IMG/VR virus record: IMGVR_UViG_3300042391_000882
Location: 1 to 35,143 of that record
Length of the DNA: 35,143 bases
Origin: a virus
Direction: 5' to 3' (one strand)
Part shown: positions 1-35,143 of the stretch, in pieces
Numbering within the stretch: position 1 is the stretch's first letter
Layout: each line of letters starts with the position of its first letter
Translations under genes and position numbers: made by a program
The notes under the pieces: generated by a model
The model's input: the letters and a program-made list of their open reading frames with translations, nothing else
Database searches by the model: none
Told to the model about the DNA's origin: nothing

Positions 1-1
1 T

Positions 2-127
2 GTGTTACTCGTTGAACCTGTAGACATTAGACCGGCCCTCCCCCTCTTTACGCTAGGGTATGACGGTGCCATTAATGCAATTCATTTGCCTTATACACAG
101 CAAATCAAACCTCGTAGTTCTCCAGAG
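2..127. repeat. Terminal direct repeat, left copy (circle overlap)
   Basis: These 126 bases are identical to the last 126 bases of the window; base 1 does not match base 35017. An exact overlap of this size is what a de Bruijn assembler leaves when it closes a circular or circularly permuted genome, so it is probably an assembly overlap rather than a physical terminal repeat. It spans the intergenic region and the last codons of the tail-tip gene. Confidence 0.9.
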
Positions 128-1892
128 CCAGAGGCGAGGCCAAGTATCCAGTCCTGAAAGCCCTCGCGTAGAGCAGGGTTTCCGCAGTGATGTAGATCGG
201 TGCGGTGTATAACGTCCCATCGGCAATGGTCTCAGGTGGAGCAGTGAAACTATATCGGATCGTGGCTCCAGCCGTCAGCGTGGTGATTGTGATGTAGACG
301 GGCAGATCAGGATCGGGGTCGCCGTCTGGAGTCATGACCGGCTGACTGCACTGAGGTGATTTCGCGTTCAGTTCCAGCGGCACATTGATCAACTGCTCAT
401 CACCAAGCTCCCATTCGTAGATGTCAGGATGATTCTCAAGCAGCGTCAGATTGATCAGAGGAGCGCCATCATTACCGACGCTGAACTTATACTCAACCAC
501 GCGGAAGACATCGCCATCAAAGTAGCGCGGAATTTCCAGCATCACGTTGCACCCAACCCTCGCGGGCATCGCCTTGAGGTTGCACATCAGGCTCACAGTG
601 CGACCCCTCCTCGCCTGCCTTAGCTCCATGCTGGCAAGCCTCTGAGCCTGCGACCCACTGCCGACCAGCTCTAGCTGGATGTCCGCCACTACCTCCTGTC
701 CATCAATAGCGATGGCGTCACGGTCAATGATTGATGGGAAGTCAAACTTCTGCCAAGCATTCTGCTCTGAAAGGAACGTGCCCTTGATGATATTGGCCCG
801 CTCCCGCCTTGGTTGCAAGCTGCTGAACTCAATCGGCCCCGCCAGCATATCCAGATCAATGCTGAATGTTGGTGCCACATATTCCCCGGCTTGGATCGTG
901 TAGCTCCCGCCCTCTTGGATCAAGTCCCCGTTCATTGCCTGCACAAAATGAATCGCGTTATCCTCCACCGTTGAGCTTAGGTCGATCGCCCCTTGGCAGG
1001 CATACCGCGCCTCAGTCCCCAGCAGCGTGCTCACAAGCTCGTCGCACACGTTGGCGGCGTTGATCAGTGCCGACTGATCGATGTCCCCACTGGCGATCCC
1101 TGGCCCCACCACAGGCAGCGTCAGGTAATGATTCAGGCACAAGGCCGGGTTAGTGCTATATCCGCTGGTCAAAGTGCGCGGATCGTAAACATCATTTCGC
1201 CCTTTCACCACCGCCGAAATCTCCGGGATCGTGCTCCAAAGCTCCAGATTGATCGTAAGCTGCACGTAAAGGTAAGCGATCCCCTTGAGTGAATGATTCG
1301 CCGTCCACCTCGTTGATGCAGCCAAAAGCGTTGGATCAGCCGGATCGGCCGGCGTTCCCAGATGCTTGATCACCTTCACGTATCCCGCCCACTTGCCCGT
1401 CCCATTTCCAGCCGCATCCAGCGTCACCGCCTCATCGTCAAAATACACCGTCTCGATCTCTTGGATCGGCCCCTCACAAAGCCCCAGAATCAGGTGCAAC
1501 GTCTGATTGCTGGCCCCCGTCGTCTCAGGGTAAAACCAAATCCCCCCAAGCCTCGCCATGCCATAGCACAGCCTGCGCGAAGTCGTAGACCTACGCACCA
1601 TCTCCGTGATGTCACGCGGTCCCGCAGCGCTCGAGAAAGTGCCACTCTCAAAGTTGCCAGCCCCGGTCTTGGAGAGCTTCTTGAATTGAGCCTGAGCTGC
1701 TCTAGCCCTTGCCGCCTGCTCCTTCTTGAGCCGCGCCGCCGCCGCCTTCGCCTTCCGTTGCTGCACCCGCTGATAAGCCAGAGACCCGGCCACTCCGGCC
1801 ACCTGCAGAGCCGCCACCGCAATGGTTACGCCACCGCCCACTACGGATGTCCCGGTCGCCACTGCTGTCACCACTGCGATTACTGCTGCCAT
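105..1892 (-). CDS. J-like tail tip / central host-specificity protein with CHB_HEX-like C-terminus
   Basis: A 595-residue protein at the end of the late operon, where J-type tip proteins lie in siphoviruses. Residues 1-40 are a long Ala/Val/Gly hydrophobic segment followed by a Lys/Ala-rich stretch. The middle has the beta-rich composition of phage tip and central fibre proteins. The last ~85 residues (about 510-595) look like a chitobiase/beta-hexosaminidase C-terminal domain: the pattern ATIRYSF, a YTAPIYI strand, then LLYARAF and a GYLASP turn. That domain is inferred to contact surface glycan. Its start overlaps the upstream peptidase gene by 13 nt. Tip role is well supported by position and length; the exact family is from pattern recognition only. 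Confidence 0.75.
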   Translation of the reverse strand: MAAVIAVVTAVATGTSVVGGGVTIAVAALQVAGVAGSLAYQRVQQRKAKAAAARLKKEQAARARAAQAQFKKLSKTGAGNFESGTFSSAAGPRDITEMVRRSTTSRRLCYGMARLGGIWFYPETTGASNQTLHLILGLCEGPIQEIETVYFDDEAVTLDAAGNGTGKWAGYVKVIKHLGTPADPADPTLLAASTRWTANHSLKGIAYLYVQLTINLELWSTIPEISAVVKGRNDVYDPRTLTSGYSTNPALCLNHYLTLPVVGPGIASGDIDQSALINAANVCDELVSTLLGTEARYACQGAIDLSSTVEDNAIHFVQAMNGDLIQEGGSYTIQAGEYVAPTFSIDLDMLAGPIEFSSLQPRRERANIIKGTFLSEQNAWQKFDFPSIIDRDAIAIDGQEVVADIQLELVGSGSQAQRLASMELRQARRGRTVSLMCNLKAMPARVGCNVMLEIPRYFDGDVFRVVEYKFSVGNDGAPLINLTLLENHPDIYEWELGDEQLINVPLELNAKSPQCSQPVMTPDGDPDPDLPVYITITTLTAGATIRYSFTAPPETIADGTLYTAPIYITAETLLYARAFRTGYLASPLALENYEV

Positions 1893-2275
1893 AACGTGTA
1901 AAATTTAACTTTTGATGTGTCCTTGATTGGCGAGATCAACCCCCGCCGCCCAGGGTGCAGGCATCTCCCCTGCCAAAAAATCCCCAGCGCCCCCTCCTCA
2001 TGGCATCCCGGTGCCCACCACACCGCTCCATTCACCGGCTGGCATGGTTTCATCCCCACCCACTCCGGCATCTCGGCCAGAGCGCATGGCAAAATCTCAA
2101 TCGCCCCTTCCCTGTCACTATACCCCCCGCGATACCCTGCCGCAAAGTCCTTGCCGGTCAGGATTTGCAGCACATCGGCCACGAAAATAGCACAGTCCCA
2201 TTCCCCCCGGACAAAGAGCCGGGAGCGGCATTTTGCCAAGTAGTCAGAGACCAGCTTGTGGGCTTCCGTCGTCAT
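1880..2275 (-). CDS. NlpC/P60-like tail cysteine peptidase (DUF6950-like)
   Basis: A 131-residue protein just upstream of the tip gene, the usual place for a tail-associated peptidoglycan hydrolase. The motif WDCAIFVAD puts the probable catalytic Cys at residue 28 at the start of a helix, as in the NlpC/P60 fold. A GALGIF strand follows about 60 residues later, although the usual His is not obvious, so activity is uncertain. The start at 2275 was chosen because its ATG overlaps the upstream stop in an ATGA junction; an ATG 12 bases further upstream is less likely. Expected to act in the tail tip during cell-wall penetration or tip assembly. Confidence 0.65.
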   Translation of the reverse strand: MTTEAHKLVSDYLAKCRSRLFVRGEWDCAIFVADVLQILTGKDFAAGYRGGYSDREGAIEILPCALAEMPEWVGMKPCQPVNGAVWWAPGCHEEGALGIFWQGRCLHPGRRGLISPIKDTSKVKFYTLWQQ

Positions 2276-2841
2276 GCCTCCCCCCATCGTAATTGTAGAT
2301 TCTGCAAAGCAGCCACAAACTCCAACCCCTTGTCGCCAGCGTCAGGGTAAAGGGTCTGCTGGTCCTCGTGAGTGTATCGGTAGACCCGCGGCCTTAGCTG
2401 GTCGCTCATGGCGCTTTCCAGGCTCATGGTCACACTCACCTCGGTGCCGGTATCCTTCACGCTGTCGCTGTCCATCAGGCCCCGGAAAAGAGACACAGGG
2501 GCACCAATGACGTTCATGTCGCCATCAAAGACCAGCAGGCTCACCGTCGCCGTGCGGTTCTGATAATTCCCCAGCAAAATGCTGCTGAACACCTCCGAAG
2601 GAATCCCTGAAACCCTCACCGCAATGCCATTCTGTGCGCTGTCCACCGTCTCCGTGATGTCCTCGATCGATAGCAGATCACCCAGTCCGCTCCACTCATA
2701 CCCGTCAGCGTAGAGCGTCCCTATCCCAGACCAAATCCTGACCGCACCGCCGGGAAAATCAGCATAAACCAAGATGGCCGGACGCACCACATTCTCCGCC
2801 AGTGCGGCCTTCGTGTCAGCATTGATGGCGCGTTCACTCAT
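2272..2841 (-). CDS. Tail-tip hub protein (DUF2163-like N-terminus)
   Basis: A 189-residue beta-rich protein between the distal tail protein and the tip peptidase. The N-terminus (LVYADFPGGAVRIWSG, then a Tyr-Glu-Trp segment and a Ser-Ile-Glu-Asp turn) resembles the tail protein family that precedes NlpC/P60 and J-like genes in many siphoviruses and gene transfer agents. It overlaps both neighbours by 4 nt. Inferred to be part of the baseplate hub joining the tail tube to the tip; no enzymatic motif is seen. Confidence 0.6.
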   Translation of the reverse strand: MSERAINADTKAALAENVVRPAILVYADFPGGAVRIWSGIGTLYADGYEWSGLGDLLSIEDITETVDSAQNGIAVRVSGIPSEVFSSILLGNYQNRTATVSLLVFDGDMNVIGAPVSLFRGLMDSDSVKDTGTEVSVTMSLESAMSDQLRPRVYRYTHEDQQTLYPDAGDKGLEFVAALQNLQLRWGEA

Positions 2842-3440
2842 GGCAAGATCACCTCATCGGCAGAAAATTGAAACCCGGCCTGCATCCGGTTCCTGTCCCA
2901 GGTAAATTCAGGCACTGACCTAAGCCGGAAAACTCCCCGTGGTTGATACCAGACCACCGGCTGCGCGTCAGGCAATGCCCTGCAGTGCGGCCAGACAGAC
3001 AGTGTGGCGTTCCCGGCGGCGTCACTATAGCAGTCCTCCGTTGCCTGCCGGATGCGCCCGCCGATCTCCACCCGCTGCCCTACCGCCAGCACCAGCCGGT
3101 CAGGCGTCCAGTTCCGCGTCAGCACGCCAGTGCCGGCCACATGATCCCCTGCCAGCTCCGGCGTGCCCAGTTCCAGCTCCGTCGTCTCCAAAAAGGCCGA
3201 ATCCCGCACATAAAAAGACCCCTCGGCCCCATTGAGTTTAGCAAACCACCCCTGCCATTTCTGGCCATCCTCCACGCTCATTGGCGGCAGCTTCAGGATC
3301 ACACTCCAGCGCTGCCCCGGCCAGGCATACACCTGCTCTGTCAGCGTAAATGGCGACACGGACCGCGCCACGGCAGAATCCATCACCCATGAAACCTCGC
3401 GGGCACCAGGGCTGTCAGGCAGAGGGATTGGTGCTTCCAT
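2838..3440 (-). CDS. Distal tail-like protein
   Basis: A 200-residue protein placed after the tape measure and fibre genes and before the hub proteins, as expected for a distal tail (Dit-like) or minor tail protein. It is rich in beta-prone segments and aromatic residues, with a segment W-S-V-I-L-K-L-P-P near residue 46 and a C-terminal F-Q-F-S-A-D strand. The ATG overlaps the upstream TAA as TAATG, so translation is probably coupled to the fibre gene. The N-terminus mentions no signal peptide. Function rests mainly on position and length. Confidence 0.55.
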   Translation of the reverse strand: MEAPIPLPDSPGAREVSWVMDSAVARSVSPFTLTEQVYAWPGQRWSVILKLPPMSVEDGQKWQGWFAKLNGAEGSFYVRDSAFLETTELELGTPELAGDHVAGTGVLTRNWTPDRLVLAVGQRVEIGGRIRQATEDCYSDAAGNATLSVWPHCRALPDAQPVVWYQPRGVFRLRSVPEFTWDRNRMQAGFQFSADEVILP

Positions 3441-5125
3441 TATCCTAGTTTATAGTGGGATGTGAGGGAATCAAGCACCGCCTGCGCTGCCTCCACACTT
3501 AGTCCGGTTCGGAAGATTTGGCATCTGGCGATAGTGCAGGCCAGTCCCTTCGTGTAGCCACCGGATTCAGAGGCAAACCGGGCATATCCAGCCGTTGGCG
3601 TGGCCGGGGTGAAGCTCGTAGTCGTATTGCCGCCGGTCGCGCTAGTGGTCAGGACAAAAGCCCCCAAGCTCGCAGGCCGCACCACCGCCACAAAGGCCAC
3701 CGGAGCAGCGCTGTAGGAAGATGAAATCAGCAGCCCAGTTCCCGATCCGCCGCCAAATGCCTGCAATCGCATCCCGTCAGTGTCAGCCACCACTTGGATG
3801 CCCATGCTATTGGAGGCAAAAAGGATCTTCTGCCCCGTCGATGCCGTCGCACTGAATACCATTGCAATCGTCATCCCTTGGGCCACTACCGCCGCCCCCA
3901 TCGTCCAGTTATGCGAGTTGCTGGTGCCATTATAGGCCACCCCCACAAAACTGCTCCCGGCCAGCGCCGTAGTGGCAGGCGTCCCGGCTACAGTTGCCGC
4001 TGTGCTCCCATAGAGGTCAGTCCATGTGCTTGCCCCGCCTGGCCAGCCTGGGCTTTCAGAGGTAAAATCAATGGTTGGAATTGGTAGATTGGCCTTGTTG
4101 AACCGGCGCACATGAGTCGTCGTCCCGTCATTCACCAGGGTAAAGCGGTCGTATCCCTCGCCGTTATTCGGGTGCCATGACTTCTTGGCAAAGTCGCCCG
4201 TCCCTGCCGCATTCGTGATCTCGTAGGGCGGGAAGGTGAAGGCAGAGGTCCAGTTCACTACGTAGCCCTGCTTGATCTTCAGCATATGCGATACCCCCAC
4301 CGGGATGGCCGGAGCGCGAAAATCAATCTCCGTATTCGCCGCAGGCGTCACCACCGTCAGCGTCCCCTTTTGCCCATTGGCAGTGGTCTGGATCGTGTTG
4401 GAGTTCAGGCCCGTCTCCACATCAAAGGGATACCCCTGCTCGCCCGTGATCGTATGCGTCCCGCTATAGATTGGCGCGTAAATATTCTGCCTCACCGTCT
4501 TCTGTTCCGTCGTCGTAAACGACTGATCCACCGCCCGCACAAACCCGCCGCTGGAAGTCTCCCCAGCGTGCTCCACAAAGGCCTGAATGGCAGTGATATC
4601 GTCAGCCAGGCCACTGCTCGATCCCAGCGGGTCATAGAGCGCATCGGATTCCGCCTTGGTGTAGGCAGTCGGTGGCGATGGTGTCGGTGGCGTCCCGGTA
4701 GTCAGTCCCGCCAGCGTAGCGCTCTCCAGCGTCCCAGAGCAGAAGATCGACTCACCGCCCGCCGCCAGCGTCCCCACCACCTCCAGCGTCAGCATACCGG
4801 CAGGCAGGTCGCCTGTCGCCGCCGTCCCGTAGTTGATGCTCGCCAGTGCTCCATTCCCCTGCCGCCACTGCTGCGCCGTCAGGGATGCGGAAAGGCTTGC
4901 TGATACAATGATTGTCTCGGTCAGCAGGGTAGCCCCGTTTTTGAACCTCACCTTGATGTTCGTCAGGTCAGAGCGCAGCACCATCCGGCCATTGGCAAAA
5001 AGCCCCAGCTCCAGAATGATCGCCTCGCCCCGGTAAAAGAGCGGCTGGACTCCAGTCCGCAGGCATTTCAGCACCCCACCGGCTCGCGTCCGCTGCTCAC
5101 ATTCGATTCGTAGTTTTCTGGCCAT
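3440..5125 (-). CDS. Tail fibre / receptor-binding protein with lectin-like C-terminal domain
   Basis: A 561-residue protein between tape measure and distal tail genes. Residues 1-130 form a compact beta domain resembling baseplate upper-protein N-termini. A Thr/Pro-rich linker (about 145-155) leads into a short AESDALYDP segment often seen in fibres. The last ~200 residues are Gly/Ser/Thr-rich and resemble a LamG/concanavalin-like sandwich, the kind used for glycan binding and ending in a helix followed by HYKLG. Probably peripheral to the tail tip and involved in adsorption. It is separated from the tape measure by 21 nt. Receptor specificity cannot be deduced. Confidence 0.6.
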   Translation of the reverse strand: MARKLRIECEQRTRAGGVLKCLRTGVQPLFYRGEAIILELGLFANGRMVLRSDLTNIKVRFKNGATLLTETIIVSASLSASLTAQQWRQGNGALASINYGTAATGDLPAGMLTLEVVGTLAAGGESIFCSGTLESATLAGLTTGTPPTPSPPTAYTKAESDALYDPLGSSSGLADDITAIQAFVEHAGETSSGGFVRAVDQSFTTTEQKTVRQNIYAPIYSGTHTITGEQGYPFDVETGLNSNTIQTTANGQKGTLTVVTPAANTEIDFRAPAIPVGVSHMLKIKQGYVVNWTSAFTFPPYEITNAAGTGDFAKKSWHPNNGEGYDRFTLVNDGTTTHVRRFNKANLPIPTIDFTSESPGWPGGASTWTDLYGSTAATVAGTPATTALAGSSFVGVAYNGTSNSHNWTMGAAVVAQGMTIAMVFSATASTGQKILFASNSMGIQVVADTDGMRLQAFGGGSGTGLLISSSYSAAPVAFVAVVRPASLGAFVLTTSATGGNTTTSFTPATPTAGYARFASESGGYTKGLACTIARCQIFRTGLSVEAAQAVLDSLTSHYKLG

Positions 5126-5146
5126 ATTAGTTGATTGGTTTTTTGG

Positions 5147-7273
5147 TTAAGATTGCATCTGTTTCCGGTATCCCCCGCCCCGGCTCACCCCCTCGGCCAC
5201 TGCCGCCCTCGTCTGATCCATCATCTCGTCCATGCTGCCCGCCAGCTCTGCGCGGGTCACCCCATTTTGGAAGTTTTGGTTGATGATGATTGGAGCCGCC
5301 GCAGGCTCCTGGCTCCCCCCGCCACCGCCAGCAAACGCCTGCGCCCTGCCATTCGGGATGATCCTCCCCGCGCTGTCAGGCACAAACAATTCCGGCCCCC
5401 GTTCCCCCACCACCGAAACCTTGCCCATCGGAGGCCGGCCACCGTCAGCAAAGCCACCCCCAAAAAGCCCCTTCAGCACCCCTCCGACCCCAGACGCCCC
5501 TCCGATCAATCCTGTCAGCCCGCCAATGCTCCCGCCATTCCCGAAAAGGGATAGCTGGATAAATTGTTGGATCATCCGGCTGGCCCACTGGTTGACGATG
5601 TCAGAAATCTTCCCGGTCCCCGTCGCCCATGCGCTGACCATGTCCGTCACCACCGCACGGTTCATGGATTGGAATTGCTCCATGCTCCGGCGGTTAGCCT
5701 GATCCAGATCATCCAGATCATTCAGCTTCTCCCGGATCATCTTCAGTCGCCGTGCTTGGTCCTTCTTGTCAGCCGCGTCCATGATCTCACTCAGGTTGGC
5801 TTGCTTATTTGCCTGTATCTGCACTTCAGCCGCCGCCTCTGCCGCGATCACATCCCGCGTTTTTTCGTAGGAAGCTATGATCTGATCACCCGGCGAAAGC
5901 CCACCGTCAAATGGATCGCTCAAGGCCGCAGCAGAAGCCTTGGCGGCATCGGCGATCTCCTTGGCGGCAACATCCCCGGACTTCACCAGCGCGTCCTCGG
6001 TGGCCTGCTGGATGCCATCCAAATCGGCGACAGCTTGGTTGAAAAAGCTGCGGTCAATAAGCGCATTCTCTTGCTGGGCAGGCCCGATAAGTGAAGGGTC
6101 AGCAGGCGTCACCTCATCTCCAGGCAGGACTGCCAGCCCCGTGGTTATATCCCCATAGGGAGACGGGTTTACCTCCTGCGGCTCCTCCTTGATCCCAAAG
6201 GCTTTCTTGATGGTCTTCACTGGCTCTTGGAAGGCCGTGGCCGTGGTCTTCCCAAGCTCCGCAAAGGTCTGTTTCATCTCCTGCAGAGTCACCTTGATGT
6301 ATTCCCACATCACGTTGAACGACGCCTTCCCCTCCACCCAAATCGAGGCCAGCGCCGTCCCTGCCACATCGATCACCGCCTTCACGGCCTTGAATCCATT
6401 CAGCACCAAGTCCTTAAAAATAATGAATGGCTGCGCCCAGTCAGCGATTTTTGCGGCGAAGTTCACCGCCTCGTCCGTAAACTTCCTGATCATCGGCCCC
6501 ACCCCGCCAGACTTGACGATGAAATCAGTGATCCCCCGCCCCAGCATAATGATGGCCGGGGCAATCGTTATGCCAAGATGATTCCCCACCGCCTCCCATT
6601 CCTTGTTCAGCCGGTCCATCTCGTTGTTGGCCAGATTAGCCGTCTGCACTTGGATGTCAGTCAGCTTCGCCCCGATGCTCGTCAGGAATCTGTCAGTCTC
6701 TTGTATCCCGCCCTTGCCTTGGTTGATGACATTCATGATGTCGACCCCGCCCTTCCCGAAGATCGTCTTCGTCAGGTCGATCTTATCGCCAATGCTCTTC
6801 ATCTCCGACAGCTTCTGGCTGATCTCGCCAAACTGCCCCGGCGCATCCATCGCGCTGATCTTCTCAAAGTTTAGTCCAAGCCGCGTGATCGCCTCTTCGG
6901 CCTTTCCGTTGGCTATACTGGCCTGCATTTTGGCGATACTTGAGGCCATCGCCTCCTGGCTACTGCCCGCCACCTCCGCAGCATACCCCAGCGACTGAAA
7001 GGCACTGACTGCCACACCGGCCTTGCCTGCGATCTCATCCAAGGCATCGATCCTGCCCAGCCCCTCAAAGCCAAGACTCACCGCTTTTTTGATCCCCTCC
7101 ATTGCCGCGCCCAGGCCTGCAATTACACCCGCTCCGATCACCGTCCCCAGCGCCACCGCTCCAGCACTAACAGAGCCTTGCGCCCCCTTCATCCCACGAT
7201 TGATGTCAGACGACAGCTTGTCCGCCGTAGCACGGAGCGCGATGTTCAGGTCAGCAATGGAATCTTTAGCCAT
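5147..7273 (-). CDS. Tail tape measure protein
   Basis: The longest gene product here (708 residues), directly after the tail chaperone region. It is Ala-rich and largely helical, with hydrophobic stretches near the N-terminus (about residues 40-70) and around 230-300. Near residues 622-635 it has the VGERGPELFVP motif typical of lambda-like tape measure C-termini, followed by a Gly-rich stretch. By the usual rule of about 1.5 angstrom per residue the tail would be near 100 nm. The start follows an ATAACACT leader with no Shine-Dalgarno sequence. Confidence 0.93.
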   Translation of the reverse strand: MAKDSIADLNIALRATADKLSSDINRGMKGAQGSVSAGAVALGTVIGAGVIAGLGAAMEGIKKAVSLGFEGLGRIDALDEIAGKAGVAVSAFQSLGYAAEVAGSSQEAMASSIAKMQASIANGKAEEAITRLGLNFEKISAMDAPGQFGEISQKLSEMKSIGDKIDLTKTIFGKGGVDIMNVINQGKGGIQETDRFLTSIGAKLTDIQVQTANLANNEMDRLNKEWEAVGNHLGITIAPAIIMLGRGITDFIVKSGGVGPMIRKFTDEAVNFAAKIADWAQPFIIFKDLVLNGFKAVKAVIDVAGTALASIWVEGKASFNVMWEYIKVTLQEMKQTFAELGKTTATAFQEPVKTIKKAFGIKEEPQEVNPSPYGDITTGLAVLPGDEVTPADPSLIGPAQQENALIDRSFFNQAVADLDGIQQATEDALVKSGDVAAKEIADAAKASAAALSDPFDGGLSPGDQIIASYEKTRDVIAAEAAAEVQIQANKQANLSEIMDAADKKDQARRLKMIREKLNDLDDLDQANRRSMEQFQSMNRAVVTDMVSAWATGTGKISDIVNQWASRMIQQFIQLSLFGNGGSIGGLTGLIGGASGVGGVLKGLFGGGFADGGRPPMGKVSVVGERGPELFVPDSAGRIIPNGRAQAFAGGGGGSQEPAAAPIIINQNFQNGVTRAELAGSMDEMMDQTRAAVAEGVSRGGGYRKQMQS

Positions 7274-7277
7274 AGTG

Positions 7278-7796
7278 TTATCGTCGTTTTGCTTTTAGGC
7301 GGGCCTGCTTTGCGGCTGATTTGTCGATCGCCTCACCCAGTAGTTTCGCGTAGGCTTGATGGGTGGCGACCTTGGTTTGTGCGTAGCCAGGGCGGAGAAA
7401 TGGACGCGGGGGATTGCCCCCCTGTGACTTCTCGCCCTTCCTGCCGTAGCTCCCGCGTGAGGTAGTTCCGAACTCCACCAGGTGAGCGTAGTTCGCCGGC
7501 CTGACAGGAGTGATGTTCCCGTTACCAAAGCGGTCGATCCACATCTCAGTCCTGCGGGATGAGCCAATGTAGACCGTAACCATCTTCTTCCGCTTACTGG
7601 TGTGAATCTTCTGCTTGATGCTCTTCTTCAGCATTCCCGTCGTTCCCACCGGGGTCAGGCTCTTCACCCGCGCCGTCATGGGTCGAGCCGCCTTCGTCAG
7701 TGATTCACGCATCCCGCCGCGCTCAATCTTATCCGCCAGCTCCTGCATGGATTTGATCGCTGCCGTAAAGCCTGAGATTTGAGCGGTTACTTTCAT
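7278..7796 (-). CDS. HK97 gp10-like head-tail/tail completion protein
   Basis: A 172-residue basic protein with the pattern of the HK97 gp10 family: an N-terminal helix (IKSMQELADKI), a long helix ending in ARPMTARVKSLTPVGTTG, then strands and the conserved VEFGT motif near residue 112, followed by PRPFLRPG. The family usually sits between head closure and tail terminator genes; here it lies between the tail chaperone and the tape measure, which is unusual. Its ATG overlaps the upstream TGA by 4 nt. Predicted to take part in neck or tail completion. Confidence 0.85.
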   Translation of the reverse strand: MKVTAQISGFTAAIKSMQELADKIERGGMRESLTKAARPMTARVKSLTPVGTTGMLKKSIKQKIHTSKRKKMVTVYIGSSRRTEMWIDRFGNGNITPVRPANYAHLVEFGTTSRGSYGRKGEKSQGGNPPRPFLRPGYAQTKVATHQAYAKLLGEAIDKSAAKQARLKAKRR

Positions 7797-8104
7797 GCGT
7801 TTAGTTTGGACAGCACCCCCATCGCCATCGTCACCTTCTGCGCCACCACCTCTGGCGGCACTTCTGGTTTAGGGGTTTGGATTCTTGGTAGGAAATCGTC
7901 TGGGGTGAATGGGTCTGGGTGAGACTTGGGGTCTCGGTGGCAGTTGTAGAGGCTCGCGCAGATCATCGCCGCATTGTAGGCAGCGGACCTGTCTCTGGCC
8001 CGCCATTCATCCAGCGCTTCGCACATGATACCGTCAACCTCCGCCGGCGTAAGCCCCCAAAAGAGATCGCCAGAGAGGGACGCGACCCGGTGAGCACGGG
8101 CCAC
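7793..8104 (-). CDS. Tail assembly chaperone, downstream (T-like) part; probably made by frameshift
   Basis: An open frame of 103 codons counted from a GTG at 8104, but the frame stays open upstream into the end of the preceding gene. It has the hallmarks of the second tail-chaperone ORF: FWGLTPAEVDGI, then a helix containing AAYNAAMICASLYN, and PFTPDDFLPR. In lambda and most long-tailed phages this part is made only as a fusion with the first ORF through programmed frameshifting. Here the shift would be +1 (or -2) near 8154-8168. Independent initiation at GTG is possible but less likely. It overlaps the gp10-like gene by 4 nt. Confidence 0.7.
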   Translation of the reverse strand: MARAHRVASLSGDLFWGLTPAEVDGIMCEALDEWRARDRSAAYNAAMICASLYNCHRDPKSHPDPFTPDDFLPRIQTPKPEVPPEVVAQKVTMAMGVLSKLNA

Positions 8105-8153
8105 ACTCCCGGCCCAGTAGGCCGCAGACTGTCCCTCTCTGGCAGATTGGTTA

Positions 8154-8168
8154 TCATTCGCTTTTGCC
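8154..8168 (-). promoter_or_regulatory. Candidate programmed frameshift site (+1 or -2)
   Basis: On the minus strand the first chaperone gene ends with codons GGC AAA AGC GAA TGA. The second chaperone frame is one base ahead and has no stop from here to its GTG at 8104. A +1 slip at AAA-A or at the UGA stop, or a -2 slip on the A run, would give a continuous fusion. Location and order match known tail chaperone frameshifts; which slip is used is inference. Confidence 0.5.
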
Positions 8169-8444
8169 CGTGTCAGCGGCCTTCGCGGTCGCCTCCCGGA
8201 TAGAGGCTGGCACCAGATCGCGGCGGATTGCCTCCGTCAGCAGCTCGATGTGTTCACCGGGCGTCAGGTCATCGCACGCCTCCGCCACCTTCGCAGCGTC
8301 AGCATCCGGCATCCCGCCGATCGTGATCTTCTTCCGGCTCTCAGAGTCCGTGATGGCATCGCCTGACAGTTTCATCAAATCAATGCCGTGGCATTCAAAG
8401 AGCTGCCGGACAGCGCGGGTCGTGAATCGTGGTTTTAGGTCCAT
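8154..8444 (-). CDS. Tail assembly chaperone, upstream (G-like) part
   Basis: A 96-residue acidic, helical protein immediately after the tail tube gene and before the T-like frame, the standard position of the first tail-chaperone ORF. The N-terminus (LKPRFTTRAVRQLFECHGIDL) is like that of small phage proteins of this class, and the C-terminal tail (ATAKAADTGK) is low complexity, as common just before a frameshift site. It would bind the tape measure protein and nucleate tube assembly without being part of the virion. Confidence 0.65.
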   Translation of the reverse strand: MDLKPRFTTRAVRQLFECHGIDLMKLSGDAITDSESRKKITIGGMPDADAAKVAEACDDLTPGEHIELLTEAIRRDLVPASIREATAKAADTGKSE

Positions 8445-8481
8445 GTGTGGTGGATGGTGTGTGGGTTTAGTGAATCAGGGA

Positions 8482-8919
8482 TCAGACAAACTTGGTGTAA
8501 ACGGGCTTCCCGCTCACCTTGATCGTCACCGGGGCCATGATCCCGGATTTGACCGGGAAGGTCAGGCCGATCTTCGTAAAGATACCAGCAAAGGCGATGT
8601 ATCCACCAGCCGCGGTGCTGACCCAGCCGGGCATCTTGAGGTAAAAGTTATGCTTCTGACGCCCGACCACATCGTTATAGATGGTCTCGTGCGCCGCCAG
8701 ATTCGGGTCAAAGACCAGATCGAACGAGACATCGCCACTGTCGGCGATTCCTGCGAGGAACTCCGTAAAGAAGTCCGCGCTGTCATGGGTGGTGACATCG
8801 ATCGTTTCCACCGAAACCTCCGGGCCGGAGATGTCGCCCACATTGGCCACATCCGTGTAGCTCCCGGTTTGGAGTCGCTGAATCGCCAGTTTAGTGCCGT
8901 ATGCTGCTTTTTTAGCCAT
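8482..8919 (-). CDS. Major tail tube protein, short paralog
   Basis: A 145-residue tail tube protein. The core shows VGDISGPEVSVETIDVTTHDS near residues 27-47 and ends with a beta strand pattern IKVSGKPVYT, typical of lambda V / HK97-type tube subunits. It is a clear paralog of the adjacent 273-residue protein: both begin MAKKAAY, share GDISGPEVSV and AGIA-sx-GDV, and end GxPVYT. It has no extra domain. The start follows a TATAACACT leader. It probably forms the bulk of the tube, or mixes with the longer paralog. Confidence 0.85.
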   Translation of the reverse strand: MAKKAAYGTKLAIQRLQTGSYTDVANVGDISGPEVSVETIDVTTHDSADFFTEFLAGIADSGDVSFDLVFDPNLAAHETIYNDVVGRQKHNFYLKMPGWVSTAAGGYIAFAGIFTKIGLTFPVKSGIMAPVTIKVSGKPVYTKFV

Positions 8920-8960
8920 AGTGTTATATTAGTTTTTTGGTTGGAGAATCGGAAAGAAGA

Positions 8961-9782
8961 TCAGACGCGGGTGTAGACGGGTGCCCCGCTGATTTTGACG
9001 CTCACCGGAGCCTTCAGGGCATCACCCACCGGGGCCAGAATCCCCACCTTGGTGACGAGGCCCGTGAAGTTGAACCGGGTGGCCGTGTTGCTGGTGATGC
9101 CCATCATTGAGACGCCAGCGATTGAAAAAGTCTGCAGCGTGCTAATGCTGGAAGGAACCTCAATCCTCAAAAGCAGGCTCGTCGATACCGCATCCCATCG
9201 CACGTATTGCGTGCCGCCTTCAGATGGGTTCACCGTCCCGACAACAGCCCCGCCATGCAGCACGTTGACGCTGGCCGTGCCTTGGGTGGTCCCGGTGAAT
9301 GTAATGGCCACCACGTAGCTCTCAGCGATCAGCGGGGCCACCGTCAGCGTAGCCTCGATGTAATCACCCGCCGCAGGATCGGCTGCCGTGTAGTATGCCA
9401 CCCCACCCCCTATCGTAAAGTTGCCATTCCGCACCCACCCCACCACCGACCCTGCAAAGCTCGTGGTCGGGATTAATTGCGTCGAGTCAGCCGGGAGCCG
9501 GATCACAAACGCCGCCGGCCTCCGCTCATCCACCATCGCCAGCAGCCGGGAGTGCCCGTTATCGTTGGGATCGAAGAACAGCTCAAAGGTCACATCCCCA
9601 GCCTCGGCGATCCCTGCCAGCGACTCAGAAAACCCATCCGGGCTATCATGCGCCGTCACATCCACCACCGCCACGGAAACCTCCGGCCCGGAAATATCCC
9701 CCAGATGCTTCACCCGGATCACGGATGAGTCTGCAGGGTCAGTGATTTGGATGCGGGTATTGTATGCTGCTTTTTTGGCCAT
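8961..9782 (-). CDS. Major tail tube protein, long paralog with inserted beta-sandwich domain
   Basis: A 273-residue tail tube protein. Residues 1-105 and 231-273 match the short paralog downstream (GDISGPEVSV, AGIAEAGDVTF, ISGAPVYT). Between them, about residues 106-230, is an insertion with alternating strands and Gly/Ser/Thr turns (GWVRNGNF, ATLTVAPL, SYVVAITFTG, TASVNVLHGG) that looks like a carbohydrate-binding jelly roll of the kind displayed on phage virions. The insertion would sit on the outside of the tube. Why two tube genes are kept side by side is unknown; the long one could be a minor decorating subunit. Confidence 0.82.
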   Translation of the reverse strand: MAKKAAYNTRIQITDPADSSVIRVKHLGDISGPEVSVAVVDVTAHDSPDGFSESLAGIAEAGDVTFELFFDPNDNGHSRLLAMVDERRPAAFVIRLPADSTQLIPTTSFAGSVVGWVRNGNFTIGGGVAYYTAADPAAGDYIEATLTVAPLIAESYVVAITFTGTTQGTASVNVLHGGAVVGTVNPSEGGTQYVRWDAVSTSLLLRIEVPSSISTLQTFSIAGVSMMGITSNTATRFNFTGLVTKVGILAPVGDALKAPVSVKISGAPVYTRV

Positions 9783-9801
9783 GGTTTGAAAGTGTTAAAG
9801 G

Positions 9802-10260
9802 TCAGGCATCACGCCAGATGATCCGGTAATCGACTGACAGCCGGTGGGCTTCTGTGATGCCGTCGCCGGTTTGGTAGTCCAGAGGTTGAGCAAACCCGCC
9901 GGACTCCCGAAAGGCAGCTTGCAGGTCGGCAGCGGCCCCTCCGGGCTTGGCTCCGTTGAGCGCTTCGCTGATCGCATCGGCCACAGCGCGGCACCCGGAC
10001 AGATGCCGCGCCTCGATGTCAAACTGCACGATGGTATCCTCCATGCCGGGGTCGGCGGTCGTCGCGCTATCATGGGTATGTTCCGGGGTGCTGGTGATCT
10101 CATGCCAGATCACCCTTGGTAGGGCACTCCCTTGGGCCGCCCTGCCACTATACAGTCGGCAGGCTGTCCCTGCCCCGATCAATGCCGTCAGAGCGCCATG
10201 GGCCTTCATCGCCACCATCAGTGACGTTGCCATCTTTGCGCTGTGATTGACGGCTGGCAT
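9802..10260 (-). CDS. Tail terminator (DUF3168-like)
   Basis: A 152-residue protein upstream of the tail tube genes, the conserved position of the tail terminator/completion protein (lambda U-like, DUF3168). It has the expected features: LTALIG near the N-terminus, RVIWHEITSTPEH, a VQFDIEARHLSG strand-helix, and a C-terminal RLSVDYRIIW strand. The start at 10260 (MPAVNHSAK) was chosen over an upstream ATG that would overlap the preceding gene by 47 nt. Acts at the tail-head end to stop tube growth. Confidence 0.8.
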   Translation of the reverse strand: MPAVNHSAKMATSLMVAMKAHGALTALIGAGTACRLYSGRAAQGSALPRVIWHEITSTPEHTHDSATTADPGMEDTIVQFDIEARHLSGCRAVADAISEALNGAKPGGAAADLQAAFRESGGFAQPLDYQTGDGITEAHRLSVDYRIIWRDA

Positions 10261-10264
10261 GATG

Positions 10265-10591
10265 TTATTCAGTAGGCTCGACCGGCTTCTGCTTCTCGGC
10301 CTGATAAGCAATCAAATCAGGCAAGCAAACCGCAACCGCCCCAAAAGCAGCCGCAGCGGACGGAATAGACTGCACCGCCTCCCAAAAAGGAAGCCGAACT
10401 TCCCGTCGATCTGACAAAAGCCGGTCGCCGGTCGCCTGATCGTAGGGGACATACTCAACGTAAATCGAGTCTTGCTCGCCCATGGACCGGGAGCTAATCG
10501 CCAAGTCCATGATGTAGATTTCGTTGTAAGTCTTCGACGGAACCTCAGGACGTTCTGCCGGAGTATCAAGTGGGATGGTAATTGTGGCCAT
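10265..10591 (-). CDS. Hypothetical protein in the neck/fibre region
   Basis: A 108-residue protein with no family I recognise. It is mixed alpha/beta, with an acidic central region (SIYVEYVPYD) and an Ala-rich helix near the C-terminus. It lies between the fibre/coiled-coil genes and the tail terminator, with an AATAACAC leader before ATG. Because the adjoining 62- and 477-residue products are fibre-related, it could be part of the same inserted adsorption module, but nothing in the sequence proves this. Confidence 0.6.
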   Translation of the reverse strand: MATITIPLDTPAERPEVPSKTYNEIYIMDLAISSRSMGEQDSIYVEYVPYDQATGDRLLSDRREVRLPFWEAVQSIPSAAAAFGAVAVCLPDLIAYQAEKQKPVEPTE

Positions 10592-10597
10592 GTGTTA

Positions 10598-10786
10598 TTA
10601 GGTGGTGGGTTGTTCAGCCTTGGCCTTCTCGGCTTCGGCTTGATCGATTTGAGTCAGGACGGCGATGGCCCCTTTGAGTTGGGTCTCTTCGCTTTCGAGT
10701 TGTTTGAGCCGCTCCCGCAGATCGTGCTGTTCTGCGAGGTTGGCGTTGCGGGAGGTGATGAGGTTGGTTTTGTAGGTTGGGTTCAT
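10598..10786 (-). CDS. Small coiled-coil protein
   Basis: A 62-residue protein dominated by one charged helix (about residues 10-55, with heptad-like Leu/Ala spacing around LRERLKQLESEETQLKGAI). This suggests a coiled coil, possibly trimeric as in fibre necks or chaperones. It lies directly after the 477-residue fibre gene, where small fibre chaperones or attachment proteins are often found. Function is inferred from context only. Confidence 0.55.
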   Translation of the reverse strand: MNPTYKTNLITSRNANLAEQHDLRERLKQLESEETQLKGAIAVLTQIDQAEAEKAKAEQPTT

Positions 10787-10799
10787 GTGTGGGAATTAA

Positions 10800-12233
10800 T
10801 TAAACAACGCAAGGCACCCGGTATGCAGTCCCGGTCGAATCGTAGAGCGTCAGGAATCCGGTTGGGACGACTACAGTGGCAGTGTATGCGGTGTCTGTGG
10901 TCAGCTTTCCTTGGATGTTGGTAAACGCACTGTCATCAGCAAGGCGGGCTTGCAGGCTTGTGGTGCTCCGCTTGATCGCGGGGAATGCGGAGGTGGTGCC
11001 GCCTAGTTGCAGCCGGTCAAAGTTATTAAGAGCTGAATTATACAACCCAATAATGCCATCAACAGTGCCATAGACGTGACTGGTGGCATTTAACTGGAAT
11101 GCATTGGCTCGGACAGTTTGAGCGACGAAAATATTCCTCGGACAATTTACCCCGCCAGCAGCGCCGATGTCGTAGGCATTGTGTGTGGCGGCGATGAAGT
11201 GACCAGTCGAAGAAATATTCCAACGCTCAACCCCACTGGAATACATTCGGATTGGTGAGCTTGTCCCAGAACCAAAAAACAAAGTTGCACCCGCTGAAAT
11301 ATCAATTGATCTTGCGCCGCCTGTCCCGGCATGATTGGTAAAGAGCCGCACGGTGTTTGCTCCCGTCTTCCAATCAATCTCAAACCATTCATTTGCGGTC
11401 GTTCCGGGAAAAGTATTATAAACCCGAAACGCCTGCGCTGCTGTCCCGTTCCGCTGGGCTAGGATTCCGGCGGCGTCTCGGAAAAGAGCGACGTCTGGCA
11501 CGTTGGAAAGGGCGTGGGAGCTTGTCCAACCAAGAGGAATGTGACTAGCCAATCTCATCCCGATTGTAGCGCCGTTATCAACGCCCCAAATGGCAGTCCC
11601 TCCCCCGTAAGCAGCAACGCCGCTTGAGGAAAGAATCTGAAAACCGGCGGCTACTCCAATGCTGGAGTCGTAAAATTGAGGTTGGGCGTAGGTGTATCCG
11701 AAGCCAGAAGCGATTTGTCCACCCTTCGTAATGCTGGCTTTGCTCACCAAGCCCACCTGTAAATCCAGCAGCAGGGCCGCAGCGTTGCTGTTGGTGTTGG
11801 TGACTTGGAGCTTAATGGCAGTCGGCGTCCCTGTCGTGTTCCAAGTCGCAGCCAGATCAACCAGACTAGTCGCCTGCGTCCCGGTCAGGCTTTGGCCGGT
11901 CAGGGTTTGGGCCAAAAACGTCGGCGCGTCCGTTTGGCCTAGGCCGATGGCGGTACGGAGCGTTGGCGCGTCAGTAGTCGATAGCAGCGCCCGCCCATAG
12001 GCCGTAGTCGTCAGCGCAGCGATCGCCGTCAGGTCAGAGTCCAGTGGTTGATACCCCGCCGCCACTGCTGCCGTCGTCGCATAGGCCGCCAGGTTTTGGT
12101 CCCCGGTATTCACCCCGGTATTAGCCGTGTAAATCTCCGTGAAGTTATCATTCACCTTCCCGAATGCCGTGCGGATAGGATCGCCCGTGCCGTCGTTGGC
12201 AGCAGCGCCGATGTTGATGGTTTGCTTTGCCAT
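10800..12233 (-). CDS. Fibre protein with tail-fibre N-terminal motif
   Basis: A 477-residue protein. Its N-terminus INIGAAANDGTGDPIRTA followed by VNDNFTEIY is a motif shared by many phage tail fibre and baseplate adhesin N-termini. Residues ~40-130 carry short Ala/Thr/Leu-rich repeats (TAIAALTTTAYGRALL, then LGQTDAPTF, LTGQSLTGT) typical of trimeric fibres. The remainder is Gly/Ser/Thr/Asn-rich with many short strands and ends VPCVV. It lies between head closure and tail terminator, an unusual place for a fibre gene. It may be a head or neck whisker or a side fibre. Confidence 0.7.
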   Translation of the reverse strand: MAKQTINIGAAANDGTGDPIRTAFGKVNDNFTEIYTANTGVNTGDQNLAAYATTAAVAAGYQPLDSDLTAIAALTTTAYGRALLSTTDAPTLRTAIGLGQTDAPTFLAQTLTGQSLTGTQATSLVDLAATWNTTGTPTAIKLQVTNTNSNAAALLLDLQVGLVSKASITKGGQIASGFGYTYAQPQFYDSSIGVAAGFQILSSSGVAAYGGGTAIWGVDNGATIGMRLASHIPLGWTSSHALSNVPDVALFRDAAGILAQRNGTAAQAFRVYNTFPGTTANEWFEIDWKTGANTVRLFTNHAGTGGARSIDISAGATLFFGSGTSSPIRMYSSGVERWNISSTGHFIAATHNAYDIGAAGGVNCPRNIFVAQTVRANAFQLNATSHVYGTVDGIIGLYNSALNNFDRLQLGGTTSAFPAIKRSTTSLQARLADDSAFTNIQGKLTTDTAYTATVVVPTGFLTLYDSTGTAYRVPCVV

Positions 12234-12237
12234 AGGT

Positions 12238-12657
12238 TTAGGTGTGGTCAGCGGTCTGCAGCGTCATGTCGGCGGTAAAGTCAGTGGTATCAGAAGTGAA
12301 GCTGTAGCCAGTCGCGTTGATGGCGTTATTCGTGAAGACCGCCGAAATGATCACCTCAGCCGGCCGGGATGGTGGCAGTGGCAGAGCGCTGGTGATGTCG
12401 TAAATAAAACCACCCCAGCTGATCCGGTCCCGTGGATTCAGGTCATCCAGCGCTGATTGATAGCGCACAGAGAAAACCCGCTCTGCACTGGCATCCCTTG
12501 CCGACCCATTCGTCGTCTCCTTGCCACTCATCGTTTGCGCGTGCGCCCACAGCGTCGCCAGTGTGGCCCATGTCTGGGTCACAGAGCCTTGAGCATCCAC
12601 CGACTCCGTGGCCCGCTGGATTGTTATTCTGGCATCTCTACTTCCGATCGGTGTCAT
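12238..12657 (-). CDS. Head closure / head-tail joining protein
   Basis: A 139-residue beta-barrel-like protein with features of the SPP1 gp16 / HK97 head-tail joining family: RDARITIQRATE near the N-terminus, then VTQTWATLATLWAHAQTMSGKE and a central strand with RVFSVRYQS. Immediately downstream of the adaptor gene, which it overlaps by 4 nt. Expected to close the portal channel after packaging and to dock the tail. The C-terminal ~25 residues (Thr/Asp-rich) are longer than in most relatives. Confidence 0.8.
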   Translation of the reverse strand: MTPIGSRDARITIQRATESVDAQGSVTQTWATLATLWAHAQTMSGKETTNGSARDASAERVFSVRYQSALDDLNPRDRISWGGFIYDITSALPLPPSRPAEVIISAVFTNNAINATGYSFTSDTTDFTADMTLQTADHT

Positions 12658-13268
12658 TTAACCGCCCCCTCCCAAGGCACCCGGAAAGAGTCGATCAGCC
12701 AATCGAGGGATTTCGGAATCTCCGTAATGGTCGCCCCAGAAATCACCATCTCCCGCCGCTCAAAAAGATGGGCAGTCAGCAGCAGAATAGCGTGCCTCAG
12801 CGGCCCCGGAACGTCAGTAGCCAGTGAACCATACCCGGCCCAGTAACTCGCCCGCCAGACCGCATCCTGTGGGCTGCGCGGGGTATCGATGTTGCTCGGG
12901 TAGGAGGTCAGCCAGAGCAGCGCCGGTTCTCTGGCAGGCTGCTGGGCAGTGTTTGCCCATGCCGTCCAAGTGCCAGCGTCGTTCCGGTATTCCAACAAAA
13001 AGGTCTCCGCTGCCATCAGTCTGGCGCGGGGCAGTTCCACCACCACCCCCTCGGCGAAATCGCCCGTGATATAGGCAATCCACTTCTGCCGGACAAAAGC
13101 CCTCCGGCATTCATTTTCGATCCGATCCCGTGCCGCCGTAATGCAAAGCGCAATCAGCGAATCCTCATCGCTACCATCCACCCGTAGATGCTCCTTCGCT
13201 TGAGCCAGGGTAATCGGCTCAATCGCAGGTGCAGTCACCAGCTGGGAGATGGCAGCAGAAGGAATCAT
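12654..13268 (-). CDS. Head-tail connector (gp6/gp15-like adaptor)
   Basis: A 204-residue protein with the typical start of the phage connector family: PITLAQAKEHLRVDGSDEDSLI then LCITAARDRIENECRRAFV, a four-helix pattern that packs on the portal ring. The C-terminal half contains the WASYW...GYGSLATDVPGPLRHAILLL element seen in such adaptors. It overlaps the flanking genes by 4 nt on both sides. Predicted to form a ring below the portal. Confidence 0.85.
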   Translation of the reverse strand: MIPSAAISQLVTAPAIEPITLAQAKEHLRVDGSDEDSLIALCITAARDRIENECRRAFVRQKWIAYITGDFAEGVVVELPRARLMAAETFLLEYRNDAGTWTAWANTAQQPAREPALLWLTSYPSNIDTPRSPQDAVWRASYWAGYGSLATDVPGPLRHAILLLTAHLFERREMVISGATITEIPKSLDWLIDSFRVPWEGAVK

Positions 13269-13450
13269 TTTTTCGTAGGCTTGGCTGCTTTGGCAGGCTC
13301 TTCAGTTGGCGCAGCGTAATCCTCTGGGACTACCCGACCGCGGTTTGCCAACATCAGCTCCACGGCCACATCATCAGTCACGGTCACCACAGTGCCCTCG
13401 GCGATATGCTGGCCAGCGATCAGGCAGTCGGAGTTGATCAGGAATTTCAT
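13265..13450 (-). CDS. Small capsid-operon protein
   Basis: A 61-residue protein between major capsid and adaptor genes. It begins with a short beta motif (KFLINSDCLIAGQHIAEGT then VVTVTDDVAVELMLANRGRV) seen in small proteins at this position in HK97-like phages, and ends in a Lys/Ala/Pro-rich tail. It may be a head or adaptor accessory, but no function is established. It overlaps the adaptor start by ATGA. Confidence 0.6.
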   Translation of the reverse strand: MKFLINSDCLIAGQHIAEGTVVTVTDDVAVELMLANRGRVVPEDYAAPTEEPAKAAKPTKK

Positions 13451-13520
13451 AACAAAAAAGAATGATTGCCGGGGCGGCGACGTATCCCCGCCCCGGCTTT
13501 ATCATATGGCACCAACAAAA

Positions 13521-14924
13521 TCAGGCAGTCAGCGCATCGAGCATCGCAGCGAAGGAGCCAGCCCGGAGCACCGCGTTATCACCAAAGGCGGCCGCAGTGA
13601 TGCGTACCAGTCCGGTGGTGTCGAGGCTGTAGGGATTGACCTGAACGTCAAGGCCACCCCACTGAGCGATAACCAAGTCAGCAAAATTGCCGAAGATGAT
13701 TGCAGAGCAAACCCCGGAGGAGCTGCCCTTGGTCAGGGTGGAGGAAACGCAGTTGGAAACCCCGGTAACGTAGCCGTTGAGCGGGAGTTCAGGGGTGGTG
13801 CGGCTCCAGATTTTCTCAGCGTTGGTGCTAGCCTCGATGCTGATCTTCTTCAGCGATCCGCGCACCTTGGAGTTGGTCAGGTAGGCGAGGTTGCCGGTGG
13901 CCGCATCGGCGTTGGCCAGTGCGGTTTCGAGGTCCACGATGTTCGCCCAGGTAGGAGCCAGACCGTTGGTGCCGCCAGCCACAGAGCCGATGCCGGCAGT
14001 GGCCACGATCCCGGTCGGCTGACTGCCAGAGCCGGTGCCGTGGATGACCGCCTTTTCCCAGATGATGGCGATCTCCTGCAGGAGGTTATTGCGGACCCAT
14101 GCCTCAATGCTCGGGTCAGTCTGCAGGAGCAGCTGCTTGGAAAGCTCAACGTGGGCAGGGATGCGCTTAGGGCTGAGGGTGATCAGGCTGCTGGTTGGGG
14201 TCAGCTCGGTGGAGGCGCCATTCTCAGCGGCGAAGGCAGGCTTAGTCGAGTCCCGGCCCATCTTAGGGAAGGGAATATTGCCCTGCAGACCGCTGAGGAA
14301 CTGAGCGCCCAGGGTGCGGGTCACCATCGACTCGTAAAACGGATCAACGATCCCGCGCAAAGGCTCACGGGTCAGGACTTCCAGACCAGTGCCAGTGCCG
14401 CCAGCGGTCAGGTCGTTGCGGAAGCGATTGGCAAACATGGTGGCAAGCACGGCGCGGGGAACATGGCTCCCTTGGCTGGCCAGCTGCACCGCATCCTTGG
14501 CACCCTGCTGCACCATCTCAGCCTCGGCACCGTCCAGCTTGCCACCGGCCAGCTGACCAACAATCAGGCGGCGGAAGCTGAAACGCTCCGCATCAGAGGC
14601 ATCCTGATTGGAAAGGCCAGAGGCATCGAGGATCACCTTGCGCTTCTCAGAGTCAGGGACGCTGTCGAGATAGGCACCAAGCTGGCTCTGGGTTTCGAGG
14701 GCTTTGGCGGTGGCTTTGAGGCCATCCACCATCCCATGGTATTCTTTGACCTTGGCCAGGTCAGATTCACTCAAGCCATCCTTGGCTCCGGCGAGGATTT
14801 TGTCGGCATCAGCGGCCACGGCCTTGATCTTCGCATGGACGGCATCCAGCGGGCTGGCGTCCATGGTGAGGAAGGTGAGGGAGAATGCCAAGACTGGCAG
14901 GACGATCAACGGTTTCTTTTTCAT
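13521..14924 (-). CDS. Major capsid protein (HK97 fold) with delta-like N-terminal domain
   Basis: A 467-residue major capsid protein. Residues ~21-120 form a helical, charged segment (DAVHAKIKAVAADADKIL, LAKVKEYHGMVDGLKA) like the HK97 delta domain that serves as scaffold and is removed by the adjacent protease. The rest matches the HK97 fold: E-loop/N-arm region, NPYSLDTTGLVRITAAAFGD near the C-terminus. The annotated ATG, with an ATAATAAC leader, adds 20 residues that look like a signal peptide (KKKPLIVLPVLAFSL); an internal ATG at 14864 (MDASPLD) is the alternative start. Confidence 0.9.
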   Translation of the reverse strand: MKKKPLIVLPVLAFSLTFLTMDASPLDAVHAKIKAVAADADKILAGAKDGLSESDLAKVKEYHGMVDGLKATAKALETQSQLGAYLDSVPDSEKRKVILDASGLSNQDASDAERFSFRRLIVGQLAGGKLDGAEAEMVQQGAKDAVQLASQGSHVPRAVLATMFANRFRNDLTAGGTGTGLEVLTREPLRGIVDPFYESMVTRTLGAQFLSGLQGNIPFPKMGRDSTKPAFAAENGASTELTPTSSLITLSPKRIPAHVELSKQLLLQTDPSIEAWVRNNLLQEIAIIWEKAVIHGTGSGSQPTGIVATAGIGSVAGGTNGLAPTWANIVDLETALANADAATGNLAYLTNSKVRGSLKKISIEASTNAEKIWSRTTPELPLNGYVTGVSNCVSSTLTKGSSSGVCSAIIFGNFADLVIAQWGGLDVQVNPYSLDTTGLVRITAAAFGDNAVLRAGSFAAMLDALTA

Positions 14925-14946
14925 GTTATTATGGGTGTTTGTGTTA

Positions 14947-15711
14947 TCAGTTTGCGGCGTGTGCGGTGACTGTCGGACGGCCCATCTGAGCCACCAGTAG
15001 CCGGGCGGCTGCCAGACGCGCCACGGATTGGTCTTCCAGGTATTCCGGGTCTTTGGTCTCCGGTTTCCCCTTCAAATTTTCGGATCGGTCAGCGAACCCG
15101 CGTTCCACGGATTCCGCCGCCGTCATGTAAGTCTCGGCATCCAACCATCCCTTGAGGTCGGTTGGCTTCTGGCCAGTGCGGGCCTCATAGGTATCGACAA
15201 TAATCTGGTCGATGCTCTCCAGCGTGGATGCAGTGCTCAGGTGGTCAGCAGCGTTCCCCATCGTGATGGTTGAGGCCCGGTGAATCATCATCATGGCATT
15301 GCCACCAATTACAATCTCGTCGCCGGCCATCGCAATCACCGAAGCAATCGATGCCGCCAGCGCGTCAATCTTAACCGTAATCTTCCGGTCATCCTGCCCC
15401 GCCTGCCATGCCACCAGTGCGTTGTAGATGCCGACGCCCTCAAAGACATCCCCGCCCGGTGAGTTAATCCTGACCGTGATAGCGGAATTGCTCGGCTCCA
15501 GTCCGGCCAGCCAGTCCGTCACAGATTGGTGGGTGATCCCGCCGCCAGTAAAATAGTCAGCGCCGATCCGGTCATAAATCAAAAGCTCGTGAGACAGCGC
15601 CTGCGGTTTCTGAATCTTGGCAGCATTTTCCCACACCGTCTTCAGCTTGGCGGGATCGCCAGAGCGGGTGCTGTCGGCCAGATTGGTAATCTCTTTTTGC
15701 TTCACTTTCAT
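14947..15711 (-). CDS. ClpP-like prohead protease (S14)
   Basis: A 254-residue ClpP-fold serine protease between portal and capsid genes. It has VRINSPGGDVFEGVGIYNAL at about residues 80-99, a likely nucleophile Ser at 121 in DALAASIAS, His at 144 in MMIHRA and a likely Asp near 173 in VDTYEARTG. In HK97-type phages this enzyme is incorporated in the prohead and cleaves the capsid delta domain. Start overlaps the portal stop by ATGA. The C-terminal ~40 residues are a helical tail that may be cleaved or serve assembly. Confidence 0.92.
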   Translation of the reverse strand: MKVKQKEITNLADSTRSGDPAKLKTVWENAAKIQKPQALSHELLIYDRIGADYFTGGGITHQSVTDWLAGLEPSNSAITVRINSPGGDVFEGVGIYNALVAWQAGQDDRKITVKIDALAASIASVIAMAGDEIVIGGNAMMMIHRASTITMGNAADHLSTASTLESIDQIIVDTYEARTGQKPTDLKGWLDAETYMTAAESVERGFADRSENLKGKPETKDPEYLEDQSVARLAAARLLVAQMGRPTVTAHAAN

Positions 15712-16982
15712 ACTGCCGGTTCCATTGTTGCCGGTGCGGCGGCGGTTGCTAAGATGTCAGCCATATTCAGCTGGCGAACGTGCGTGTCACCGCCCTCGAT
15801 CGGGTCAAGGTCTTCGTAGCCTCGCACCTCGTTGATGCTGTAGATGCCGTTCTGCAGGCCCGTGCTGTAGGCGCTAAAGCGGGCCGCAGCATCGCCCCGC
15901 AGCAGCCCATTCAGGTTATGCTTCCAGTAGTGGTTATCCTGCTCACCCGGCAGCAGCAGAGCACCCGCGAAGGCCTCCTCCCACCGCTTGCACCATGGCA
16001 GAAACAAATCCTGCACTGCCTGAATCTGCTGCTGCTCGATGTTGGAAAAGGTCGCGTTATCCAGAATCCCCACCTTGTGCGGAGGCACCCCAAACACTTG
16101 GCAGATTTGCTGGTGCGTCCGTTTGGCGATCTCGTCAAACTGACTGCTGTCATTCGCCGTCCGCGTCATCTCCATCTTGCCGCCACCTTCCAGCACCATC
16201 GTGCGGAAAAAGTTATCCACCCCCTGATAAGCAGAATTGAGCTGATCTTTCAGTGCGTTCCGCTGCTGCTCCGTCAGGTTCACCCCCGGCGCCGCCGTGT
16301 AAACCATCCCAGGCCGCGATCCGTTACTGAAGAACCGGCTGGCATTCTCTTCCAAAGCCTGCGCCAGCCCAATCAGATTGGCAGAAAGACTGATCGGCCC
16401 CTGACCCTTCAATCCATCCGGCGACATCCCCCGCAGATGCAGCATCTTATCAAAGCCAATCACCTTGCTGCCACTATCACTGGTCACCGTATAGCGCGGG
16501 AAATTCCCAACCATATCCATCGACACGTTCCTCGTCCGCAGCGGGTAAATTTCCGCGATCCGCCCCGACCGGTCAAAGACCAGCTGGGCATAAGCGTTGT
16601 GATGCAGCGCCTGATTGAAGGCCAGCGCATACCGCACATCGCTGCTCACCATGATCGGATTAGGCCGTGTGCGCATCACCCGCCGGGCAGGATGCCCCAC
16701 GGCCGGCGTCCGGCTGTCCCCATTCTGCACATACAGCTCCAGCGGCAGCGTGCTGACGATCTGGGCGATGTAGTGGACACAGGCGTAGACCGTGCTCACT
16801 CCCAGCGCCGTCAGCTCATTCACCTTCGCGCCCAGTGGCCCAGTGCTACCCATCAGAGCCGCCAGAAATTCACTCCCAGGATTAGTCAGTGGGCTTTCAT
16901 TCCGCATCGGCGCAAAGCGGGGGCGAATCCCGGTCTGGGAAACGCCTGCCTCACGCAGAGTCATGAATGTTCGGTCGCTCAT
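15708..16982 (-). CDS. Portal protein (HK97 family)
   Basis: A 424-residue HK97-type portal. Features include the N-terminal LGVSTVYACVHYIAQIVSTLPLEL helix region, the segment ALHHNAYAQLVFDRSGRIAEIYPL, GMSPDGLKGQGPIS, and a QICQVFGVPPHKVGI element followed by NIEQQQIQ, all typical of this family. The C-terminal ~60 residues are an assembly tail. It follows the lysis cassette and overlaps both neighbours by 4 nt. It forms the dodecameric DNA channel and the packaging motor docking site. Confidence 0.93.
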   Translation of the reverse strand: MSDRTFMTLREAGVSQTGIRPRFAPMRNESPLTNPGSEFLAALMGSTGPLGAKVNELTALGVSTVYACVHYIAQIVSTLPLELYVQNGDSRTPAVGHPARRVMRTRPNPIMVSSDVRYALAFNQALHHNAYAQLVFDRSGRIAEIYPLRTRNVSMDMVGNFPRYTVTSDSGSKVIGFDKMLHLRGMSPDGLKGQGPISLSANLIGLAQALEENASRFFSNGSRPGMVYTAAPGVNLTEQQRNALKDQLNSAYQGVDNFFRTMVLEGGGKMEMTRTANDSSQFDEIAKRTHQQICQVFGVPPHKVGILDNATFSNIEQQQIQAVQDLFLPWCKRWEEAFAGALLLPGEQDNHYWKHNLNGLLRGDAAARFSAYSTGLQNGIYSINEVRGYEDLDPIEGGDTHVRQLNMADILATAAAPATMEPAV

Positions 16983-17263
16983 TGATTCAGTTTCTGGTCT
17001 ATCCGGTCTAGGATTTTCAGGATGTTAGCCAGCTTCTCATTGTTGGCGCTTTCCTTCAGCTCCAGCTCGCGGATGCGCGGCTGCACTGCGGCAGTCGTGT
17101 GAGTGTTTTCGTTGACGGCGATCTGGATCGTGGCCACCCACACCCCCATCGCAAAGGCTCCTGCCAAAAGCGCCCAGCCAAGCTTGACCACAATATCAAG
17201 GGTCTTGAGTCGACTGGAAAAGCCCTCTGTCTGTTCTTCACTCATGGTCAGGATTTGGCTCAT
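16979..17263 (-). CDS. Single-span membrane protein with coiled coil (i-spanin-like)
   Basis: A 94-residue protein between endolysin and portal. A cytoplasmic-looking N-terminus (about 25 residues) precedes one transmembrane segment (KLGWALLAGAFAMGVWVATI, about 28-47), followed by a charged helix with heptad spacing (RELELKESANNEKLANILKILDRIDQ). This topology matches inner-membrane spanins and XhlA-like lysis accessories. Start at 17263 overlaps the endolysin TGA by 4 nt; a second ATG six codons later is possible. The partner may be one of the two lipoproteins upstream. Confidence 0.6.
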   Translation of the reverse strand: MSQILTMSEEQTEGFSSRLKTLDIVVKLGWALLAGAFAMGVWVATIQIAVNENTHTTAAVQPRIRELELKESANNEKLANILKILDRIDQKLNQ

Positions 17264-17781
17264 GGCGGCAAAAGGCGGATGAATTTCCGGGACTCCTTGA
17301 AGTTACGGGACTTATCCCACACCCCGTCCCCCTCACGGCCACCACTGGCCCCGGTGTTCCCTTCGATGGTTTTGATAACCCCTCTGGCATCATCAGCCAC
17401 CAAGCCCGTATGGCTCATGTCAAAAGTCACGATGTCTCCCGTCCGTAGTGATGGAATGTCGTCAGCGAACATCACCTGCAGGCCGCGTTTCTTGGCCCAG
17501 TCTTCCAGTCCAAAGGCGGCGGCAGTCTTCGGCCTCCATTTTTCAAATCCGGCCGGCGTCAGCTTCAGTGCTGCCAACACCTCCTTATCCTGCCCCCATT
17601 GCTGAATGCACCAGCATACAAACGCCGCACACCATGGCCAGCCAGTCGGCTGCTCCTTCGCCAGATCACAGGCCGCCTGATATTCACGCACCCTCTTCCC
17701 ACTATTCCGCCCCACTTCACGCACCCCCACCTCGCGGCGGGCGATCTCGATCAGCTTCTGGCGGACGGGGAGAGTGCTCAT
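17260..17781 (-). CDS. CHAP-domain endolysin
   Basis: A 173-residue peptidoglycan hydrolase. It starts IEIARREVGVREVGRNSG, then WPWCAAFVCWCIQQWG with the catalytic Cys within WCAAF, the CHAP pattern. A GDIVTFDMSHTGLVADDARG segment supplies the probable catalytic His, followed by IEGNTGASGG. No signal peptide, so release needs the holin. The start at 17781 (MSTLPVRQ) was chosen because it overlaps the upstream TGA in an ATGA junction. It would cleave peptide or amide bonds in host murein at lysis. Confidence 0.88.
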   Translation of the reverse strand: MSTLPVRQKLIEIARREVGVREVGRNSGKRVREYQAACDLAKEQPTGWPWCAAFVCWCIQQWGQDKEVLAALKLTPAGFEKWRPKTAAAFGLEDWAKKRGLQVMFADDIPSLRTGDIVTFDMSHTGLVADDARGVIKTIEGNTGASGGREGDGVWDKSRNFKESRKFIRLLPP

Positions 17782-18005
17782 GATTTGCGAACCCAAGCCA
17801 GCAAAAGGTGGATGATGGTGTCGATGATCCAGCCAGCCTGCCCTTGCAGATAGGAAACCGCCTTTGTCCTCACGAACTCCAGCTTCTCCGACCCCTTCCC
17901 GAACCGGGCATCAGCAACACTGATCGCCTCAACAATCGCCGCGATTGCCAGCTTGTTGTTGTCAGCCAACCAGGTGGCGATGTATTTCAGGAGGAAAACT
18001 TTCAT
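17778..18005 (-). CDS. Holin-like protein (LL-H type pattern)
   Basis: A 75-residue protein directly before the endolysin, overlapping both neighbours by 4 nt. It lacks a long classical N-terminal membrane span but has amphipathic hydrophobic segments: KLAIAAIVEAISVADAR and a C-terminal WIIDTIIHLLLAWVRKS. The arrangement (A-aVEA...G...K...V...IDTII) resembles the C-terminal half of LL-H family holins. Position next to endolysin supports a lysis role; exact family needs confirmation. Confidence 0.55.
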   Translation of the reverse strand: MKVFLLKYIATWLADNNKLAIAAIVEAISVADARFGKGSEKLEFVRTKAVSYLQGQAGWIIDTIIHLLLAWVRKS

Positions 18006-18289
18006 GGGGTAAAGCGCAGGCGCTTCAGGGTTTGCATCGCCGCTTGTTCGTCAGCGGCTTGGCGTTCCAGTTCGGACTTAGTGCGGGGAATCAGTGGGGT
18101 GAATTGGAGCGGTTCGGGTTGGATGGGCTTGGCCCAGGAATCGATTTCAGCTATTTTAAGAGTTTGTTTTGCCGCCTGGTAATCGTGAGAGCAGCTAGTC
18201 AGGATCACCGAAAAGATTAACGCTGCCCTTAGTAACCATCCGCAGGCCGACCTGCAGAATGCCAGCAGCCATGAGAACCAAGTCAGCAT
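18002..18289 (-). CDS. Putative outer-membrane lipoprotein (o-spanin-like), partly nested in the holin gene
   Basis: A 95-residue frame, start chosen at ATG 18289, that overlaps the end of the 72-residue holin-like gene in another frame. A hydrophobic region ends in a lipobox-like Leu-Thr-Ser-Cys (Cys about residue 33), followed by a Pro-rich and charged mature part (KPIQPEPLQFTPLIPRTKSE). Small size, lipobox, Pro content and overlap are the marks of o-spanins in nested spanin genes. The end overlaps the next gene by ATGA, which supports that it is translated. The start is uncertain. Confidence 0.5.
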   Translation of the reverse strand: MLTWFSWLLAFCRSACGWLLRAALIFSVILTSCSHDYQAAKQTLKIAEIDSWAKPIQPEPLQFTPLIPRTKSELERQAADEQAAMQTLKRLRFTP

Positions 18290-18413
18290 GGGCCGCGATC
18301 CACGGCGCGAGACCGGGAGCAAAGGAACCAACCGCACCGGCCACGGCAACCAACACCCCTGCGAAGGCGGTCTTGGATTTGAAGATGGATTTGGAGCTAT
18401 TGATTTCATTCAT
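18195..18413 (-). CDS. Two-span holin-like membrane protein
   Basis: A 72-residue protein with two hydrophobic spans (AFAGVLVAVAGAVGSFAPGL about 17-36, and LVLMAAGILQVGLRMVT about 45-61) and a short charged C-terminus. It resembles the small holins of many siphoviruses that start with a Lys-rich SKTAFAG segment. It overlaps the upstream lipoprotein by ATGA and the downstream lipoprotein-like frame by about 95 nt. Probably the pore-forming holin or an antiholin of the cassette. Confidence 0.65.
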   Translation of the reverse strand: MNEINSSKSIFKSKTAFAGVLVAVAGAVGSFAPGLAPWIAAHADLVLMAAGILQVGLRMVTKGSVNLFGDPD

Positions 18414-18805
18414 GGCTGGATAGGAGCTTCCTCCACGGGGTTAAGGATTTTGAGCTTCTCCACATCAGCCGCCGAAGTGGTAGCGGCCCGGCTCGTCTCC
18501 TCTTTAGCCAGAATGCGGGTCGTGCTCTCGCTTGTGCGGAACATCGACGTTGCCGCCTCCGTGACCGCCTTCACGCCATAGTAGTTGGCGATCTTGCCGG
18601 GGATCACCGTCTCATCCTTGCCAGTGTCGCTATAACTCAGCGTCCCCAGCGGCCCGGAATAACTGGCAGTCTCCCCAGCAGACTTCGTAAAGACAGACCC
18701 GCCCAGGGAAACCACAGACTCCCCGGAGCGGATCAGGGGCCGCACCGTGCAAGCGGCACACGCCAGCGCCGTGAAGGCGGATAGGGCGGCGATTGCTCGG
18801 AGCAT
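18410..18805 (-). CDS. Lipoprotein, first gene of the late operon
   Basis: A 131-residue secreted protein. Residues 1-19 form a signal peptide ending in a lipobox-like Leu-Ala-Cys-Ala-Ala-Cys stretch (IAALSAFTALACAAC); the mature part is Ser/Thr/Ala-rich with strands and a helical C-terminus (ATTSAADVEKLKILNPVEEA). It begins the leftward late operon directly next to the divergent control region. Could be an outer-membrane lysis lipoprotein (o-spanin-like) or a superinfection-exclusion lipoprotein. No family is recognised. Confidence 0.6.
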   Translation of the reverse strand: MLRAIAALSAFTALACAACTVRPLIRSGESVVSLGGSVFTKSAGETASYSGPLGTLSYSDTGKDETVIPGKIANYYGVKAVTEAATSMFRTSESTTRILAKEETSRAATTSAADVEKLKILNPVEEAPIQP

Positions 18806-18846
18806 GGCGGACCTATCCCTTTTTATCAGGCTTCCCGCAAGACTGG

Positions 18847-18866
18847 ATTTCTGTCGTATCAGAAAT
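18847..18866. promoter_or_regulatory. Palindromic operator candidate, copy 1
   Basis: Perfect inverted repeat ATTTCTG-N6-CAGAAAT. The same arms and spacing occur at 34941-34960 in the other control region, and the match extends to ATTTCTGTC-N4-CAGAAATTA. Two copies, one in each control region, suggest an operator for a phage repressor or activator. The protein that binds is unknown; the RHH protein at 33780-33998 or the small HTH at 18936 are candidates. Confidence 0.6.
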
Positions 18867-18869
18867 TAG

Positions 18870-18923
18870 TGAACCAACTGAACCTTGTGACCCAAAAGAA
18901 CTTGCTGAACCATCTGAACCCCA
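18870..18923 (+). repeat. Six tandem 9-bp repeats (TGAACC-N3), iteron-like
   Basis: TGAACC starts at 18870, 18879, 18906 and 18915. The intervening 9-mers at 18888 (TGACCC) and 18897 (AGAACT) are degenerate copies, so the period is 9 bp over 54 bp. The array lies right after the palindrome and 12 nt before the HTH gene start. It could be an array of operator half-sites, iterons or a terminase/cos recognition region. It is not inside any gene I call. Confidence 0.6.
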
Positions 18924-18935
18924 TACCATTCAACC

Positions 18936-19091
18936 ATGGCAAAACTCAGTTCGTCCCAGGCTGCGAAAAAACTTGGCATCTCACAGCAGCACGTTGTCAG
19001 GCTGTGCAAGAAAGGGGTTCTGAACGGCTCAAGAATCCACAACAAAAGCTGGTGGCAAGTCGAGCTGCCCAAAAAGGAGGCCGACCCATGA
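18936..19091 (+). CDS. Small helix-turn-helix protein (excisionase/MerR-type)
   Basis: A 51-residue protein with an HTH of the excisionase/MerR type: SSSQAAKKLGISQQHVVRLC (helix, turn, recognition helix), then a wing-like GVLNGSRIHNKSWW segment. First gene of the rightward terminase operon, directly after the 9-bp repeat array and palindrome, so it may autoregulate or activate there. It could also be a small DNA-binding packaging cofactor. Its TGA overlaps the next ATG (ATGA). The protein is shorter than most annotated genes and easily missed. Confidence 0.75.
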   Translation: MAKLSSSQAAKKLGISQQHVVRLCKKGVLNGSRIHNKSWWQVELPKKEADP

Positions 19092-19240
19092 GACTTCTGA
19101 ATGCCCTGATCAACCTCGGCCTCCAGCTCATCGCCTCCGCCCTCGCCATCATCGCCATCCCGCCGGCCATCTGCGCCGCCGTCATCCTCTTACTAGCCTC
19201 CACCATCTCCCATCATGCAGACCACCAAGTCCCACGATAG
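19088..19240 (+). CDS. Small membrane protein
   Basis: A 50-residue frame with a long hydrophobic stretch (LGLQLIASALAIIAIPPAIC then AAVILLLAS) consistent with one or two membrane spans and a short polar C-terminus. Its ATG overlaps the HTH stop (ATGA), arguing for translational coupling, but it also overlaps the terminase small subunit start by 26 nt. Function unknown; it might be a lysis or exclusion peptide. Confidence 0.45.
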   Translation: MRLLNALINLGLQLIASALAIIAIPPAICAAVILLLASTISHHADHQVPR

Positions 19241-19691
19241 CCTCGGCCGCACCCGCCGCGTCAGCCAAGGTGGAGCCGGTCCCAAGCCCCTGCCCAGCAA
19301 AGATGCCCCCAAGGCCGGAGAGTTTGACGCCAGCCCCCCTGACCACCTTGAAGCCCACGGTCTCAAGTTCTGGGACGACGCCGTGGAGTGCCTGCTACTC
19401 ATGGGATTCATCGACGCCGCTGACAGAATCTTCCTGATCCACGCCGCCGAATCCTTCCAGCTTTACAAGGAGTGCCGCGACTCCATCCAGCTGGATGGCC
19501 GCACCATCTGCGACAACCAAGGCAACGTCAAAGCCCACCCTTTGATGAATACCATGCTCAAGTCAGGAAAGGATTGCTTCTCCTACCTCTCCAGCCTCGG
19601 CCTCACCCCATCCGCCCGCGCCAAGTTCGGCGGCAACGTCAAGGAAGACGACCCCTTCGCCGAACTCCTCAAAGCCCAGCGTGGTAACTGA
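19215..19691 (+). CDS. Terminase small subunit (P27 family)
   Basis: A 158-residue protein matching the P27-type small terminase: a disordered Lys/Pro/Gly N-terminus (PLPSKDAPKAGEFDASPP), a helical core (HLEAHGLKFWDDAVECLLLM, IDAADRIFLIHAAESF), the NTMLKSGKDCFSYLSSLGLTP segment and a C-terminal LTPSARAKFGG motif. Binds phage DNA at the packaging initiation site and activates the large subunit. Followed directly by the HNH gene (TGA then ATG). Confidence 0.87.
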   Translation: MQTTKSHDSLGRTRRVSQGGAGPKPLPSKDAPKAGEFDASPPDHLEAHGLKFWDDAVECLLLMGFIDAADRIFLIHAAESFQLYKECRDSIQLDGRTICDNQGNVKAHPLMNTMLKSGKDCFSYLSSLGLTPSARAKFGGNVKEDDPFAELLKAQRGN

Positions 19692-20033
19692 ATGCCCACC
19701 AAGCCGCCCCAGCACAGCCTGCCCAAGTTCACCGCGCCATCTCACGCCAGGCAGGTTTATGACAGGCAAACCCGGCGGATGACCGCCGGCCTGCGGATCG
19801 CCTCCGATCTCCGCAATTCCAATTTCTGGAAGCGCGTCAGGCTCACCTACATCTCCCGGAATCCCATCTGCGAAAACCCCCACGGCTGGCACGGCGAGTT
19901 CCCCCCGCCAGCGCAGGAAGTCCATCACAAGGAAAGCCTGCAGACCGCCCCTCACCTCGCCTTTGTGCACTCCAATCTAATGGCCCTCTGCGTAAAGTGT
20001 CACGCCAAATACAGCCAAGAGGAAAGACAATGA
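19692..20033 (+). CDS. HNH endonuclease, packaging-associated
   Basis: A 113-residue HNH nuclease. The motif is in the C-terminal half: EVHHKES, then HSNLMALCVKCHAKYS, with metal-binding Cys in VKC and CENP upstream. Location between small and large terminase is the arrangement seen in cos-type HK97-like phages, where this nuclease works with the terminase during genome packaging. That suggests cohesive ends, though the cos site itself is not identified. Confidence 0.85.
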   Translation: MPTKPPQHSLPKFTAPSHARQVYDRQTRRMTAGLRIASDLRNSNFWKRVRLTYISRNPICENPHGWHGEFPPPAQEVHHKESLQTAPHLAFVHSNLMALCVKCHAKYSQEERQ

Positions 20034-20036
20034 ACC

Positions 20037-21752
20037 ATGCCAGCCAAGCGCCACACCGCCCCGGCAGAAGACCCCGCCACCGCCTATGCGCGATCCGTCC
20101 TGTCCGGAGAGACTCCGGCAGGAAAGCTGGTTAAGCTCGCGTGTCAGCGGCATTTAAATGATCTGGATCGGCAGGGCGGTGATGCCTTCCCGTTCGTTTG
20201 GGAGCCTCTCAAGGGTGCCATCTTCGCGCAATTCTGCTCACTGCTCCGGCACTACAAAGGCCGATTCAAAAACCAGCCTTTCGAGCTTGCCCCGTTCCAG
20301 CTTTTCATCGGTGGCCTGTTGTTTGGATGGGTGCATAAAGACACAGGACTGAGGCGGTTCCGCACCGCAGTTATCCGTGTGCCCCGGAAGAACGGAAAAA
20401 CTGCCTTCGCCGCCGCGCTTGCCCTCTTCTTGTTATCCATGGACGGGGAAGCCGGAGCAGAGGTTTACTTCGCCGCCACCAAAAGGGACCAGGCAAAACT
20501 CGGTTGGTCAGACGCCTGTCGGTTCCTGAAATACTGCCCCCGCTCCATGAAGGCCCGGTTCGTCGAGCGTCAGAATATCCTTGAGTTCCCCAGCGCTGAC
20601 GGAAAGCTGGTGCCGCTGTCAGGTGATTCCGATACCCAGGACGGACTCAATCCCCACGCCGCCATCTGTGACGAGGTCCACCAATGGACAGACCGCAGCC
20701 TATGGGATGCATTGGAAGACGGCATGGGAGCGCGGGAACAGCCTGTCATGGTGGACATCTCCACGGCGGGCACAGATACCTCCACGTTCGCGTATGAAAC
20801 TCACAAGCGCGGTGAAGACATCTTGGACGGCACCCTCGTTGACGAATCCTTTCTGGTCTACATCGCCATGGCAGACCCAGAGGACTTGGCAGACTACGCC
20901 AATCCCGCCGTCTGGGAAAAGGCAAACCCGGCACTGGGCACAGTCAAAAGTTACGACTACATGGCCCAGCAGATCAAGGTCGTGGAAGCCACCCCCTCCA
21001 AGCTGACCACCTTCCTGACAAAACAACTCAACATCTGGGCCAATGCCGATGAACGATGGCTTGATCCCACCGACTGGATCGCCGGGAACCACGCAGGGCT
21101 GGCGGAAAAACTCCTCGGCCGGAAGTGCCACGGCGCTTTGGATTTGGCCAAGGTCTCCGACTTGTCAGCATTCGCCTTGGTCTTTCGCCCTGATGAAGTA
21201 TTCGCAGCCACAGGCATCAAAGGCAAGTATGCCCTCCTCGCTTGGGCTTGGTGTCCCGGTGACGACATCACCAAGCGCAGCCGCGAGCACCGCGTCCCCT
21301 ACGATGCATGGGAGAGATCCGGCTGGATCACCAAGACCCCCGGCAACGTGACCGACTTCGGGATTCTCCGGGCCGGCGTGGAATCCCTCTGCCAGAAGTA
21401 TCAGGTAACCGACATCGCCTTTGACCGCTGGGGATCGCAAGAGACGGTGCAGCATATGCAGGAGGCCGGGCTTTCGGTCTTCGCCTTTGGTCAGGGATTC
21501 AAAGATATGTCCCCGCCCACCTCCGAAATGGAGCGGCTGGTCAAAGGCGGGAACCTCCTGCACGAGGATAACCCACTGCTGGCCTGGTGCGCCGGTAACG
21601 TGACCTGCGAAATTGATCCTACCGGAGCGATCAAGCCCAACAAGAAAAAGTCCCGCGAGAAGATCGACCCCATAGTTTCCGCCGTGATGGCGCTGGGGCG
21701 AACGCTGGCGGTCGATGCGGTGGTCGCGGCCCCCACCGTATGGGTCGCTTAG
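20037..21752 (+). CDS. Terminase large subunit (HK97-type)
   Basis: A 571-residue packaging motor and nuclease. Walker A-like VPRKNGKT at residues 115-122, Walker B Asp212-Glu213 in AICDEVHQW, and a nuclease domain with Asp369 (HGALDLAKVSD), Asp463 (IAFDRWGSQ) and Asp544 (EKIDPIVSAV). Length and motif order match Terminase_1. Plus-strand orientation, opposite to portal and capsid genes. It ends at 21752, directly abutting the stop of the convergent gene. Confidence 0.96.
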   Translation: MPAKRHTAPAEDPATAYARSVLSGETPAGKLVKLACQRHLNDLDRQGGDAFPFVWEPLKGAIFAQFCSLLRHYKGRFKNQPFELAPFQLFIGGLLFGWVHKDTGLRRFRTAVIRVPRKNGKTAFAAALALFLLSMDGEAGAEVYFAATKRDQAKLGWSDACRFLKYCPRSMKARFVERQNILEFPSADGKLVPLSGDSDTQDGLNPHAAICDEVHQWTDRSLWDALEDGMGAREQPVMVDISTAGTDTSTFAYETHKRGEDILDGTLVDESFLVYIAMADPEDLADYANPAVWEKANPALGTVKSYDYMAQQIKVVEATPSKLTTFLTKQLNIWANADERWLDPTDWIAGNHAGLAEKLLGRKCHGALDLAKVSDLSAFALVFRPDEVFAATGIKGKYALLAWAWCPGDDITKRSREHRVPYDAWERSGWITKTPGNVTDFGILRAGVESLCQKYQVTDIAFDRWGSQETVQHMQEAGLSVFAFGQGFKDMSPPTSEMERLVKGGNLLHEDNPLLAWCAGNVTCEIDPTGAIKPNKKKSREKIDPIVSAVMALGRTLAVDAVVAAPTVWVA

Positions 21753-21932
21753 TCAATAATCCAACATCCTCTTCACCATCTCCACCATCTCCCACCGGCT
21801 ACAGGTCGTCCGCCCCTCCAGCCTCACAATAATCTGAGCGATCAACCGGAGCAGGCCCGCGTCCGTCATCCCGGCAGCGTGCGCGGCCCGGATCGTTTTG
21901 TCGGCGTTGGCTTGGAGGGTGTTCACTTGCAT
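21753..21932 (-). CDS. Small unknown protein at the end of the early operon
   Basis: A 59-residue frame: Ala-rich helix (TLQANADKTIRAAHAAGM), then LLRLIAQIIVRLEGRTTC and a C-terminal helix (EMVEMVKRMLDY). ATG at 21932 overlaps the endonuclease VII gene by 10 nt. Its stop is directly adjacent to the terminase stop on the other strand, with no room for a terminator between. Unknown function; helical content and size recall small phage regulatory peptides. Easily missed because of its length. Confidence 0.6.
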   Translation of the reverse strand: MQVNTLQANADKTIRAAHAAGMTDAGLLRLIAQIIVRLEGRTTCSRWEMVEMVKRMLDY

Positions 21933-22603
21933 GGCGGATACTCAATCTCCAGCAGCAGCCGCAGGCAGTGGATCGCTTTCTCAATATCTTCCCGACCATT
22001 TTTGTATTTGGCGAGGTAACCTAGGACCGCAGTTACTTTCCCGCAATCGTCGCTGAGATGCCCAAGCGCAGCGTTGCACTGAAAGCAAACAACCCCCCTG
22101 ACGGCGCCGGTTGCGTGGCAGTGATCTACATGGCGGTTGCGGGAGGTTCTAAACCCCTTTCCGCAGCACTGACACTTATCAATCACGGACAAAGCGCATG
22201 CTACGTCCCTGCTTACTTTGTACTTGGACGCTATTCTGGTTATTCTGTTTTTGATCTGACTCTCCGGCCTCGCCGCGCAATCCCGATTTGACCTCAGGAT
22301 GCACACGAGGCACCTAGTCCTTTGCTTGTGCCTCACGTTTTTATTGCACTCCGAGCATGACTTGGCGCACTGCAGGCAAAGCTTTGCCCCCTTAGGAACT
22401 CCATATTCCTTTGCTGCCCCGCAGCGAACACACGGTGTATATTTCCTGTATTGTATTGCCTTCTCTGCATAACATGCCTTACACCGTGATTGCCTCCCGT
22501 CCCACATCCGCGTCTGCGCCGAGAACATCTCAAACGGTTTATAGGTAGTGCATCCAGTGCATACTTTACCGAAGTCATCGCAGATTGCCTTTCGCTTTGC
22601 CAT
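21923..22603 (-). CDS. Endonuclease VII-like HNH nuclease with N-terminal Cys-rich region
   Basis: A 226-residue nuclease. Residues ~15-107 hold paired CxxC motifs (C15/C18, C41/C44, C58/C61, C76/C79, C83/C86, C98/C101). The C-terminal part matches the recombination endonuclease VII fold: CQCCGKG (144-150), RHVDHCHATGAVRG with His158, Asp160, His161 and His163, and VVCFQCNAALGHLSD. It would resolve branched DNA or Holliday junctions before packaging. The last ~20 residues (EDIEKAIHCLRLLLEIE) resemble the C-terminal helix of the DUF3310 protein next door. Confidence 0.8.
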   Translation of the reverse strand: MAKRKAICDDFGKVCTGCTTYKPFEMFSAQTRMWDGRQSRCKACYAEKAIQYRKYTPCVRCGAAKEYGVPKGAKLCLQCAKSCSECNKNVRHKQRTRCLVCILRSNRDCAARPESQIKNRITRIASKYKVSRDVACALSVIDKCQCCGKGFRTSRNRHVDHCHATGAVRGVVCFQCNAALGHLSDDCGKVTAVLGYLAKYKNGREDIEKAIHCLRLLLEIEYPPCK

Positions 22604-22605
22604 AT

Positions 22606-22842
22606 TTATACCGTAGGTTCCTTTTCGCGTAACTCAATCAATATCTCAAGGCAGTGTCGAGCTTTTCGTAAATCCTGAATGCCGCCTTTTGCTTCCCATC
22701 GCGTCACGTATTTGACGACGCATCCTTCTAAGAATCCTATCCGGTTCCGCTGGCAGTATTCCGCAGGCTGGATGGCGAGGGCTTTGTAGTGCCGGCCACC
22801 GACTTGATCTTCGAGGGCGGTTGGTTGGGTGGGTTGGGTCAT
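22606..22842 (-). CDS. DUF3310-like protein
   Basis: A 78-residue protein with the DUF3310 pattern: HYKALAIQPAEYCQRNRI, GFLEGCVVKYVTRWEAKGG, then IQDLRKARHCLEILIEL. This phage family is called nucleotide kinase-like in some annotations but has no proven activity. It lies between two small unknown genes and endonuclease VII, in the nucleotide/recombination end of the early operon. Confidence 0.75.
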   Translation of the reverse strand: MTQPTQPTALEDQVGGRHYKALAIQPAEYCQRNRIGFLEGCVVKYVTRWEAKGGIQDLRKARHCLEILIELREKEPTV

Positions 22843-22854
22843 GTTGGGTTTGGC

Positions 22855-23103
22855 TCAGTTCAAAGGATTTGCCTCAATGGCCTTTGTGATCTCATCCAAA
22901 ATATCCAAGGCATCCTCAACGGCGCAGGCTTGAAAAAACCCCCACGCGCCCTCCTCCTTCCATTCATTGCCGATCCTTGTGCCCCGCACTCGAGGCTCCT
23001 CTGTGCCGTCTTCGCAGGCCAAAACTTTTGAGTAGTGGCCGGTGGCGAGTAGCGCGGAGACGATTGTGATCAATTCTTGTCTGTCGTATGTTGGTTCGTT
23101 CAT
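22855..23103 (-). CDS. Hypothetical protein
   Basis: An 82-residue acidic protein (TIVSALLATGHYSKVL, then EDALDILDEITKAIE) with no recognised family. It contains an N-terminal helix and a C-terminal Asp/Glu-rich helix. Separated from neighbours by only a few bases; probably co-translated. Confidence 0.55.
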   Translation of the reverse strand: MNEPTYDRQELITIVSALLATGHYSKVLACEDGTEEPRVRGTRIGNEWKEEGAWGFFQACAVEDALDILDEITKAIEANPLN

Positions 23104-23108
23104 GGTAA

Positions 23109-23303
23109 TTAGCAGTATTCACCATCTCTGGTGTAGTGAGTAGTGATGTAGTGGGTGGTGCCTTCGTGCTTGTATTCGTTAAGTTCCTCTTGGAGGGCTT
23201 TTAGCGTCGCCTCCAGTTCCACGATTCGGTCGTCAGCATTGCATTGCTGGCATTCGGAATTTGGGTCGCCGTGACCGTGTTTGCATTCTGGGTATTTGCT
23301 CAT
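23109..23303 (-). CDS. Small Cys/His protein with coiled coil
   Basis: A 64-residue protein. N-terminal Cys/His cluster (ECKHGHGDPNSECQQC) could bind one zinc; residues ~25-45 form a charged helix with heptad-like spacing (RIVELEATLKALQEELNE). No family recognised. Lies just after the helicase loader gene in the transcription direction. Confidence 0.55.
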   Translation of the reverse strand: MSKYPECKHGHGDPNSECQQCNADDRIVELEATLKALQEELNEYKHEGTTHYITTHYTRDGEYC

Positions 23304-23323
23304 GTTGGTTTTCTAGTTCGGGT

Positions 23324-24019
23324 TCATCCCTCAAAAATAACAGAGTGCTGCACCAGCCGCCGCTCGATGGCGTCAGCCGTCCCCTGATCCACTCCCTTCC
23401 CCGCCGCGATCTTCGCCGCCAATCTCCCGGGCCCATGCTGCGCCGTCCAGCAGGTCAGGAGCAGTGCCGTGTTCCGGTGCTCCAGCAGCTCGAAAAGTTT
23501 CTCTGCGAAAGCCTCTGTGAACTTCACTTCGGCCAGATCATCGATCACCAAAAGCGGCACATTCCGCAGACTGGCCAGAGTTTTCCGCGCATCATCTCTA
23601 TCCGCCCCATCCAGCATAGCCGCATTGAGCGCCAAAGCCCGCAGGGCGGCTCCGGTGAGCCATCGGAAGGGGATTGCCGCAGACAGCACCATCAACGCCA
23701 TACAGTGCGTTTTCCCGCAGCCGGACGGCCCATGGATTCCTAGTCCCGTTTGACCCACTTTCGGAAGCCAGCTTGCGGCTTGCCGGAGCCGGATCGAAAC
23801 GGATTGGATTTCGGCGGCTTGGTAGGCTGGCGGGACGATCTTTTCCCAGGCGTCACGAAAGCTCCGCGCGGCCTTCGCAGTCGCCTCCTCAAGTGCACGT
23901 TTGTCGTCGCAGGCTTGGCAGAGACAGGCGAGGCCGGCCAGCAGCTCCCGGCCCAGAAAGATCACAGCCTCACGGGTCACGGCGGTGCCGCAGATTGGAC
24001 AGGGGGCGGTGCGGGTCAT
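23324..24019 (-). CDS. DnaC-like helicase loader ATPase with N-terminal zinc-binding region
   Basis: A 231-residue AAA+ protein. Residues 7-10 (CPIC) and 32-37 (CLCQAC) are probable zinc ligands; Walker A GPSGCGKTH at 97-105, Walker B PLLVIDDL at 155-162, followed by a C-terminal TADAIERRLVQHSVI segment with an arginine-finger-like Arg. It overlaps the initiator gene by ATGA, like lambda O-P and other initiator-loader pairs. Predicted to load the host DnaB onto the phage origin. Confidence 0.85.
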   Translation of the reverse strand: MTRTAPCPICGTAVTREAVIFLGRELLAGLACLCQACDDKRALEEATAKAARSFRDAWEKIVPPAYQAAEIQSVSIRLRQAASWLPKVGQTGLGIHGPSGCGKTHCMALMVLSAAIPFRWLTGAALRALALNAAMLDGADRDDARKTLASLRNVPLLVIDDLAEVKFTEAFAEKLFELLEHRNTALLLTCWTAQHGPGRLAAKIAAGKGVDQGTADAIERRLVQHSVIFEG

Positions 24020-24855
24020 GATGGTGATTGCGTCCAGCGGTTGATGATTGGGCCGTATTGGCTTTCGATGGATGAGACGGTCACCGGCTTCCTCCAGAGC
24101 CTGGCCTTATCGACCTCGCCTTGGTAGTTGTTGAGGAAGGTCTGCACCTCAGTCCTGAGGAATGGGTGGCCACTGGTGCGGTAGTAGCTCTCCACCAGGG
24201 CGAAGTCCTCGGCATCGAATGGCTCCAGCTTGCGGAGGGCTTTCAGCTCCTTGTCCGACCACGATGCCCTCGGGCCGCGATGGAACAGGCTGTGGATTCT
24301 TTGGCCGTGATCCGTCTTCGGTTGGCGCGGAGCTTTGGGAGCCGGTGCCATTTCAGAATCCAGTTCCAATAAATCCCCCTTGGGGGTAGGGGGTATATTC
24401 CCCGAAGGAGAAGTAGAAGTAGAAGTAGAAGATGAAGGGGTTGGATTTTGGTTAACCCGGGTGGTTGGATTTTGGTTAAGCAAATTGGGGTTTCCGCCCA
24501 GTTTTCCGGCATTCCTTCTCAGTTGTGAGAGCTTTTCATCCTCAACCATCCGTTTGCAGTAGATGGCCCCATCTTCACCCCTCTGTTTTGCTACCCCGTA
24601 GGTTAAGAGGTTGCTTAGCGTTTGGTTGAAGGTTTGCTTATCCAAACCCAGAAGCCGGGACAGGGCATCCTCCGGCATTGGAGCGCCATTGATGACGAGC
24701 ACCCCTCGCTCTGAGGATTCGTGCATGATGTTGATAAGCTCAAACCAGACGCCCCGGTCATGGAATGAGAGCATCTGGACGGCGGTATCCTTCCGCCAGT
24801 CCGCAGGATACCACTGCATGGATGGGGCCTTTCCGGCGTTTTTGGGTGGCTTCAT
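24016..24855 (-). CDS. Replication initiator / replisome organizer-like protein
   Basis: A 279-residue protein. Residues ~10-100 have the DUF1376/winged-helix start (MQWYPADWRKDTAVQMLSFH then GVWFELINIMHES), as in phage replisome organizers. Residues 126-150 are a low-complexity Asn/Pro/Thr/Ser linker, encoded partly by direct repeats. The C-terminal part (FDAEDFALVESYYR, FLRTEVQTFLNNY) resembles a DnaD-like helical domain that recruits the loader. Overlaps the loader gene by 4 nt. Probably binds the origin, perhaps inside its own gene. Confidence 0.78.
   Translation of the reverse strand: MKPPKNAGKAPSMQWYPADWRKDTAVQMLSFHDRGVWFELINIMHESSERGVLVINGAPMPEDALSRLLGLDKQTFNQTLSNLLTYGVAKQRGEDGAIYCKRMVEDEKLSQLRRNAGKLGGNPNLLNQNPTTRVNQNPTPSSSTSTSTSPSGNIPPTPKGDLLELDSEMAPAPKAPRQPKTDHGQRIHSLFHRGPRASWSDKELKALRKLEPFDAEDFALVESYYRTSGHPFLRTEVQTFLNNYQGEVDKARLWRKPVTVSSIESQYGPIINRWTQSPS
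24411..24430 (-). repeat. Hexanucleotide (AAGTAG-type) microsatellite in the initiator linker
   Basis: Three to four tandem copies of a 6-bp unit encode a Ser-Thr-rich linker in the replication initiator. Such tracts are prone to slippage, so the linker length may vary between relatives. It lies next to the direct repeats that may form an origin. Confidence 0.7.
24439..24479 (-). repeat. 17-bp direct repeats with 24-bp period inside the initiator gene
   Basis: The 17-mer beginning GGTTGGATTTTGG occurs at 24439-24455 and again at 24463-24479, exact copies 24 bp apart. They encode the Asn-Gln-Asn-Pro-Thr repeats of the initiator. Lambda carries its origin iterons in the middle of the O gene, so these repeats are candidate initiator-binding iterons. 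Only two perfect copies are seen. Confidence 0.65.
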
Positions 24856-24938
24856 TTAAATGGCTAGTGTGTTGAATCAGAAAATTTAACCTGCTCCGTG
24901 GATCGGGACCGACGCAGGTGGATCGGCTTATACAGGGG
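24856..24938 (-). other. Short intergenic region before the initiator gene
   Basis: An 83-bp gap between the AP2-like gene and the initiator. It contains two GATCCAC heptamers 20 bp apart and an AT-rich stretch just before the initiator ATG (TTAAATTTTCTGATTC on the coding strand). It could hold a promoter or operator but no clear -10/-35 pair is seen. Confidence 0.3.
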
Positions 24939-25235
24939 CTAGACTACTCGGCCCTTCCCTTCGCTCTCACGGTTTACGAAGCTCTTTGATTGCGCCCCAG
25001 CCAGGGCCGCCGCTGCCGCCTCTGCCACCGTCGCATAGGCACCCAGACTGATCAGCCTCTCTCCCACCTTGATCCGCACCCGCCAAGGCTTGCCAGCGAT
25101 GTAGCTATGATAAACCCCGATGGGCAGGCCACGGCCCAGTCTAGTGCGCGGCGGGGGCGGGGCCTGTGGCGGGATTGGTTTCATCCAGCGCTGCGCCTGT
25201 GCGCGGGCCTTGGCGTGTTCTTCAGGAGACATCAT
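24939..25235 (-). CDS. AP2-like DNA-binding protein, second paralog
   Basis: A 98-residue basic protein. Residues ~40-90 (GVYHSYIAGKPWRVRIKVGE, then LISLGAYATVAEAAAAALAG) match the AP2/ERF-like pattern of phage DNA-binding and HNH-associated modules: a three-strand sheet with a W-R-V-I core and an Ala-rich helix. Clear paralog of the next gene upstream, both starting with an EEHAKA/EEKALA acidic helix. Start at 25235 (MMSPEE) chosen; MSPEE three bases later is possible. Lies 7 nt after the upstream stop. Confidence 0.6.
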   Translation of the reverse strand: MMSPEEHAKARAQAQRWMKPIPPQAPPPPRTRLGRGLPIGVYHSYIAGKPWRVRIKVGERLISLGAYATVAEAAAAALAGAQSKSFVNRESEGKGRVV

Positions 25236-25242
25236 GGCAGAA

Positions 25243-25566
25243 TCAGATTGTGGTGGTTTTCGCAGCATTCGCTCTCTCCACGGCCTGCTGACGGTCCAGC
25301 CACTGAGCCAACCGCCGCACCGCCTCAGCGACTGTTGGAAAGCTGCCAACGTGGTGGCTCTTGCTTTTGAGCGACTGCTTGACGTTGACGACATAAAACG
25401 CCTCCCCGGAAATATAGTGCCTGCGGTATATCCATTTTGGCAGGGTCTTGGCGCTCCTTGGTTTTCCCTTGTGCGATCTGGGCTTGGCGACCAGCTCCGG
25501 CTCCGGGGCCTTGGTTATCCACTGTTTCGCCTGCTCCTTGGCGAGGGCTTTTTCTTCGTTGGTCAT
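25243..25566 (-). CDS. AP2-like DNA-binding protein, first paralog
   Basis: A 107-residue basic protein: acidic/basic N-terminal helix (MTNEEKALAKEQAKQW), a Lys/Pro-rich linker and an AP2-like domain (WIYRRHYISGEAFYVVNVKQ, SHHVGSFPTVAEAVRRLAQW). Its ATG at 25566 overlaps the methyltransferase stop (ATGA), so the two are translationally coupled. Probably binds DNA; role with the methyltransferase or in transcription is unknown. Longer upstream starts fall inside the methyltransferase and were rejected. Confidence 0.6.
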   Translation of the reverse strand: MTNEEKALAKEQAKQWITKAPEPELVAKPRSHKGKPRSAKTLPKWIYRRHYISGEAFYVVNVKQSLKSKSHHVGSFPTVAEAVRRLAQWLDRQQAVERANAAKTTTI

Positions 25567-26309
25567 GGGGTTGTGGTGGTAACTGTTGAGTGCCCTGGCC
25601 CGCCTAGCACTTTCCATGCGAGTGCAGCCACTGCTGGAATTTGTCCATTTCCAGCGGCGCAATGTCTGTCCAGCCAATTGGCCACTCCATGACGGTCTCC
25701 GAGAACAACGGGGAAATCCAGCCGGAGAAACCAAGCCTTCCTAGATACTCCTCTAGGTTTCCGTGGTAGTCCTCTCGGATGTATGCCTTGTGAGCGGAGC
25801 ATCTTCCGCTGCGGCGAAGAGTCGGCAAAAATCCAGAGTCTTTCACGGGGTTGAGCCAAGCCGGCTTCCTTGCCTCCAATGACTCCCCATCTTGCGTCAT
25901 ACCCCATCTCGGCCAGGTCTCCGAGAACGGTTCCAAGCCCCCGAAGAGTGAGCATTGGGCTGTTCTCCACGAAGACGTAGCGCGGTCCCACTTCGCCAAT
26001 GATTCTGGCCATCTCTCCCCATAGCCCGCTGCGTGATCCACTAAGTCCAGCGCCCTTTCCGGCTGCGCTAATGTCTTGGCAGGGAAATCCTCCGCAGACG
26101 ACATCAACCTTTCCTCGCCATGGGTTTCCATCAAAGGTAGTGACATCATCCCAGATTGGGAATCTTGGCAATACTCCGTCCCGCTGCCGTTGGAGTAGGA
26201 CCTTCCTTGGGTAGGGTTCAATCTCAACAGCACAGACGCAGGTATGTCCAAGAAGCATTCCGCCAAGTATTCCTCCCCCTGCTCCAGCAAATAGGTGTAG
26301 CTCATTCAT
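25563..26309 (-). CDS. C5 cytosine-specific DNA methyltransferase
   Basis: A 248-residue C5-MTase. Motif I LFAGAGGG (residues 6-13), catalytic GGFPCQD with Cys77, motif VI-like FVENS (113-117), motif VIII QPRERLW (153-159) and a C-terminal AAGNGQIP motif. The order is canonical and the protein is short, with a small target-recognition region (~165-220). Probably methylates phage DNA to resist host restriction. It starts 4 nt into the end of the endonuclease gene (ATGA). A second long frame is fully nested in it (next entry). Confidence 0.93.
   Translation of the reverse strand: MNELHLFAGAGGGILGGMLLGHTCVCAVEIEPYPRKVLLQRQRDGVLPRFPIWDDVTTFDGNPWRGKVDVVCGGFPCQDISAAGKGAGLSGSRSGLWGEMARIIGEVGPRYVFVENSPMLTLRGLGTVLGDLAEMGYDARWGVIGGKEAGLAQPRERLWIFADSSPQRKMLRSQGIHPRGLPRKPRGVSRKAWFLRLDFPVVLGDRHGVANWLDRHCAAGNGQIPAVAALAWKVLGGPGHSTVTTTTP
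25604..26305 (-). CDS. Long overlapping ORF nested inside the methyltransferase gene
   Basis: A 233-codon open frame entirely inside the 248-codon methyltransferase gene, in another frame of the same strand, starting with an ATG 4 nt after the methyltransferase ATG. The product is Trp/Pro/Ser-rich and contains SSWRTAQCSLFGG and ETWPRWGMTQDG. From memory, WPRWGM/RNG-like motifs recur in phage hypothetical proteins near DNA methyltransferases. Whether it is translated is unknown; it could be an overprinted gene or chance openness. Confidence 0.35.
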   Translation of the reverse strand: MSYTYLLEQGEEYLAECFLDIPASVLLRLNPTQGRSYSNGSGTEYCQDSQSGMMSLPLMETHGEERLMSSAEDFPAKTLAQPERALDLVDHAAGYGERWPESLAKWDRATSSWRTAQCSLFGGLEPFSETWPRWGMTQDGESLEARKPAWLNPVKDSGFLPTLRRSGRCSAHKAYIREDYHGNLEEYLGRLGFSGWISPLFSETVMEWPIGWTDIAPLEMDKFQQWLHSHGKC

Positions 26310-26632
26310 TTAGTTGTGGTGACGCAGAGCGCAGATTTAATAGCATTAATGGTTTCCAGCTTGCAGCAATCCCTTGGCTGGCAGCGCAGCACCCGCCAGC
26401 CTTGGGTTGCTGCGGCGTTTTCTTTTTCCCATGTTTTGAGCATAGCACCCGGTCTGGTATGCCTGCCTCCTGACCAGATTCCTCCGTCGATTTCGAGGAA
26501 CACTTTTTGGTCTGGCCATGCGAAGTCCATGCGCCATTTGCGGATCGGATGGAACCGAAACTCAGCAACCGGGGCAGGGATTCCGGCTTGGGCTAATGCG
26601 GCGAGGAAGAGACGGTCTTGGATCGGGGTCAT
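26306..26632 (-). CDS. PD-(D/E)XK endonuclease (DUF559/VSR-like)
   Basis: A 108-residue nuclease: FRFHPIRKWRMDFAWPDQKV with Asp in RMDFA, then VFLEIDGG carrying Glu and Asp, followed by WEKENAAATQGWRVLRCQPRD. This is the compact PD-(D/E)XK fold of VSR-like and DUF559 proteins. It overlaps the methyltransferase start by ATGA, so it is co-translated with it. Might nick mismatches like VSR, process recombination intermediates or cut host DNA. Confidence 0.78.
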   Translation of the reverse strand: MTPIQDRLFLAALAQAGIPAPVAEFRFHPIRKWRMDFAWPDQKVFLEIDGGIWSGGRHTRPGAMLKTWEKENAAATQGWRVLRCQPRDCCKLETINAIKSALCVTTTK

Positions 26633-26919
26633 GGATTTGTAGTTGATGACTGCTCACAATATTTCACCCACTTAAACATTACGTGGGAATATCTCGCCCA
26701 GTATTGAGCGACGCGCTCTCCCATGAGACCTTCGCCGCTGGGGTCTTGGTCGTTGAGGATGGTGCGCCAGTAGCTTTCCGCCAGATCGGCGAGAAGGATT
26801 TCGGCTTCGGTAACTCGCTCCGTGGCCTCGTCCCGTTCTTTTTCAAGCCGCCGCGCAAAGTCCACGCTGACCCGTCCGGTCCCGAATTGGGCGTTATCTG
26901 TTTCTGGGGTGTCGCTCAT
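26629..26919 (-). CDS. Cassette gene 5: MSDTPETD-start protein, coiled-coil type
   Basis: A 96-residue protein starting MSDTPETDNAQF. The following DFARRLEKERDEATERVTEAE helix is widely seen in small phage proteins. The rest includes LLADLAESYWRTI and a C-terminal KWVKYCEQSS. Start at 26919 lies in an ATGA junction with the previous cassette gene; ATG upstream was rejected. Function unknown. Shares the start module with the four genes upstream (see findings). Confidence 0.7.
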   Translation of the reverse strand: MSDTPETDNAQFGTGRVSVDFARRLEKERDEATERVTEAEILLADLAESYWRTILNDQDPSGEGLMGERVAQYWARYSHVMFKWVKYCEQSSTTNP

Positions 26920-26946
26920 GGTTTTGTGGGTGTCACGCTGTTCGGC
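26896..26946 (-). repeat. Cassette boundary repeat, copy E
   Basis: On the coding strand: the end GCCGAACAGCGTGACACCC of one cassette, a short A/C-rich spacer, ATGA, then the start GAGCGACACCCCAGAAACAG of the next. This copy has both halves. Confidence 0.8.
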
Positions 26947-27158
26947 AAATCTGGCGTGCTGCATCTGTGTCCCCATCTAAAAAGAAATCTTCCCAACCAT
27001 CCGATATTCTTGCTGCACTTCTGGCAGCAGTGGCTCGGCGGCTTGAAATACAGCGTAATTTGCGGCAGGGTCGTTTTGATTTCGTGTTTACCCAGATGGT
27101 AAATTTCAATTGCCGAACAAGGCTGCGGCAGGCTGTCTGTTTCTGGGGTGTCACTCAT
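26916..27158 (-). CDS. Cassette gene 4: MSDTPETD-start protein, Cys/His-rich
   Basis: An 80-residue protein starting MSDTPETDSLPQPCSA, with a Cys/His-rich middle (SHCCQKCSKNIG, then RWGHRCS) that could bind zinc. It ends LPNSVTPTKP, the same C-terminal tail as cassette gene 2. Start at 27158 overlaps the stop of the 38-residue gene (ATGA). Function unknown. The shared ends and unrelated middle suggest assembly by cassette exchange. Confidence 0.62.
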   Translation of the reverse strand: MSDTPETDSLPQPCSAIEIYHLGKHEIKTTLPQITLYFKPPSHCCQKCSKNIGWLGRFLFRWGHRCSTPDLPNSVTPTKP

Positions 27159-27165
27159 GGTTTTG
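27116..27165 (-). repeat. Cassette boundary repeat, copy D
   Basis: Start half of the cassette boundary: AAACC, ATGA, then the GACACCCCAGAAACAGACAG coding start and CCTGCCGCAGCC. Present at the start of cassette gene 4 after the 38-residue gene. Confidence 0.8.
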
Positions 27166-27271
27166 GCTGGTTGTTTGACGGGCGGAGAAACAGTCGCTTT
27201 AATAACATGTCAATGAACATGCGGCGACGGTAACGGCGGAATTTCCTGATGGCGCGAAGGCGGGGATGCAT
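27155..27271 (-). CDS. Small Arg-rich peptide
   Basis: A 38-residue frame: LRAIRKFRRYRRRMFIDML then KRLFLRPSNNQPKP. About one quarter of residues are Arg; strongly basic, with an amphipathic middle. It fills the otherwise empty gap between two cassette genes, starts 7 nt after the upstream stop and its TGA overlaps the next ATG. It resembles an RNA- or DNA-binding or membrane-active peptide, but nothing proves it is expressed. Confidence 0.5.
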   Translation of the reverse strand: MHPRLRAIRKFRRYRRRMFIDMLLKRLFLRPSNNQPKP

Positions 27272-27278
27272 GGTTTGG

Positions 27279-27578
27279 TTATTTGGTTTCGTTGTTCGCC
27301 CCATCCCAGTTCGCGCATGTCACATGCCATCCGCACCGGCGGAGTACTTCGGTGGAGTGCTTGTGGTTCAGCCCGTAGAACGTGTGCGTTGATAGGTAGT
27401 GCCCAAAGGCATCGGGATTTCCTTTTTCCTTTATCCACCCACAGCCTCCGCTGGGGTCCATCTCAATTCGGTGTGTTTCTGATTCTGAAAGCCGCGCAAG
27501 CTCAGGCCAGCCAAGGATGTATTGCGGTGGAGTCGCAGAACAAAGCTGTGGCAGGCTGTCTGTTTCTGGGGTGCTCAT
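27279..27578 (-). CDS. Cassette gene 3: MSTPETD-start protein
   Basis: A 99-residue protein starting MSTPETDSLPQLCSA, otherwise unlike its neighbours: a segment GWPELARLSESETHRIEMD, a Gly/Trp turn, and LSTHTFYGLNHKHSTEVLRR. No family recognised. Start at 27578 overlaps the upstream stop by ATGA. Deleted codon relative to the common MSDTPETD start (Asp missing). Confidence 0.6.
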   Translation of the reverse strand: MSTPETDSLPQLCSATPPQYILGWPELARLSESETHRIEMDPSGGCGWIKEKGNPDAFGHYLSTHTFYGLNHKHSTEVLRRCGWHVTCANWDGANNETK

Positions 27579-27606
27579 GGGTGTTTGGGTGTCACGCTGT
27601 TCGGCC
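27539..27606 (-). repeat. Cassette boundary repeat, copy C
   Basis: Full boundary: GGCCGAACAGCGTGACACCC, spacer AAACACCC, ATGAGC with a 3-base deletion in the following start. The upstream gene ends WPNSVTPKHP here and the downstream gene starts MSTPETDSLPQ. Confidence 0.82.
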
Positions 27607-27922
27607 AGACAATAGTGCAGTCCCCCAGGACGGCAGCTTGGTAGAGCCTCACGGCCTGCCGGATGATATTTTTCTGGGACATTTCCTTGGCTTGCGCGAG
27701 TTCCAATATCGCATCCATCTCCGCGTCCGTCCATTCGGGGTGGAATCGCTCCATTCGTCGGGGGCGGTGTTCGTCGCCTTTCGGGCAGTCGCAGGGGTGC
27801 CATTCGTGGCGGGCGTTCTTGCGGCCCGGTCCCTCGTCGCCGACAATGCCGGTGTCGTGGCATTCCTGACAACGGGCCGGACAAGGCTGCGGCTGGATGT
27901 CTGTTTCTGGGGTGTCGCTCAT
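27575..27922 (-). CDS. Cassette gene 2: MSDTPETD-start protein with zinc-finger-like part
   Basis: A 115-residue protein starting MSDTPETDIQPQPCPA. It carries a DnaJ-like CQECHDTG motif, then HPCDCPKGDEH, likely zinc ligands; then a helix-rich acidic/basic C-terminal half with MSQKNIIRQAVRLYQAAVLG. Ends WPNSVTPKHP. ATG overlaps the upstream stop. May bind nucleic acid through the zinc motif; function unknown. Confidence 0.62.
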   Translation of the reverse strand: MSDTPETDIQPQPCPARCQECHDTGIVGDEGPGRKNARHEWHPCDCPKGDEHRPRRMERFHPEWTDAEMDAILELAQAKEMSQKNIIRQAVRLYQAAVLGDCTIVWPNSVTPKHP

Positions 27923-27929
27923 GGTTTTG
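27881..27929 (-). repeat. Cassette boundary repeat, copy B
   Basis: Start half of the boundary: CAAAACC, ATGA, GCGACACCCCAGAAACAGAC, ATCCAGCCGCAGCCTTGT. Present at the start of cassette gene 2. Confidence 0.8.
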
Positions 27930-28308
27930 TAATTGGGGTGTCCTGCCCAGATTTGCATTCATGCCCATGCCCTCGGAACTCCCGGCAATCTGGGCAGTGC
28001 GTAACCGGATGCAGCGTTGGTTCGTCCTCCCAAACTTTGCAGGCTATTCCCATGTGTTTGGGTATCACGCTGTTCGGCAGAATTTCCCATTCCTCGGGGT
28101 GATACATCGCGGCGATCAGGCATCCGTCTCCGGTCATAAATGCAGACCCTGAGCCGCGCACTTCGAAGCGGTATCCGTTCCATCGGAGATCATGGAAGTT
28201 GTCGCGCGCATCGTTCGGGCCATCAGCAGAGAATCGGCGTAATGCGCCACCCTCCAGAAGATGTTGAACAAGCCGTGGCTGGATGTGTGTTTCTGGGGTG
28301 TCGCTCAT
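27919..28308 (-). CDS. Cassette gene 1: MSDTPETH-start protein with an internal fused boundary
   Basis: A 129-residue protein starting MSDTPETHIQP. The first ~85 residues (DNFHDLRWNGYRFEVRGSGS, CLIAAMYHPEEWEILPNSV) are followed by IPKHMG and a Cys/His-rich C-terminal third (THCPDCREFRGHGHECKSG). The IPKHM segment is the remains of a cassette boundary (copy F), so the gene looks like a fusion of two. An ATG at 28053 could still start the last part on its own. Confidence 0.6.
   Translation of the reverse strand: MSDTPETHIQPRLVQHLLEGGALRRFSADGPNDARDNFHDLRWNGYRFEVRGSGSAFMTGDGCLIAAMYHPEEWEILPNSVIPKHMGIACKVWEDEPTLHPVTHCPDCREFRGHGHECKSGQDTPITKP
28051..28079 (-). repeat. Cassette boundary repeat, copy F, inside a gene
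   Basis: Tail half of the boundary (CCGAACAGCGTGATACCC then AAACAC) lies in frame inside cassette gene 1 and is followed directly by ATG. Compared with copy C the two bases CC before ATG are missing, so the old stop is lost and two cassettes are fused. Confidence 0.7.
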
Positions 28309-28315
28309 GGTTTTG
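28267..28315 (-). repeat. Cassette boundary repeat, copy A
   Basis: Start half of the boundary: CAAAACC, ATGA, GCGACACCCCAGAAACACAC, ATCCAGCCACGGC. This is the upstream-most copy in transcription order. Confidence 0.8.
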
Positions 28316-28490
28316 GGTAGTGTCTGGTTTGATCCTCGGACGGAATATAAAGATCTCTCCGTGGAACAATGACTGCCACAGGGTCGCCGTCTGCGCGGAA
28401 CGCAGCACCGAACGAGTCCGACCAGTGGATGCCGGTCATCCCGTAATTGATCCACGGGTAGGGCTTGCCAACGTAGATGGCGCGTTTCAT
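28305..28490 (-). CDS. Small unknown protein
   Basis: A 61-residue protein (KRAIYVGKPYPWINYGMTGI then ADGDPVAVIVPRRDLYIPSE), mainly beta-prone, ending PKP. Start at 28490 overlaps the upstream TGA (ATGA). No family recognised. Confidence 0.55.
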   Translation of the reverse strand: MKRAIYVGKPYPWINYGMTGIHWSDSFGAAFRADGDPVAVIVPRRDLYIPSEDQTRHYPKP

Positions 28491-28846
28491 TCCGGCTCCT
28501 CCTGTTGATGCTGGTGGCATTGCTTCTCATGCCAGCAGACGGTGCAATATTCGTCATCCCCGGCGTATTCGGGACAGATCTTAGGCATCCCCCAATTGGC
28601 AAAATATTCGCCCGAATCACAGTCGCATTTCTGGGCTGCTCTTGACGCTTTCCATTCCTTCAGGACTTTGGCGGATGCTTGGAATATGGCTTCAGCGATG
28701 GTTGATTCCCTTTCCGCCTTTTCCGATCCCCAGCAACTCCAGCAGTTCGGTTCTTCGCACCCCTCCTCTCCGCAATTGATTACACGGGTGACGACGTATG
28801 GCAAAACGTCCTTAAGTGCTTTGGCGAGTTTGATTTCGGTGATCAT
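28487..28846 (-). CDS. Cys-rich protein, putative zinc-binding
   Basis: A 119-residue protein with three Cys clusters: CGEEGCEEPNCWSCWG (about 26-41), CDCDSGEY, and CTVCWHEKQCHQH near the C-terminus. The remainder is helical (MITEIKLAKALKDVLPYVVT; IAEAIFQASAKVLKEW). Probably binds zinc ions; nucleic-acid binding is a guess. Start at 28846 has the ATAACACT leader; longer starts fall in the upstream gene. Confidence 0.6.
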   Translation of the reverse strand: MITEIKLAKALKDVLPYVVTRVINCGEEGCEEPNCWSCWGSEKAERESTIAEAIFQASAKVLKEWKASRAAQKCDCDSGEYFANWGMPKICPEYAGDDEYCTVCWHEKQCHQHQQEEPE

Positions 28847-28850
28847 AGTG

Positions 28851-29084
28851 TTATGCCTTCCGGTTGTTGGCGATAAGCCAGAGTTTGAATGATGCTTTGT
28901 CCTTGGCGCTGTTGTCCCAAACATCACGAGTTGAGCGGTGCGGACCGATTTCGACTTCCCTGCCGGGGCGCGGTTCCGGCCGGCCTTCCTTGGGTTTTAT
29001 TGAATGGACGTGTTCATAATTCCTGCGTCTGTTTTCCTGCCATGTGGCGGCAGGCTTGGGCTTGGAGAATTTCGGAGGGGTCAT
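28851..29084 (-). CDS. Small basic protein of unknown function
   Basis: A 77-residue protein rich in Lys/Arg/Pro (FSKPKPAATWQENRRRNYEH, KPKEGRPEPRPGRE), with a C-terminal helix (KDKASFKLWLIANN). The start at 29084 overlaps the upstream stop in an ATGA. No family recognised; basic composition suggests nucleic-acid contact. Confidence 0.55.
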   Translation of the reverse strand: MTPPKFSKPKPAATWQENRRRNYEHVHSIKPKEGRPEPRPGREVEIGPHRSTRDVWDNSAKDKASFKLWLIANNRKA

Positions 29085-29299
29085 CTTTTGCGTTGGTTGG
29101 TGACGGTTTTCCACCCGGCCAGTGCGGCGGCGTATTCAGCATCCGGCACGGTATAACTCAGGTGGCAATTCGGGCATTGGATCGTGGTCGATCCGGCTTG
29201 ATACTGGGCGTAGGCCCCGACCGTCCCGCATCGGCAGGTTTTGTAGTCCAGCTTGAGTTGCAGGACGGTCAGGCTTCTTTCTTCCAATGTTATCGGCAT
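29081..29299 (-). CDS. Zinc-ribbon protein
   Basis: A 72-residue protein: TCRCGTVGAYAQYQAGSTTI, then QCPNCHLSY. The CxC...CPNC spacing (C22, C24; C42, C45) is a single zinc ribbon. The C-terminal helix (DAEYAAALAGWKTV) is amphipathic. Follows the SSB-like gene in the operon; may be a DNA- or RNA-binding accessory to recombination. Confidence 0.55.
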   Translation of the reverse strand: MPITLEERSLTVLQLKLDYKTCRCGTVGAYAQYQAGSTTIQCPNCHLSYTVPDAEYAAALAGWKTVTNQRKR

Positions 29300-29302
29300 A
29301 GG

Positions 29303-29755
29303 CTAAAACGGGATTTCTTGGTCGTCATCCAATCCGCTTGGGGTAGCCGCCAGCCGACCAGCAGGAGCGCCGGCCACCGTCCCCTCCGGTTTGGGGCAGT
29401 AGTAGTTCACCACGTTCCTCGGATCGTAGCCATCCTTGGCCGGCTGAATCTTGATGCAGACCCAGCCCTGACGGCCTTCGCAGTCGGAAGCCTCCAGCTC
29501 CCCGGCCTCGTATTTTGCCGCCAGTCCCGTGAAGGTGCAGAACTGACTCAAGCGCTGCTGGTTGCTGGCCATCAGGTATTCAAAGACGGTGGTCACGCGC
29601 TCGCCTTGGCCATAGACCTTCAGCGACAGCTTCACCATCTCATTGCCGGATTTGCTGACGGCGTCCTCGGACTTGATCACCTCGAAAGGATATTTTCCGG
29701 CAGGAAACAGTCCGTCGAGGGCGAGTTCTTCTGATGATTTTGGAGCGAATTTCAT
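29303..29755 (-). CDS. SSB-like single-strand DNA-binding protein (DUF669-like)
   Basis: A 150-residue protein next to the RecA-like ATPase. The N-terminal half has DUF669-like pattern (GLFPAGKYPFEVIKSEDAVS, NEMVKLSLKVYGQGERVTTV). It ends with an acidic tail and a terminal Phe (DDDQEIPF), the kind of SSB tip that binds partner proteins. DUF669 proteins are SSB-like partners of Sak4-type recombinases. Predicted to coat phage ssDNA during replication/recombination. Confidence 0.78.
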   Translation of the reverse strand: MKFAPKSSEELALDGLFPAGKYPFEVIKSEDAVSKSGNEMVKLSLKVYGQGERVTTVFEYLMASNQQRLSQFCTFTGLAAKYEAGELEASDCEGRQGWVCIKIQPAKDGYDPRNVVNYYCPKPEGTVAGAPAGRLAATPSGLDDDQEIPF

Positions 29756-29758
29756 AGG

Positions 29759-30649
29759 TTATTTGGTTGGGGTTGGGAGTTTTTTCCGCAGGGCGGTAAT
29801 GATGGCGTTGGCTTGGGTTTCGTTGACTTCAGGGAGGGTTTCGGCAGAAAATTTCTTGAGGCATTTGTCGATGAAATCCTCATCCACCCTGACGGTTTCC
29901 AGCAGACCGGCGATCTCGGCCAGTTGCTCGGCAGTGGCCAGGCTGATGGGCTTGGCCTCTGCCTCGATGAAGTCCTTGCCGTAGCGGGATGCGAAGTCGG
30001 CAAACTCCAGATTGAAAGACTCCCCCTCAGGGAATCCAGTCAGGCGGGACTTGCGGACCACGGCCACCCGTTGCGGCCCGCGCTTCTGGCAGTGCAGGCC
30101 CAGGTCGATTTCATAAATGAGCTTATTCCAAACGTCAGGCTCCTTGCCCACCTCGGACCGCTGGCCATTCACCAGACCCCATTCAGAAGCCTCATGGGCG
30201 ATCAGGACCACGTTCATATCCAGCTTGTCGATCCATGCCACCAGACGCCGCATGAAGGCAATGGCCGGCTTCTTTGAGGCACCGAAGGCATCCTTGTCCC
30301 CCAGCTTTTCGGCCTCATTGGAAACCGCGGTCTGATACAGCTTGGTAATGCTGTCGATAATCAACGTCTTGTAGGGGTGCGATTCCGTGGCCAGTGTTTG
30401 GATTTCGGAAAGGACCGTCTGGAAATCCAAGGTGCCATCACTTGGCCCCATGTAGGCCCCGCCGGCTTCTTTCAGTCTGGCCTGATAGTGCTTCAGATCA
30501 GCACCGCCTTCCGTGTCCATATAGTAGGGCTTCGGGAACGACAGTCCGAACCAAGTCTTCCCCACCCCGGAAGGGCCGAAGATGATCATTTTTGAGTGGC
30601 CAGGCTGAACCTCTTCAGGCTCGCGGGCTTTTAGTTTTGATGTTGCCAT
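29759..30649 (-). CDS. RecA-like ATPase (Sak4/AAA_24 type)
   Basis: A 296-residue ATPase: Walker A FGPSGVGKT at residues 24-32, Walker B KTLIIDSI at 94-101, followed by AFMRRLVAWIDKLDMNVVLI and a conserved HE. C-terminal part (FIDKCLKKFSAETLPEVNET) is helical. Sak4-type phage proteins promote single-strand annealing together with SSB. Next to the DUF669 SSB gene, the usual pairing. Confidence 0.85.
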   Translation of the reverse strand: MATSKLKAREPEEVQPGHSKMIIFGPSGVGKTWFGLSFPKPYYMDTEGGADLKHYQARLKEAGGAYMGPSDGTLDFQTVLSEIQTLATESHPYKTLIIDSITKLYQTAVSNEAEKLGDKDAFGASKKPAIAFMRRLVAWIDKLDMNVVLIAHEASEWGLVNGQRSEVGKEPDVWNKLIYEIDLGLHCQKRGPQRVAVVRKSRLTGFPEGESFNLEFADFASRYGKDFIEAEAKPISLATAEQLAEIAGLLETVRVDEDFIDKCLKKFSAETLPEVNETQANAIITALRKKLPTPTK

Positions 30650-30840
30650 TTATTTGTGTGGTTTGTGTATTCAGTTAAGAAAATCTGTGCCCCCGGTCGC
30701 CTTAGACTTTTCCGAGCAGAAGACGGCCAAGGGGCATTCCGCCTGAAACAGTCAGGTCGGAAATTTGATCCAGCCACCCGCCGCGACTGCCGCTCCCCGC
30801 CAAGGGTTTGGTTTGAGTCCGGCGACTGGCTGGAAATTGT
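30650..30840 (-). other. 191-bp gap in the early operon
   Basis: Between the RecA-like ATPase and the next gene. No frame with a convincing start and product is visible: only an 11-codon ATG frame (30702-30737) and a longer one with a GTG start and Arg-rich, low-complexity product. It may contain a promoter or a decayed gene; I see no strong -10/-35 pair. Confidence 0.4.
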
Positions 30841-31185
30841 TCAGACCGCGATGTGGGTCGAGAGTTTATCCGGCTCCTGCCATTTGCCGATGATGTGGAG
30901 AAAGCACTCGGCCCGTTCATAGGCGGTTTTGCTGACGGCGCTCCAGCATTCGTCACACAGATTGGAGCAATAGGCGGCATAGGCCTGCGGATCGTCATTT
31001 TGCAGGAATAACTCCGCCCAGTGCATGGCATTCAGGCAGGCATGAAACTGAGGCACCGCCGCCTTGCGGTAATCTTGGCCGGCTGAATTAGGACGGTTAC
31101 CCCAAATCCTCGCTCCTTCGCCGACCCTGATCTCAGACCATTCAAGATGCTCCGCGATGGCGATGTCGATTTGCTCGAGGGTCAT
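30841..31185 (-). CDS. Small phage protein (DUF2591-like)
   Basis: A 114-residue protein beginning MTLEQIDIAIAEHLEWSEIR, with a Trp/Cys-rich middle (YCSNLCDECWSAV) and the helix AYERAECFLHIIGKWQE. The N-terminal IAIAEHLEW pattern and late AECFLxxxGKW pattern recur in small phage proteins with an alpha/beta sandwich. ATG at 31185 overlaps the upstream stop (TAATG). Confidence 0.6.
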   Translation of the reverse strand: MTLEQIDIAIAEHLEWSEIRVGEGARIWGNRPNSAGQDYRKAAVPQFHACLNAMHWAELFLQNDDPQAYAAYCSNLCDECWSAVSKTAYERAECFLHIIGKWQEPDKLSTHIAV

Positions 31186-31472
31186 TACTCGACCCTCCCT
31201 TCTGCGGCGGCAGTGATCTTGCGGGCCTTTTCCCGAATGGCGATAAAGAGGAATTTAACCAAGTTGTCGTCAGTTCTGCTGATGTCCGTTTCGGCGAGTT
31301 CCTTCAAAATCGCCAGCAAGTCAGGCGCGGCAGCGATTAGTGCAGCATTGGCCTTATGCTCTGCGGTCGAGTGCGCGGAACCAAATCCAATCCATGCGAT
31401 ACTTGGCTCGATATTTACGCCGTATGGTTTCTGTGAAATCGCCCATGGCCCTTCGGTATGTTGTGCGCCCAT
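31185..31472 (-). CDS. Conserved phage small protein (ANA-LIAAAPDLL motif)
   Basis: A 95-residue protein with a common phage signature: TEGPWAI near the N-terminus, then KANAALIAAAPDLLAILKEL in the middle and a Lys/Arg-rich helix at the end. Widespread in siphovirus genomes; function unknown. Overlaps its neighbours by TAATG. Confidence 0.65.
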   Translation of the reverse strand: MGAQHTEGPWAISQKPYGVNIEPSIAWIGFGSAHSTAEHKANAALIAAAPDLLAILKELAETDISRTDDNLVKFLFIAIREKARKITAAAEGRVE

Positions 31473-31669
31473 TAGTTATTCCCCCTCAGGTTCAACTTGC
31501 GCCACTCCCGGCGGATCTGTTGGCGGTTCTGTTTTTCAAGCTGCCTGCGGGTGTGGCTGATGTGCCAGATGCAGAGCAACCCCAGACTGCCAAGGACGAC
31601 GTAAAGAGCGCCAAGGATCATGTCCACTTCGGCCATCTCGCGGATCAGTTGGATTTGCTGGATGCTCAT
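31472..31669 (-). CDS. Small membrane protein
   Basis: A 65-residue protein with one hydrophobic span (MILGALYVVLGSLGLLCIW, about 17-35) followed by a strongly basic C-terminus (RRQLEKQNRQQIRREWRK). Single-span, N-out or N-in topology is unclear. Overlaps the upstream gene by TAATG. May be an immunity or inhibitor peptide; unknown. Confidence 0.55.
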   Translation of the reverse strand: MSIQQIQLIREMAEVDMILGALYVVLGSLGLLCIWHISHTRRQLEKQNRQQIRREWRKLNLRGNN

Positions 31670-31878
31670 TAGTTGCCCCTCCGTTCCATTATGGCGGCTG
31701 CGTCACGGGTCGTTCCTTTGGCAGTGTGGGCATACAGGAGGTTCCCGTCCTGCCGAAACATGATGTCGGAGTAATCACGGATTCCGAAGATCATTCCGGC
31801 TTCCGAGCAGAGGGCGGGTCGGATGCCGTTACTGGCTCGCTTCGCCCAGAGCGTGAATGGTTGTTGAGTAGTAGACAT
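31669..31878 (-). CDS. Small unknown protein
   Basis: A 69-residue protein (LWAKRASNGIRPALCSEAGM then DIMFRQDGNLLYAHTAKGTT), mixed alpha/beta, no family recognised. Overlaps the downstream gene by TAATG. An inverted repeat lies 28-42 nt upstream of its start. Confidence 0.5.
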   Translation of the reverse strand: MSTTQQPFTLWAKRASNGIRPALCSEAGMIFGIRDYSDIMFRQDGNLLYAHTAKGTTRDAAAIMERRGN

Positions 31879-31905
31879 AGTGGTCTCTTTGAGTGTTGGT
31901 TTTTT

Positions 31906-31920
31906 GACCCGATCCGGGTC
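31906..31920. promoter_or_regulatory. Perfect hairpin GACCCG-ATC-CGGGTC in the early operon
   Basis: A 6-bp perfect inverted repeat with a 3-base loop in the 44-bp gap before the 69-residue gene. On the coding (minus) strand it is followed by six A, on the plus strand preceded by T, so it does not look like a leftward terminator. May be an operator or an mRNA hairpin. Confidence 0.4.
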
Positions 31921-31922
31921 GG

Positions 31923-32138
31923 TTAAGCCATCGGCTGATCAGGCGCTTTCTTGGCCTGCATCACGCCGATAAACTTTGAGGCGAGTTGCCCGTTGATTCT
32001 GATCCCGACACCGTTGATTTTCTCAGCGGCCTTGTTAAGGCGGCAGGTTCCGGCGCGGATGTGACGGTCGATCTGAGAGACGCTGATCCCGCAGGTCTCT
32101 GCCAAGGTGTGGCGGGAGTAGTATTCGCGGACGTTCAT
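31923..32138 (-). CDS. Helix-turn-helix protein (excisionase/MerR-type)
   Basis: A 71-residue protein: EYYSRHTLAETCGISVSQI then DRHIRAGTCRL, an HTH of the excisionase/MerR kind, followed by a short beta/helix C-terminus (INGVGIRINGQLASKFI). Located among small early genes downstream of the ParB-like pair. Could regulate this operon or be a DNA-bending cofactor. Confidence 0.6.
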   Translation of the reverse strand: MNVREYYSRHTLAETCGISVSQIDRHIRAGTCRLNKAAEKINGVGIRINGQLASKFIGVMQAKKAPDQPMA

Positions 32139-32147
32139 GGTGGGTGA

Positions 32148-32936
32148 TTACTTCTTGTTTTTGCCACCGAACTCCCGCTCCTTGGCCGCCTGATCCGCGA
32201 GGAACCGCAACGGAATAGGTGATCGAGCGGCCTTGTTGTAGATGCCCGCGATGATGTCGGTAAATTCCGGGATGGTGCTGCGGTTCTCCAGCTCGCCGGG
32301 GTGAGTTGCCAGCTTTTTGGCAAAGGCCGCGCAGTCAAACTGAGGAACAAAGAGGCACCGGGAAAGGGCCTTGATGAAGTTGACGTTTCTGATGATTTTG
32401 TTGTTTGGGAACTTCGCCAAAACCGCCGCGATCTTATCAGCATTCTCTGTGGTCTTGACCTTAAAGTCCCCTGTCTTCACGTGCTTCATGTAGTTGGCGG
32501 AGCTGGCGGAGTCGCCTGACAACAGGGAGCTTGCGGCAGCGACAGACATTCCCAGCTTCACGTATTCCATCATCTGGATGTAGTCAGGATTCCCCCGGCG
32601 GACCTCCAGCGCCACCGTCTCTCCGATCTTCCATGTGGCCCAGTTCTCAGCCTTGATCAGGTCGATGCTTTCCTCCTTGGTGACATCCTGCATCTCGGCG
32701 GCATAGCCACTGCACTTCAGCGCCAGGCAGGCTTCGCGCCGGTGGTGGCCCCAGATAATGATCTTCTTGCCGCTGTAGAAAAAGTAGACAATCGGGTGGG
32801 ATTTCCAGAATCCGTTCTCGCGGATGCTGTCCATGTATTGCTTCACCTTGATGGCCTTGATGTTCCGCTGGAAGGGATGCACGTGCAGCGTCTTCAGTTC
32901 TTCCGGCGTGATGATCTTGACGTTTGATAATTTCAT
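32148..32936 (-). CDS. ParB-like protein, second copy
   Basis: A 262-residue protein: HVHPFQRNIKAIKVKQYMD, SHPIVYFFYSGKKIIIWGHH with the GHHRREACLAL motif (ParB-N nuclease-like domain, about residues 62-73), then an HTH-like region (GMSVAAASSLLSGDSASSA) and a C-terminal helical part. Related to the neighbouring 270-residue protein in domain plan, but with low sequence similarity. Role unknown; phage ParB-like proteins have been linked to partition-like, DNA-modification and nuclease roles. Confidence 0.7.
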   Translation of the reverse strand: MKLSNVKIITPEELKTLHVHPFQRNIKAIKVKQYMDSIRENGFWKSHPIVYFFYSGKKIIIWGHHRREACLALKCSGYAAEMQDVTKEESIDLIKAENWATWKIGETVALEVRRGNPDYIQMMEYVKLGMSVAAASSLLSGDSASSANYMKHVKTGDFKVKTTENADKIAAVLAKFPNNKIIRNVNFIKALSRCLFVPQFDCAAFAKKLATHPGELENRSTIPEFTDIIAGIYNKAARSPIPLRFLADQAAKEREFGGKNKK

Positions 32937-32967
32937 CGTATTAATTCTTGTGGATTTGGCTTAGTTG

Positions 32968-33780
32968 TTATTTCCCATTAAGGGCCAGCCTTTCGTTGCA
33001 GTGGTCGATTACGGCGCGATAGGCTGGCTCCAATTCTTTGTCGTCGTCTCCGATCCGCTGGAGAGTGGTGATGGCCATGATGGAAATCTCGTAGCCAAGG
33101 GCGGGCCGGTAGTTGTTCCTTGGCTTCTTGGTTTCCTTCTCCGGTGGAGCCACGTATTCAAAGTCAGGCTTGGGGCATGGCGCAATCTCGCCACCAAAGT
33201 CCCGGATTTCCTTGGCCTTTTCGGCTACCGCATCAGGGCCTTCTGCCAAGACTTCACGCTGGCGTTGTTCTGGCAGTTTTGAAATATCCTTTGCTGCGCG
33301 TAGGCTGATCTGTCCCGCATCCACTGCGTCAATCAGTTCCGGTGTGCCATTTTCGAGAACGATCTTCGCTCTTTTCACAGACTCCCTTGATGAGCCTGAC
33401 AGTTCAGCGGCCCGGTCGATTGTTACCACTGGACTTGTGGAAGGCTCCATGGAGCCTTCCAGTTTACGGAACTGATTTGAGCCGCGCCTTAGATTTGCCA
33501 TCCTCGCGCCAACCATAGCCCTTTCATTATCCGAGTCGTGCCGCCGCTCATCATTGAGCGCCGCAATCATTCCAATGGGGTCATCTCCGGTATAGGCTTC
33601 AAACCTTGGGTCAACCCCGGCCTCAAGGCAGGCATTGTAGCGGTTCCTCCCATCCAGGATTTTACCCTCAAAAACAGTTATAGGGTTAAGTTGCCCGTGG
33701 GCCTTGATGCTGGCGACCATGCTCTCGAATGCTGCTCCGGCGAGTAGGCGGTAGATGTTGGCGTATTCGTGGGCTTCCAT
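32968..33780 (-). CDS. ParB-like protein, first copy
   Basis: A 270-residue protein with a ParB-N domain (KAHGQLNPITVFEGKILDGR NRYNAC, near residue 28-52), a NERAMVGARMANL stretch, and an HTH (TIDRAAELSGSSRESVKRAK) followed by ISLRAAKDISKLPEQRQREV, as in KorB/ParB-type DNA-binding parts. ATG overlaps the upstream TAA (TAATG). Lies between the RHH protein and the second ParB-like protein. No ParA is visible. Confidence 0.75.
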   Translation of the reverse strand: MEAHEYANIYRLLAGAAFESMVASIKAHGQLNPITVFEGKILDGRNRYNACLEAGVDPRFEAYTGDDPIGMIAALNDERRHDSDNERAMVGARMANLRRGSNQFRKLEGSMEPSTSPVVTIDRAAELSGSSRESVKRAKIVLENGTPELIDAVDAGQISLRAAKDISKLPEQRQREVLAEGPDAVAEKAKEIRDFGGEIAPCPKPDFEYVAPPEKETKKPRNNYRPALGYEISIMAITTLQRIGDDDKELEPAYRAVIDHCNERLALNGK

Positions 33781-33998
33781 TAGACCTTCCCTCCCTTGCG
33801 AAGGTTGATGCCTCTTTTATTGACCGCGTCACTCTCGCTGATCTCCTTAATCAGGAGTTGTCTGGCGAGTTCTGCTCGGCTGATTCCGCGTTGTGCGGCT
33901 TTGACTCCAAAGGCCCGATAGTCAGGGACCTCCAGGGTGGTGGCGATTGTTTTGGTTGGTTGTCCGGGTGGCATTACACCCATTGCTACAGGCGCCAT
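33780..33998 (-). CDS. Ribbon-helix-helix DNA-binding protein
   Basis: A 72-residue basic protein. After a short N-terminus, TKTIATTLEVPDYRAFG gives the beta strand, then KAAQRGISRAELARQLLI gives the two helices of a CopG/Arc-type RHH. Several ATGs are possible (residues 1, 6, 9). Good candidate for the repressor of the early operon or for the palindromes at 18847 and 34941, but this is inference. A candidate upstream promoter is TTGACC with a poor -10 17 bp later. Confidence 0.62.
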   Translation of the reverse strand: MAPVAMGVMPPGQPTKTIATTLEVPDYRAFGVKAAQRGISRAELARQLLIKEISESDAVNKRGINLRKGGKV

Positions 33999-34083
33999 TG
34001 CACCCGGTCAAGTATTAAATGCAGTTTCTTTTTTCTTTCTTTTTTGCATCCCTGCATACCACGATTGGCACCACCGTGGATCA
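33999..34083 (-). other. Intergenic region upstream of the RHH gene
   Basis: 85 bp containing a polypyrimidine tract on the plus strand (T/C-rich, about 34020-34047), a short inverted repeat GCATCCCTGCAT and CCACG-N11-CGTGG on the coding strand. It may serve as leader or operator. No confident promoter. Confidence 0.35.
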
Positions 34084-34254
34084 CTATTTAGGCGCGGATT
34101 CCTGAGCCATTGAATCGAGGCGGGCACTAGGATTTACCCCCAGCCACTCACGGGTGGCTGGGAGGATTCGGAGGGTGAGGCGCACTTTTTTATCTCCCTT
34201 GGGCCGGCCTCCGGTGCCTTTTGGGGGGCCGGGTTTTTTCTTTTGTGGGGTCAT
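34084..34254 (-). CDS. Small basic protein (AT-hook/RHH-like)
   Basis: A 56-residue protein starting MTPQKKKPGPPKGTGGRPKG; the GGRPKG part is AT-hook-like, then VRLTLRILPATREWLGVN could be a short strand-helix as in small regulators. Start at 34254 chosen; a longer frame reads into the upstream gene. Possibly DNA-binding. The C-terminus is acidic. Confidence 0.5.
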   Translation of the reverse strand: MTPQKKKPGPPKGTGGRPKGDKKVRLTLRILPATREWLGVNPSARLDSMAQESAPK

Positions 34255-34267
34255 GGGGCGGGTTGGA

Positions 34268-34495
34268 TTATTTGTTATTCCATTTTTCAAGAGTCTCCAT
34301 GCCCTGAAAGTAAAACCCCGCCTCTTCAAGGTAAACAGAATCAGGGCACCAAACCCCGCCGTTTTCGGACGCGAGGCGGCGGCACCCAGCGGCGTAGTCT
34401 GCGACCTGTCTGGCCTGCTCTTTGTTGAGCGGTTCCAGCTTGCCCTGGTTGATGATTTTGACGTTGTTGCCTGCGATTAGGATTCCGTGGTTCAT
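34268..34495 (-). CDS. Small unknown early protein
   Basis: A 75-residue protein (GILIAGNNVKIINQGKLEPL, then EQARQVADYAAGCRRLASEN) with beta strands, an amphipathic helix and Trp-rich C-terminus. No family recognised. Lies near the start of the early operon where anti-host genes are common. Confidence 0.55.
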   Translation of the reverse strand: MNHGILIAGNNVKIINQGKLEPLNKEQARQVADYAAGCRRLASENGGVWCPDSVYLEEAGFYFQGMETLEKWNNK

Positions 34496-34526
34496 GGATT
34501 TGAGTTCTGGTTGGTGGTTGAAGATT

Positions 34527-34545
34527 GCCGGGGATCGAACCCGGC
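34527..34545. other. Hairpin resembling a tRNA T-arm
   Basis: 6-bp perfect stem GCCGGG/CCCGGC with a 7-nt loop. On the minus strand the loop reads TTCGATC, as in tRNA T loops. It sits between two early genes. I could not fold a complete tRNA around it (acceptor arm does not pair). May be a tRNA remnant (att-like), a terminator or coincidence. Confidence 0.4.
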
Positions 34546-34558
34546 GGATGGAGTTGAT

Positions 34559-34831
34559 TCAGACCCAGAAATTGCCGGTCTCGAAAACTCCCTCGCAGAT
34601 ACCCTGCACAGTGTCCTGAATGTCACGCGGATCGTCCAGCCCGGTGCTCGTTACGCGGATGGAGTAGGTGGTATCGGCGTCAACGAATTCAATTTCGGCG
34701 TCAGGATATTCGGCAAGGAGGGCGGCTTGGTATTCAGATTCCAGCGCTTTGCGGACAGATGGGAACTCCTCGTCGGAGTAGGTGCCGGATGGGTCGATGC
34801 TGGACTGGGTGTGGGAGATGGTGATTTTCAT
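34559..34831 (-). CDS. First gene of the early operon, unknown
   Basis: A 90-residue acidic protein (ITISHTQSSIDPSGTYSDEE, then EYPDAEIEFVDADTTYSIRV), mainly beta with one helix. It is the first gene after the early promoter and would be expressed early in infection. Such genes often inhibit host functions, but no motif supports this. No Shine-Dalgarno sequence before its ATG. Confidence 0.6.
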   Translation of the reverse strand: MKITISHTQSSIDPSGTYSDEEFPSVRKALESEYQAALLAEYPDAEIEFVDADTTYSIRVTSTGLDDPRDIQDTVQGICEGVFETGNFWV

Positions 34832-34870
34832 GATGTGGGTTGGGTTGGTGCCGGTTGTTTCCGACGCCCC

Positions 34871-34898
34871 ATCCTAAGCGGGGACTTCCGTGCGTCAA
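34871..34898 (-). promoter_or_regulatory. Candidate sigma-70-like early promoter
   Basis: On the minus strand: TTGACG (34893-34898) as -35, 16-bp spacer, TAGGAT (34871-34876) as -10. A start site near 34864 would give a short leader before the first early gene at 34831. Scores well for -35, less for -10; other promoter types cannot be excluded. Confidence 0.45.
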
Positions 34899-34940
34899 TA
34901 AGTTTATTCTCTTTTGGGGGATTATTTTCAGGGAGGTTCT

Positions 34941-34960
34941 ATTTCTGTCTCTACAGAAAT
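34941..34960. promoter_or_regulatory. Palindromic operator candidate, copy 2
   Basis: ATTTCTG-N6-CAGAAAT, same arms and spacing as at 18847-18866; outer match ATTTCTGTC-N4-CAGAAATTA. It lies about 43 bp upstream of the candidate -35. The same regulator may control early genes here and the terminase/late region at 18.8 kb. Confidence 0.6.
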
Positions 34961-35017
34961 TAAAGAAGGGCTTGGATTCTCAAAGCTGTCTGTGCACACG
35001 CGAGATTTCCCCCTGCG

Positions 35018-35143
35018 GTGTTACTCGTTGAACCTGTAGACATTAGACCGGCCCTCCCCCTCTTTACGCTAGGGTATGACGGTGCCATTAATGCAATTCA
35101 TTTGCCTTATACACAGCAAATCAAACCTCGTAGTTCTCCAGAG
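35018..35143. repeat. Terminal direct repeat, right copy (circle overlap)
   Basis: Identical to 2-127. See the left copy. Confidence 0.9.

Follow-up and report, generated by a model that had tools for sequence, protein, structure and literature searches.

Tandem tail tube protein genes in a virus record from IMG/VR, one with an inserted domain of predicted carbohydrate-binding type

The paired tail tube protein (TTP) genes analyzed here point to a virus whose non-contractile tail tube would be built from two paralogous lambda-type subunits encoded in tandem. The window, by which we mean the whole stretch of DNA under study, corresponds to a single IMG/VR virus record (35,143 bp). Its plain TTP of 145 aa is the probable bulk subunit, and its 273-aa TTP is predicted to combine the same ring-forming core with a jelly roll like those of carbohydrate-binding modules (CBMs), carried on the outside of the tube. 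We consider it fairly probable that both proteins co-assemble into a mostly plain tube that carries a fast-changing module for binding the host surface. A fraction of the subunits would then show the jelly-roll domain along the shaft, where the domains most likely make weak, multivalent contacts with host surface glycans and so aid adsorption. The ratio of plain to decorated subunits would be set by separate translation of the two genes, with no frameshift.

Both ORFs lie on the minus strand exactly where the original prediction had put two tail tube paralogs (8482-9782). The decorated copy (8961-9782) is upstream in transcription, and 41 nt separate it from the plain copy (8482-8919). The N-terminal core of the decorated protein, residues 1-97, is encoded at 9492-9782 and its C-terminal core, residues 237-273, at 8964-9074. 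Likeness to the plain protein is well beyond chance in BLASTP, with 49 of 97 residues identical over residues 1-97 (51%; E 3e-30) and 17 of 34 in the C-terminal parts (50%; E 4e-10), and the adjacency of these homologous ORFs bears out the proposed tandem duplication. The decorated TTP passes the gathering cut-off of the lambda-like TTP family PF16460 in Pfam (40.9 bits against 28.4), the plain TTP passes those of PF16460 (34.8 against 28.4) and PF16461 (33.9 against 26.1), and both match PHROG 158, "major tail protein." Where the plain protein has a linker of about 10 residues, the decorated protein has an insert at residues 98-236 (9075-9491, minus strand), a net gain of 128 aa. The insert of about 125 residues that had been proposed at 106-230 is real, with slightly wider boundaries. 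A frameshift origin of the two forms was ruled out by the two complete ORFs with separate starts.

The surroundings of the pair are those of lambda-like TTPs, between a tail terminator and the G/T chaperones and tape measure. Transcription on the minus strand runs from the head genes through a fibre-like gene, the tail terminator, the 273-aa TTP, the 145-aa TTP, and a chaperone in the G position to the T chaperone, an HK97-gp10-like protein, the tape measure, a 561-aa protein, the distal tail protein (Dit), and a J-like protein. The tail terminator or completion gene just upstream of the pair (9802-10260, with the ATG at 10260 inferred from sequence) matches PF11367 at 40.3 bits (cut-off, 24.5) in a search that used 9802-10245. 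The gpG-like chaperone position (8154-8444), between TTP and T, has no family match and is 97 to 99% identical in close relatives. The gpT-like extension frame (7793-8236) matches PF06223, Phage_tail_T, at 30.0 bits (cut-off, 25.9). It shares 83 nt with the end of G and lies in the +1 (equivalently -2) frame, unlike the -1 frame of lambda G/GT, and no classical slippery heptamer was seen by eye across the two genes (7793-8444). The tape measure protein has 708 aa (5147-7273; PHROGs 2276 and 9483).

Several other minus-strand genes deserve mention in their own right. The HK97-gp10/Neck1-like protein (7278-7796; PF04883) is encoded at a distance from the neck genes, with T on one side and the tape measure on the other, and a CHAP-domain protein near the portal gene (17260-17796; PF05257, 29.7 bits) is likely a cell-wall hydrolase. 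For the 561-aa protein between the tape measure and Dit (3440-5125), Pfam and PHROG gave no match, but the related loci L001 and L013-L016 have it at the same place (about 43 to 56% identity). The fibre-like gene encodes a 477-aa protein (10800-12233) with a T4 gp9/10-like N-terminus (PF07880, 30.7 bits); its gene stands between those for head closure and the tail terminator, which is unusual for a fibre, and homologs of the protein vary strongly, with about 50% identity in L012 where neighbours have 88 to 97%. This protein could be a neck or collar fibre.

Megablast of positions 7000-13500 against isolate phages gave no match, the terminase and major capsid protein (MCP) matches listed for isolates stay under 40% identity, and a scan of bacterial genomes found distant actinobacterial TTPs only.

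An AlphaFold2 (AF2) monomer model of the decorated TTP, made from 14 aligned sequences, reached a mean pLDDT of 66, a moderate confidence, with core strands mostly at 75 to 90 and low values at the start of the insert (99-133) and in the beta2-beta3 loop, the latter being usual for monomers. Strands beta1 (10-14) and beta2 (26-31), the loop, beta3 (62-70), a helix (76-86), and beta4 (90-95) precede the insert, and beta5 (236-246) and beta6 (255-271) follow it. The model thus has the canonical TTP strand order, with a beta-sandwich, one helix, and a long flexible beta2-beta3 loop, and a second beta-sandwich between beta4 and beta5. In comparisons with VIA, the core is closest to the solved TTPs of phage YDC107 (9mfe; Z 9.5) and lambda (8iyk; Z 9.0), at about 26% identity. 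Both of these are single TTPs with a C-terminal Ig domain, unlike the pair in the window.

Residues 99-230 of the same model align to CBM36, CBM6, and CBM35 domains in VIA. Modelled alone, the insert folds with 11 strands at pLDDT 77 and pTM 0.76, standing between two intact core strands and not as part of the tube, in line with the carbohydrate-binding type of beta-sandwich that the original prediction had described. Its top VIA match is BiXyn10A CBM1 (4mgs; Z 12.3, rmsd 2.5, 123 aligned), followed by CBM36, CBM4, and CBM35, with many CBM families at Z 11 to 12; Foldseek returned CBM29, CBM22, and CBM35, and also phage CenC-like carbohydrate-binding and tail proteins. The best Pfam CBM family, CBM60, stayed below its cut-off (13.6 bits against 28.2), and when four inserts were scanned against Pfam and PHROG, all matches were sub-threshold. 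A profile of the insert found it in IMG/VR only in the same TTPs, and none of the other ORFs of the window and loci match it. The insert is accordingly predicted, from its modelled fold, to be an autonomous galactose-binding-like jelly roll of CBM type. Such a fold is no proof of sugar binding, because Eph ligand-binding domains, which bind proteins, score nearly as high as CBMs in VIA, and a glycan is best called a putative ligand.

In SPP1 and 80alpha, loop beta4-beta5.1 protrudes outward without subunit contacts (PMC8718954), so by analogy the insert is predicted to decorate the tube exterior. The idea that it forms part of the tube wall is unsupported: the insert folds alone, and one relative, L015, has both TTP genes and no insert, an empty site which indicates that the TTP core is complete without it. 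A brace on the outside is another matter. The insert might lie against the outer face of its neighbour subunits, stabilizing the tube with no host ligand, much as domain 2 of the YSD1 tube protein, also an inserted beta-sandwich, embraces the neighbouring subunit (PMC8718954), and many decoration domains have no proven ligand. Yet the YSD1 domain is inserted between alpha1 and beta4 rather than in beta4-beta5.1, the presence of the insert in one of two copies and its lack in L015 mark it as dispensable for tube formation, and the plain core, which it would have to grip, diverges far more slowly. We regard a purely structural brace as quite unlikely.

In core trees (FastTree and a reduced IQ-TREE set), upstream copies of the window's type form one clade (SH-aLRT/UFBoot, 90.7/97) and downstream copies another (95.1/95), which implies that the duplication is older than these genomes and would place it before the divergence of genome types in the window's lineage. 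The plain upstream copy of L015 groups beside the upstream copy of the window (82.3/94), suggesting that the insert was lost in L015 or gained more than once. Comparison of the window with L005 gives 37 synonymous against 3 nonsynonymous changes in the insert, where dN/dS is 0.022; the ratio is 0.03 in the decorated core and 0.046 in the plain TTP. With dN/dS of 0.02 to 0.05, strong purifying selection acts on the insert as on both cores, and all are therefore real coding sequence. Phage genomes are mosaic and duplicates can be transient, so one TTP gene could in principle be an expendable or recently acquired spare with no distinct role; against the intact, constrained state of both genes (0.03 to 0.05, insert 0.02) and the apparent age of the pair, we think this very improbable.

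In close relatives the two genes part ways. Against L012 and L013, flanking proteins are 83 to 98% identical (head-tail adaptor, 97; head closure, 88; G, 97) and the plain TTP 75 to 77%, but the decorated TTP is only 38 to 39% identical (core, 48 to 51%; insert, 29 to 31%), and the DNA sequences stop aligning at about residue 75 to 87 of the decorated gene, a loss that extends as far as the plain gene's leader. L001 shows the opposite mosaic, with a TTP pair 99 to 100% identical and a tape measure at 48%. Conserved flanks and plain TTP beside a divergent partner suggest that the decorated TTP behaves as a host-facing, exchangeable part. Over longer distances, dN of its core is about three times that of the plain one (0.58 versus 0.18, window versus L011), a rate that is also compatible with a protein that has dropped out of the bulk tube.

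That last possibility is the main rival to a mixed tube. The decorated TTP might occupy only one or a few rings at a tail end (by the terminator or Dit) as a dedicated collar or adaptor, leaving a purely plain shaft; the original prediction had named a special ring as its own alternative. Besides the faster core, the decorated gene adjoins the tail terminator gene, and the decorated protein may be made in smaller amounts. Structural gene leaders in the window are mostly A-rich and poor in Shine-Dalgarno (SD) sequence, as in AAAAAACTAATATAACACTATG, a hint that the host may start translation independently of SD sites. By A content of the 25-nt leaders, the plain TTP, MCP, tape measure, and 561-aa genes are the richest (13 to 14 of 25), and the decorated TTP has 7 of 25. 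Within the window's lineage, the plain copy has the leader richer in A in all six decorated pairs examined (in L005 by one base only). An A-richer leader weakly suggests that the plain TTP is the main subunit.

The surface by which rings stack speaks for the mixed tube. Loop beta2-beta3 is the main ring-to-ring contact in most tail systems (PMC8718954), and in the window this loop (residues 32-61 of each protein; 9600-9689 in the decorated gene and 8737-8826 in the plain gene, both minus strand) is 67% identical between the copies. With the two-sided stacking loop and the inner-sheet strands kept alike, both TTPs could enter the same tube. Across 20 pairs in four lineages, the likeness of upstream to downstream copies in the ring loop is 0.83 within a genome and 0.77 across genomes, and that in the rest 0.53 and 0.49; none of 20,000 permutations was as high, a p-value that is optimistic, as related genomes were treated as exchangeable. 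Cores matched within the genome are what would be expected if both TTPs are built into one tube, and less so of a special ring. The terminator ring has its own gene, and the Dit gene (2838-3440, minus strand; PHROG 1302, E 2.7e-25) means that the tip ring too is separately encoded. The decorated copy comes first or second depending on the lineage, and L015 has two plain copies. A special ring is on this evidence unlikely, less so than the other rivals, and we prefer the co-assembled, partly decorated tube, which makes the main reading of the original prediction plausible. Counted against the mixed tube are the moderate confidence of the monomer model, the protein-binding jelly rolls, and the lack of a CBM family above cut-off.

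Matching within genomes points to concerted evolution or to co-evolution of tube surfaces. Several cores of lineages U and D cluster with the partner from their own genome (L098, 96.9/99; L136, 97.8/96; L083, 97/89), even though the decorations of these lineages show homology across genomes (E 1e-9 to 1e-31). Recent gene conversion as the source of this matching was rejected for the window's lineage and lineage S, where same-codon use at shared residues is hardly higher within a genome than across genomes (0.52/0.45 and 0.53/0.55). In lineages U and D there is some excess of same-codon use within genomes, and older gene conversion is possible there. The core trees suggest several independent duplications, whereas the homologous decorations across genomes suggest fewer, together with concerted evolution.

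The pair is not peculiar to the window. After removal of duplicate loci, scans of IMG/VR together with an iterative HMM search yielded 29 other contigs with tandem TTP pairs, a set drawn by similarity to these TTPs and not a census. Tandem duplication with domain gain had been thought rarely described; among the viral contigs sampled, tandem pairs are common, but we did not find the exact combination described in the open-licence papers searched. At least 11 other contigs have a pair of the window's type. The decorated copy is upstream in the window's lineage (L001-L005, L011-L014, L016), with homologous inserts (23 to 98% identity) at the same site, for example in L011-L014 and L016. Outside the window's lineage, the decorated TTP has an unrelated insert, in most cases on a different outer loop. 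In three other lineages, decorations of 74 to 110 aa from other sequence families stand in loop beta1-beta2, and gene order differs among lineages, with the decorated copy first or second. L079 and L130 have two plain copies. In L113 (3962-4636), the second TTP copy has an extra 87 aa within the ring-stacking loop beta2-beta3 itself, so placed that they might be expected to interfere with stacking.

In the isolate-phage collection, no record has two places for this TTP. Searches with tblastn for both TTPs gave single-copy matches only (Streptomyces, Thermobifida, and others), and the plain TTP matched 22 records at one place each. The Microbacterium phage DizzyRudy (L151) has three annotated major tail protein genes at 2783-6803 (17, 19, and 20), of which gene 19 encodes about 586 aa. 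Other actinophages with two major tail protein genes have been reported (PMC11080557). Like the window, their genomes have two homologous major tail protein genes, but those genes are separated by another gene and the extra 51 aa are at the C-terminus, whereas here the genes are adjacent and the insert is internal. The actinophages of that report are absent from the matches of the window's TTP family in the phage collection.

Partly decorated tubes have precedents. In the Bacillus phage SPP1, a +1 frameshift yields plain gp17.1 and FN3-bearing gp17.1* at about 3:1, and the extra domain is on the exterior and thought to aid adhesion (PMC6316719, PMC8718954). The window resembles SPP1 in encoding a plain and a domain-bearing TTP, with the mixed tube as a proposal. 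Unlike the single frameshifted SPP1 gene with identical cores and a C-terminal FN3/Ig domain, it has two complete ORFs, cores 51% identical, and an internal CBM-like jelly roll in loop beta4-beta5.1. In 936-group lactococcal phages, MTP-TpeX puts a CBM on a fraction of tail tube proteins, and purified TpeX binds host cells specifically (PMC6669499). There too one TTP form has a CBM-type domain, CBM-like by predicted fold in our case, but TpeX is a C-terminal frameshift extension with a BppA-type CBM rather than an internal insert in a separate gene. In JBD30 gp44 and YSD1_22, too, the tube protein is interrupted by a beta-sandwich that lies on the outside. Theirs (Ig-like in JBD30) is encoded by a single gene that decorates every subunit, instead of one of two genes, and lies between alpha1 and beta4, one strand earlier than the insert in the window, which follows beta4 and precedes beta5.

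Our search of open-licence papers found no descriptions of tandem or paralogous tail tube genes and did not find the combination of two genes with an internal CBM-like domain in one. That combination is what is new here; two-gene tail proteins in actinophages and decorated tubes in other phages were already known. A wider reading is possible and we advance it tentatively: two-gene composite tubes may be widespread and recurrent, each with a bare-core copy and a paralog that bears exchangeable surface domains in one of several loops, the cores being matched within a genome by co-evolution or gene conversion while the domain changes as fast as a receptor-binding protein.

The role of siphophage tail shaft domains has been openly described as unresolved (PMC8718954), and domain removal gives different answers in lambda and SPP1. 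With plain and decorated subunits split into two genes, the role of the domain could be tested cleanly, tube assembly being left to the other gene. If the mixed tube is confirmed, the tail shaft would be a surface of host contact that evolves fast, and a plain TTP gene paired with a decorated one would serve as its annotation signature. If the wider, composite-tube reading is true, the shaft as well as the tip would serve host binding as a modular surface, with gene expression setting its dose.
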